From the NCBI GenBank assembly GCA_028876335.1, contig JAGWSG010000120.1:1-40192 (forward strand): a DNA stretch of 40,192 nt, read 5' to 3'. This document shows positions 1 through 40,192 of this stretch, one piece after another. The notes under the pieces were generated by a model. It saw nothing but the letters and a program-made list of their open reading frames with translations. It had not been told where the DNA came from and ran no database searches. The translations under genes and the position numbers were made by a program. This DNA comes from Acidobacteriota bacterium. GTDB lineage: Bacteria > Acidobacteriota > Terriglobia > Terriglobales > Acidobacteriaceae. Positions within the stretch are counted from its first letter, which is position 1. Every line of letters starts with the position of its first letter.

Positions 1-2
1 AC

Positions 3-305
3 GAGCAACTTGAGCATCTCGCTGATTGGCCCAATCGTGGGGACTTTACCGCTGCGGAAAAAGCTGCGCTTCAGCTTGCGGAAACCGTCACCGTCGATCC
101 ACATGCCGTCAGTGACGAGCAATTTGAAGGGCTGAAGAACCATTACAGTGAAGGCGAAATCGTCGAGCTGCTCTGCGCTATTGGCCTCTTCAACTACTTC
201 AATCGCTTCAACAACGCGCTCCGTATGGAACCCACGAAGCCCGGCGAAGGCGGCTGCACCGAACCGGTGAAAGAATCGGAAGACGTCGCTCATTCGCGTT
301 CATGA
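3..305 (+). CDS. Carboxymuconolactone decarboxylase-family protein (3' end only)
   Basis: An open frame enters from the left edge and stops with TGA at 303-305, giving about 100 C-terminal residues. The stretch EIVELLCAIGLFNYFNRFNN followed by a short tail is the usual C-terminal helix pair of carboxymuconolactone decarboxylase/AhpD-like proteins, which form small all-helical oligomers. The catalytic Cys-X-X-Cys seen in AhpD-type members would lie upstream and is outside the window, so peroxidase-linked and decarboxylase roles cannot be separated. The tail (about 20 residues, Gly/Glu rich) looks disordered. The family call is fairly safe; the substrate is unknown. Confidence 0.75.
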   Translation, partial: EQLEHLADWPNRGDFTAAEKAALQLAETVTVDPHAVSDEQFEGLKNHYSEGEIVELLCAIGLFNYFNRFNNALRMEPTKPGEGGCTEPVKESEDVAHSRS

Positions 306-375
306 TTGCTTTTAATAGCTGCTCTCATATCGGCTCCAACTAAATCAAACGTACCTAAGGAGAACCCTGCCTTTC

Positions 376-996
376 ATGAAGCTCACCATTCCCACCGGCG
401 ATTTTCGCGCTTACCTTTTTGATTGCGACGGCACTATCGTCGACTCCATGCCCCTGCACTATATTGCGTGGAAAACCGCGCTGGCCGAGTGGAACTGCCC
501 CTTCCCGGAAAAAATCTTCTACTCCTGGGGAGGACGCCCCGCACGCGACATTATTCTGTCGCTCAATGCAGAGCACAATCTCGCCATGCCTGTCGATGAG
601 CTTGCCACACGCAAGGAGACTCTCTACCACCAGCAACTCCCCAATCTTCAGGCCATCCCTGAGGTTGTTGAGCACATTCACCTGCAACACGGCCGCATTC
701 CGCTCGCAGTCTCCTCAGGCAGCCGCCGTAACTCCGTCACCAACTCGCTTACCACGGTCGGCCTGCTCGACCGCTTCGAGACTCTAGTCTGCGCCGAAGA
801 CTACGCACTTGGGAAACCGGCGCCTGACTGCTTCCTTCTTGCCGCCGAGCGCCTTGGTATTGCGCCTGAGCACTGCCTCGTCTTTGAAGACACAGACATG
901 GGCGTTGAAGCCGCCATCGCCGCCGGCATGGCTTGGGTGCGCGTCCCGCAGCCGCATGAACGCGAGTCGGGAACTGAAGCCAACGCGCCTGCGTAA
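376..996 (+). CDS. HAD-superfamily sugar-phosphatase (YqaB / beta-phosphoglucomutase-like)
   Basis: A complete 206-residue HAD subfamily IA hydrolase. Motif I is FDCDGTIVDS, with nucleophile Asp16 and acid/base Asp18. Motif II is the serine of AVSSGS, motif III the lysine of GKPAPD, and motif IV the acidic pair in VFEDTDMGVEAA. A small helical cap follows motif I. The GKPAPD and FED-D-G-AA pattern resembles E. coli YqaB (fructose-1-phosphate phosphatase) and beta-phosphoglucomutases, so a small sugar phosphate is the likely substrate (inference). A purine-rich AAGGAGA lies about 12 nt before the ATG. The membrane glycosyltransferase gene follows after 37 bp in the same direction, which suggests co-transcription. 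Confidence 0.85.
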   Translation: MKLTIPTGDFRAYLFDCDGTIVDSMPLHYIAWKTALAEWNCPFPEKIFYSWGGRPARDIILSLNAEHNLAMPVDELATRKETLYHQQLPNLQAIPEVVEHIHLQHGRIPLAVSSGSRRNSVTNSLTTVGLLDRFETLVCAEDYALGKPAPDCFLLAAERLGIAPEHCLVFEDTDMGVEAAIAAGMAWVRVPQPHERESGTEANAPA

Positions 997-1033
997 TCTC
1001 AACAGGCACGCTCACTTCCCTGCCGGAGAAATC

Positions 1034-2554
1034 ATGCAATCCGCTGACTTCCGTGCGACCGACAATTCGCCATTCCGTTCTAACCTATTCATTCTCACTG
1101 CACTCGCCACTGTCTTCGCGCTTATCCACATCGCCACCAACGGAAGGTACGGCTTTCATCGCGACGAGTGGCAGTTTCTTTCCGAGGCGCGTCACCTCGA
1201 CTGGGGATTTGTCCCCTTCCCTCCACTCGATCCGTTTCTCGAGCGTATTGGGCTTTCGCTCTTCGGTCTGTCTCTCGTTGGTCTGCGCATGTTTTCCGTC
1301 ATCGCGCAGTCCATTGCGCTTGTCGTCTCCGGTCTTATGGCAAAGGAGCTTGGCGGCAATCGCTGGGCACAGGTCGTCACTCTCATCTGCGTAGGGCTTT
1401 CGCCACTGCCCATCTTCAACGCGACGGAGTTTCAGTACACAAGCTTCGATTTCTTATGGTGGGTGCTCGCAGCCTACTTCATAGTTCGCCTGCTCAAGAC
1501 TGAGAATCAGCGCTGGTGGATCGCCATTGGAATCACGCTTGGTCTCGGCATGCAGACCAAGTACTCCATCGCCTTCTTCATCGCGGGCATACTTACCGGC
1601 CTCATCCTGTCTTCTGCGCGCCGCTCACTTAAGTCAGGCTGGTTTTACGCGGGCGCAGCCGTCGGCTTTCTCATCTTCCTGCCCAATCTACTCTGGCTCA
1701 TTCATCACGACTTCATCAGCTACACGTTTCTGCAGAGCATTCATCAGCGCGATTTGAGACTCGGCCGAGGTGCCGACTTCTTGCGCAATCAACTCTATAT
1801 GAACGTAAATGCAGCTGCCGCGCCACTTGCCATCGTTGGCCTCGTTGCCTTTTTCCGGTCCACGCGCTACCGCATGTTCGGCTGGATGTTTGCGGTCACC
1901 TTTGCCCTCTTCTGTTTGGGCAAAGGACGCTTCTATTACGTAGCACCTCTCTATCCCATGGCGGTGGCCATGGGCTCGGTCGTCTGCGAGCGCTGGCTCG
2001 CGCACATTAAAGCCTGGCAGCGCCGTACTGTGCAAACTGCGCTCTACGTTGGCGTCGCGCTCTTCGGCGCCTATGCCGCAGCCATCCTTGTTCCATTCGC
2101 CTCTTCTGGTCCGATGCGTGACTTCGCGCTCAAGCGCAACGGCGATCTGCGCGAGGAATTCGGCTGGCATGAGCTTGTGCGCACAGTCGCAGGAATTCGC
2201 GACACACTTACGCCCGAGCAGCAGGCACATCTCGGCATCACGGTTGGCAACTATGGTGAAGCAGGCTCGCTCGAATTGCTCGGACCTGCCTATCACCTGC
2301 CGGCGCCCATCAGCACCACGAATACTGCCTGGCTTCGCGGCTATCCTACTTCGCCCCCCACTACGCTGATTGTTGTCGGACTATCGGAGAAAGAGGCGGA
2401 TTCCATCTTCACAGGCTGCCGCTGGGCCGGACACAACGGCAATCCGGAAGGAATTCACAACGAGGAGAGCGATTACCATCCGGACATCTTCCTCTGCGGC
2501 CCGCCGCGCGATCCCTGGTCCGTTCTCTGGAAGAAACATCGTGACTTCGGCTGA
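1034..2554 (+). CDS. Membrane glycosyltransferase, GT39/ArnT-like (PMT_2 family)
   Basis: About 506 residues with many hydrophobic segments, typical of GT-C fold lipid-linked sugar transferases. After the first membrane helix comes a periplasmic loop containing FHRDEWQFLSEARHLDWGF and a PPLDP motif. The acidic Asp-Glu pair there is the expected catalytic site of dolichyl-phosphate-mannose mannosyltransferase/ArnT relatives. The C-terminal third is a soluble periplasmic domain. The frame is open further upstream (to 809), but that part overlaps the HAD gene; ATG at 1034 is preceded by GGAGAA and gives a sensible N-terminus before the first membrane segment. It probably glycosylates a lipid or protein on the periplasmic face using a polyprenyl-phosphate sugar; donor and acceptor are unknown. 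Confidence 0.8.
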   Translation: MQSADFRATDNSPFRSNLFILTALATVFALIHIATNGRYGFHRDEWQFLSEARHLDWGFVPFPPLDPFLERIGLSLFGLSLVGLRMFSVIAQSIALVVSGLMAKELGGNRWAQVVTLICVGLSPLPIFNATEFQYTSFDFLWWVLAAYFIVRLLKTENQRWWIAIGITLGLGMQTKYSIAFFIAGILTGLILSSARRSLKSGWFYAGAAVGFLIFLPNLLWLIHHDFISYTFLQSIHQRDLRLGRGADFLRNQLYMNVNAAAAPLAIVGLVAFFRSTRYRMFGWMFAVTFALFCLGKGRFYYVAPLYPMAVAMGSVVCERWLAHIKAWQRRTVQTALYVGVALFGAYAAAILVPFASSGPMRDFALKRNGDLREEFGWHELVRTVAGIRDTLTPEQQAHLGITVGNYGEAGSLELLGPAYHLPAPISTTNTAWLRGYPTSPPTTLIVVGLSEKEADSIFTGCRWAGHNGNPEGIHNEESDYHPDIFLCGPPRDPWSVLWKKHRDFG

Positions 2555-2563
2555 GTTGCCGTC

Positions 2564-3352
2564 TTATTGATACAAAAGCACCGCTACTCTATATGCACTG
2601 AAGTCGCCCTGCACACCTTGCGCGGGACAACTGCCCACCGCGGCCATTCTATATTGACCGCTCGTCAAGCGTTTGCGCAGTGCTTCCGGCAATTCGTCCA
2701 GCGATCCGCTCTGCCAGCGCATCACAAACATTGCCTGCCGGCCTCCATGTGAGGTCGGCATTCCACTGTTCGTCATACAGGCCGCGCGCGCGGAGGCTTC
2801 ACCTTGATAGATGGAAAGCCCACTCACACGAATCAAATCCTCGATCCGCCTTTCAATATCGGTTCGTGAAAGTTGCTGAACTGCGCGTGAGTAATCCGCA
2901 GTTGCATAGAGCACACCACGTGCCCGCACCACAGCAATTCCCACTCGGTTCACTTCCGGATTCAGCAGATTCGAGCGATGTCCCGGTGAATGCATCCACA
3001 TGTCATGAATTTGCGCGGGTGAAGGTCCAACTGCAACGTTCTCTTCAATCAGGCTGAAGTGCGCGCCGGCTTTCCCCGCACGGTCAGACAATCCGTCCTC
3101 ACCTCCATAGCGATGTGCTATCGGTCCTTCCTGTGCCATCAGCAACGTATGTCTCCGTGCGGCCTCGGCCAGCTGCGGGTCCCAACGTAATGGCCCTGCA
3201 CCATTTTCCGCGCGCGCGCGATTCGCCAATGCCATTAGTTGCTCGCCGCCACCCGGCACAAGTTGTGCCTCCACACGCTGTGCGCGTGCCACAATCGGCG
3301 CCACCAAAAGAGCAACCGCCGTCGCCGACAAAACCAGAAAAGAATGCTTCAT
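2564..3352 (-). CDS. Secreted CAP-domain (SCP/PR1-like) protein
   Basis: About 262 residues with an N-terminal signal peptide (hydrophobic stretch LVLSATAVALLVAPIVARAQ). The CAP domain covers roughly residues 35-155. Characteristic pieces are LANRARAENGAGPLRWDPQL, the histidine in AHRYGG, the glutamate in ENVA, and the HDMWMHSPGHRSNLL block; together they hold the cavity His/Glu residues of the family. The C-terminal ~100 residues have no fold I recognise. ATG at 3352 is chosen because GGAATC precedes it at good spacing; an in-frame ATG lies 12 bp further out. The gene is convergent with the glycosyltransferase and divergent from the DppC-like permease. Bacterial CAP proteins are mostly of unknown function. 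Confidence 0.85.
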   Translation of the reverse strand: MKHSFLVLSATAVALLVAPIVARAQRVEAQLVPGGGEQLMALANRARAENGAGPLRWDPQLAEAARRHTLLMAQEGPIAHRYGGEDGLSDRAGKAGAHFSLIEENVAVGPSPAQIHDMWMHSPGHRSNLLNPEVNRVGIAVVRARGVLYATADYSRAVQQLSRTDIERRIEDLIRVSGLSIYQGEASARAACMTNSGMPTSHGGRQAMFVMRWQSGSLDELPEALRKRLTSGQYRMAAVGSCPAQGVQGDFSAYRVAVLLYQ

Positions 3353-3416
3353 GATTCCGTTCATACTCGTTTAGACCCAGCTTACTGCATGCTGTCGCGG
3401 TATTCTTTCCTTGTCC

Positions 3417-4274
3417 ATGGTTACCCCGGCGCTTGGAAATTTTGCGTGGCTGCGTCGTCAGCCGCTCGCTGTGATAGGAGTAGTACTCCTGTCGTTGTTC
3501 ATTCTCGCCGGCATCTTTGCACCATGGATCGCACCCGATAACCCAAACACAATCGATCTCACGCATCGACTTCAGGGACCATCGCACGCGCACATCGCCG
3601 GTACAGACGAGCTTGGCCGTGACACATTTTCACGTGTCGTCTACGGCGCACGCCTCTCGCTCACCATCTCCGTCAGCGTTGTCGTGGTATCGCTCATACT
3701 TGGCATTTCCATCGGTGGCTTCGCTGGCTACTGGGGTGGCTGGATTGACTCTGCACTCACCACCTTCGTCATGAACACCTTTCTAGCGCTGCCTGGGATA
3801 CTTCTCGCCATCGCGTTCGCAGCGTTTCTTGGCCCTGGGTTTACCAACTTGATTCTCGCCTTGGCCATCGGCGGATGGGCAGGCTATGCACGTCTGGTCC
3901 GCGCACAAGTGCTGTCTGTCCGGGACCGAGATTATGTCGACGCGGCTCGTGCGCTTGGAGGCGGCGGGTTGCACATCTTCTTGCGCCACATTCTTCCCAA
4001 CATTGTTCAGCCCGTGCTTGTACAAGCCGCAATTGGCATGGCTGGCGTCATTCTTGCGGAAGCCACTCTATCTTTTCTCGGCCTCGGAGTGCCCGCCCCC
4101 GCACCTAGTTGGGGTTCTATGATTAACGACGCTCGCCTCCACCTTTTTGACTCGCCTCACCTTGTCATCTTCCCAGCCATTGCCGTCGCTAGTTCCGTCC
4201 TCGGCTTCAATCTCCTTGGAGATGCTCTTCGCGATCGACTTGATCCACGCATTCGCATGCAACTCGGATTATGA
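3417..4274 (+). CDS. ABC transporter permease, oligopeptide/nickel type (DppC/OppC-like)
   Basis: About 285 residues with an N-terminal membrane helix (PLAVIGVVLLSLFILAGIFA), a short OppC_N region, then a five-helix BPD_transp_1 domain. Family hallmarks are HIAGTDELGRDTFSRVVYGA and the EAA loop YVDAARALGGGGLHIFLRHI, which couples to the ATPase. It should form the inner-membrane channel with a DppB-type partner. A DppB-like gene lies 1 kb away but on the opposite strand; no binding protein or ATPase gene is in the window. ATG 3417 is taken as start; an upstream in-frame TTG at 3411 is possible. The zinc-ribbon gene begins 7 bp after the stop, and the two are probably co-transcribed. Confidence 0.85.
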   Translation: MVTPALGNFAWLRRQPLAVIGVVLLSLFILAGIFAPWIAPDNPNTIDLTHRLQGPSHAHIAGTDELGRDTFSRVVYGARLSLTISVSVVVVSLILGISIGGFAGYWGGWIDSALTTFVMNTFLALPGILLAIAFAAFLGPGFTNLILALAIGGWAGYARLVRAQVLSVRDRDYVDAARALGGGGLHIFLRHILPNIVQPVLVQAAIGMAGVILAEATLSFLGLGVPAPAPSWGSMINDARLHLFDSPHLVIFPAIAVASSVLGFNLLGDALRDRLDPRIRMQLGL

Positions 4275-4281
4275 TGAGCAC

Positions 4282-4773
4282 ATGCAACTCCTTCACAAAG
4301 GCGATTGCGAACATTGTCACGAGCATTTCAACTACTCGCTCTGGAACGCAGAGCTGGGTGAATGCTCGTATGCATACTGCGACGCATGCGGCTCAGTCGC
4401 AACCATCGAATACCACGATCCACGCATGGCGCTTCTGCCTCCCAGCAATCTCATGCATCAAAAAATCGACGCATCTTGGGAACCATACCTGGCTCCTTGC
4501 AATTGTGGTGGCAGCTTTCGACGGGCCGCCCTGCCGCGCTGTCCGCTATGTCATCTGGAGCTCTCGGCCGAGCACGCAGGCACATATCTGGAGGCCATGC
4601 ACGCCCACATCACCAAGAACTGGCGCTGGCAGGGAAACTGGAACGATGAGTATTTCATCGCCATGGAAGATCCTAAAACCGGTACAGAAACTATGCTGAT
4701 GGCGAATCCTTTCAAGTCTGGCGAAACCAAAAAATCGAAGAGCCGTTGGACTTCGCTCTTCTCCTCTGACTAA
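4282..4773 (+). CDS. Hypothetical protein with two zinc-ribbon-like cysteine clusters
   Basis: 163 residues, function not recognised. Cysteines pair as C9-x2-C12 with C33-x2-C36, and C73-x-C75 with C87-x2-C90, which suggests two treble-clef or ribbon zinc sites. The C-terminus is basic and Ser/Lys rich. The open frame extends upstream into the permease gene, but ATG 4282 lies 7 bp after the permease stop and gives the first cysteine pair near the N-terminus, so it is preferred. The stop codon overlaps the start of the phosphoesterase by one base (TAATG), so the two are likely translationally coupled. Zinc binding is inferred from cysteine spacing only. Confidence 0.7.
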   Translation: MQLLHKGDCEHCHEHFNYSLWNAELGECSYAYCDACGSVATIEYHDPRMALLPPSNLMHQKIDASWEPYLAPCNCGGSFRRAALPRCPLCHLELSAEHAGTYLEAMHAHITKNWRWQGNWNDEYFIAMEDPKTGTETMLMANPFKSGETKKSKSRWTSLFSSD

Positions 4774-5231
4774 TGTTGATCGGGGTTGTCAGCGACACGC
4801 ACGGTTTGCTTCGTCCTGAAGTCGCGCCCGCGCTTGTCGGCGTCGAATACATTCTTCACCTGGGCGACGTCGGAAACGACTCCATCCTGGCTGAGCTGGA
4901 GCGCATTGCGCCCGTCCATGCAGTACGCGGCAATATCGATCTATCCGGCACTCCTGCAAAGCTGCCGGAGACCGACGTTCTTCTCTTCGAATGTCACTAT
5001 GTTTATCTTCTGCACAACATCGGTGCGCTCTCACTCGATCCTGCCGCAGCAAAATTCTCCGCCGTCCTCTACGGCCACTCGCATCAGCCGCACATTGGTC
5101 ACCAAAAAGGCGTGCTCTACTTCAATCCCGGCTCCTGCGGCCCACGCCGCTTCAACTTGCCCGTCACGCTCGGACTTCTCGAAATAACTCCCGCGGCAGT
5201 AGAGCCACGCATTATTCCTCTGCTCGATTAG
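4773..5231 (+). CDS. Metallophosphoesterase, YfcE/MJ0936-type
   Basis: 152 residues, full length for the small YfcE/MJ0936 phosphodiesterase family. The calcineurin-like metal motifs are all present in order: SDTHG (Asp8, His10), HLGDVGN, RGNID, and GHSHQPH, followed by the family ending FNPGSCGPRR. These bind two divalent metals and hydrolyse phosphodiesters such as cyclic nucleotides in vitro in characterised members; the in vivo substrate is unknown. Start and stop overlap the preceding zinc-ribbon gene by one base. It is cytoplasmic, with no signal or membrane segment. Confidence 0.9.
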   Translation: MLIGVVSDTHGLLRPEVAPALVGVEYILHLGDVGNDSILAELERIAPVHAVRGNIDLSGTPAKLPETDVLLFECHYVYLLHNIGALSLDPAAAKFSAVLYGHSHQPHIGHQKGVLYFNPGSCGPRRFNLPVTLGLLEITPAAVEPRIIPLLD

Positions 5232-5295
5232 TTCGCTGTACACCTCGCCGCAACTGTGCGCGGCAAACACTGCTTAGCTCTTTGGAAAGTCCCAC

Positions 5296-6228
5296 TCAAA
5301 CACGCATGCGCGGATTAATCCACCTATACACAAGGTCCGTCAGTAGATTCACCAGCACATAGGTCAATCCAATCGACAACAGGCACCCCTGCACCAGTGC
5401 GTAATCACGATTCGAAATTGCATCCACCACAAGACGCCCCAGCCCCGGCCAACTGAAAATCTTCTCCGTCACAATTGCACCGGCCAGCAGTGCGCCAAAC
5501 TGCAAACCCACCACCGTCACAATGGGCACCAGAGCATTCGGCAGTGCATGTCTCAACACAACTGCTGTTTCACTCAATCCTTTTGCGCGCGCAGTGCGAA
5601 TGTAATCCTGACCCAGCTCTTCCAGCATTGCCGTACGCACCATTCGCGTCAGAATTGCCGCCATCGACGCGCCCATCGTAATTGCAGGCAAAATCAGATA
5701 CTGCCACTCGATCCCACCGCCACCGGCGTTTGCTCCTGAGACCGGCAACCAACCCAACAGAATTGCGAACACGAGAATCAGCACTGGCCCCAACGCGATG
5801 CCCGGCACGGAAAGCCCAAACAAACTCACCACCGAGAGCGCTTGATCCACCCATCGCCCTCGTCTAACCGCCGCAAGCATACCCGCTGGCAACGCAAGCG
5901 CAAGCGCCACCAGCAACGACGCGAGTGTAAGTGCAAGAGTGTAAGGATATCGCTGCACGATGAGATGCGACACACTGTCGTGAAGCCGAATCGATTGCCC
6001 CAGATCGCCGTGCAGTACGCCGTCCCAATAAAGCACGTATTGCGTATGGAGTGGAAGATCCAGATGATATCGATGCCTCAATACACCGATGTCGGCCGGA
6101 GTCGCGCCATCGCCAAGCATCATCTGCACTGGATCGCCCGGAACGATATGGATCAGCAGGAAAACAAGAGATACCACCAGCCAGATGACCGGGAGTGTAA
6201 TCGCGAGTCGGCCGAGAATTTGTTTCAT
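5296..6228 (-). CDS. ABC transporter permease, oligopeptide/nickel type (DppB/OppB-like)
   Basis: 310 residues with six predicted membrane segments. Hallmarks are LVFLLIHIVPGDPVQMMLGD at the end of the first helix (the DppB N-terminal signature), LHGDLGQSIR in the periplasmic loop, and the EAA loop DYIRTARAKGLSETAVVLRHALPN. It is the expected heterodimer partner of a DppC-type permease. The frame is open upstream, but ATG 6228 gives the canonical short cytoplasmic N-terminus MKQILGRLAITLP. It points toward the DppC/phosphoesterase group with only 64 bp between stops, so it has its own promoter. Substrate unknown: no binding protein is in view. Confidence 0.85.
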   Translation of the reverse strand: MKQILGRLAITLPVIWLVVSLVFLLIHIVPGDPVQMMLGDGATPADIGVLRHRYHLDLPLHTQYVLYWDGVLHGDLGQSIRLHDSVSHLIVQRYPYTLALTLASLLVALALALPAGMLAAVRRGRWVDQALSVVSLFGLSVPGIALGPVLILVFAILLGWLPVSGANAGGGGIEWQYLILPAITMGASMAAILTRMVRTAMLEELGQDYIRTARAKGLSETAVVLRHALPNALVPIVTVVGLQFGALLAGAIVTEKIFSWPGLGRLVVDAISNRDYALVQGCLLSIGLTYVLVNLLTDLVYRWINPRMRV

Positions 6229-6383
6229 GGACCCGCTTCTTACAATAAAGGTTCGCATCGCCGATGCTGAAAGGAAACCTGCAATCTCCGCGGACAACAA
6301 AAAAGGGCAATTGATGAGTTGAATCGTCAACTCGAATCGCATGCCCTCTTGTTTGGTTCGATTGCCCGATCTGCGCAAGCCGA

Positions 6384-7034
6384 CTAGCGGCGGTGCAGGC
6401 TGCTGCTGAATAAGCGGCTGTAATCGCGAAGATCCTTCGACACGGACCCAACCGGAACCGGAGAGTCGCCACGGCGCTGGAATGGATCGGCAGATTCCTC
6501 GGGAACGCTCACAGTTTCCTCAACGGCAGGCTCTGGCTGAGTCGGCGCGGCTACCGGCGTCTCAACACGCTGGTTTACGTTTGCGACTACCTGAGAGGCA
6601 GACGGCTCCATCACTGCCACGGGTGATGCCTGTCCCATCAAAGGCCGAAGAGAATCCACGAGACGCTCAATCTGTTCTTTACGGAAGCGCAGCTGTTCAA
6701 ACTTCAGCACAAACTCCTTCAGTTCGGAGTTCGCTTCGTCATATGCCACGCGATAGGCTTCCTGCCGCATGGCACGCGCCTGAGGGCTGTAGTAGCCTTT
6801 GCCTTCTCGGCTGGCGCCAGTATCAAAACGCTGTTGGAAATTATCTGCAGATGACTCGCCCAAACCTTGCTCACCGCCAGCGCTCGGGGCACTGAAGCTC
6901 ACAAACGGCTTGAGAACGTTCACAACTTTTTCGATCTGACCCTTCCGGGCATCGAGGAGATCGAACTGACCGACGATATCCTTCAACTCCCAGTTGGCTT
7001 CTTCGAAAGCAACGCGATATGCCTCTTGTCTCAT
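6384..7034 (-). CDS. Uncharacterised coiled-coil protein with internal duplication
   Basis: 216 residues. A helical module of about 45 residues occurs twice: residues 1-45 (MRQEAYRVAFEEAN...) and 89-133 (MRQEAYRVAYDEAN...), each ending in a heptad-like run with R-K-x-Q-I-E-[KR]-[LV]-V and L-[KR]-P. A Pro/Glu/Val-rich low-complexity region follows, then a short conserved tail (DPFQRR ... SSSLHRR). The next gene on the same strand (7348-7866) has one copy of the module and a matching tail. There is no signal peptide or catalytic motif. GGGAGAG precedes the ATG at good spacing. I do not recognise the family; a self-associating or scaffold role is a guess. Confidence 0.7.
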   Translation of the reverse strand: MRQEAYRVAFEEANWELKDIVGQFDLLDARKGQIEKVVNVLKPFVSFSAPSAGGEQGLGESSADNFQQRFDTGASREGKGYYSPQARAMRQEAYRVAYDEANSELKEFVLKFEQLRFRKEQIERLVDSLRPLMGQASPVAVMEPSASQVVANVNQRVETPVAAPTQPEPAVEETVSVPEESADPFQRRGDSPVPVGSVSKDLRDYSRLFSSSLHRR

Positions 7035-7347
7035 GCTCTCTCCCAGGGGCGTAGTCTAGCACGGAACAAAATACCCCTATTAGCAATTTCTCAGCTCAAA
7101 GTTCCCATTGGAGAGTTACTTCCATCACTCCAACCGAACACTTACTTCACAGTCGCCTAATTTGTAACGATCGTTGGCACCTGAATGGATGGTGACCGTT
7201 GAGTGGTCATAGGTGACTGTCCTTCAGGGCTCCACTTTCGGTTTAGTTGGCAAAACAAAGCCGGCATTGGATTCTCGGGTCCATTGCCGGCCTTTCAGTC
7301 CCTTGGAGGAAGCTGATTCAACCCAGAAAGGGTTTATTTTCAGATTC
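7035..7347. other. Intergenic region between the two coiled-coil paralogs
   Basis: About 310 bp with no plausible gene. It holds the terminator of the upstream paralog (7252-7291) and, nearer 7034, an AT-rich stretch with repeated AAGTAA/TTACTT hexamers (for example near 7115 and 7141) that is probably the promoter region of the 6384-7034 gene. Confidence 0.6.
7252..7291 (-). terminator. Rho-independent terminator after the single-module paralog
   Basis: On the minus strand an 11-bp stem with one mismatch (GCCGGCAATGG pairing with CCAATGCCGGC, 7260-7270 and 7281-7291) and a 10-nt loop is followed directly by TTTGTTTT. It lies 56 bp after the stop of the 7348-7866 gene and separates it from the next paralog. 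Confidence 0.8.
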
Positions 7348-7866
7348 TTACCAGCGAGTGATGCCGCCAGTGAACGCTTGGTTGAATTCACGGTTGTCGC
7401 GAAGCACGGCACGATGACGAAGCGCATTCGCAATCCGGCGCTTGATCGGATCAGAATTCGGATCCTCACCTTGTGGCATAGCTTCCTCAGGCTCGCCCTC
7501 CGCCATCACGGCAACAGGCTCTCCTGACGAATAAGAAACCTGCTGTTCTTGAACCGGCTCTTCCATCCGCTGAGGTTCGGCCATCACTGGAACTTCAATG
7601 GCTGGTTGGTTTTCCACACGGCTCTCTTCAGAGCGGGGACGCGCAAATTCCCGTACATCCGCCATTGGTGCAGGCTCATACCGACGCTCCATGGCACGGT
7701 CAAACTGCGCGGAAAGACCATCATCCGGTCCTGAAAGTGGTTCGAGAACGGAAATCATCCGTTCAATCTGCTCTTTGCGTGACCGCAGGCTTTCCATTTC
7801 GCTCACAATATCGCGAAGCTCATTGCGCGCCTGGTCACATGCTGCCTTGTAAGTTTCCTTCTTCAT
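7348..7866 (-). CDS. Uncharacterised coiled-coil protein, single-module paralog
   Basis: 172 residues. Residues 1-45 (MKKETYKAACDQARNELRDI, then SRKEQIERMISVLEPL) match the repeated module of the neighbouring 6384-7034 gene. The middle is an acidic Pro/Glu/Met low-complexity linker. The tail starts DPIKRR, like DPFQRR in the paralog, and ends GGITRW. GGAGGGAG sits 4 bp before the ATG at 7866, so the upstream in-frame ATG at 7905 is rejected. Its own terminator follows at 7252-7291. Function unknown; clearly a paralog that arose with the neighbour by tandem duplication. Confidence 0.7.
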   Translation of the reverse strand: MKKETYKAACDQARNELRDIVSEMESLRSRKEQIERMISVLEPLSGPDDGLSAQFDRAMERRYEPAPMADVREFARPRSEESRVENQPAIEVPVMAEPQRMEEPVQEQQVSYSSGEPVAVMAEGEPEEAMPQGEDPNSDPIKRRIANALRHRAVLRDNREFNQAFTGGITRW

Positions 7867-7908
7867 TGCTCCCTCCAGGCCGGAAGAATAACACGAAGGG
7901 AACATGGT

Positions 7909-7956
7909 TAAGTAACACTTTTGTGGAGTACGAATCCCAAAAGTACGTTACTTTTA
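7909..7956. promoter_or_regulatory. Interrupted inverted repeat upstream of the paralog
   Basis: TAAGTAAC-a-CTTTTG is mirrored by CAAAAGT-ac-GTTACTTTTA within about 48 bp; the right half also contains the short palindrome AAAAGTA-cgt-TACTTTT (7939-7955). It lies 43-90 bp before the start codon at 7866, the place for an operator or a leader hairpin. The regulator is unknown. Confidence 0.4.
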
Positions 7957-8058
7957 GCATGTGTTGCTCGGTAACGCGCCAATGATCGACGACCTCAGAC
8001 TTTTTTAATTCAGTGCGGCTCGGAAGCACGCCCATCTCCACTGTCTTCAGGAGCTTAG

Positions 8059-8078
8059 TTGCACAATATTTTGTGCAA
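8059..8078. promoter_or_regulatory. 20-bp perfect palindrome between lipoprotein and paralog genes
   Basis: TTGCACAA-TATT-TTGTGCAA, with 8-bp perfect arms, lies 34-53 bp after the lipoprotein stop and about 190 bp before the paralog start. No T-run follows on either strand, so an operator seems more likely than a terminator. Single half-sites TTGCACAA also occur at 16687-16694 and (reverse) 24073-24080. Confidence 0.4.
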
Positions 8079-8111
8079 ATTGGTTTCTCGCTTTACAAAT
8101 ACTTCGTCTTG

Positions 8112-8708
8112 TTAAGGTTTTTTTGGCGGCTCCGGTGGATAATCCCGATCGACTGCAACTTGCAGCTCATGCACAAGGGTCACATCGGGTGCATCCAGTC
8201 CATCCTGTTCGGAACGCATCCAAATCTGGGCTCCTGGCTCTCCTCCCGGAGCCATCAACTTCACTTCCAGAATGTCATTGGGTGGGCCTACCTCTCCGCC
8301 ACCGCCCACAGCAGTTCCGCCTGGGTAAGGTCCCGATCCCGGTCCAACAGGTCGCGGTCGCCCCATTCCGCCAGTGCCTACCATCCCTTTCATGGACGCT
8401 ACTCTGCCCTTGCGCACAATAAAGAGCAGTTCGGCTTCCTGCCGATTCATCGTCAATATATAGCGATGCCACTTTTGCAGGGCGTGCCACACGTTCTCAA
8501 TCGCCTGCCGATCTTCCGGCAAAAGATTCGGGTCAAACTCTTCCCCATCCATCGCTTCCACGTAGACGTAACGCGCGGTTCCCAGTACCGCCGGCACAGA
8601 ATGTTTTTTCTTGTCCTTTGCCTGGCAAGAAATTACGACGATGGCTATTGCAATCGCCGGCAGAATAAATCTCCAGCCCTTCACGACACACCTTCCCTGC
8701 TGTCTCAC
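8112..8708 (-). CDS. Putative lipoprotein, function unknown
   Basis: 198 residues. A basic N-terminus and hydrophobic stretch FILPAIAIAIVVIS end at Cys28 in a V-I-S-C lipobox, so export and lipid anchoring are likely. The mature part begins with a Lys-rich KDKKKH segment. It then has a compact domain (residues ~40-105, with EDRQAIENVWHALQKWHRYI), a Gly/Pro-rich linker (~110-140), and a C-terminal beta-type segment beginning NDILEVKLMAPGG. I do not recognise the family. It is followed on the same strand by the coiled-coil paralogs, with an intergenic palindrome in between. Confidence 0.65.
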   Translation of the reverse strand: MRQQGRCVVKGWRFILPAIAIAIVVISCQAKDKKKHSVPAVLGTARYVYVEAMDGEEFDPNLLPEDRQAIENVWHALQKWHRYILTMNRQEAELLFIVRKGRVASMKGMVGTGGMGRPRPVGPGSGPYPGGTAVGGGGEVGPPNDILEVKLMAPGGEPGAQIWMRSEQDGLDAPDVTLVHELQVAVDRDYPPEPPKKP

Positions 8709-8777
8709 GATTCAATCGGAAACGCATACATCATGACCCCAATAAACGGGTTACACAACAGGCATATTCGCGGCAGA

Positions 8778-10205
8778 TCAGTCGCTCTCGGATGGCCCAG
8801 CGTCCTTCGGCTCGTCCGCGTCCTCTGAGCCCGTACGCTCGCCTTCAATCGGTTCCACTCTTATTTTTGCGATCCGCCGGCCATCCATTTCCAGCACCGT
8901 CAACCGCCGGCCGTCATACTCCACACTCTCTCCGCGCTCGGGAATATGTCCCAGTTGCACCAGCATGAATCCCGCCAGCGTCTCCACTCCGCCTTCGCGC
9001 GGCAAAACCCATTGCGTCTGCGTTTCAAGGTCGCGCAGGTTCACGCCGCCATCCATTACCAGCACTCCAGACTCCGTCGACAACAACGGCCGTGCGGGGT
9101 CATCGAACTCATCCTCAATCTCGCCTGTCAACTGCTCAATCGCATCCTCAGCCGTCACCAGGCCCACAGTCGAACCAAACTCGTCCACCACAATTGCCAG
9201 ATGTCTTCGCCGTTGCTGGAACTCCTTCAGCAAATCCAGCGCCGTCTTTGTTTCTGGAACCACCAGAACATCGCGCATCACCTGCGCCAACCGCAATTCC
9301 ACAAACCCAGGAGAATTATGCGATTGTCCCCGTGCCAGTCTCGGCCTGAAGTACATCAGCCGCGACAAATCCTTCGAATACACAACCCCGACAATGTGTT
9401 CCGGTCCACGCGTGTTGTCATAGACCGGAACTCGTGAGTGCATGTGTTCGATCACCTGCGCGCTCGCCTCTTCCACCGGCATATTCGACGGCAGAGAAAA
9501 AATCTTCTGCCGCGGCGTCATAATCTCGCGCACTGGCACGTCATCCAGCTCTAGGGTGCGATGCACAAGCGTCTCTTGCAGCTTGGGCAGCACACCGGTG
9601 CGGCGCGCCGCAGTAGCAATCAGTTTCAACTCTTCGGTTGAGTGCACTGCGGAGCGCTCCGCCAGCTTCGTATCAAAACCCCGCAACACCAGAGATGCGG
9701 AATTACGCAGAAACCGCACCGCCGGTCGTGCCACAGTCATAAACAGGAGCATCGGTGGGGCCACCGCAACCGCCAGCGCTTCCGGCCGTCGAAGTGTCAG
9801 TGCTTTTGGTACAAGTTCGCCAAACAACACTTCCGCGTAGGTGATGAAAGAGAATCCAAGCACCACCGAAGCAATCGCAGCCGCGTGCGCATATATATGT
9901 GCATATTGCGTAAAGGCGGGCACAGCACTGAACCAGCTCAGGAAGATTCCCGCCACCAGCGGCTCACCCAGCCAGCCCAACGCCAGTGAGCACAGCGTTA
10001 CGCCCAGTTGGACGGCCGGTAAAAAGTCATCCAATTGCAGTTGCAGCCGCCGCACTGCACGCGCGCCGGGCACCCCAGATGCAATCATCTGTTGTATCCG
10101 CGTGTCACGCACGCTCACCAGGGCGAACTCCGCCGCCACAAAAAAGCCGTTCGCCAGAATCAGCAGTGCCACCGCGACAATTTCAAGCAGGGCAAGTCCG
10201 TGCAT
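8778..10205 (-). CDS. CNNM/CorC-type membrane protein (hemolysin family, DUF21-CBS-CorC_HlyC)
   Basis: 475 residues. Order of domains: a DUF21 (CNNM) membrane domain with about four hydrophobic segments (residues 1-190), a CBS pair (about 205-340, with PVREIMTPRQKIFSLPSNMP and the segment TALDLLKEFQQRRRHLAIVV), and a C-terminal CorC_HlyC domain (about 355-450, GGVNLRDLE onward). Relatives act in magnesium or cobalt homeostasis at the inner membrane; the 'hemolysin' name is historical. ATG 10205 gives the normal start directly before the first membrane helix; an upstream ATG at 10241 is in frame but adds 12 polar residues. The tail is acidic. It ends 69 bp before the lipoprotein start. Confidence 0.88.
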   Translation of the reverse strand: MHGLALLEIVAVALLILANGFFVAAEFALVSVRDTRIQQMIASGVPGARAVRRLQLQLDDFLPAVQLGVTLCSLALGWLGEPLVAGIFLSWFSAVPAFTQYAHIYAHAAAIASVVLGFSFITYAEVLFGELVPKALTLRRPEALAVAVAPPMLLFMTVARPAVRFLRNSASLVLRGFDTKLAERSAVHSTEELKLIATAARRTGVLPKLQETLVHRTLELDDVPVREIMTPRQKIFSLPSNMPVEEASAQVIEHMHSRVPVYDNTRGPEHIVGVVYSKDLSRLMYFRPRLARGQSHNSPGFVELRLAQVMRDVLVVPETKTALDLLKEFQQRRRHLAIVVDEFGSTVGLVTAEDAIEQLTGEIEDEFDDPARPLLSTESGVLVMDGGVNLRDLETQTQWVLPREGGVETLAGFMLVQLGHIPERGESVEYDGRRLTVLEMDGRRIAKIRVEPIEGERTGSEDADEPKDAGPSESD

Positions 10206-10381
10206 CTCGCTGTGAGCATAGCACTCGGCGGGTGCCTTCACCCATCCGTTTCACCTCATGATTCGCTCTTGGACAATCTCACAAAATTAACGCGAGAACT
10301 GGAACCGCGCCACAATTCTATGCGTATCTGATCGGGACACGGATTTTTCTGCTGCCGATCGTAGTCGTCCGCACGTCTCAC

Positions 10382-11662
10382 ATGTGGAACTTCTTCGGCC
10401 GACACTCAATACCATCAACAAGAGCACTGGCTCTTCTTAATCGCTTCGGGGGATTTGTGGCACGCGCACGCAAAAGCAAACGGTTTTGGATCTGGACGGG
10501 GGCTGTCGCTGTGCTCCTCATCGCCATTGCGGCAGCAGCACTTGCTCATCTCGTCAAGGGAACTACCATCGATCCCAACCGCATTGCCCAGGTTAAGCGC
10601 GGTGATGTGGCCCGGTCCGTCATTGCGACCGGCAAAATCCAGCCCATCACCAAAGTCGAGGTCAAGTCCAAAGCCTCCGGCATTGTGGAGAAGCTCTATG
10701 CCGACATCAACAATCGCGTGAAGAAGGGCCAACCTCTCGCACAGCTCGACCAGCAGGAAATTCTCGCCCAGGTCGATGCACAAAAAGCGCAGCTCGCCGC
10801 CGCGGAAGCAAATGTCTCCACTTTTCAGGCCAACATTGAGCAGGACAAGGTCAACGCCGCCGCGCCTGACCTCCCCATGTATAAGGTCACCGTCGACCGC
10901 AACAGAAAGATGCTTGCCGACGGAATCGTAAGCCAGCAGGCCTTTGATGATGCCAACAGAGAGTACCTCGCGGCCCTGACCCGCAGTGAGTCGGCAAAAG
11001 CCCAGGTGCTTGTTGACTCCGCAAAGCTGAAGCAGGCTCGCGCCCAGGTCCAGCAGAGCAAAGCCAGCCTTGCGCAGTTGCAGGAGCAGCTCAGCTACAC
11101 CACCATCGTCGCGCCCATGGACGGAGTCATCCTCTCGCGCGACGTCGAAATCGGAGACGCCGTCAGTTCCATCCTTATCCTTGGCTCCACCGCCACGCTC
11201 ATTATGACCGAAGGTGACACTTCGCAGGTTTACGTCGACGGCAAAGTCGATGAAGCCGACATTGCGCACGTCTATATGAATCAGCCGGCGCGCATCAAAG
11301 TCGAAAGCTTCCGCAACCGCATCTTCTATGGCAAAGTCACAAAAATATCTCCCATGGGTGTGGAAAAGGACAACGTCACCACATTTGAAGTGCGCGTCTC
11401 CATCAACAACCCTGGTGGCGAACTCAAAGCCAACATGACTGCCAACGCGGAAATCCTGCTCGACGAACACAAGAACGTGCTCACCGTACCGGAGAACGCA
11501 GTCACGTACAACAACAAAAAAGAAGCATTCGTCGATATTCCCGATCCGAAGCAAAAGGAGGGCACACGCCGAATTCCCGTCCAGGTCGGACTCTCGAATG
11601 GCTCCGTTACAGAAATTGTCAGTGGCCTGAAGGAAGGCCAGGATGTCGTTCTGCAACAGTAA
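10382..11662 (+). CDS. Efflux RND/ABC periplasmic adaptor (MacA/HlyD-like)
   Basis: 426 residues. There is one membrane anchor (WIWTGAVAVLLIAIAAAALA, about 38-57), a lipoyl/barrel-sandwich half (KVEVKSKASGIVEKLYADIN), a long alpha-hairpin coiled coil (about 120-245, Gln/Ala/Lys rich), the second lipoyl half (YTTIVAPMDGVILSRDVEIG), then beta-barrel and membrane-proximal domains. This is the MacA type that bridges an inner-membrane transporter to a TolC channel. No transporter or outer-membrane factor follows; the next gene is a DUF4097 protein, so the partner must be elsewhere. An internal GTG at 10457 preceded by GGGGGA is an alternative start that still keeps the anchor. Confidence 0.88.
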   Translation: MWNFFGRHSIPSTRALALLNRFGGFVARARKSKRFWIWTGAVAVLLIAIAAAALAHLVKGTTIDPNRIAQVKRGDVARSVIATGKIQPITKVEVKSKASGIVEKLYADINNRVKKGQPLAQLDQQEILAQVDAQKAQLAAAEANVSTFQANIEQDKVNAAAPDLPMYKVTVDRNRKMLADGIVSQQAFDDANREYLAALTRSESAKAQVLVDSAKLKQARAQVQQSKASLAQLQEQLSYTTIVAPMDGVILSRDVEIGDAVSSILILGSTATLIMTEGDTSQVYVDGKVDEADIAHVYMNQPARIKVESFRNRIFYGKVTKISPMGVEKDNVTTFEVRVSINNPGGELKANMTANAEILLDEHKNVLTVPENAVTYNNKKEAFVDIPDPKQKEGTRRIPVQVGLSNGSVTEIVSGLKEGQDVVLQQ

Positions 11663-11706
11663 AAAATTTGCACATCGAAACGGCGCTCACGAGCTGAAAA
11701 CGGCAA

Positions 11707-11746
11707 ACTGTTCGGCCTCGCACAGTTTTGTTCGATTCCGAACAGT
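11707..11746. promoter_or_regulatory. Inverted repeat upstream of the DUF4097 gene
   Basis: ACTGTTCGG (11707-11715) and CCGAACAGT (11738-11746) are perfect 9-bp inverted arms 22 bp apart, with a further TTGTTCG between them. They lie 170-210 bp before the DUF4097 start and 45-85 bp after the adaptor stop. The element could be an operator or a weak terminator hairpin; no clear T-run follows. Confidence 0.35.
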
Positions 11747-11913
11747 CCGCCAGATTAGAGAAGTGCCATAAAGTTGCAAGGTGATTGATGATGCAGGGTT
11801 TAACGATTTCACAAGGAGTCCGGACTTTGGCCTCGCAAGTGCTACACACAGTAGCGCAGACGCATGTTCCATCATCAACTTCACCCCAACGCACCACTTT
11901 GAAGAGGAACACC

Positions 11914-12744
11914 ATGAGAAAGCTTGCACTCGTACTACTGGCCATAACAGCCATCGCACTTCCGGCACTCGCATCTGAAGCTACCTTCGAACGCAATCTA
12001 TCCGTGAACGGCCGCGTCGATCTCTCTGTTGCCACCGGCTCCGGCAACGTCCACATCACGCGCGGCACCGGCAATCAGGTTCACATCTTCGGTAGAGTCC
12101 ACTCCTCCTGGGGATCCAACGAAGCCCGTGTTCGCGAGATTGCCGCCAATCCACCGATTGAGCAGACCGGCAACATCATTCGCATCGGCCACCGGCACGA
12201 GAACTACCGCAACATCAGCATCGACTACGAGATTCAGGCTCCCGCCGATTCCTTCCTCGATGCAAGTTCCGGCTCTGGCGATATCAAAGACGAAGGCGTT
12301 GGCGCCAACTCCAAACTCTCCACCGGTTCGGGCAACATTCACGCCACAGGACTTTCCGACGGCTTCGTCGCCAACACGGGTTCGGGTGACATCTATATCG
12401 ATGGCGCAGGTACAGGCGACTACAAGGTACAGACTGGATCAGGCAGCATCGTACTGAGCGGCATCAACGGTGGCCTACGGGCAGGTACCGGCTCAGGCAA
12501 TATCAAAGTTACCGGAGCACCAACCAGCAACTGGAAGATTGAAACCGGCTCGGGCAACGTTCAGTTCTTTTCCGGTAATTCCAGTTTCACGCTCGATGCG
12601 TCCACCGGCTCAGGCACCGTGCACACCAAACGCGAAATGCTCATGGACGGTTCCGTAAGTCGTCACCACGTGACAGGCAAGGTCGGAGGCGGTGGCCCCA
12701 CCGTGCGCATTGAAACCGGCTCCGGCGACGTGAGTATCGAGTAA
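11914..12744 (+). CDS. Secreted DUF4097-family beta-repeat protein
   Basis: 276 residues with a signal peptide (LALVLLAITAIALPALAS). The mature chain is built of at least nine short repeats centred on [AST]-G-S-G-[NDST]-[IV] (for example ATGSGNVHIT, STGSGNIHAT, NTGSGDIYID, ETGSGDVSIE), spaced about 17-40 residues apart. This is the pattern of DUF4097/adhesin-like right-handed beta-solenoids. The GAAGAGG-like element before ATG 11914 decides the start; the longer frame from 11785 has no support. Such proteins are common in the acidobacterial envelope but have no known activity. A rho-independent terminator follows at 12791. Confidence 0.8.
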   Translation: MRKLALVLLAITAIALPALASEATFERNLSVNGRVDLSVATGSGNVHITRGTGNQVHIFGRVHSSWGSNEARVREIAANPPIEQTGNIIRIGHRHENYRNISIDYEIQAPADSFLDASSGSGDIKDEGVGANSKLSTGSGNIHATGLSDGFVANTGSGDIYIDGAGTGDYKVQTGSGSIVLSGINGGLRAGTGSGNIKVTGAPTSNWKIETGSGNVQFFSGNSSFTLDASTGSGTVHTKREMLMDGSVSRHHVTGKVGGGGPTVRIETGSGDVSIE

Positions 12745-12790
12745 GGGAAAACGGCCCGCGCTCGGCAGGCCGTCCAAAAAGTTTGTTCCT

Positions 12791-12839
12791 CAGGCGGGGT
12801 CTTGAATGGCTCCATGGGAAGGCCCCGCCTGCCTTTTTT
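12791..12839 (+). terminator. Rho-independent terminator after the DUF4097 gene
   Basis: A 9-bp GC-rich stem, CAGGCGGGG (12791-12799) with CCCCGCCTG (12823-12831), is followed by CC and six T (12834-12839), 47 bp after the stop codon. Confidence 0.85.
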
Positions 12840-12953
12840 CTCCGCGCTTTCATCCGCGCTTGATTCCCTGCACTATATCTCACTCTTCCCAAAGTCACCC
12901 AGACAATTTCTCCGCGTCCGCAATTGCGCTCACCATTGCCGCGGACCGCTATG

Positions 12954-12969
12954 CGAGCCAATTGGCTCG
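12954..12969. promoter_or_regulatory. Perfect 16-bp palindrome upstream of pdxI-like gene
   Basis: CGAGCCAATTGGCTCG is perfectly self-complementary and lies 112 bp before the aldo/keto reductase start. Its position and symmetry suggest a dimeric repressor site; the regulator is unknown. Confidence 0.4.
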
Positions 12970-13080
12970 GGCCTGTCGTGAATGGAGTCATTCTTGGCAA
13001 ATGCCAGCTCCAAACCTGAAGATTCCTTCATCTAATGACTTGTAAGAGCGATTTCTCAATTTTGGAAAAGTGAGACAAGC

Positions 13081-13980
13081 ATGACAAACCTTTCATCCGC
13101 GGGCACTTTCACATTCCCCGGTACCTCGCTTCAGGTCAATCGCATGGGATACGGAGCCATGCAACTCGCCGGCTCAGACGGAGAAAAACGTGTCTGGGGA
13201 CCGCCCCGCGACGTCGATCAGGCGCTTGCTGTCCTGCGTGAAGCTGTCGCCTCCGGTATCAATCACATTGACACGAGTGACTTCTACGGCCCTCACATAA
13301 CCAACCAACTCATCCGTCGTGCGCTCCATCCGTATCCTGACAAACTCGTTATCGTCTCTAAAGTCGGCGCCCGCCGTGGCGCAGACGGTTCGTGGATTCC
13401 CGCGCGCACTCCCAAGGACATCGTCACCGGAGTCGAGGACAATTTGCGCAACCTCGGTCTTGAAGCCATCGATATTGTGAATCTCCGCGTAGGTGGCATG
13501 GCTGCGCCGATTCCCGGATCCATCGCTGAACCCCTCTCTGCGCTTATCGATCTCAAGAATAGGGGCCTCGTGAGAAACATCGGCCTCAGCACCGTGAGCC
13601 CTGAACAACTCACTGAAGCCCAGACCATGACCGAGATTGTCTGTATTCAGAACTTCTATAACCTTGCTCATCGCGACGACGACGCATTCATCGACACGCT
13701 CGCTGCCCAGGCGATTGCCTATGTACCCTACTTCCCCCTCGGCGGATTTTCGCCGCTCCAATCGTCCACTCTCAATGAAGTTGCGGCATCGCTCGGTGCG
13801 ACTCCCATGCAGGTCGCGCTCGCATGGCTGCTGCAACGCTCGCCCAATATCCTGCTCATCCCCGGCACATCCTCGCTCAGTCACTTGCGTGAAAATATTG
13901 CCTCAGTGTCCCTTCAGCTCACACCGGAAGTGCTCGAAAAACTCAACTCTATTGAGCAGGTTGCTGCACCATCGCATTAG
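13081..13980 (+). CDS. pdxI: Aldo/keto reductase, PdxI (YdbC)-like pyridoxal reductase
   Basis: 299 residues, full length for the family. It aligns by eye almost end to end with E. coli YdbC/PdxI: NRMGYGAMQLAG, NHIDTSDFYGPH (catalytic Asp and Tyr), LVIVSKVGARRG (catalytic Lys), the LRVGG region in place of the usual catalytic-histidine strand, YVPYFPLGGF, and SPNILLIPGTSSLSHLREN near the C-terminus, which contacts NADPH. PdxI is reported to reduce pyridoxal to pyridoxine with NADPH. The histidine of the classical AKR tetrad is replaced (Asn-Leu-Arg-Val), as in YdbC itself. It appears monocistronic, with a perfect palindrome upstream and a strong GC hairpin just after the stop. Confidence 0.8.
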   Translation: MTNLSSAGTFTFPGTSLQVNRMGYGAMQLAGSDGEKRVWGPPRDVDQALAVLREAVASGINHIDTSDFYGPHITNQLIRRALHPYPDKLVIVSKVGARRGADGSWIPARTPKDIVTGVEDNLRNLGLEAIDIVNLRVGGMAAPIPGSIAEPLSALIDLKNRGLVRNIGLSTVSPEQLTEAQTMTEIVCIQNFYNLAHRDDDAFIDTLAAQAIAYVPYFPLGGFSPLQSSTLNEVAASLGATPMQVALAWLLQRSPNILLIPGTSSLSHLRENIASVSLQLTPEVLEKLNSIEQVAAPSH

Positions 13981-13997
13981 TCAACTCAGCAATTCCC

Positions 13998-14031
13998 CCC
14001 GGGGATGCCGTCCACCAGACGGCGTCCCGGG
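13998..14031 (+). terminator. GC-rich hairpin after the aldo/keto reductase
   Basis: The stem GCCGTC/GACGGC is extended by GGGAT/GTCCC and outer C-G pairs, with loop CACCA, 18 bp after the stop. No T-run follows, so it may be an imperfect terminator or an mRNA 3' stabiliser. Confidence 0.5.
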
Positions 14032-14078
14032 CCATCAGCGAAGGACCCACTTGCGCACCATGAGCCTCACCGCCTAAC

Positions 14079-15677
14079 GTGTTCGCCATGCTGCAGCACT
14101 CATTTTTTCTCAGCCGCTATCTCTCAATCCCCGCCGCTCTCACCTTGGCAGTCGCCGGCACCGCGCTCTCGCTCTCTGCGCAAACTGCAAAACTCCAGCC
14201 CAAGTCCATGCCTGCAATTGCTCACGTCAGTGATCGCTTCCAGTCCTACAACGTCGAAATGATTGAAGTCACCGGCGGCCGATTCTGGGCGCCTTATAAG
14301 GCGCAGGCAGACGCTCCTGCTGACACAGAGCAGCCCACACCCGGAGGCATGCCCGCATCGCTCTACCGCTATCGTCCTCCCGTGGATTTCGCGAACCCGC
14401 AGCTTCGCAAGCTCGCCGCAGCACTCGGCCCGGCTTATATCCGAGTCAGCGGCACCTGGGCCAACTCCACATGGTTTGATGACAGCGACGGCCCCGCACC
14501 GGAAAAACCACCCGCCGGTTTCAACGGCGTCCTCACCCGTGCCGAATGGAAGGGTGTCGTCGACTTTGCCAAAGCGGCCGATGCCGAGCTCGTCACTTCC
14601 TTCGCCATCAGCCCCGGCGTCCGCAATGCCGAGGGAGTTTGGACTCCCTCCGAAGCCAAGAAGATCCTCGACTATACGAAAAGCATCGGCGGCACCGTTG
14701 CCGCTGCAGAAATGTTCAACGAGCCCACTTTCGCCTCCATGGGCGGCGCGCCTAAAGGCTATAGCGCGGCAGACTACGGTCGCGACTTTAAGGCATTCGT
14801 CGCCTTCATGCAGAAAGACGCGCCATCCGTCAAAATCCTCGGCCCCAGCGCGGTAGGCGAGCCAGGCCTTACGCACGGAATGCCCGGCCTCAAATCCCTC
14901 GCAAGCGCCGACCTTCTTCGCGATGAGGGCCCTGGAATCGACGCATTCTCCTACCACTTCTACGGTGGCGTCTCTCGCCGTTGCGACCCAACCGGCAAGA
15001 TGGGCTCTTCGCCCGCCACCGCTCTCAGCAGTGAATGGCTCAATCGCACCTTGCGCGATGAAGCCTTCTACGCCAAACTCCGTGACGAGTTCACCCCCGG
15101 CAAGCCCCTCTGGCTCACAGAAACCGGCGAAGCCGCATGTGGTGGCGATCCATGGGCCTCCAAATTCATTGACGCCTTCCGCTACCTCAACCAGCTCGGC
15201 GCGCTCGCGCAGAAGAACGTACAGGTCGTCATGCATAACACGCTCGACGCAAGCGACTACGCCTTCATCGACGAGTCCACGCTTGCGCCGCGTCCTGACT
15301 ACTGGGCTGCACTCCTTTGGCGTCGTCTAATGGGAACCACTGTGCTCGACCCCGGCGCATCGCCCTCACCCGATCTCCATATCTACGCGCAATGTCTGCG
15401 CGGAACGCCCGGTGGCGTCACTGTGCTCGCCATCAACGCAAGCCGGACGCAGTCTGCGCAGATCAAGCTTCCCAAAAAATCCTCGCGCTATACGCTCACT
15501 TCACCGAATCTGGAATCCACCACCTCGCTTCTCAACGGCACGGAACTCAAGCTCACTACAGACGGGAATCTGCCAAACATCGGGGGAGTTGCCCAAAAAT
15601 CCGGCAACATCACACTCGTACCCGCATCCATTACATTCTTCGCAATACCGAGTGCCGGTAATAGCGCCTGCCACTAA
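14079..15677 (+). CDS. Secreted GH79-like glycoside hydrolase (heparanase/beta-glucuronidase family)
   Basis: 532 residues from GTG 14079 (ATG at 14088 is equally possible; neither has a clear ribosome site). A hydrophobic signal segment (IPAALTLAVAGTALSLSAQ) leads to a (beta/alpha)8 catalytic domain. The acid/base is predicted as Glu215 in MFNEPTF and the nucleophile as Glu348 in LWLTETGEAACGG. The Asn-Glu-Pro signature is typical of clan GH-A, and the spacing and TET-G-(A/S) context resemble heparanase (GH79). A beta-sandwich C-terminal domain covers about residues 440-525. The substrate is probably a glucuronide or uronic-acid-containing polysaccharide or glycoprotein (inference). There is no sugar-utilisation cluster beside it. 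Confidence 0.72.
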   Translation: MFAMLQHSFFLSRYLSIPAALTLAVAGTALSLSAQTAKLQPKSMPAIAHVSDRFQSYNVEMIEVTGGRFWAPYKAQADAPADTEQPTPGGMPASLYRYRPPVDFANPQLRKLAAALGPAYIRVSGTWANSTWFDDSDGPAPEKPPAGFNGVLTRAEWKGVVDFAKAADAELVTSFAISPGVRNAEGVWTPSEAKKILDYTKSIGGTVAAAEMFNEPTFASMGGAPKGYSAADYGRDFKAFVAFMQKDAPSVKILGPSAVGEPGLTHGMPGLKSLASADLLRDEGPGIDAFSYHFYGGVSRRCDPTGKMGSSPATALSSEWLNRTLRDEAFYAKLRDEFTPGKPLWLTETGEAACGGDPWASKFIDAFRYLNQLGALAQKNVQVVMHNTLDASDYAFIDESTLAPRPDYWAALLWRRLMGTTVLDPGASPSPDLHIYAQCLRGTPGGVTVLAINASRTQSAQIKLPKKSSRYTLTSPNLESTTSLLNGTELKLTTDGNLPNIGGVAQKSGNITLVPASITFFAIPSAGNSACH

Positions 15678-15685
15678 CGCCTTTC

Positions 15686-15719
15686 AGAGTTGATGTGCCC
15701 ACTGCGACGCATCAACTCT
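15686..15719 (+). terminator. Hairpin after the GH79-like gene
   Basis: AGAGTTGATG (15686-15695) and CATCAACTCT (15710-15719) form a perfect 10-bp stem with a 14-nt loop, 9 bp after the stop. There is no T-run, so termination is only probable. Confidence 0.5.
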
Positions 15720-15806
15720 CGCTTCATCTGGAGACGACAAACTACTTCGACTAGCTCTAACTCTAGGCTCTTCGCATCTAAGCGATGGAAACGTTACACT
15801 ACATCC

Positions 15807-16538
15807 ATGCTCCGCATCCTGCGGTCCATCCCCGTGGAATCTTTGAAGCTGCTGGTCTTTGACCTGGACGGCACACTCATCGACTCGGCACAAGACCTGT
15901 GCAACAGCGTCAACTCCACGCTCACGCACTTCGGCCGCCCCATACTCGATGACGTCACCATCGCCAGCTACATCGGCAATGGCGCCATGATGCTCGTGCG
16001 CCGTTCATTTGAGTCTGATGGCGGCATCCCTGACGAAAACAAATTGCAGGATGCCTACGCGTACTTCCTCGACTACTACCGCGAACACAATCTTGACTTC
16101 ACACGCGCCTACGACGGAGTTCTCGAGTCTCTTGCGGCTCTGCGCACCATGCACGATGAGCCCGGCATTGCCGAGCGCGCCATGGCGGTGCTCACCAACA
16201 AGCCCGTTAAACCAGCCCGCGCCATCTGCCAGGGACTCGGCCTCGCTCCATACTTCATCAACATTTATGGCGGTAACAGCTTCGCCACCAAGAAGCCCGA
16301 TCCGGAAGGCATGCTCGCCATCATGGCGGAAGCCAACGCCACGCCGGAAGAAACCGTCATGATTGGTGATAGCCAGGTGGACGTGCAGACCGCACGCAAT
16401 GCCGGTGCCTGGTGCATCGGATGCACCTTCGGACTTCAGCCTGAATCGCTCAATGACCATCCGCCCGACATCCTCGTCGACTCACCCTCCGGCTGGATTG
16501 CCGCGCTGAGTCCGACAAAAGTCGGTATTCGTTTTTGA
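15807..16538 (+). CDS. gph: HAD phosphatase, phosphoglycolate phosphatase-like
   Basis: 243 residues from ATG 15807 (the frame is open upstream but passes through the terminator hairpin). HAD motif I is VFDLDGTLIDS with Asp19/Asp21. A helical cap follows, motif II is VLTNKP (Thr), motif III is the lysine of FATKKPDPEGM, and motif IV is MIGDSQVDVQTARNAG. The order, cap type and MIGDS-D-A-NAG ending are those of phosphoglycolate phosphatase Gph, which removes 2-phosphoglycolate formed by DNA repair or oxygenase reactions. Pyrophosphatase PpaX-like activity is an alternative. No clear operon partner. Confidence 0.82.
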   Translation: MLRILRSIPVESLKLLVFDLDGTLIDSAQDLCNSVNSTLTHFGRPILDDVTIASYIGNGAMMLVRRSFESDGGIPDENKLQDAYAYFLDYYREHNLDFTRAYDGVLESLAALRTMHDEPGIAERAMAVLTNKPVKPARAICQGLGLAPYFINIYGGNSFATKKPDPEGMLAIMAEANATPEETVMIGDSQVDVQTARNAGAWCIGCTFGLQPESLNDHPPDILVDSPSGWIAALSPTKVGIRF

Positions 16539-16587
16539 ACAAGAGGAGAAAGCAAACAGAAAGACCGCTTCACTTAAGCTCCATGAG

Positions 16588-16648
16588 TTAGTCACCCGAA
16601 ACGCGGCTGCGGTAAAAAGCTCGCAATAGTCTCTCGGCAAGTGACTAA
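16588..16648. promoter_or_regulatory. Inverted pair of 8-mers upstream of the receptor gene
   Basis: TTAGTCAC (16588-16595) and GTGACTAA (16641-16648) form an inverted pair 45 bp apart, 96-156 bp before the receptor ATG. TTAGTCAC is exactly contained in the putative NO-regulon operator before the NO reductase (34618-34633), so these may be weak half-sites of a Crp/Fnr-type regulator. This is tentative. Confidence 0.25.
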
Positions 16649-16743
16649 AGCCTTTCGTGAGCCAGGTCTTCCTGCTTTCTTCTCAATTGCACAATCATTC
16701 TTAAGCCGGCGCTGCTTTGGCGGCGTCTCGGAGATTTGTCTTC

Positions 16744-19431
16744 ATGCGCTTACTTGTTCTGCTCCTGGTTCTGTCGTCTCCTGTGGCTGCCATCGCTTCC
16801 TCAAATGAGGCAGCGCCCAACGCTGCAATCTCCGGTCCTTCAGTTCAGGGAGTCGTCGCTGATCCCACCGGCGCCATCATTCCCGGAGCTCAGGTCGACC
16901 TTGTCGATTCCAACGGCGCCGTAGCCACAACAGTTCATTCCGGCGGCGATGGTAGCTTCCAGCTCACCGCTCCGCATAGCGGTAACTTCACTCTCGTCGT
17001 CTCCCTGCCGGGCTTCCAGACAGTCAAACGTCCCATCACGCTCGCTTCAGCGAATTCAGTTGCCGCCATTAAAGTGCGTCCCCTCGGCACGCCGCTCCAC
17101 ATCGTCCTTCCCATCGCAGCTCTCGCCACGAATGTTCACGTCAACTCTGAGACCAGTGAAGACCTCACCGCCACAGACGACAATCACGACTCCAACGTCC
17201 TCACCACTCAAGACCTCAAGAAACTCCCCATCTTCGACAACGACTATGCCACCGCCATGAGCGCCTTCCTCGACGATAGCGCCACGGGCACCGGTGGCTC
17301 CGGCCTCATCGTCGACGGAGCCGAAGCAAATCGCGCCACAGTCTCCGCCTCCGCCGTGCAGGAAGTCCGTATCAATCAGGACCCATACTCCGCACGCTAC
17401 TACTGGCCCGGCCGCGGTCAAATGGAAATCGTCACCAAGTCCGCAGCGAATCACTATCACGGCCAGTTCAACTTCTATTTCCGCGACTCCGCCCTCAACG
17501 CGCAGAACGCGCTCGCCCCTTCAAAGCCTTTTGAGCAACGGCGCATTTACGAGGGCAACTTCACCGGCCCAATCTTCTTCGCGCATGACAGCAGCTTCCT
17601 CGTCAGCTTCAACCGCGCGGAGGAAGATAGCAACTCCGTAGTCGACGCCAATGTAGCGCCAACGCCAGACAATCCCTCGGGCAATCTCCAGGCAAACGTC
17701 CCCTCGCCTACGCGCAACACCGAGTACAGCATTCGTGCTGCCCACAAGTTCAGTGATGCAAACTCCGGTTACGCCCAGTACAGCTATCAGGACTGGCACG
17801 GCACCAATCAAGGCATCGGCGGACAGACCATCGCCGACGCGGGATTCGGCTCCTACTATCACGAAGACGACGTCACGCTGCACTTCGACTCAGCGCCCTC
17901 ACCCATCTTTCTTAATCAGCTGGCCGTCATTGGCGAACACGACCAGCATAGCCACTCCAACAATGTGGAAGCTCCGCACGTCTCAGTCTCCGGATATTTC
18001 TCCGGCGGCTCTGCGCAAAGTGACTACAACTCCACCGAGTACAATCTGCGCATCTTCGATCGCGTAACCTGGACACACGGCAAACATCTCATCCAGGCAG
18101 GCATCGGAATTCCGCATCTCAGCCGCCGTGCCTATGACGACAACACCAATTCACTCGGTTCCTACACCTTCGGACCCACCGTCGCAACCGACGGCACCAT
18201 ACAACAAACTGCACTCGACAACTACCTCAATAACAAGCCATCCAACTTCACCCAGAACACCGGCGACGTCCACTTCATCTATCACCAGCAGGAGATGGGC
18301 GCATTCATTCAGGATCAGTGGAAGATCTCTGATGTCTTCTCCATCACACCCGGCATCCGTTATGACTGGCAGAACTTCCTCGCCGAAAAGCGACTCGGCT
18401 TCTCGCCCCGCGTCTCCTTCGCCTGGGTTCTCGATAGGGACGCCAAGGTAGTCGTCCGTGGCGGTGGCGGCATTTATTACGATCGCTTTGGCTTATGGCC
18501 CATGCTTGACCTCGTCCGATATGAGAACGCGCGACGCCGCTCCATCCAGTTCTCGCTCGGTCCGGCCACTGAGCCCAGCACCGGCTGCGTTCCCATTACC
18601 GATTGCCAGCAGCTTTCGGACCAGCCGCCGAATCTCGCCCAGCTTTCGCCCAGCGCTGCACTGCCTTACCAGATGCAATACGGCCTCTCTATCGAGCGCG
18701 CACTCGGTGAACGCGCCACTGCCGTCATCAGTGTTTACTCAGCGCGTGGCATTCACGAGTTCCGCTCCGTCGACATCAACGCACCCACGCCACAGTCCGG
18801 CTACACTGTGCGCCCCAATCCCAACTTCGGCATGATCCGCCAGATGCAGACCGCCTCTTTCTTTGAAGGCAACGGCCTCGACATCTCCTACCGCGGCCGC
18901 TTCAACAAGTACTTCACGGGCTTCGGCCGCTACACCTGGTCCCATTACGCGTCCAATACCGGCGGCATTGGCTGGTTCCCGCAGAACCAGTACGCGCCTA
19001 ATGACGAGTGGTCCAACGCCAACTGGGATCGCCGCCAGCGTCTCGGCCTGTACGCCATGATTAATCCGGAGAGCCTCTTCAACATCTCCGCCGGGGTCTT
19101 CGCCAACTCCGGCCGTCCCTGGACCGTCGTCACCGGCACTGACCCTTACGGCGACGGTCTCTTCAACGCTCGCCCCAACGGAGTTGCGCGCAACTCTGAA
19201 ACCAACCCCTCCTATGTCGATATGGACCTGCGTTGGGGACACGAATTTGCGTTCACGGGCAACAAGCACGAAGACGCGCCACGCATCGGTTTCAATGCCG
19301 GCGCATTCAATCTTCTAAACCACCAGAATTCCGACGGCATCGATCACGTAGCCACATCACCCACCTTCGGTGACACCACTTCTGTCCACTCGCCACGCCG
19401 CATCCAGCTTGGCATGCGCCTGGAGTTCTAA
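16744..19431 (+). CDS. TonB-dependent receptor-like outer-membrane protein with carboxypeptidase-regulatory domain
   Basis: 895 residues from ATG 16744 (TTG 16717 is also in frame). A signal peptide (LLVLLLVLSSPVAAIAS) is followed by a carboxypeptidase-regulatory-like Ig domain, about residues 35-110 (QGVVADPTGAIIPGAQVDLV is the usual opening). Next come a plug-like region (GSGLIVDGAEANR ... VQEVRINQDPYSARY) and a long beta-barrel ending in a terminal strand, RIQLGMRLEF, with the C-terminal Phe needed for Bam-dependent insertion. This is the Oar-like receptor class abundant in Acidobacteriota. It is shorter than the 1,000-1,200 residues common in this group. The ligand is unknown. A perfect terminator hairpin follows. 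Confidence 0.88.
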   Translation: MRLLVLLLVLSSPVAAIASSNEAAPNAAISGPSVQGVVADPTGAIIPGAQVDLVDSNGAVATTVHSGGDGSFQLTAPHSGNFTLVVSLPGFQTVKRPITLASANSVAAIKVRPLGTPLHIVLPIAALATNVHVNSETSEDLTATDDNHDSNVLTTQDLKKLPIFDNDYATAMSAFLDDSATGTGGSGLIVDGAEANRATVSASAVQEVRINQDPYSARYYWPGRGQMEIVTKSAANHYHGQFNFYFRDSALNAQNALAPSKPFEQRRIYEGNFTGPIFFAHDSSFLVSFNRAEEDSNSVVDANVAPTPDNPSGNLQANVPSPTRNTEYSIRAAHKFSDANSGYAQYSYQDWHGTNQGIGGQTIADAGFGSYYHEDDVTLHFDSAPSPIFLNQLAVIGEHDQHSHSNNVEAPHVSVSGYFSGGSAQSDYNSTEYNLRIFDRVTWTHGKHLIQAGIGIPHLSRRAYDDNTNSLGSYTFGPTVATDGTIQQTALDNYLNNKPSNFTQNTGDVHFIYHQQEMGAFIQDQWKISDVFSITPGIRYDWQNFLAEKRLGFSPRVSFAWVLDRDAKVVVRGGGGIYYDRFGLWPMLDLVRYENARRRSIQFSLGPATEPSTGCVPITDCQQLSDQPPNLAQLSPSAALPYQMQYGLSIERALGERATAVISVYSARGIHEFRSVDINAPTPQSGYTVRPNPNFGMIRQMQTASFFEGNGLDISYRGRFNKYFTGFGRYTWSHYASNTGGIGWFPQNQYAPNDEWSNANWDRRQRLGLYAMINPESLFNISAGVFANSGRPWTVVTGTDPYGDGLFNARPNGVARNSETNPSYVDMDLRWGHEFAFTGNKHEDAPRIGFNAGAFNLLNHQNSDGIDHVATSPTFGDTTSVHSPRRIQLGMRLEF

Positions 19432-19458
19432 CAGCCCTCTTGCTGTCTACCTATTTCG

Positions 19459-19487
19459 CGGCCCGCATCTTCATGTGGGCCGTTCTT
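19459..19487 (+). terminator. Rho-independent terminator after the receptor gene
   Basis: A 10-bp stem (CGGCCCGCAT with ATGTGGGCCG, one G-U pair) closed by the loop CTTC is followed by TTCTT, 27 bp after the stop. Confidence 0.8.
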
Positions 19488-19545
19488 ACGTTGCCGACTA
19501 AGCTCGTGCTTTTGAATTCTCCTTTTTGCTACAATCCCGGCACCC

Positions 19546-21297
19546 ATGTTCAATCGTTGCGCCTGCCTTGTTCTCCTGCTTGCCACTCTCTCCGGTGTGG
19601 CCCATGCCGCTCCTGATCAATGGATCGAACTAAAAACCGGCCATTTCACGATCTACTCGGACGTCGGAGAAAAGAAGACCCGCCAGATTGGCGACCAGTT
19701 CGAGCGCCTCCGCTGGATGTTTCAGACACTTTTCCCAAAGGTTGAAGTCGACCCCGTCGAGCCTCTCTTCGTAATTGCCTTGAAAAACAAGAAGCAGTTC
19801 CGCGAGTTTGAGCCTGAAGCGTATCTCGCCAAAGGCACTCTCGACCTTGCGGGCTATTTCGCCAACTCCAGTGATAGGGACTATATCCTTCTCCGCACCG
19901 ACACGGACACCGATCACCCCTACGCTACCGTCTTTCACGAGTACACGCATCTGCAGTTCCGCGACGAAGAACAGGAGATGCCGCTTTGGCTTTTTGAAGG
20001 CATGGCGGAATTCTTTCAGAACACAGACATTCGCCAGAAAGACGTTCAGTTAGGTGAAGCCAGCGTGAATGACATTCTGTTCCTTCGCCAGAACAATCTC
20101 ATTCCTCTGGCAGACCTCTTCCGTTTCGACCAGAATTCCCATTACTACCATGAAGAGAACAAGGGCAACATCTTCTATGCCGAATCATGGGCGCTTACTC
20201 ACTATCTGATGATTACCGGAAAGATATCCAACAAGGATTTCGTCACCGACTACATGCGGCACATGGCGCGTCACGAAGACCCCGTGCAGGCCGCCGAAGA
20301 GTGCTTCGGCAATTTGAAAAAGCTCCAGAGTGCGCTCGAGGACTACATCCACAACTCCAGCTACAAGCAATTTGTCTTAAACAGCGCTGCCGCAGCCATT
20401 GACGATTCCAAATTCAATGTCCGTTCGCTCTCGCAGCCTGAAGTCGATGCGTCTCGGGCCGATGAGCTGGCGCACGTTGGCAGATTCGATGACGCTGACA
20501 ACATGGCCAATGCAGTCCTGAAGGAGGACTCAAACAATGCGACCGCCCATGAGGCCCTGGCCTACTCCGCTTTTCGGAAAGGCAACCGCGAGGCCGCAAT
20601 GCGCGAATACGGCAATGCAGTCCAGCTCCACACCGACAACTTCTTCGCCTGGTCAATGGCGGCAATGCAGAACTTCCAAAGCGTAGACCAGAGCGCGAAG
20701 AAAATAGCGCAGACCGATCTGCAGGAGTCCATCCGGCTCAATCCACGCTATGTGCTTTCATATGTCAATCTCGCCGAACTTTACATGTCGACAAGCGACC
20801 TCGGCGATGCTCGCAAATTTCTTACGGAAGCGCAGACCTACGCGCATAGTCCCCGCGACCGCAATGCCCTGAATGCCAGTATCCACCAACTTAAAACCAT
20901 GACGGATATTGCCAAACAAAAGCCCATCACTCCTCCTCAAGGGCAGCAAGTCCAGGCGGGAACAATCATTACAATGCCGGCCCCTGAAACACCAGCCGAT
21001 ATGAAGCACCCCAACGAGCCCGCCACAGGTCCCAAGCACGTTGCCGATGGGGTCATCCAATCCGTCAAATGCGGCTATCCCGCTGTTCTTGAGCTCACCG
21101 TCGCCACAAAAGCAAAAGCAGTCAAGCTTTACATAAACAACTACTATCAGCTTCAGGTTTCGGCTCTAAACTACACTCCGCAAGGAGATTTACAGCCATG
21201 CAAAGATATGCAGGGCATGCGGGCGCGCGTAGGCTATGCTGAGAGTTCCGACAAATCGGTGGACGGTCAGATCATTTCCATCGAGCTTCGAAAGTGA
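19546..21297 (+). CDS. Secreted gluzincin metallopeptidase with TPR repeats (DUF1570-like)
   Basis: 583 residues with a signal peptide (LVLLLATLSGVAHAAP). The sequence WIELKTGHFTIYSDVGEKKT opens the domain common in DUF1570-type peptidases. The zinc site is HEYTH (131-135), with the third ligand in the downstream glutamates of LWLFEGMAEFF (Glu151, Glu155), a gluzincin arrangement. TPR-like helical pairs follow at about 300-450 (ADELAHVGRFDDADNMANAV, HEALAYSAFRKGNREAAMRE), then a Pro-rich linker and a C-terminal beta domain of about 80 residues. Proteolysis is predicted from the intact motif; the substrate is unknown. The stop overlaps a possible GTG of the next gene, so the two likely form one transcript. 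Confidence 0.82.
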   Translation: MFNRCACLVLLLATLSGVAHAAPDQWIELKTGHFTIYSDVGEKKTRQIGDQFERLRWMFQTLFPKVEVDPVEPLFVIALKNKKQFREFEPEAYLAKGTLDLAGYFANSSDRDYILLRTDTDTDHPYATVFHEYTHLQFRDEEQEMPLWLFEGMAEFFQNTDIRQKDVQLGEASVNDILFLRQNNLIPLADLFRFDQNSHYYHEENKGNIFYAESWALTHYLMITGKISNKDFVTDYMRHMARHEDPVQAAEECFGNLKKLQSALEDYIHNSSYKQFVLNSAAAAIDDSKFNVRSLSQPEVDASRADELAHVGRFDDADNMANAVLKEDSNNATAHEALAYSAFRKGNREAAMREYGNAVQLHTDNFFAWSMAAMQNFQSVDQSAKKIAQTDLQESIRLNPRYVLSYVNLAELYMSTSDLGDARKFLTEAQTYAHSPRDRNALNASIHQLKTMTDIAKQKPITPPQGQQVQAGTIITMPAPETPADMKHPNEPATGPKHVADGVIQSVKCGYPAVLELTVATKAKAVKLYINNYYQLQVSALNYTPQGDLQPCKDMQGMRARVGYAESSDKSVDGQIISIELRK

Positions 21298-21344
21298 TCT
21301 TGGAACCTTTTCCACGTCTCCTGCGTAACTCACTCGGAGGCACC

Positions 21345-21920
21345 ATGTCCTTCTCTCGATTTCCATCCATCTTCGTCGCAGCAGCCCTTCTTGCACTCGC
21401 CGCCATTCCCGCGCGCGCTGACAAAGATGTCGTGCAGTTCGGCAGCCAGATCCTGGTCCCGGCCAACTCTTCTGTGCACGACGCAGTCTGCTTCTTCTGC
21501 AGCGTCGATGCGCAAGGCCCCATTGATCACGACGTCGTCGTCTTCTTCGGAGATATTCATGTCCATCAGCTCGCCAATCACGATGTCGTGAACTTCTTTG
21601 GCGACGTGCGCGTCGACTCCAACGCCTCGATCTCTCACGACCTCGTTCACTTTTTCGGCGATGTCCATCTCGGTGACAATGCCTCTGTCGGTAATGACAT
21701 GGTGCTCTTCTTCGGCGATTTGCACGCCGCTAACTCCGCCACCATTACAGGCAATCGCGTGATTGAGCCGGCCTGGCTCCTGCTGATTCCCCTCGGACTT
21801 TTGGTCGGCTTCATCTGGCTCATCGTCACTTTCTTCCGCAATTGGCGAGAGCGGCGCATGTATTACCCAGCCGGCTATCCACCACCGCCTCCGCCCCCTC
21901 CACCCGTCAATCCCTCGTAG
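21345..21920 (+). CDS. Exported membrane protein with FFGD beta repeats
   Basis: 191 residues from ATG 21345, preceded by CGGAGG at ideal spacing; an upstream GTG at 21294 overlaps the previous stop but is less likely. A signal peptide (FVAAALLALAAIPARA) is followed by four copies of a 17-19 residue repeat with the core H-D-[VL]-V-x-F-F-G-D-[VI]-[HR]-V, as expected for a bactofilin-like or polymer-forming beta-helix. Next come one membrane helix (LLLIPLGLLVGFIWLIVTFF), a basic stretch (RNWRERR) and a proline-rich tail with a run of nine prolines. The repeat would face the periplasm and the tail the cytoplasm. No function is known. It sits in an operon with the metallopeptidase-TPR gene. Confidence 0.72.
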   Translation: MSFSRFPSIFVAAALLALAAIPARADKDVVQFGSQILVPANSSVHDAVCFFCSVDAQGPIDHDVVVFFGDIHVHQLANHDVVNFFGDVRVDSNASISHDLVHFFGDVHLGDNASVGNDMVLFFGDLHAANSATITGNRVIEPAWLLLIPLGLLVGFIWLIVTFFRNWRERRMYYPAGYPPPPPPPPPVNPS

Positions 21921-21931
21921 TACGCTGAAGC

Positions 21932-22930
21932 GTGGACCACGCGCAAATAACGCAGCGCCCTTTGCGCATTGTCATTCCTGGAGGAAGCGGCCATATGGGC
22001 AGGCTGCTCGCTCGCCACCTCCAGCAGTCCGGCCATATTGTCACTGTTCTTACGCGTGGACCCTACACTGCCAACTGGCAAACGGTTCACTGGGATGGCC
22101 TCACGCCAGGCTCATGGGTCGAACACCTCAACGGCGCAGATGTCTGCATCAATCTCGCTGGCTGCAGCGTCAACTGCCGTTACACTGCGCGTCATCGCCG
22201 CGAAATCTACGACTCTCGCATTCGCTCTACCGAACTGCTCGGCCGCGTCATCGCCTCACTTGAAAATCCACCTGCCGTCTGGCTCAATTCCTCCACCGCT
22301 ACCATCTACAGACACTCCCTCGACCGCGAAATGGACGAAGCTACTGGTGAGTTTGGCGGCAACGAGGCACTCAACCACCGCCGACAAGTTCCTAAAAGTT
22401 GGAACTTCTCCGTCGGCGTCGTGCGCGATTGGGAACAGGCATTCTTCAGCGCGCAAACGCCAAATACGCGCAAAATCGCCCTGCGCACGGCCATCCTCTT
22501 CGCTCCGGAACCAGGCGGTGCCTTCGCGGTTTTGTCTTACCTCATCCGCGCTGGCCTCGGCGGAACCCAGGGTAACGGTCATCAGTTTGTCTCTTGGATT
22601 CACGCGGAAGATTTTCTCCGCGCCATCGACTTTCTCATCGCGCACCATGAGGTCGACGGCCCTGTCAATCTCGCTGCTCCCAATCCGCTCGCCAATCGCG
22701 ACTTCATGGCTGGATTTCGCGACGCGTGGCAGGTGCCGAATGGCTTTCCGGCACCCGCCCCCATGCTCGAACTCGCCGCGTTCCTATTCCGCACCGAATC
22801 TGAACTCGTTCTGAAAAGTCGTTGCGTCGTTCCTGGCCGCCTTCTCGACGCCGGTTTCAAATTCAATTGGCCCAACTGGCCTGAGGCTGCCGCCAATCTC
22901 GTCTCCGAATGGAAACGCCTGACTCGCTAA
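21932..22930 (+). CDS. TIGR01777-family NAD(P)-dependent epimerase (YfcH/SDR39U1-like)
   Basis: 332 residues from GTG 21932, only 11 bp after the preceding stop. The Rossmann motif is GGSGHMGRLL (about 17-26). Family signatures are CINLAGCSVNCRYTARHRREIYDSR and the segment WLNSSTATIYRHS, then a C-terminal DUF1731 region (LELAAFLFRTESELVLKSRCVVPGRLLDAGFKFNWP). These proteins are atypical extended SDRs of unknown substrate, also called cell-division inhibitor SulA-like by mistake. The active-site Tyr-X3-Lys of classical SDRs is not obvious, as is normal for the family. It may be part of the metallopeptidase/FFGD operon. Confidence 0.85.
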   Translation: MDHAQITQRPLRIVIPGGSGHMGRLLARHLQQSGHIVTVLTRGPYTANWQTVHWDGLTPGSWVEHLNGADVCINLAGCSVNCRYTARHRREIYDSRIRSTELLGRVIASLENPPAVWLNSSTATIYRHSLDREMDEATGEFGGNEALNHRRQVPKSWNFSVGVVRDWEQAFFSAQTPNTRKIALRTAILFAPEPGGAFAVLSYLIRAGLGGTQGNGHQFVSWIHAEDFLRAIDFLIAHHEVDGPVNLAAPNPLANRDFMAGFRDAWQVPNGFPAPAPMLELAAFLFRTESELVLKSRCVVPGRLLDAGFKFNWPNWPEAAANLVSEWKRLTR

Positions 22931-22936
22931 ACGCGT

Positions 22937-22982
22937 CGAATGGATCGCCGGCCGATTTCCCCAGTCGCCCGCAATCCATTCG
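22937..22982. terminator. Hairpin between convergent genes
   Basis: CGAATGGAT (22937-22945) and ATCCATTCG (22974-22982) are perfect 9-bp arms with a 28-nt loop, between the stops of the epimerase (+) and the Crp/Fnr gene (-). There are no T-runs; it may serve both directions weakly. Confidence 0.4.
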
Positions 22983-23008
22983 CGCGGAACGGAACCCCTT
23001 CCGTCCTC

Positions 23009-23734
23009 TCAATAGCAACCCGCATATGCTGCAAGGGCTGCCTTATTCGGAATCGTCAGCGTTGAGCCATTGCACATCACCAGCTTTTGACTCTTGAAGC
23101 TCGCCAACGTCCGAGTAACCGTCTCTCGTGACGCTCCAATAAACTCGCCCACTTCCTCATGCGTCATGGAAAACCGCAGACACACTCCCAGGGTCGAGTG
23201 CTCACCATGCTCGCTCCACGACAGCAACAACCGGGCAAGGCGTTCCGGTGCCGATGTGGCAAGTCCCAGTGTCCGCAACTGTTCACACGCCAGACCATAC
23301 TGCCGGCTCAGTTCCACCATCAGTGACTTGTGCAGTTCCGGGTGTCGCACCATAAAGCGAAGAAGATCCGCTCTGCTGATAGGCGCAATCCGTGACGGAT
23401 ACAAAGTCTCCGCCGTCATCTCATAGGGGCATCCGGAAAGCGCCGATGAAAGCCCAAGAACTTCGCCCTTCCTCGCAAGATGCAAACTCAGCCGCTTTCC
23501 ATCTGGAGAGTTGATGGAAAGCTTTACTTCACCCTGTACAACAACAAATACTCCACGAGCTTCTTCGTTTTCCGCAAAAACTGTCGCATGCGACGGGTAA
23601 AAGAGTGGCGCCTCCAAAGATACAAGGTCTCTGGCTGCTTCTGGAGACAGATTCGCGAACACTTCCCGCCTCTGGAAATCTGTTACTTTAGACCTATTGG
23701 TCGTCTTATTGATGCCTGAACCCCTGAATGACAT
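23009..23734 (-). CDS. Crp/Fnr-family transcriptional regulator
   Basis: 241 residues. An N-terminal cyclic-nucleotide-binding-like domain covers about 25-140 (VFAENEEARGVFVVVQGEVKL), then a dimerisation helix and a C-terminal winged helix with recognition segment MTHEEVGEFIGASRETVTRT at about 187-206. There is no N-terminal cysteine cluster, so it is not a classical Fe-S FNR. The phosphate-binding RxxS-type cAMP motif is not evident, so the effector is unknown. GGAGG lies 5 bp before ATG 23734 and overlaps the stop of the STAS gene, showing an operon with translational coupling. It is probably activated or repressed by a small-molecule or redox signal. Confidence 0.85.
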   Translation of the reverse strand: MSFRGSGINKTTNRSKVTDFQRREVFANLSPEAARDLVSLEAPLFYPSHATVFAENEEARGVFVVVQGEVKLSINSPDGKRLSLHLARKGEVLGLSSALSGCPYEMTAETLYPSRIAPISRADLLRFMVRHPELHKSLMVELSRQYGLACEQLRTLGLATSAPERLARLLLSWSEHGEHSTLGVCLRFSMTHEEVGEFIGASRETVTRTLASFKSQKLVMCNGSTLTIPNKAALAAYAGCY

Positions 23735-23745
23735 TCAATCCTCCA

Positions 23746-24045
23746 TTACGCCTTTCCACCAGAATCCTTCACCTTCCCCTTTATTTCATCCGATAGAGCC
23801 TGACTGAGCGGAGTTGCAGCAAGTATGACTGCTTGCGACTCCATGTAAATCTTCTTCAGCAGCTTGACTCCCTCTACATTCGCAAAAATTAACTCGTGGA
23901 CATCCAAAAAGTGCTGCTTTGAACGCTGCGGTAGAAGTTCCTGTGTCCAGACTCTTTCGAGTTCGTCAACCCACGGACCGGCAAGTCGTCCATCTAGCTT
24001 CAGAGTTACCTTGTCTCGTGTTTGATGAGTCGAAATCTTCAGCAT
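23746..24045 (-). CDS. STAS-domain protein lacking the usual phospho-acceptor serine
   Basis: 99 residues, a single STAS-like domain (KISTHQTRDKVTLKLDGRLA at the N-terminus). The loop that normally reads D-S-x-G, with the phosphorylated Ser, reads A-N-V-E-G here (FLDVHELIFANVEGVKLLKK). The serine is replaced by Asn, so regulation by an anti-sigma kinase of the SpoIIAB type is unlikely. It is the first gene of a two-gene operon with the Crp/Fnr regulator; 11 bp separate the stop and the next ATG. It could act as a structural partner or sensor linked to the regulator (inference). Confidence 0.7.
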   Translation of the reverse strand: MLKISTHQTRDKVTLKLDGRLAGPWVDELERVWTQELLPQRSKQHFLDVHELIFANVEGVKLLKKIYMESQAVILAATPLSQALSDEIKGKVKDSGGKA

Positions 24046-24197
24046 GGTAGCTTCACCTTGCGCTACACACTCTTGTGCAAGATCGATGCCAAACGTATTT
24101 GCCGGAAGAGATTTGGTTATGTCTTTGTTTTATAGATATTTACAGCATTTAGGAATCGCGCTTTAGCTTTCTCGTTTCGCCCGTGCCGAAATACGCT

Positions 24198-24230
24198 GAC
24201 TACATATCGTCACTGTGACGACATGTAGTC
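24198..24230. promoter_or_regulatory. 33-bp near-perfect palindrome across the sigma-54 activator stop codon
   Basis: The arms GACTACATATCGTCAC and GTGACGACATGTAGTC are 16 bp each with one mismatch around a central T at 24214. The right arm and centre encode the last codons of the activator, and its stop (minus strand) lies at 24212-24210. It is also about 150 bp upstream of the STAS-Crp operon start. A 1-nt loop is unfavourable for a hairpin and no T-run follows on the minus strand, so a DNA-binding site is at least as likely as a terminator. Confidence 0.5.
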
Positions 24231-26537
24231 ACTCTTTCTTATCCTCAACTTATTCATCTTTGAGTGGAGCGTCGTCCGTTTCAGTCCCAGTCGTGCAGCG
24301 GCGCCGTCCTTGCCGCCCACTTGCCCGTCTGTCTCCCGTAACACATTCACAATATGCTCGCGCTCGGCAGTTTCAAGCGAGTCAACCAGTCCGTCGACCA
24401 AATCGCTGTCACAGCGGAGTTCTGCCACGGGAACCTGAAGCGTGCTTCCCCGAGTCAGAATAACAGCACGCTCTATAAAGTTCTCCAGTTCTCGAATATT
24501 CCCCGGCCACTTGCTCTTCTCCAACGCCCGCATCACATCATCCGGTATCGCTTCAATTTTCTTACCGATACTGCGGCTGTGCATGGTCACAAAGTGTCGC
24601 ACTAGCCCCGGAATGTCGCTTGCCCGCTCGCGCAATGGCGGTGCGTATATCGGAAATACCTTCAACCGGTAGTACAGGTCACTGCGAAATTTCCCCTCTC
24701 CAACCATCCGCTCCAGATTGCGATTTGTCGCCGCCACCAGCCGAACATTCAACGGAATCGTCTGGTTCGACCCCAGCCGCTCGATTTCCTTCTCTTGCAG
24801 TGCTCGCAGAAGCTTTGGCTGCAACTCTAGCGGAAGCTCTCCAATCTCGTCCAGAAAAAGCGTCCCCTCGTTCGCCAGTTCCAGCTTGCCTATCTTCCGT
24901 TGAATTGCCCCGGTAAAAGCACCTTTTTCATGGCCGAAAAGTTCACTCTCAATCAGTCCTGAAGGTATTGCGGCACAATTCAACTTCACAAATGTGGCTC
25001 GCTTTCTCTTGCTCAGGCGGTGTATGGCACGCGCAAGCAGCTCCTTACCTGTTCCCGTTTCGCCTTCGATCAAAACCGTCGCATCTGTTGGCGCCACCGT
25101 CTCGATCTTCTGCAGCACGCTCCGCAACCCCGTGCTCTCGCCCACTATGTCTTCAAACTGATTCTGCAGGTTAATCTCTTCTTCCAGATAGCGCTTCTGC
25201 TGGCCCAGTTTCTCTCTCGCGTCTTCAAGTTTCTTCAACTGCTTCGCGTTGAAAACCGCAACAGAAAATTGCCGTCCAATCTCCATCAACATTTGGGTAT
25301 CCTGGGTCGTAAATGCCTTTATCCTGCGGCTGGCAATCGCAAGTGTCCCAAGCGGGGTTCCCAGGTGAAACAATGGCACGCAACAAGCCGAATGCATGCC
25401 GATCGAAGTCAGGTGTTCCAGCGATCCTTCTCGGAACTTGGATACGTTCAGATCTTGTATCAGGATTGGCACTCCGGTACGGTACGCCTCTTCTGCTGGT
25501 GTCCCCCTCAGGTCATTCACCAAATCGCCTCGCCGTAAGGCATCGCCATCCATTCCAAAGAAATGCACGCGCATCTTCTGTCCGGTATCATCCAGCATTC
25601 CCAACGTCGCGCAATCGTGCGGTATAAGGTCACGCAAACTGGCGGATATGGCTTCCAGCAGCGCATCCAGTTCCCGGCTCGCCAGCAATACGCTGCTCAG
25701 TTGCAGAAGTAACGAGTCTGATGCCCTTTTCTTATCCGTAAAATCTCGCACTACCTTGGAGAATCCGCAAACCCTGCCCTCTTTGTCGTGAATGGCGGTC
25801 AAGACCACATTCGCCCAAAAACGCTCTCCGTTCTTTCTTACCCGCCACGCTTCCAGTTCCAGCCGTCCACACTCACTGGCAATACGCAATAACTCAGTTG
25901 GCTTACCCCGCTCAACCTCTTCGGCGGTAAAGAACTTTGCAAAATTCTCGCCTATGATTTCCTCTGCCGTATACCCCTTCAACTGCTCGGCCCCTGGATT
26001 CCACGTCCGAACTCGCCCTTCCAAATCCAGCATGTAAATAGCATGATTGCTCACGCTGCTCACAATCGCACGCAATTCCTCGTCGGCTTGGCGCTTCCTA
26101 TCCTGAGTCCGCCGCCGCTCTGTCTCGTCGCGCACAAAGCTCAGTACCATGGGCCCATCGGGCGTCGCGACAGGCTTCAACATGATGTCCACTGGAATCT
26201 CACGGCCGCTCTTGTGTTGGCCGAACAGGAAGAGATCTGCGCCCATCTGCCGCATCTGCGGACGTTCATTGAATGTTGTGCGAAAGGAGAAATGATTCTC
26301 TCGGAACCTTTGTGGAACAAGCAACTCGATACTTTGCCCAATCAACTCTGACCGTTTGTGACCAAATAATTCCTCGGCACGCAGGTTGACGGCACGAATC
26401 ACTCCATCAGTGTCCGTGGCAATAATTGCATCAGGAGTAACCTCAAAGAGGTCTTCCTGAATAAGGTGAGCGAACTGGGCCCGGTCCTGCTTGAGTTCAG
26501 CCGCTGCGTCCTTCTGCGGAAGATCCGTCGGGCGCAT
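24210..26537 (-). CDS. Sigma-54-dependent activator with PAS-PAS-GAF sensors (FhlA/NorR-like)
   Basis: 775 residues. PAS1 is about 27-140 ([18 protein letters not shown]), PAS2 about 155-268, GAF about 285-432 ([14 protein letters not shown]), and a short coiled coil 433-460. The AAA+ domain is about 463-700, with Walker A GETGTGKE (492-499), the GAFTGA loop (539-544) that contacts sigma-54, and Walker [12 protein letters not shown] (558-568). A Fis-type helix-turn-helix ends the protein ([20 protein letters not shown]). The AAA part is closest to FhlA/NorR-type activators. The sensory signal is unknown; PAS or GAF could bind heme, flavin or iron. It should activate sigma-54 promoters, but no clear -24/-12 element was found near by. 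Divergent from the SDR gene. Confidence 0.9.
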
Positions 26538-26727
26538 CCTCGGGGAACCTCAGTCAGCACATTACTCGTTCTTAGGTGCGATGGCAATAACATTTATCTG
26601 ACAAGGATAGCTTGGAAGTTATGTAGCCGCTACTTCGGAAAATCGGCGTGAGTCTTTGTGTACTCTTGCAGCGGATTCTGAATCCTCCGCTTGAGTCCCC
26701 CATCCAATCCCACTGGAGGTTCGTTCC

Positions 26728-27468
26728 ATGCAGCAGCGCATCGCATTCATTACCGGCGGCAATCGTGGACTCGGTTTTCAGACCGCGATTGACTTGAAAG
26801 AACACGGCGTGCACGTCATCATCGGCTCTCGAGACAGTAAACAGGGCGAACTGGCTGTTGAAAAACTCCAGGCCCAGGGAGTCGACGCAGAAATGCTCGT
26901 CTTTGATATTGTCAAAAATGAAGACCATAAAGCCGCGTTTAATTTCATCAGCCAAAAATTTGGCCATCTCGACATACTCATCAACAACGCAGGCATTGCC
27001 GCAGGACCATTCCCAGGCGATGGTCCCGAACACACGACAAATATTGATGAATCCGCGCTTCGCCGCGTCTTTGAGACCAATTTCTTTGCGGTCGTCGCAT
27101 TGACTCGCACCTTACTTCCGCTCCTCAAAGCCAGCCCCGCCGGACGCATCGTAAACCTGTCCAGCATTCTCGGTTCACTCACCCTGCATGCGAATCCAAA
27201 ATCCCCGGTCTACCACGCGAAGTCTTTCGCCTATGACGCATCCAAGACCGCGCTCAACGCATTCACCGTGCACCTCGCCTACGAGCTCCGCGACACCCCC
27301 ATCAAGGTCAACTCCGCCCATCCCGGCTGGGTCAAAACAGACATGGGCGGCCAGCAAGCCCCCATGGAAATCAGCGAAGGCGGCAAAACAAGTGCGGCGC
27401 TCGCCACTCTCCCAGAAGACGGGCCTTCCGGCGGTTTCTTCCACCTTGGTCAGCCGCTCCCTTGGTAG
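26728..27468 (+). CDS. SDR-family oxidoreductase (carbonyl reductase-like)
   Basis: 246 residues, a classical short-chain dehydrogenase. The cofactor motif is TGGNRGLG (9-16), then NNAG in the fourth strand and the catalytic YDASK (Tyr and Lys), preceded by an active-site serine in NLSSILGSLT. The post-motif HPGWVKTDMGG and the long insert before the tyrosine (NPKSPVYHAKSFAYDASK) resemble NADPH-dependent carbonyl reductases. GGAGG occurs 9 bp before ATG 26728. Divergent from the sigma-54 activator, with 190 bp between. Substrate unknown. Confidence 0.85.
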   Translation: MQQRIAFITGGNRGLGFQTAIDLKEHGVHVIIGSRDSKQGELAVEKLQAQGVDAEMLVFDIVKNEDHKAAFNFISQKFGHLDILINNAGIAAGPFPGDGPEHTTNIDESALRRVFETNFFAVVALTRTLLPLLKASPAGRIVNLSSILGSLTLHANPKSPVYHAKSFAYDASKTALNAFTVHLAYELRDTPIKVNSAHPGWVKTDMGGQQAPMEISEGGKTSAALATLPEDGPSGGFFHLGQPLPW

Positions 27469-27476
27469 AGATATGG

Positions 27477-27517
27477 GTACCCGTAACTCGTTCTGTCTAC
27501 TTTTGGGTCACGGGTAC
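27477..27517 (+). terminator. Possible terminator hairpin after the SDR gene
   Basis: GTACCCGT (27477-27484) and ACGGGTAC (27510-27517) are perfect 8-bp arms with a 25-nt loop, 9 bp after the stop; only a weak TTC follows. Confidence 0.35.
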
Positions 27518-27601
27518 TTCTGCAAAATGTATCTCCTAAATCATTATTGAAATTTCTCAAGCTTTGTTCCGGCACTGCCGATGAAGTTACCGGGAGGCGC
27601 C

Positions 27602-28204
27602 GTGAAAGATTTCTGTCCGCACTGTTCCAGCTCACAAATCTTCAGACTCGATCAACTGGAAGCAACAGATAGTTGCAAGAGTTCATGCGCTGTCCACGTT
27701 CAGGAGCTGTTTCTATCGGAGGCGGTCGCATCCCTTCGGCCTCCCGCCCGGCGAAATACCGGAATCCGGATTCTCGCGTTTTTCCTGGCATCCATCTTCC
27801 TGGCTTGGCCCATCGATCTGCTCTTGACGCGGCACATGATCGTTTCGCACCCCATAGCGACGGTCGTCGCATTCCACAGCCTGCCCTTGCCCGCGGAAGG
27901 GCAACCTGGGAATCCCCAGACCGACACGGCCCGCCATACTGAAGAGGTCCTGGCTTCCGTTCCCAACCTCACCATTATCTTGCTTCTTCTCGCCTGTTCT
28001 CTCGCTCTTGCACTCTTGCTTGCCATAAATCTCCATCAGGCGCGCCAATTCAACCAGGCCGTCTGGGGGCCTGCCGTCGAACGTTGGAATAATGCGCGTT
28101 ATTGCATCGCATGCGCGCATGTGTTCACAGTTCAGGACTCAGAGATCGATAACAAAGCGGAGACACGATTCCCAGCCGTACCAGCGAATCCCTCCGCTGC
28201 CTGA
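27602..28204 (+). CDS. Hypothetical membrane protein with split zinc-ribbon cysteine pairs
   Basis: About 200 residues from GTG 27602, chosen because GGGAGG lies just upstream; ATG 27581 is an alternative. The N-terminus has FCPHC (C5, C8), the C-terminal part has YCIACAHVF, and two membrane helices lie between (ILAFFLASIFLAWPIDLLLT and LTIILLLLACSLALALLLAI). If both ends are cytoplasmic, the two Cys pairs could form one zinc ribbon (inference from spacing and topology). A loop of about 55 residues with LPLPAEGQPGNPQT would be periplasmic. I do not recognise the family. Gene context (SDR before, AsmA-like after) gives no clue. Confidence 0.65.
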   Translation: MKDFCPHCSSSQIFRLDQLEATDSCKSSCAVHVQELFLSEAVASLRPPARRNTGIRILAFFLASIFLAWPIDLLLTRHMIVSHPIATVVAFHSLPLPAEGQPGNPQTDTARHTEEVLASVPNLTIILLLLACSLALALLLAINLHQARQFNQAVWGPAVERWNNARYCIACAHVFTVQDSEIDNKAETRFPAVPANPSAA

Positions 28205-28324
28205 CCGGTGGCTCACAGATTGCATCCTCAGTGCCTGCAAGTCTCACCCGCCTGAGCCGGTAACCAGAACTTTTGGCTCAACACGCTAAAATGCGGGAAA
28301 GCAATGTATTTGCTGGAGGCCTGC

Positions 28325-29902
28325 ATGAAAATGCGCTGGATCAAGATCGCCGGGGGCGCAATCGCACTCATTCTTCTCATTGCCATCGCCGTCCCACTGT
28401 TCATCCATGCGGACGCCTTCAGGCCGGTCGTCGAAAACAGGCTCTCTTCCGCGCTCGGCCGCAAAGTCACACTCGGAAAGCTCAGCTTCTCGCTCTTCTC
28501 CGGCAGCCTCGACGCGCATGACATCTCCATCGCCGACGATCCAAACTACAGCGGCACCCCCTTCATACAGGCAAAAACTCTTGCCATCGGTGTAGAAGTC
28601 GGTCCGCTTCTCTTCCATCGCCAGGTCCACATCACGCGCCTCACCATTGACTCGCCGTCGATTCATCTCATTCAGGCTGCCAACGGCCTCTGGAACTTCT
28701 CTTCCATCGGCGTTGCTTCTCCATCAAAGTCCGCGACAAAATCCACCGGAATCCCAGACCTTACCGTCGCCGAGCTCAACATCAAGAACGGCAGTGCAGC
28801 CGTCTCAGCAATTCCCGCCGTCCGCCAGCCCTTCGTTTACTCCAACATCGATCTCACGGTAAAGAATTTCTCCTTCCTTGCATCATTCCCCTTCGAACTC
28901 TCCGCAACACTTCCAGCCGATGGCACGCTCTCTCTCAAGGGCAACGCAGGCCCCTTCGCACAAAAGAACGCCGCGGCCACACCGTTCAAAGCCAAACTCT
29001 CGCTCAAGCGGCTGAATCCGGTCGCGGCCGGCCTCATTGAACAGGACAAAGGCATCTCCATGGTCCTCGGCGTCGATTCCGACATTGCCTCCGACGGCGT
29101 CAACGTCACCTCCAGCGGAAAGATCGGCGCCGATAAGCTTCAGCTCGCGCATACAGGAAAACCCACAACTCAGACCGTCAACATCGATTACTCCGTCTCA
29201 GAAAACCTCGCCCGCCAGGACGGCAAAATCGCCAGCCTTTCCGTCAATGCAGGCTCCGCCGCAGCCTACGCATATGGGACCTATCAATTCACGCCCCAGG
29301 CCGTCATTCTCAATCTCCACTTGAAAGCTCCCAATATGCCCATCGATCAACTCCAACAGTTGCTCCCGGCTTTCGGCGTCGAACTCCCGTCCGGCTCGCA
29401 ACTCCGTGGCGGGACGCTTTCGGCTGACCTCTCCATCACGGGCCCAGCAACCGCCACCACGATTCGGGGTCCGGTTGACGTGGAAAATACAACCCTCGCC
29501 GGATTTGATCTCGGCTCGAAAATCCAGGGCCTCAATCTCTTCAAGAGCGGCAGCGGCACGCAGATCCAATCCCTCAAAGCCACCGTTAACTCCGCGCCTC
29601 AAATCACCCTGTTCAATGACATCTACGGCAACCTGCCGCAGCTCGGCACCGCCACCGGCACTGGCTCTGTCACGCCCGCCGGCGCACTCGACTTCAAAAT
29701 GATCGCTACACTCAGCAATAACAACGCTGTCGGTTCAGCCGCCAATCAAGCCATGAATCAGGTCAGCAACTACATCGGCGGATTTCTCCACCCCAACCGG
29801 CCCAAAGCAACCGGCAACACCGCACGCGGAATCCCCATCAACATCACCGGTACTGCCAGCAACCCCAAGATCCGTGCCAACGTCGTAGCCATGCTCAAAT
29901 AG
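28325..29902 (+). CDS. AsmA-family protein
   Basis: 525 residues from ATG 28325, preceded by GGAGG at good spacing. One N-terminal membrane anchor (IAGGAIALILLIAIAVPLFI) is followed by the AsmA N-terminal signature (FRPVVENRLSSALGRKVTLGKLSFSLFSGSLDAHDISIADDPNY). A long beta-rich periplasmic region with many polar/apolar alternations ends in an AsmA_2-like C-terminal part (about 330-440) and a short tail. AsmA-like (TamB/YhdP-group) proteins span the periplasm and are thought to move phospholipids to the outer membrane. 525 residues is a mid-size form. A perfect terminator follows 25 bp after the stop. Confidence 0.85.
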   Translation: MKMRWIKIAGGAIALILLIAIAVPLFIHADAFRPVVENRLSSALGRKVTLGKLSFSLFSGSLDAHDISIADDPNYSGTPFIQAKTLAIGVEVGPLLFHRQVHITRLTIDSPSIHLIQAANGLWNFSSIGVASPSKSATKSTGIPDLTVAELNIKNGSAAVSAIPAVRQPFVYSNIDLTVKNFSFLASFPFELSATLPADGTLSLKGNAGPFAQKNAAATPFKAKLSLKRLNPVAAGLIEQDKGISMVLGVDSDIASDGVNVTSSGKIGADKLQLAHTGKPTTQTVNIDYSVSENLARQDGKIASLSVNAGSAAAYAYGTYQFTPQAVILNLHLKAPNMPIDQLQQLLPAFGVELPSGSQLRGGTLSADLSITGPATATTIRGPVDVENTTLAGFDLGSKIQGLNLFKSGSGTQIQSLKATVNSAPQITLFNDIYGNLPQLGTATGTGSVTPAGALDFKMIATLSNNNAVGSAANQAMNQVSNYIGGFLHPNRPKATGNTARGIPINITGTASNPKIRANVVAMLK

Positions 29903-29927
29903 AACCTTTGCTCGACGCACACAAGAA

Positions 29928-29965
29928 GACCCGGTGGAAACCCTCCACCGGGTCTCTCTGCTTTT
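29928..29965 (+). terminator. Rho-independent terminator after the AsmA-like gene
   Basis: A perfect 11-bp stem, GACCCGGTGGA with TCCACCGGGTC (29928-29938, 29944-29954), with loop AACCC is followed by TCTCTGCTTTT. Confidence 0.88.
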
Positions 29966-30150
29966 CAGCTCCTTCGCTATTCAGGGTCGGTAAGTTGTAC
30001 GAATGTTTTCAGGGTTGTCATTGAGCTGCCCTCTTGCACGCAGGAGCGCGCACCTTCGTTGCATTCAATGCTGATGATTGCCCTGTCTTTCCATTGGAAT
30101 TGAATATTTTGCTACTCATAGCCGCCCAGCTAATCGCAAAGCGGTTGGGA

Positions 30151-30522
30151 CTAGGGGCTGGTGTGCGAGATCATTTGCGTGGCTGCAATGAGGATATCTT
30201 CCGCGCGAAAAGGTCTATCGAGGAATCGGATGGACTCGCCGGCATCGGCTGCGTGGGATTCTCCAGTCGTATTTAGCACGAGAATGGGCATAGAAGGGAC
30301 GCGTGCATGCAGTTCTTTCGCGAAAGCCGGCCCACTCAATCCAGGTAAATTCAGATCGGTGATAACCAGATCAACGGAATCGGCAAATTGAGGCTTTTCC
30401 ATCAAACCCAGCGCCTCGGCTGCATCTGAGGCGCGCACAACGTGCTTAAAGCGGCGCTCCAAAGCGGCTTTTCGTACGATGGCCTGCATGGGGTCATCGT
30501 CTACAAGCAAAACGGTTGTCAT
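30151..30522 (-). CDS. Single-domain response regulator (CheY-like)
   Basis: 123 residues, one receiver domain without an output domain. The acidic pocket is VDDD (8-10) and the phospho-acceptor is Asp56 in VITDLNLPG. The switch Thr lies in VLNTTGE. The normally invariant Lys of the K-P-F motif is Arg here (FLDRPFRAEDIL), which often weakens or changes phosphorylation-dependent signalling. GGGGGA lies 3 bp before ATG 30522, so the longer frame to 30573 is rejected. No histidine kinase is adjacent. It could be a phosphate sink or work with a remote kinase (inference). Confidence 0.82.
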   Translation of the reverse strand: MTTVLLVDDDPMQAIVRKAALERRFKHVVRASDAAEALGLMEKPQFADSVDLVITDLNLPGLSGPAFAKELHARVPSMPILVLNTTGESHAADAGESIRFLDRPFRAEDILIAATQMISHTSP

Positions 30523-31417
30523 TTTCCCCCAAATACTCTCAACCACGGGTTGGGCTATTGTTATGAACGACATTGCGAAGCTCTCTTGCCCACTTGAGCG
30601 TTACGATGACTGGGAGTGGGGAGTGGTTGCCTGTGGAAGAGGATGTAGTGTGACCGGATGCACTTTATAGGATTGCGGGCTCAAGAATTGGTGAGGACTC
30701 TGTGTTCATTCCTGCCTCCAAATGTGAGGAATTTGTGGGGGTTTTGCAGGCTGAAGTGGGAATGGCTGAAATGGCGAGGAACTTGTGTCGAACCGAGTGC
30801 GGTTCAGCCACATGAAAGTGGAATGTTGAATGCGAGCAGGACTTTTTGAATTTGAACTGAGATTCTGCATGCTGCAACGCTATTGGAAGTTGCCAACGCT
30901 CGCCTTTCGCGCAGGAGATACACGCTCGCTCATGGCTTCGCGATGAACGGGAGACTTCCTGACTTATCCTTCACGATGCATCTCGGGGAATTTGTGCGGG
31001 CCATCTACTGGTGGAAATTCAGGCTTGGCTATTTGATGCGCTGCCAAGGGGGCGCTCCCCTGGAGCTGGTGCGTATCGGCTCAAATTTTATATAGAACCA
31101 GATGGCTTCTCGCAGGCAGAGCCGACCAGACCGAGTCAAGTCCGACGCGATGAAGCAGATCGATGAGACGTGGATCGGCTCAAATCGGATCGAACAATGG
31201 AAGCACCTTAGGGGACTCACCATGCCCTCGCATTCATCCAGCAAAGAAGTCCAACGCGAACCCTGGTACAAACACGGCGTCGCCCCGCTGGCACTTCAAA
31301 TGAAAACTGTAGTTGTCGTGTGTGGCTATTCGCTGTATCTCACTTTCCACGGTATGGAGGGATTTCAAGGCAGGCGAGAACGGCGAGTGCACCGACAATG
31401 CCATAAACAGGACATGC
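30523..31417. other. Long region with no convincing gene
   Basis: About 0.9 kb. Short frames exist on both strands (for example 30883-31095 and 31102-31515 on +, 31029-31271 on -), but none has a recognisable motif, a good ribosome site and coding-type base composition together. The region is richer in G/T on the + strand than the neighbouring genes. A 12-bp direct repeat, ATCGGCTCAAAT, occurs at 31075-31086 and 31174-31185. It may be decayed sequence at the edge of the NO gene set, or an unrecognised RNA or regulatory region. Confidence 0.5.
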
Positions 31418-31783
31418 TCACCGCACTTTTGTCTTCGAAACCTTCGCCTCCAAGAATTCACCGAGAGCTGTCGCATTGTTGTGCAGGGCTTCTTTTGAGC
31501 TATAAAGCAGGGTAATATCCCCTTTGCGAGCCGCTTCTGCGAGTGGCATCCACGTTTCGCGATTCGATTCCAATTCTTCGAAATAGCGACGTCGAAACTC
31601 ATTCCATTGGTCGGAAGAAGCGTGATACCAGTTCCGCAGTTCGTTGCTCGGCGCCACGTCCTTGAGCCAGGCCTTCAGGGATAAGGCGTCCTTCTTGATT
31701 CCTCTTGGCCAAAGGCGATCAACTAGAAAGCGCGCTCCATCTGCCGATTCAGCGGGTTCATAGACACGTTTCATACGAATCAT
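31418..31783 (-). CDS. DUF488-family protein (YeaO-like)
   Basis: 121 residues from ATG 31783, which has a perfect AGGAGG-type site 5-6 bp upstream. Family hallmarks are RVYEPAESADGARFLVDRLWPRG near the N-terminus (cut here into shorter signs: VDRLWPRG), LKDVAPSNELRNWY, and FRRRYFEEL. DUF488 proteins of the YeaO group are small cytoplasmic proteins of unknown function, often found near stress, heme or metal genes. It lies 81 bp downstream of the cupin gene on the same strand and may be part of the NO reductase transcript. Confidence 0.85.
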   Translation of the reverse strand: MIRMKRVYEPAESADGARFLVDRLWPRGIKKDALSLKAWLKDVAPSNELRNWYHASSDQWNEFRRRYFEELESNRETWMPLAEAARKGDITLLYSSKEALHNNATALGEFLEAKVSKTKVR

Positions 31784-31864
31784 GGACGCCTCCTGCAGAT
31801 GACGGGTGCCGACCTGTGCATTGACCGGGAAGAGCACGTCAAAAGTCTACCGCCGTTGGCTGGT

Positions 31865-32188
31865 CTACTTTGTCTGCATCTTTATCTGCACGAGAAGCAT
31901 CTTGGTGGCGGTCTTTGCAGCAATGCTATGCGGCAGCATTGGCGGCATGTAGGTGAATGAACCTTGTCGCGCTTGCACCGTTTCAGAACCTAACTGCACT
32001 ATGGCCTCTCCCTCTAGAAAGTAGAGGGTTGCTGGTGTAGGGGCGGAATGCGCTGTCAGTTCCTCTCCGTTTGCGAAAGCGAACAGCGTGATGTTGACAA
32101 AGTCATCTTTGCGTAACACCGTGCTGAGGATCCCTTTTTCAGGAATGCTGATTTCCTGGGCCAAATCAGGAATAAACATATGAGACAT
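31865..32188 (-). CDS. Small cupin-domain protein
   Basis: 107 residues, one cupin barrel. Motif 1 is degenerate (GEELTAHSAPTPATLYFLEG), keeping one His and the terminal Gly; motif 2 (GSFTYMPPMLPHSI) keeps the Pro and His. With His residues in both motifs a metal site is possible but incomplete. AAAGGAT precedes ATG 32188 by about 7 bp. It follows the NO reductase by 73 bp, with a strong hairpin between them, and the pairing cupin-NO reductase suggests a role in the NO or nitrosative response. Such cupins are often annotated only as 'cupin'. Confidence 0.82.
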   Translation of the reverse strand: MSHMFIPDLAQEISIPEKGILSTVLRKDDFVNITLFAFANGEELTAHSAPTPATLYFLEGEAIVQLGSETVQARQGSFTYMPPMLPHSIAAKTATKMLLVQIKMQTK

Positions 32189-32216
32189 GTCGCTATCCTT
32201 TCAGTGAAAGTGAACA

Positions 32217-32254
32217 TGGGCCGTGCTGAGATACTGCCTGCTCAGCTCGGCCCA
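32217..32254 (-). terminator. Strong hairpin between NO reductase and cupin genes
   Basis: On the minus strand TGGGCCG-A-GCTGAG pairs with CTCAGC-A-CGGCCCA (13 base pairs with an A-A mismatch), loop 10 nt. It starts 8 bp after the NO reductase stop. The following sequence (TGTTCACTTTC) has only a weak T-run, so it may partly terminate or set the mRNA level of the cupin/DUF488 genes. Confidence 0.6.
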
Positions 32255-32261
32255 TATTCAG

Positions 32262-34538
32262 TTAACGCGCGCTCTCGATCAGCTCTTCAGAAGGCTTCTT
32301 CGAACTTATTTCCTTGGTGCTGTAGGAATGCCCCGTAAGCAATCCGAGGACGAACCAGCCAAGAAGAGCAGCTCCAAGTGCAAAGAGTATGTCACCCGGA
32401 ACTCGCATCCAGCGCAGAGTCTGCATGGTATTCGTTTGCAGGAATTCTGCTGACCGCGCATACCATGTACCCCGTTGAATGGATGCCATGGCCTGCATGA
32501 TGCCGATGGGAAGCATGCTGAGAATCACCATGAAAGTAAGCCCAATGTTGATGCACCAGAATGCAGTCTTCAGCACGCCCTCCTTCCACTTTCGAGCGGG
32601 CTGGAGAACGCGCAGGCAGAAGAGTGTCAGTCCCAGTCCAAGCATTCCGTATACCCCGAAGAGTGCTGTGTGACCATGTACGGGCGTCAGATTCAAGCCC
32701 TGCATATAGTAGAGTGCGACCGGCGGATTGATGAGGAATCCAAAGATTCCCGCTCCCACCAGATTCCAAAAGGCGACGGCGACGAAGAAGAAGATGGGCC
32801 ACTTGTAATTGGCAATCCACGGAGCCTTTTCCGTTGGCTTGGCGAGACGCAGATTTTCCCACGCTTCGAATCCGATCAACGTCAGCGGCACAACTTCCAT
32901 TGCGCTGAACACAGCACCGAGCGCGATGACGGCAGGGCCTGACCCGGCGAAGTACAGATGGTGGAATGTACCGATAATGCCGCCTGATAGGAAGATGGTT
33001 GTCGAGAACAGAACAGCTCGTGTTGCGCTGCGAATTTCAAGCAGCTTGAGCCGCGTGAAGAGGAATGCAATGACGACGGTTGCGAAGACTTCAAAGAACC
33101 CTTCCACCCAGAGGTGAACCACCCACCAGCGCCAGTATTCCGCCGTGACCAGGTTGCTGCGCTGTCCGTACATGAGCCCGGCCGCATAGAAGAGCGGGAT
33201 TGCAACGCTTGAAACCATGAACATGGACAACAGCGAGCGATCTTCAGGGCTGTGCTGAAATGCCGGCTTCAACGCACGCACCATGAGCACGAGCCAGAGC
33301 ACGAGTCCGATGAAGAGAAGTATCTGCCAGAACCGTCCGAGATCGACGTACTCGAAACCTTGGCTTCCGAACCAGAACCACTCGTTGCCGAGCTTCTGCT
33401 GGATACCCAACCACTCGCCAGCCAAAGAACCGCCAACCACAAGCACTAGTGCTACGAACAAAACGTTTACGCCGAGCCGTTGATACTTAGGCTCCCTCCC
33501 GCTGACGGCAGGGCCAACATACAGTCCGGTCGCCAGCCACGACGTGGCTATCCAGAAGATGGCAAGTTGTAAGTGCCAAGTACGGGTGATGGCATAGGGC
33601 AGATACTTGTCGAGTGGAAATCCGTAGAATCCCTGTCCCTCCACGCCATAGTGTGCGGTTAGTACACCCATCAAAATCTGCACACCCCACAAGATAACGA
33701 CGACAAGGAAATATTTGATGGTGGCGCGCTGCGATGGTGTGGGCTGAAGTCCAAGAAAAGGATCGCGCGATGGAAATGGTCCTTTGACGAGTTCTTTCTC
33801 CTGCGAGGAATACCACCAAACCATGCCGCCAATCCCCGCGATAAGACCGACGATGCTAATTACGCTCCAGAGAATAGCGCCAGGTGTCGGCTCGTTGGCG
33901 ATCAGTGGCTCGTGCGGCCAGTTGTTGGTGTAGGTCACATTTGTGCCAGGACGATCCGTACCGGCGGCCCATGCGCTCCACCAGAAGAACTCCGCAAGCT
34001 TGCGCTGCTTCACCGCATCCGTCAGTGCTCCCGGGGGAATTGCGTAATCCTTGTGGCCGTTTGCAAAGATATCGGCGTAATGTTTCTCAAGCTCTGCGAA
34101 TGCGGCTGCGCGATCCACATCGATGACGACCCGGTTGTTTTGCGCATCATAGGTATTCGTGCGTATGTCGCGTATCAGGCGAGCCTTCAACACCGCCTGC
34201 TGGTCCGGGTTGAGTGCAACGAAGTTCGGAGCTCCGTCCCGTTGTGCCCAGTGCTCGAGCAGAAATTCTGATTCGCGATGAATCCAGTCCGCCGTCCAAT
34301 CGGGCGCAACATAGGCGCCGTGCCCCCAAACCGTGCCAATCTCCTGTCCGCCGATCGACTGCCACACTCCTTGCCCATCGGTTATGGACGATCCTGTAAA
34401 GAGAAGTTGTCCGTTGCTTGTGTAGACGTCGGGAAGTGGTGGCGCTGCACTGATCATCTTGCGCCCCACCGCTCCTAAAACGGCGAAGGACGCGATGACG
34501 ACGATGGAAAATGCCAGCCAATATTTCTTATAAGTCAT
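32262..34538 (-). CDS. norB: Quinol-dependent nitric oxide reductase (single-subunit qNOR)
   Basis: 758 residues, the full length of qNOR. It reduces 2 NO to N2O at the inner membrane using quinol. An N-terminal helix and a cytochrome-c-like periplasmic domain without a CXXCH heme motif (about 30-215) precede a 12-helix NorB core. Ligand histidines are visible: His322 (RTWHLQ), His475 (VVHLWVEGFFEVF, with Glu479 and Glu483), the His526-His527 pair (TFHHLYFAG) for the non-heme iron, and His621/His623 (PVHGHTALFG). ATG 34538 has GAGGAA at 6 bp; an upstream ATG at 34592 is not needed. A putative Crp/Fnr operator lies 80-95 bp upstream. The cupin and DUF488 genes follow. Confidence 0.95.
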   Translation of the reverse strand: MTYKKYWLAFSIVVIASFAVLGAVGRKMISAAPPLPDVYTSNGQLLFTGSSITDGQGVWQSIGGQEIGTVWGHGAYVAPDWTADWIHRESEFLLEHWAQRDGAPNFVALNPDQQAVLKARLIRDIRTNTYDAQNNRVVIDVDRAAAFAELEKHYADIFANGHKDYAIPPGALTDAVKQRKLAEFFWWSAWAAGTDRPGTNVTYTNNWPHEPLIANEPTPGAILWSVISIVGLIAGIGGMVWWYSSQEKELVKGPFPSRDPFLGLQPTPSQRATIKYFLVVVILWGVQILMGVLTAHYGVEGQGFYGFPLDKYLPYAITRTWHLQLAIFWIATSWLATGLYVGPAVSGREPKYQRLGVNVLFVALVLVVGGSLAGEWLGIQQKLGNEWFWFGSQGFEYVDLGRFWQILLFIGLVLWLVLMVRALKPAFQHSPEDRSLLSMFMVSSVAIPLFYAAGLMYGQRSNLVTAEYWRWWVVHLWVEGFFEVFATVVIAFLFTRLKLLEIRSATRAVLFSTTIFLSGGIIGTFHHLYFAGSGPAVIALGAVFSAMEVVPLTLIGFEAWENLRLAKPTEKAPWIANYKWPIFFFVAVAFWNLVGAGIFGFLINPPVALYYMQGLNLTPVHGHTALFGVYGMLGLGLTLFCLRVLQPARKWKEGVLKTAFWCINIGLTFMVILSMLPIGIMQAMASIQRGTWYARSAEFLQTNTMQTLRWMRVPGDILFALGAALLGWFVLGLLTGHSYSTKEISSKKPSEELIESAR

Positions 34539-34617
34539 CAGAAGTTCCTCATTTTGTACTGCACAATGGTTTTGCGTGCTTTCATCTGTCACCTTAGGTT
34601 CTGCCGCATTTGCACGC

Positions 34618-34633
34618 AGGGACTTTAGTCACT
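34618..34633 (-). promoter_or_regulatory. Putative Crp/Fnr-type operator before the NO reductase
   Basis: AGGGACTTTAGTCACT on the + strand. It matches AGTAACTTATGTCACT (36847) and AGAGACTTAGGTCACT (37601) at 12 of 16 invariant positions, giving AGNRACTTNNGTCACT with a half-site GTCACT. It lies 80-95 bp before ATG 34538. The TGAC-N4-GTCA-like core resembles NnrR/DNR-type boxes. Confidence 0.65.
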
Positions 34634-34717
34634 CAGCGGCCAAAAGAATTTGAGTTTTGCGAGATGAGATCAGAAGCGCGCACCGAATCTCATAGGCGGG
34701 GCGCCACACAGCGATCG

Positions 34718-36067
34718 CTATGCGGCGTGTGCTTGGACGTTGTGCTGCCAGAACGCCCTGCCCGTGATTAAAGTAAGTGCCATATTGATTGCAAAGACCA
34801 CTACGCCGCTGAGTTCGAGAACGCCGGAAATTGGCAGCGTCTTCCACGCAAATGCCTGAATGCCTTCATACGCCAGCGGCTCAGAGAGTACGCGCAGCGT
34901 GCAGCCAATCTGCAACAGCAGCAAGCTCAGGAGCATTAGTCGTTTGCTGAAGAGGTTGTAGATGCCGGAGAAGTGAGGCAGAATTCTGGGCCCGATAGTG
35001 AATACCATCGTGGCCGCAAAGCCTACAGTCAACGCATGACGCGAAGCTCCCCAGATACCGCCGTGTACATCGGCAAAAGCAGCCCACACTCCCAGGCAGC
35101 CTGCAATCACGAGCCAGACGTAGGAAAGACGCGCGAAGACCGGAAAGCTGCGATGGATTCCCTGCGTCTTGGCGGGTCCGTGCGGTTTTTGCGTCAGGTG
35201 CAACGCCCACCCCATGCTGAGTGCGCTCAGGAGAAGAAGTATAGTTGCCGTTTGCGTCCAGCCTGCAATCCCGCAAATGACGCCTGTGATGTCGAGGGCC
35301 AGAGATGCTCCGAAAACTTTCGCATTGGGCTTTGCGATTGCAAGGAAAGTCGGGAACCAGCGCGCAGAAAATCCCCATACGACCGGAACCAGAAAGCCCC
35401 AGGCAAGCAGTAAAAGGAATATCTGGTCGAGAGCATGCGGAAACGCGCGCGAAGTTCCCCCCAAAGCGAGACGCATGCACACAACAAAGTTGAAAATGAC
35501 GAGCGCCGCCAGACCTGCTGTACTTACCAGGACTGAAACCATCCAAAGTTCCATGCGAGCTTTGGTGCGTGAGTCTCCAATTTGTTCAGGCATCTTGTGG
35601 TGCGAGGACGCCTTGAGGAAGAGCACCAGCGCAATCAATTCGAAAGTGGAGGAGACAGCGAAGAGCATACGCCAGTGCCAACCATATATATCGGCCGTCC
35701 AGCGCATGGCCACGCCTGAGGTCCATAGCGCGAAGCTCGTCAGAGGCACCCAAAGAACAGAGCGACTCCGCGCCGGCTGCGAGTAGAAACCGATGCCCAG
35801 AACAAAACTCCCAATCCAGCCGAAGACCTGTGCATGGCCGTGTCCCTGGATCCAGGCCGCGGGAAGATTTCCGAGTCCGTGATTGGTGCTGATTGCAAGC
35901 AGGTTTGAGAAGCCCAGAACCGTGCCGGGCAGTGCCATGAAAAAGAGCCCTGCAAAGATCCACGCGCGCAACACAAGACTCTTGTGGCGCTCGACGCTGG
36001 CCATGGATTCCGCAGTGCGCTCCACTGGCAGGACAACCAGTCGTTTTGTATGAGCTATGGATGTCAC
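34718..36067 (-). CDS. nnrS: NnrS-family heme/copper membrane protein
   Basis: 449 residues with about 12 membrane segments. The NnrS signature is present: an early GHGHAQVFGWIGSFVLGIGF block with His residues for heme or copper, and the later RHALTVGFAATMVFTIGPRILPHFSG block. NnrS relieves nitrosative stress, probably by protecting from iron-dinitrosyl complexes, and occurs with NO reductases. The start GTG (36067) overlaps the stop of the RIC gene as GTGA, and GGAGGGAGAGG sits directly upstream, so the two are translationally coupled. Downstream, a 179-bp gap separates it from the NO reductase start, which has its own operator. Confidence 0.9.
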   Translation of the reverse strand: MTSIAHTKRLVVLPVERTAESMASVERHKSLVLRAWIFAGLFFMALPGTVLGFSNLLAISTNHGLGNLPAAWIQGHGHAQVFGWIGSFVLGIGFYSQPARSRSVLWVPLTSFALWTSGVAMRWTADIYGWHWRMLFAVSSTFELIALVLFLKASSHHKMPEQIGDSRTKARMELWMVSVLVSTAGLAALVIFNFVVCMRLALGGTSRAFPHALDQIFLLLLAWGFLVPVVWGFSARWFPTFLAIAKPNAKVFGASLALDITGVICGIAGWTQTATILLLLSALSMGWALHLTQKPHGPAKTQGIHRSFPVFARLSYVWLVIAGCLGVWAAFADVHGGIWGASRHALTVGFAATMVFTIGPRILPHFSGIYNLFSKRLMLLSLLLLQIGCTLRVLSEPLAYEGIQAFAWKTLPISGVLELSGVVVFAINMALTLITGRAFWQHNVQAHAA

Positions 36068-36801
36068 CTCTCCCTCCTGTACTCCGGTTTCGCTTCAAGT
36101 GCGATTGCGCGCGGAAAGAGGATCTCGTCTTCCAGATACACATGTCGGCACAGGTCCTGCTCGAAGGCCTGAAGCCCGGCAAACAGCGCCTTGTGCGTAG
36201 TACACGCCCAATCGGGCAGGGCAAAATTGTCGGTCAGCTGGCGCAATTCAATAAAAATAATGTTGGCTTGGTCGTGCTCGCGCATCATCATTGCGATAGG
36301 TTGCGCGACCGAGCGGAAACAGACATGCTCAGCGGCGCCGCCAAAGTCAATCTGCTCTTCAAGCCGCATCACATACGGAAAGAGAATCTGTTCTTCCTTT
36401 TCGATGTGAGCGAGCAGTTCGTCGCGAAGAGTAGCAACAAGTTCGGACACTTTCTTGAGTTCGGATGCCTGGTCGCCTCGCTTTTCGGCGAGCTTCTGCG
36501 CCATTGCAGCAAGACCCGGTATTTCTCTCCTCACCTTGCTGTGATGCACACGCACAATATGTTGAATGAGACGCGCTGTGCTCATCTGCAGTGGGTCAGG
36601 AGTTCCGTCGCCGCGCTCGCTGGCTTCACCGTCAGAGAGGCGCTCAAGAACCTGATCGACAGATAGCTGCATCTCTGCGCAGGCTTGTTCAAGGGGCATT
36701 TCAGCCAGGCCGCACAGGTCGAGCTCGAATCGCTGCAGGATGGCTGCAGCTGAAGATTGTTGCGCGATAATTTCACGAATAGACTGAGTTCCGGTGGCCA
36801 T
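36064..36801 (-). CDS. ric: RIC/YtfE-like di-iron protein (iron-sulfur cluster repair)
   Basis: 245 residues. A ScdA_N/DUF542-like N-terminal domain covers about 5-60 and a hemerythrin-like four-helix bundle about 75-235. Predicted di-iron ligands are His81, His86/87, His132, Glu136, His176, His220 and Glu224. RIC/YtfE/ScdA proteins repair Fe-S centres after NO or oxidative damage. The usual Cys-Cys-Gly-Gly of the N-terminal domain is replaced: only one cysteine remains (Cys30 in LDLCGLAE), with another at 41. It is coupled to nnrS by a 4-bp overlap. An operator-like palindrome lies 46-61 bp before ATG 36801, and another palindrome, CCCTAC-GGAA-GTAGGG, is at 36821-36836. Confidence 0.85.
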   Translation of the reverse strand: MATGTQSIREIIAQQSSAAAILQRFELDLCGLAEMPLEQACAEMQLSVDQVLERLSDGEASERGDGTPDPLQMSTARLIQHIVRVHHSKVRREIPGLAAMAQKLAEKRGDQASELKKVSELVATLRDELLAHIEKEEQILFPYVMRLEEQIDFGGAAEHVCFRSVAQPIAMMMREHDQANIIFIELRQLTDNFALPDWACTTHKALFAGLQAFEQDLCRHVYLEDEILFPRAIALEAKPEYRRER

Positions 36802-36820
36802 ACATCATCTCCACCTGCAA

Positions 36821-36836
36821 CCCTACGGAAGTAGGG
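36821..36836. promoter_or_regulatory. Short palindrome in the RIC leader
   Basis: CCCTAC-GGAA-GTAGGG, perfect 6-bp arms, between the Crp/Fnr-like site and the RIC start codon (20-35 bp upstream of ATG). A similar CTACC-AA-GGTAG lies beside the third operator (37591-37602). It may be a second operator or an RNA hairpin. Confidence 0.35.
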
Positions 36837-36846
36837 ATTTTCGCTC

Positions 36847-36862
36847 AGTAACTTATGTCACT
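36847..36862 (-). promoter_or_regulatory. Putative Crp/Fnr-type operator before RIC-nnrS
   Basis: AGTAACTTATGTCACT on the + strand, the most symmetrical copy (AGTAAC against GTCACT, i.e. AGTGAC). It lies 46-61 bp before the RIC start codon and just behind the Crp/Fnr gene stop, where a class II activation site would be placed. Confidence 0.65.
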
Positions 36863-36876
36863 CAGAGGCGAAATTA

Positions 36877-37581
36877 TCATGAGGCATTTTCAAGAAGAGC
36901 AGTGAGGCCCTTCAAATCCTTCACCACAATTTGCCTTGCGTCCACTTCAAGCAGTCCTTCGGCCTGGAGCCTCATTAGGTTGCGCGAAATAAGTTCGCGC
37001 ACCGTCCCAAGTTGATGAGCCAGTTCCTGATGCGTAGCTGGAAGAAGAAACTCGATGCCTCGGTCCGTGCTCGTTCCTTCGTTCTGTGCCAGTTTCACAA
37101 GCACCGCAATGAGCCGCTGGCGAATGGTGGTGAACGAGAGTTCCTCAATGATCCCCACCAGGCGACGAAGTCGGGCGCCCACGACCGAAAGCACCTTCAG
37201 TGGCACCTCGGGATGCTCGACGCAGAAAGCGTGAAAATCTCGACGTGAGATGAAGGCAATCTCGGTGTTTTCAATTGCGGCAGCAGACGCCGGATAGGGC
37301 CCGCCGTCGAAGACGGGCAGCTCAGCCACCGACTCGCCGGGAACGTTGACCGCAAGTACCTGCTCACGCCCGCTGGCCGAAGTCTTGAAGATGCGCACCT
37401 TGCCGCTGGCAATAATGTGCAACCCGCTGCACGGCTCTCCTTCAGAGAACAGCAGCTCACCATCAGTGAAAATTTTGCGCACGGTGCGCGAAGCCAGCAA
37501 CTGTAGCTCAGGCTGCGAAAGGCCTGCCAGAAGAGCAGCCTTTTGCAGTACAGCAGCAAAGTCGATACGAGGAGAAGCCAC
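36877..37581 (-). CDS. Crp/Fnr-family regulator, likely NO-responsive (DNR/NnrR-like)
   Basis: 234 residues. A cNMP-binding-like sensor domain covers about 20-130 (LLFSEGEPCSGLHIIASGKV), then a long dimer helix and a winged helix-turn-helix with recognition segment ATHQELAHQLGTVRELISRN at about 180-200. There are no FNR-type cysteine ligands. Location next to RIC, nnrS, qNOR and a radical SAM gene argues for a DNR/NnrR-like NO sensor, which normally uses heme. The start is a GTG at 37581 with a poor ribosome site; a 16-bp operator copy lies 20-35 bp upstream of it, so autoregulation is plausible. Low expression may be intended. Confidence 0.85.
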   Translation of the reverse strand: MASPRIDFAAVLQKAALLAGLSQPELQLLASRTVRKIFTDGELLFSEGEPCSGLHIIASGKVRIFKTSASGREQVLAVNVPGESVAELPVFDGGPYPASAAAIENTEIAFISRRDFHAFCVEHPEVPLKVLSVVGARLRRLVGIIEELSFTTIRQRLIAVLVKLAQNEGTSTDRGIEFLLPATHQELAHQLGTVRELISRNLMRLQAEGLLEVDARQIVVKDLKGLTALLENAS

Positions 37582-37600
37582 GGTGGAATTCTACCAAGGT

Positions 37601-37616
37601 AGAGACTTAGGTCACT
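37601..37616. promoter_or_regulatory. Putative Crp/Fnr-type operator in the divergent regulator/radical SAM promoter
   Basis: AGAGACTTAGGTCACT, the third copy of the shared motif. It is 20-35 bp before the regulator's GTG (minus) and 34-49 bp before the radical SAM ATG (plus), so one site could control both genes. It is partly overlapped by the small palindrome CTACC-AA-GGTAG (37591-37602). Confidence 0.6.
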
Positions 37617-37649
37617 GCCGCCCGCGCGGTTTCGCGGTGTCATTATTGC

Positions 37650-38795
37650 ATGAACCCGCAAATACGAACTGTCGACTTCGACGAAAAGCCATTCATTGCA
37701 ATCTGGGAAGTGACCCAGGCATGCGATCTGGCATGCGTTCATTGCCGCGCCTCTGCTCAGCCCAACCGCCATCCGCTCGAACTGACAACGGAAGAAGGCA
37801 AGAACCTGATCAATCAGATCGCCGAAATGGAGGTTCCCGTTTTTGTGCTGACAGGCGGCGATCCAATCAAGCGGCCTGACCTCTTCGAACTCATCCGTCA
37901 TGCCTGCGAGAGAAATGTTCGTGTTTCGCTTACGCCGAGCGCGACTCCGCTGCTTACGCGGGAGATTGTTGTGCGGCTCAAGGAGGCGGGCCTTGCCAGG
38001 TTGGCTGTCAGTCTCGACGGTGCAAGCGCTGAAACACATGATGCATTCCGCGGCATGTCCGGATCTTTTGCCCGCACGCTCAACGCGGTGCAATGGGCCA
38101 ATGAAGTCGGTCTGCCGGTGCAGATCAATACCACGTTCAGCCGTCGCAATATCGGTGAGATCGATGCGATTGTCACACTGATGGAAAGCCTGCGCATCAC
38201 GCTCTGGAGTGTCTTTTTCCTCGTGCCCACGGGCCGCGGCAAGCTGAATGACCTGCTCAGCGGCGATGAGTTCGAACAGATATTCGCCAGACTGCGGCAG
38301 CTTTCCCGGACATCGAGTTTCGACATCAAAACAACCGAGGCACAACACTACCGGCGTTATTTGCTGCAACAGCAGGTAGCCGAGAGGACATCGGGCATTC
38401 ATGACATAGCTGCGGATAAGGTTACCGATGCCATCGGCAGAGCTCCGCGTGGTCTTAACGACGGCAAGGGCTTCGTCTTTATCTCACATACGGGCGAAGT
38501 GTTCCCGAGCGGATTTCTACCAGTCACTGCGGGCAACATTCGTACGCAGTCATTGAGTGCCATTTATCGCGACTCGCCGTTGTTCAGGAATTTGAGGGAT
38601 ACGTCAAAGCTGGAAGGAAAGTGTGGCGCCTGCGAATTCAAGAAAATCTGCGGTGGCTCACGCGCAAGGGCATATGCACTCTCAGGCAATCCTCATGCTG
38701 AAGAACCCTGCTGCGCCTACATCCCCCCTGGTTATGTGCTTCCTCCGCGGGGTTTGAAAAGCGTTACAAATCTTCATGTGCTCCAAGGAATCTGA
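37650..38795 (+). CDS. Radical SAM/SPASM protein (TIGR04053-like, AhbD/NirJ relatives)
   Basis: 381 residues. The radical SAM cluster motif C25-x3-C29-x2-C32 (TQACDLACVHCRASAQP) is followed by a TGGDPIKRPD loop (SAM binding) and SPSATPLLT-like core strands. A C-terminal SPASM-type region (about 320-365) has GKCGACEFKKICGGSRARAY and the later CC pair in EEPCCAYIPPG, for an auxiliary Fe-S cluster. The sequence style matches the TIGR04053 group, close to heme-pathway enzymes AhbC/AhbD and NirJ. Given the neighbours (heme-containing qNOR, NnrS, Crp/Fnr) a role in heme or peptide-cofactor maturation is possible, but unproved. Shares an operator region with the divergent regulator. Confidence 0.88.
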   Translation: MNPQIRTVDFDEKPFIAIWEVTQACDLACVHCRASAQPNRHPLELTTEEGKNLINQIAEMEVPVFVLTGGDPIKRPDLFELIRHACERNVRVSLTPSATPLLTREIVVRLKEAGLARLAVSLDGASAETHDAFRGMSGSFARTLNAVQWANEVGLPVQINTTFSRRNIGEIDAIVTLMESLRITLWSVFFLVPTGRGKLNDLLSGDEFEQIFARLRQLSRTSSFDIKTTEAQHYRRYLLQQQVAERTSGIHDIAADKVTDAIGRAPRGLNDGKGFVFISHTGEVFPSGFLPVTAGNIRTQSLSAIYRDSPLFRNLRDTSKLEGKCGACEFKKICGGSRARAYALSGNPHAEEPCCAYIPPGYVLPPRGLKSVTNLHVLQGI

Positions 38796-38885
38796 CGCGG
38801 GTTGAAGCCGAGTCTTCGTTCGCGATCCCGTGGCAAGAAAGCCAAAGAGATCACGGAAATTACTCATTGGATGGTTGAGCGAGTT

Positions 38886-40192
38886 TTAGCCGAAGAGGAA
38901 TTCTTTTTCGCGGAGCTCTTTGATGGAGTCGCGGAGTTTGGCGGCTTTTTCGAACTCGAACTTTTTGGCGGCTTCGCGCATTTCGGTTTCTAGTTTGGCG
39001 ATGAAGTCGTCGACGTCGGCCTGGGAGTTGAACTCGGGAAGCGTGGCGGTTTCTTCTTCGGCAATGTCACCGTACTCGGCCTTGAGAATTTGGGCGAGGC
39101 CCATGTCCGTGGAAGAGATGATGGACTGCGGCGTGATGCCGTGCTCTTCGTTGTACGCGCGCTGGATGACGCGGCGGCGTTCGGTTTCACCCATTGCGTT
39201 GCGCATGGAGTCTGTGATGCGGTCGGCGTACAGGATGGCGCGGCCTTCGACGTGGCGCGCGGCACGGCCCATGGTCTGGATGAGCGAGCCGGTGGAGCGG
39301 AGGAAGCCTTCCTTGTCGGCATCGAGAATGGCGACGAGAGAGACTTCAGGCAGGTCGAGACCTTCGCGGAGTAGATTGATGCCGATGAGCACGTCGTACT
39401 CGCCCTTGCGCAGGCCGGCGAGAAGGCGGACGCGCTCGAGAGTTTCAATTTCAGAGTGCATGTAGCGACATTTGACGCCGACTTCGGTGTAGTAGCCGGC
39501 GAGATCTTCAGCCATGCGCTTGGTGAGCGTGGTAACGAGGACTCTTTCGTTGCGTTTGGCGCGGTCGCGGATTTCGGCGAGCAGATCGTCAATCTGGCCT
39601 TTGACGGGGCGGATTTCAACCTCGGGGTCGATGAGGCCGGTGGGGCGGATGACCTGTTCGACGACGACTCCCGCGGATTTGGTGAGCTCATACGGACCGG
39701 GCGTTGCTGATACGTAGATGGTCTGGTGGATGCGGTTTTCGAATTCCTCGAATTTGAGCGGGCGGTTGTCACGCGCGGACGGGAGGCGGAAGCCGTAGTC
39801 GACGAGGTTCTGCTTGCGCGACTGATCGCCGTACCACATGCCGTGTACTTGCGGGATGGTGGCGTGGCTTTCGTCGACGAAGAGGATGAAGTCACGCGGG
39901 AAGTAGTCGAGGAGCGTTGGCGGCGGCTCGCCGGGCAAGCGGCCGGAGAAGTGGCGCGAGTAATTCTCGATGCCGTGACAGTAGCCCATTGACTTGATCA
40001 TTTCGAGATCAAAGCGGGTGCGCTGATGGACGCGCTGGGCTTCAACCATGCGGCCTTCGGACTCGAGCTGCGCGACCCACTCGTTGAGTTCGGCAACGAT
40101 GGAGTCTATGGCGGAGGCTTTGCGCTCGGGCTGGACGACGTAGTGACTCTTTGGATAGATGGGCAGGCGCGAGTACTTCTGCTTGACGGTGC
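38886..40192 (-). CDS. uvrB: UvrB, excinuclease ABC subunit B (5' end outside window)
   Basis: 435 C-terminal residues; the frame runs on through the right edge. Visible parts: the region before and around [20 protein letters not shown], helicase motif II-like [15 protein letters not shown], the UvrB-specific [13 protein letters not shown], motifs V and VI ([38 protein letters not shown]), and a C-terminal UVR domain ([20 protein letters not shown]) that binds UvrC. UvrB is the damage-verifying helicase of nucleotide excision repair. Convergent with the radical SAM gene, 90 bp apart, with no obvious terminator. Confidence 0.97.

Follow-up and report, generated by a model that had tools for sequence, protein, structure and literature searches.

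A conserved palindromic operator at nitric oxide genes of an Acidobacteriaceae genome and its putative Crp/Fnr-family regulator

Introduction

Which protein acts on the palindromes that lie before nitric oxide (NO) genes in an acidobacterial genome, and in which direction does it act? The question is raised by a stretch of 40,192 nucleotides (the window; positions 1-40,192, forward strand, of contig JAGWSG010000120.1, assembly GCA_028876335.1, Acidobacteriota bacterium, Acidobacteriaceae). Acidobacteria are abundant in soils, and the way they deal with NO made by neighbouring organisms matters for soil N2O. NO reductases without dissimilatory nitrate or nitrite reductase are described for some strains of subdivisions 1 and 3 (PMC5900883).

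Results

The three 16-bp sites of the sequence-only reading were found exactly where it had placed them, all intergenic and identical at 12 of 16 positions (Table 1). With up to two mismatches to this first pattern, the window gave 8 matches, six of which were the three sites counted once per strand. In 100 shuffles, the mean was 1.29 and the count always stayed below 8. Across the 3.8-Mb genome, the exact pattern occurred at the three window sites only, and with up to one mismatch it was not enriched (10 matches vs 15 for the reversed pattern). A refined pattern, GTGACNWAAGTYNCW, was drawn up after inspecting the sites of relatives. It matched the genome exactly 5 times, and its reversed control 0 times: the three window sites, a second RIC gene (C192), and a gene for a polyferredoxin-type 4Fe-4S membrane protein (C15). 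With one mismatch it did no better than its control in the whole genome (46 vs 80), and the one-mismatch motif was dropped as a genome-wide regulon finder because the reversed control matched more often. By sequence comparison, the three sites belong to a conserved predicted operator with the consensus wGTGAC-NWAA-GTYNCT. The predicted regulon extends past the window, to the second RIC and the polyferredoxin in this genome and to hcp and lactate dehydrogenase in relatives.

Table 1. Positions of the operators, predicted promoter elements and genes in the window.
Feature	Position	Strand	Remarks
DUF488 protein	31418..31837	-	downstream of cupin; own site in 0/8 relatives
Small cupin	31865..32188	-	just downstream of qNOR, same strand; own site in 3/17 relatives
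qNOR/NorZ, quinol-type nitric oxide reductase	32262..34538	-	PF22085 and COX1
qNOR predicted -10, TAAGGT	34591..34596	-	37 bases from site start; same offset in 86/122 promoters
qNOR operator, AGTGACTAAAGTCCCT (read towards qNOR)	34618..34633	-	centre at predicted -41.5; site at 19/23 qNOR upstream regions
NnrS-like membrane protein	34718..36067	-	start overlaps RIC stop codon; name from the sequence-only reading
RIC, YtfE/ScdA-type di-iron protein	36064..36801	-	Hemerythrin PF01814 over cut-off; TIGR03652 188.6 bits, below cut-off 204.7
RIC-nnrS predicted -10, TAGGGT	36820..36825	-	
RIC-nnrS operon operator, AGTGACATAAGTTACT (towards RIC)	36847..36862	-	site at 68/69 RIC upstream regions
Crp/Fnr-family regulator	36877..37581	-	PF00027, PF13545; recognition helix GTVRELISR
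crp predicted -10, TAGAAT	37588..37593	-	GTG start 12 nt past its first T; putatively leaderless
Operator common to crp and radical SAM gene	37601..37616		between the two genes
Radical SAM gene weak predicted -10, TGTCAT	37638..37643	+	ATG 12 nt past first T; putatively leaderless
TIGR04053 radical SAM/SPASM protein	37650..38795	+	next best family heme b synthase AhbD, below cut-off

Conservation was investigated in 80 loci (853,031 bases) chosen by the regulator, independently of the motif, using a scoring matrix built from the five sites of this genome. The scan gave 186 matches, and 200 permuted palindromic matrices gave a mean of 1.5 (maximum 10). Of the 186, 169 were upstream of one of the searched genes at a distance of at most 300 bp. 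Besides RIC and qNOR (Table 1), the site preceded hcp (12/12), the radical SAM gene (37/39) and crp (56/79, the site being absent from the other 23 orthologues), and lactate dehydrogenase had it in five loci. Among named strains, Occallatibacter savannae AB23 (L289) had sites at crp, RIC and polyferredoxin, and in Acidipila rosea DSM 103428 (L319) a site separated crp and RIC. The enrichment over background at NO genes and the conservation upstream of orthologues, on which the sequence-only reading had staked its proposal, thus held across these loci. It is hardly credible that the sites are a chance likeness or a functionless echo of shared ancestry. Loose patterns were without genome-wide enrichment and related promoters are not independent, but one site with one spacing is common to several unrelated gene classes, far above permuted matrices.

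We then compared 59 RIC genes for the site (matrix score cut-off 15) in relation to the regulator gene (orthologue cut-off E 1e-45). In same-genus genomes with the regulator, the site was present at 37/37 RIC genes (36 with a score of at least 15, one with 14.9), and at 37/37 with a score of at least 12 when the RIC sites were held out of the matrix. Where the genome had no orthologue, 0/7 RIC genes had the site, and two of these genes showed an ATGAC-N4-GTCAT palindrome under a relaxed pattern. Where the orthologue was a distant one (15 RIC genes), only four genes scored at least 15 and 11 fitted the relaxed pattern. The 23 same-genus genomes that had the orthologue contained 89 refined-pattern sites vs 3 in the 13 that lacked it, and the reversed control did not differ between these groups (22 and 13). 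Within the genus, RIC itself was found in 22/23 genomes with crp and in 0/13 without it, so the scarcity of sites in the latter is partly expected. The value of the crp-less genomes as a plain negative control was weakened by this absence of RIC, and the seven orthologue-less RIC genes were added as a supplement. These comparisons indicate that the presence of the RIC site tracks the regulator gene.

The regulator belongs to the Crp/Fnr superfamily (PF00027, 81.5 bits; PF13545, 59.1 bits; both over cut-off). Its predicted structure (pLDDT 92.3) had a CRP-type fold, with CRP and DNR among the fold matches. TM-scores by query length were 0.38-0.62 in the 50 matches listed, among which DNR (3dkw) was highest at 0.62, followed by P. 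gingivalis HcpR (9day) at 0.61; by sequence, 9day gave 38.4 bits. As described in part of PMC1274295, R180 correlates with G3 and E181 with A6 of the site, and the R-E-x-x-S-R arrangement of the recognition helix fits this correlation. The helix predicts a half-site with a CRP-type outer G and a DNR-type inner C. The sequence-only reading was right that the half-site departs from the textbook FNR and DNR boxes at its outer bases: it has the CRP register (GTGA-N6-TCAC) together with an FNR/DNR-type inner C.

The same contacts lend something to the possibility that another Crp/Fnr protein of this genome uses the sites and the linked gene is a mere neighbour. The genome has seven HTH_Crp_2 matches, six of them over cut-off, and R-E occurs at the contact positions of three other Crp/Fnr proteins, one of them in the window at about 23024-23245. 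Assignment by the recognition helix alone was therefore rejected. This possibility is nevertheless improbable, because the RIC site follows the linked orthologue (37/37 with vs 0/7 without), relatives of the linked regulator in other genera also have sites beside RIC, and T replaces S ahead of the last Arg in the three paralogues.

The position of the site relative to the promoter was examined in 122 distinct promoters (ric, qnor, fdx, hcp, nnrS and cupin, the last with two promoters only). A TAnnnT element lay at offset 37 (86 promoters) or 38 (12) in 98 of them, and at all other offsets from 16 to 59 in seven together. In this genome, qNOR, RIC, polyferredoxin and the second RIC all had it at offset 37. 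This fixed offset puts the site near -41.5 of the predicted transcription starts, the class II activator position of CRP/FNR; part of PMC7713065 describes FNR class II promoters with the site centred at -41.5 and overlapping -35. Judged by this spacing, the qNOR and RIC-nnrS sites are in predicted activator geometry.

The site shared by crp and the radical SAM gene was different, and its geometry towards the latter was ambiguous. TAnnnT stood at the class II offset in 0/37 radical SAM promoters, and the distal half was GTGAC in 1/37 of them vs 76/83 aligned activated promoters, the polarity being opposite. A class II promoter for crp was rejected, as a -10-like hexamer lay 20-23 bases (close group) or 30-33 bases (distant group) from the site start. 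The crp site overlaps the promoter core, with the GTG start at predicted +1. This position over its own promoter suggests autorepression, and the site very likely represses the synthesis of the regulator. The proposal of the sequence-only reading, that the local Crp/Fnr protein controls four transcripts including its own, is supported in this refined form, with apparent activation of qNOR and RIC-nnrS and probable repression of crp. The overlap at crp would also suit repressor operators relieved by NO, as in NsrR-like logic. For the sites as a whole this is very improbable, since in six gene classes they lie near -41.5 at a constant distance from TAnnnT, as in class II activation (compare PMC7713065).

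Discussion

We consider it highly probable, from sequence comparison, that the linked Crp/Fnr protein uses the motif as its operator, acting as a class II activator and limiting its own synthesis. In its active form, with NO most likely as the signal, the regulator would bind the palindrome near -41.5. It would thereby activate qNOR and RIC-nnrS in the window, and the second RIC and polyferredoxin elsewhere. From the shared site it would probably activate the radical SAM gene and, by covering the crp promoter, limit its own synthesis.

A signal other than NO, such as low oxygen, nitrite, redox or thiol stress, is rather unlikely. The only two cysteines of the regulator, Cys51 and Cys120, are both kept in 21/22 aligned homologues, and His123 in 18/22; these candidate residues might form part of a sensor based on thiol, metal or heme, and the site also occurs at lactate dehydrogenase (five loci). 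However, NO-linked genes (qNOR, RIC, Hcp, NnrS-like) dominate the regulon, and the regulator has no FNR-type cysteine cluster.

The kind of system is already known, being HcpR/DNR-like. CRP, GlxR and M. tuberculosis CRP (cAMP) are the best PDB sequence relatives and share the GTGA-N6-TCAC core. In M. tuberculosis CRP, the GPRTSSA stretch (Arg-Thr/Ser in the barrel) binds the cAMP phosphate, whereas GPYPASA aligns to it here; the NCBIfam CRP model gave 73.8 bits (cut-off 266). FNR carries [4Fe-4S] on an N-terminal cysteine cluster, which is absent here, and its half-site differs; the NCBIfam Fnr model gave 56.3 bits (cut-off 228). DNR/NnrR recognize the half-site TTGAT or TTGAC. DNR/NnrR and the HcpR1 of delta-proteobacteria other than Desulfovibrio (TTGAC-N4-GTCAA) control NO reductase or hcp genes in response to NO, as is proposed here, and share the inner GAC-N4-GTC, but the third position is G here and T there. 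These HcpR1 have Ser or Pro where the regulator has Arg, according to part of PMC1274295. NirK and NarG models matched in 0/23 same-genus genomes searched, so a denitrification context is absent there, unlike with DNR/NnrR.

Likeness in DNA contacts was found to Desulfovibrio HcpR1. The VRELISR helix and the GTGA of the site agree with its R180/E181 helix and its G3 and A6, by the rule given in part of PMC1274295. From the relevant passages of PMC1274295 and PMC5701242, it is also a Crp/Fnr protein with R, E and R helix contacts and the GTGA-N6-TCAC register, with its own promoter among the targets of a nitrosative-stress regulon; its site, however, is TGTGA-N6-TCACA, vs the GTGAC half-site here. 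The predicted targets here also differ, being qNOR, RIC and the radical SAM gene.

In the literature searched (titles, abstract openings and some passages), this regulator subfamily with its operator and an acidobacterial NO regulon were not found, and none of 5.39 million papers searched named the TIGR04053 radical SAM family; an operator context is now attached to that family. A fuller picture would comprise an acidobacterial NO-responsive Crp/Fnr subfamily, a CRP/DNR hybrid operator, NO sensing by Cys51-Cys120-His123, and a leaderless divergent promoter that links NO defence to a heme-b-synthase-like anaerobic radical SAM protein supplying qNOR heme; taken jointly, these are tentative and on balance doubtful. 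The 16-bp operator with its fixed TAnnnT offers a ready predictor of the acidobacterial NO regulon.

Several smaller observations concern the genes around qNOR. The NnrS-like protein had no Pfam or NCBIfam match. An operator of its own for the DUF488 protein was dropped, given its record in relatives (Table 1) and a lone adjoining site (L172) with TAnnnT towards the divergent gene; at most, this gene is carried along in the qNOR operon. The small cupin is a possible regulon member. The qNOR start in the ORF listing, GTG at 34592, falls inside the predicted -10, and ATG at 34538 is the likelier start.

The motif recurs upstream of NO-related genes

The three sites in the window, AGGGACTTTAGTCACT, AGTAACTTATGTCACT and AGAGACTTAGGTCACT, are intergenic and lie exactly where the sequence-only reading had placed them. 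The flanking genes encode qNOR, RIC (YtfE-type), an NnrS-like membrane protein whose gene is overlapped by RIC, the Crp/Fnr regulator (crp) and a TIGR04053 radical SAM/SPASM protein. The NnrS-like protein matched no Pfam or NCBIfam model, and its name is that of the first reading. Homologues of the regulator were taken from the 8000 candidates sharing most words, which were scored and 120 listed; among the matches listed, the closest named homologue, from a Terracidiphilus MAG, was 97% identical, and the host is presumed to belong to the same group of acidobacteria.

Coordinates of sites and genes (window positions unless a locus, L, or genome and contig, G:C, is named)
Feature	Location	Observation
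Site, qNOR	34618-34633
Site, RIC-nnrS	36847-36862
Site, crp/radical SAM	37601-37616
crp	36877-37581 (-)
RIC	36064-36801	ScdA_N: one of paired cysteines only (LCG), 28.1 bits, below cut-off 32.5
RIC2 (second RIC of own genome)		ScdA_N: both paired cysteines (CCG), 72.6 bits
Small cupin, often then DUF488, downstream of qNOR	31418-32188; L298; L305
Second Crp/Fnr gene, HTH	23024-23245 (-)	open frame 241 aa; helix GASRETVTRTL
Split qNOR match	G034:C27:33482-35737	one internal TGA
Split qNOR match	G016:C64:5272-7345	two adjoining matches
Lactate/malate dehydrogenase operators	L260 8934; L267 6458; L271 8935; L273 7345; L279 8935	TAnnnT at offset 37 in 5/5
Single extra site	L301 10834	near MFS transporter
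Single extra site	L261 1207	near DUF438-hemerythrin-PAS protein
Single extra site	L170 2591	MobB/MobA-type fusion, towards which TAnnnT is directed at offset 37
Single extra site	L155 2575	FmdE protein opposite RIC

With up to two mismatches, the original pattern scored above all 100 shuffles of the window. In the whole genome (3.8 Mb, 236 contigs) its only exact matches were the three window sites, and with up to one mismatch it was not enriched (10 vs 15 for the control). A refined pattern, derived after the sites of relatives had been seen, had five exact matches vs none when read backwards, the two extra places being RIC2 and a gene for a polyferredoxin-type 4Fe-4S membrane protein; with one mismatch it was not above the control (46 vs 80). 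The main test was performed with a matrix built from these five sites and scanned over 80 loci, the best 80 of 503, picked by regulator alignment without use of the motif; several contigs are shared with our genome sample, and some genomes are present twice. The matrix gave 186 matches in 853,031 bases; 200 permuted palindromic matrices averaged 1.5 and never exceeded 10. Of the 186, 169 lay no more than 300 bp upstream of one of the searched genes, a set in which hcp, polyferredoxin and RIC2 were included because earlier motif matches in relatives pointed to them. At a score of at least 15, a site preceded RIC in 68/69, hcp in 12/12, radical SAM in 37/39, qNOR in 19/23, polyferredoxin in 13/28, nnrS in 11/42, cupin in 3/17 and DUF488 in 0/8 cases, and crp in 56/79 orthologues (a paralogue with 26% identity fills the 80th row). 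The motif is enriched over randomised expectation and conserved upstream of orthologues, in agreement with the regulon first proposed. Of the 31 nnrS genes lacking a site, 30 lay directly downstream of a same-strand RIC.

The site lies at a fixed distance from a -10-like element

We aligned 122 distinct promoters on the site (ric 65, qnor 19, polyferredoxin 13, hcp 12, nnrS 11, cupin 2). The -10-like element TAnnnT began 37 bases from the operator start (offset 37) in 86 promoters and at offset 38 in 12, with 7 occurrences at all remaining offsets from 16 to 59 combined. Setting its first T at -12 puts the site centre at a predicted -41.5, the class II FNR position (PMC7713065). In the own genome, the element stands at offset 37 for qNOR (TAAGGT), RIC (TAGGGT), polyferredoxin (TAGATT) and RIC2 (TACCTT). 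Of the promoters carrying TAnnnT at 37, 83 had sufficient flank; in these, GTGAC formed the distal half 76 times and GTCAC the proximal half 8 times, with CTG at -35 to -33 in the predicted numbering. Related genomes do not supply independent promoters, so the binomial p for the offset is not to be taken literally; the argument for fixed spacing is the agreement among unrelated gene classes. Two of the three cupin operators were distinct, both with TAnnnT at offset 37. Outside the searched genes, 5 of 17 matches precede a lactate/malate dehydrogenase family gene, which is reminiscent of the lactate dehydrogenase that NO induces in Staphylococcus aureus (PMC4601167).

For crp, a -10-like hexamer occurred no more than 24 bases past the site in 45 of 55 distinct promoters, and in 43 of these 45 GTG or ATG stood 12 or 13 bases past its first T; the window shows this arrangement too, with TAGAAT and a GTG at 37581. 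With this spacing, the transcript is probably leaderless. The site covers the predicted crp promoter, which suggests autorepression. Radical SAM genes had ATG 12 bases past T....T in 30/37, which would also fit a leaderless start with roughly class II spacing. However, TAnnnT at offset 37 was found in 0/37 and the site polarity was reversed (distal GTGAC in 1/37), both of which count against activation and make predicted control of this gene the weakest link. The second-best model for its protein was heme b synthase AhbD (362.7 bits, below the model cut-off of 500); that it supplies heme to qNOR is a guess. No paper naming TIGR04053 was found in the literature searched.

Sites accompany the regulator

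In a genus sample of 36 genomes, 23 with a close orthologue carried 89 refined-pattern sites and 13 without it carried 3 (Mann-Whitney p 8e-7), whereas for the reversed pattern (22 and 13) the two groups did not differ. Among the 3 sites is one that precedes hcp in G021, a genome 65% complete. This contrast is weakened because RIC itself was present in 22/23 genomes with and 0/13 without the orthologue; RIC upstream regions are the better control. We examined 59 RIC matches from 60 genomes, own genome included. Same-genus genomes with the regulator had a site at 37/37 RIC genes (36 scoring at least 15, one 14.9). With a more distant orthologue, 4/15 scored at least 15 and 11/15 fitted a relaxed pattern; beyond the genus, one half-site often shifts to ATGAC. 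Without an orthologue at E 1e-45, 0/7 reached 15 (best 5.0), and 2/7 matched the relaxed pattern as ATGAC-N4-GTCAT (L220 in G040, L219 in G049), palindromes that perhaps serve a different Crp/Fnr protein. Across the phylum, 23 of the 297 genomes sampled (the own genome among them) have an orthologue at E 1e-45.

Signal and recognition

The regulon content points to NO as the signal. NirK and NarG models matched in 0/23 same-genus genomes (own and G001-G022, some incomplete), which makes detoxification likelier than denitrification as the regulon's role, in agreement with PMC5900883. Neither the cysteine cluster of FNR nor the cAMP-binding stretch is present in the regulator's sequence; Cys51 and Cys120 are conserved in 21/22 aligned homologues and His123 in 18/22. 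NO regulons under Crp/Fnr control, with several types of motif, are already known (PMC1274295), for example that of Desulfovibrio HcpR1 (PMC5701242). None was found for acidobacteria in the literature searched.

Most homologues retain the helix core GTVRE(L/V)(I/V)SR; in the exceptions, L076/L077 have A in place of S and L072 has D in place of E. Rodionov et al. 2005 (PMC1274295) report a correlation of R180 with G3 and of E181 with A6. Both bases are present in the motif, so a CRP-like outer G is expected. The sequence-only reading had correctly distinguished the half-site from FNR and DNR boxes but overlooked the CRP register; TTGAC-type sites share the inner C of this operator. The rule is not exclusive, because R-E also occurs in the helix of three other Crp/Fnr proteins of the own genome. 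The window itself holds a second Crp/Fnr gene.
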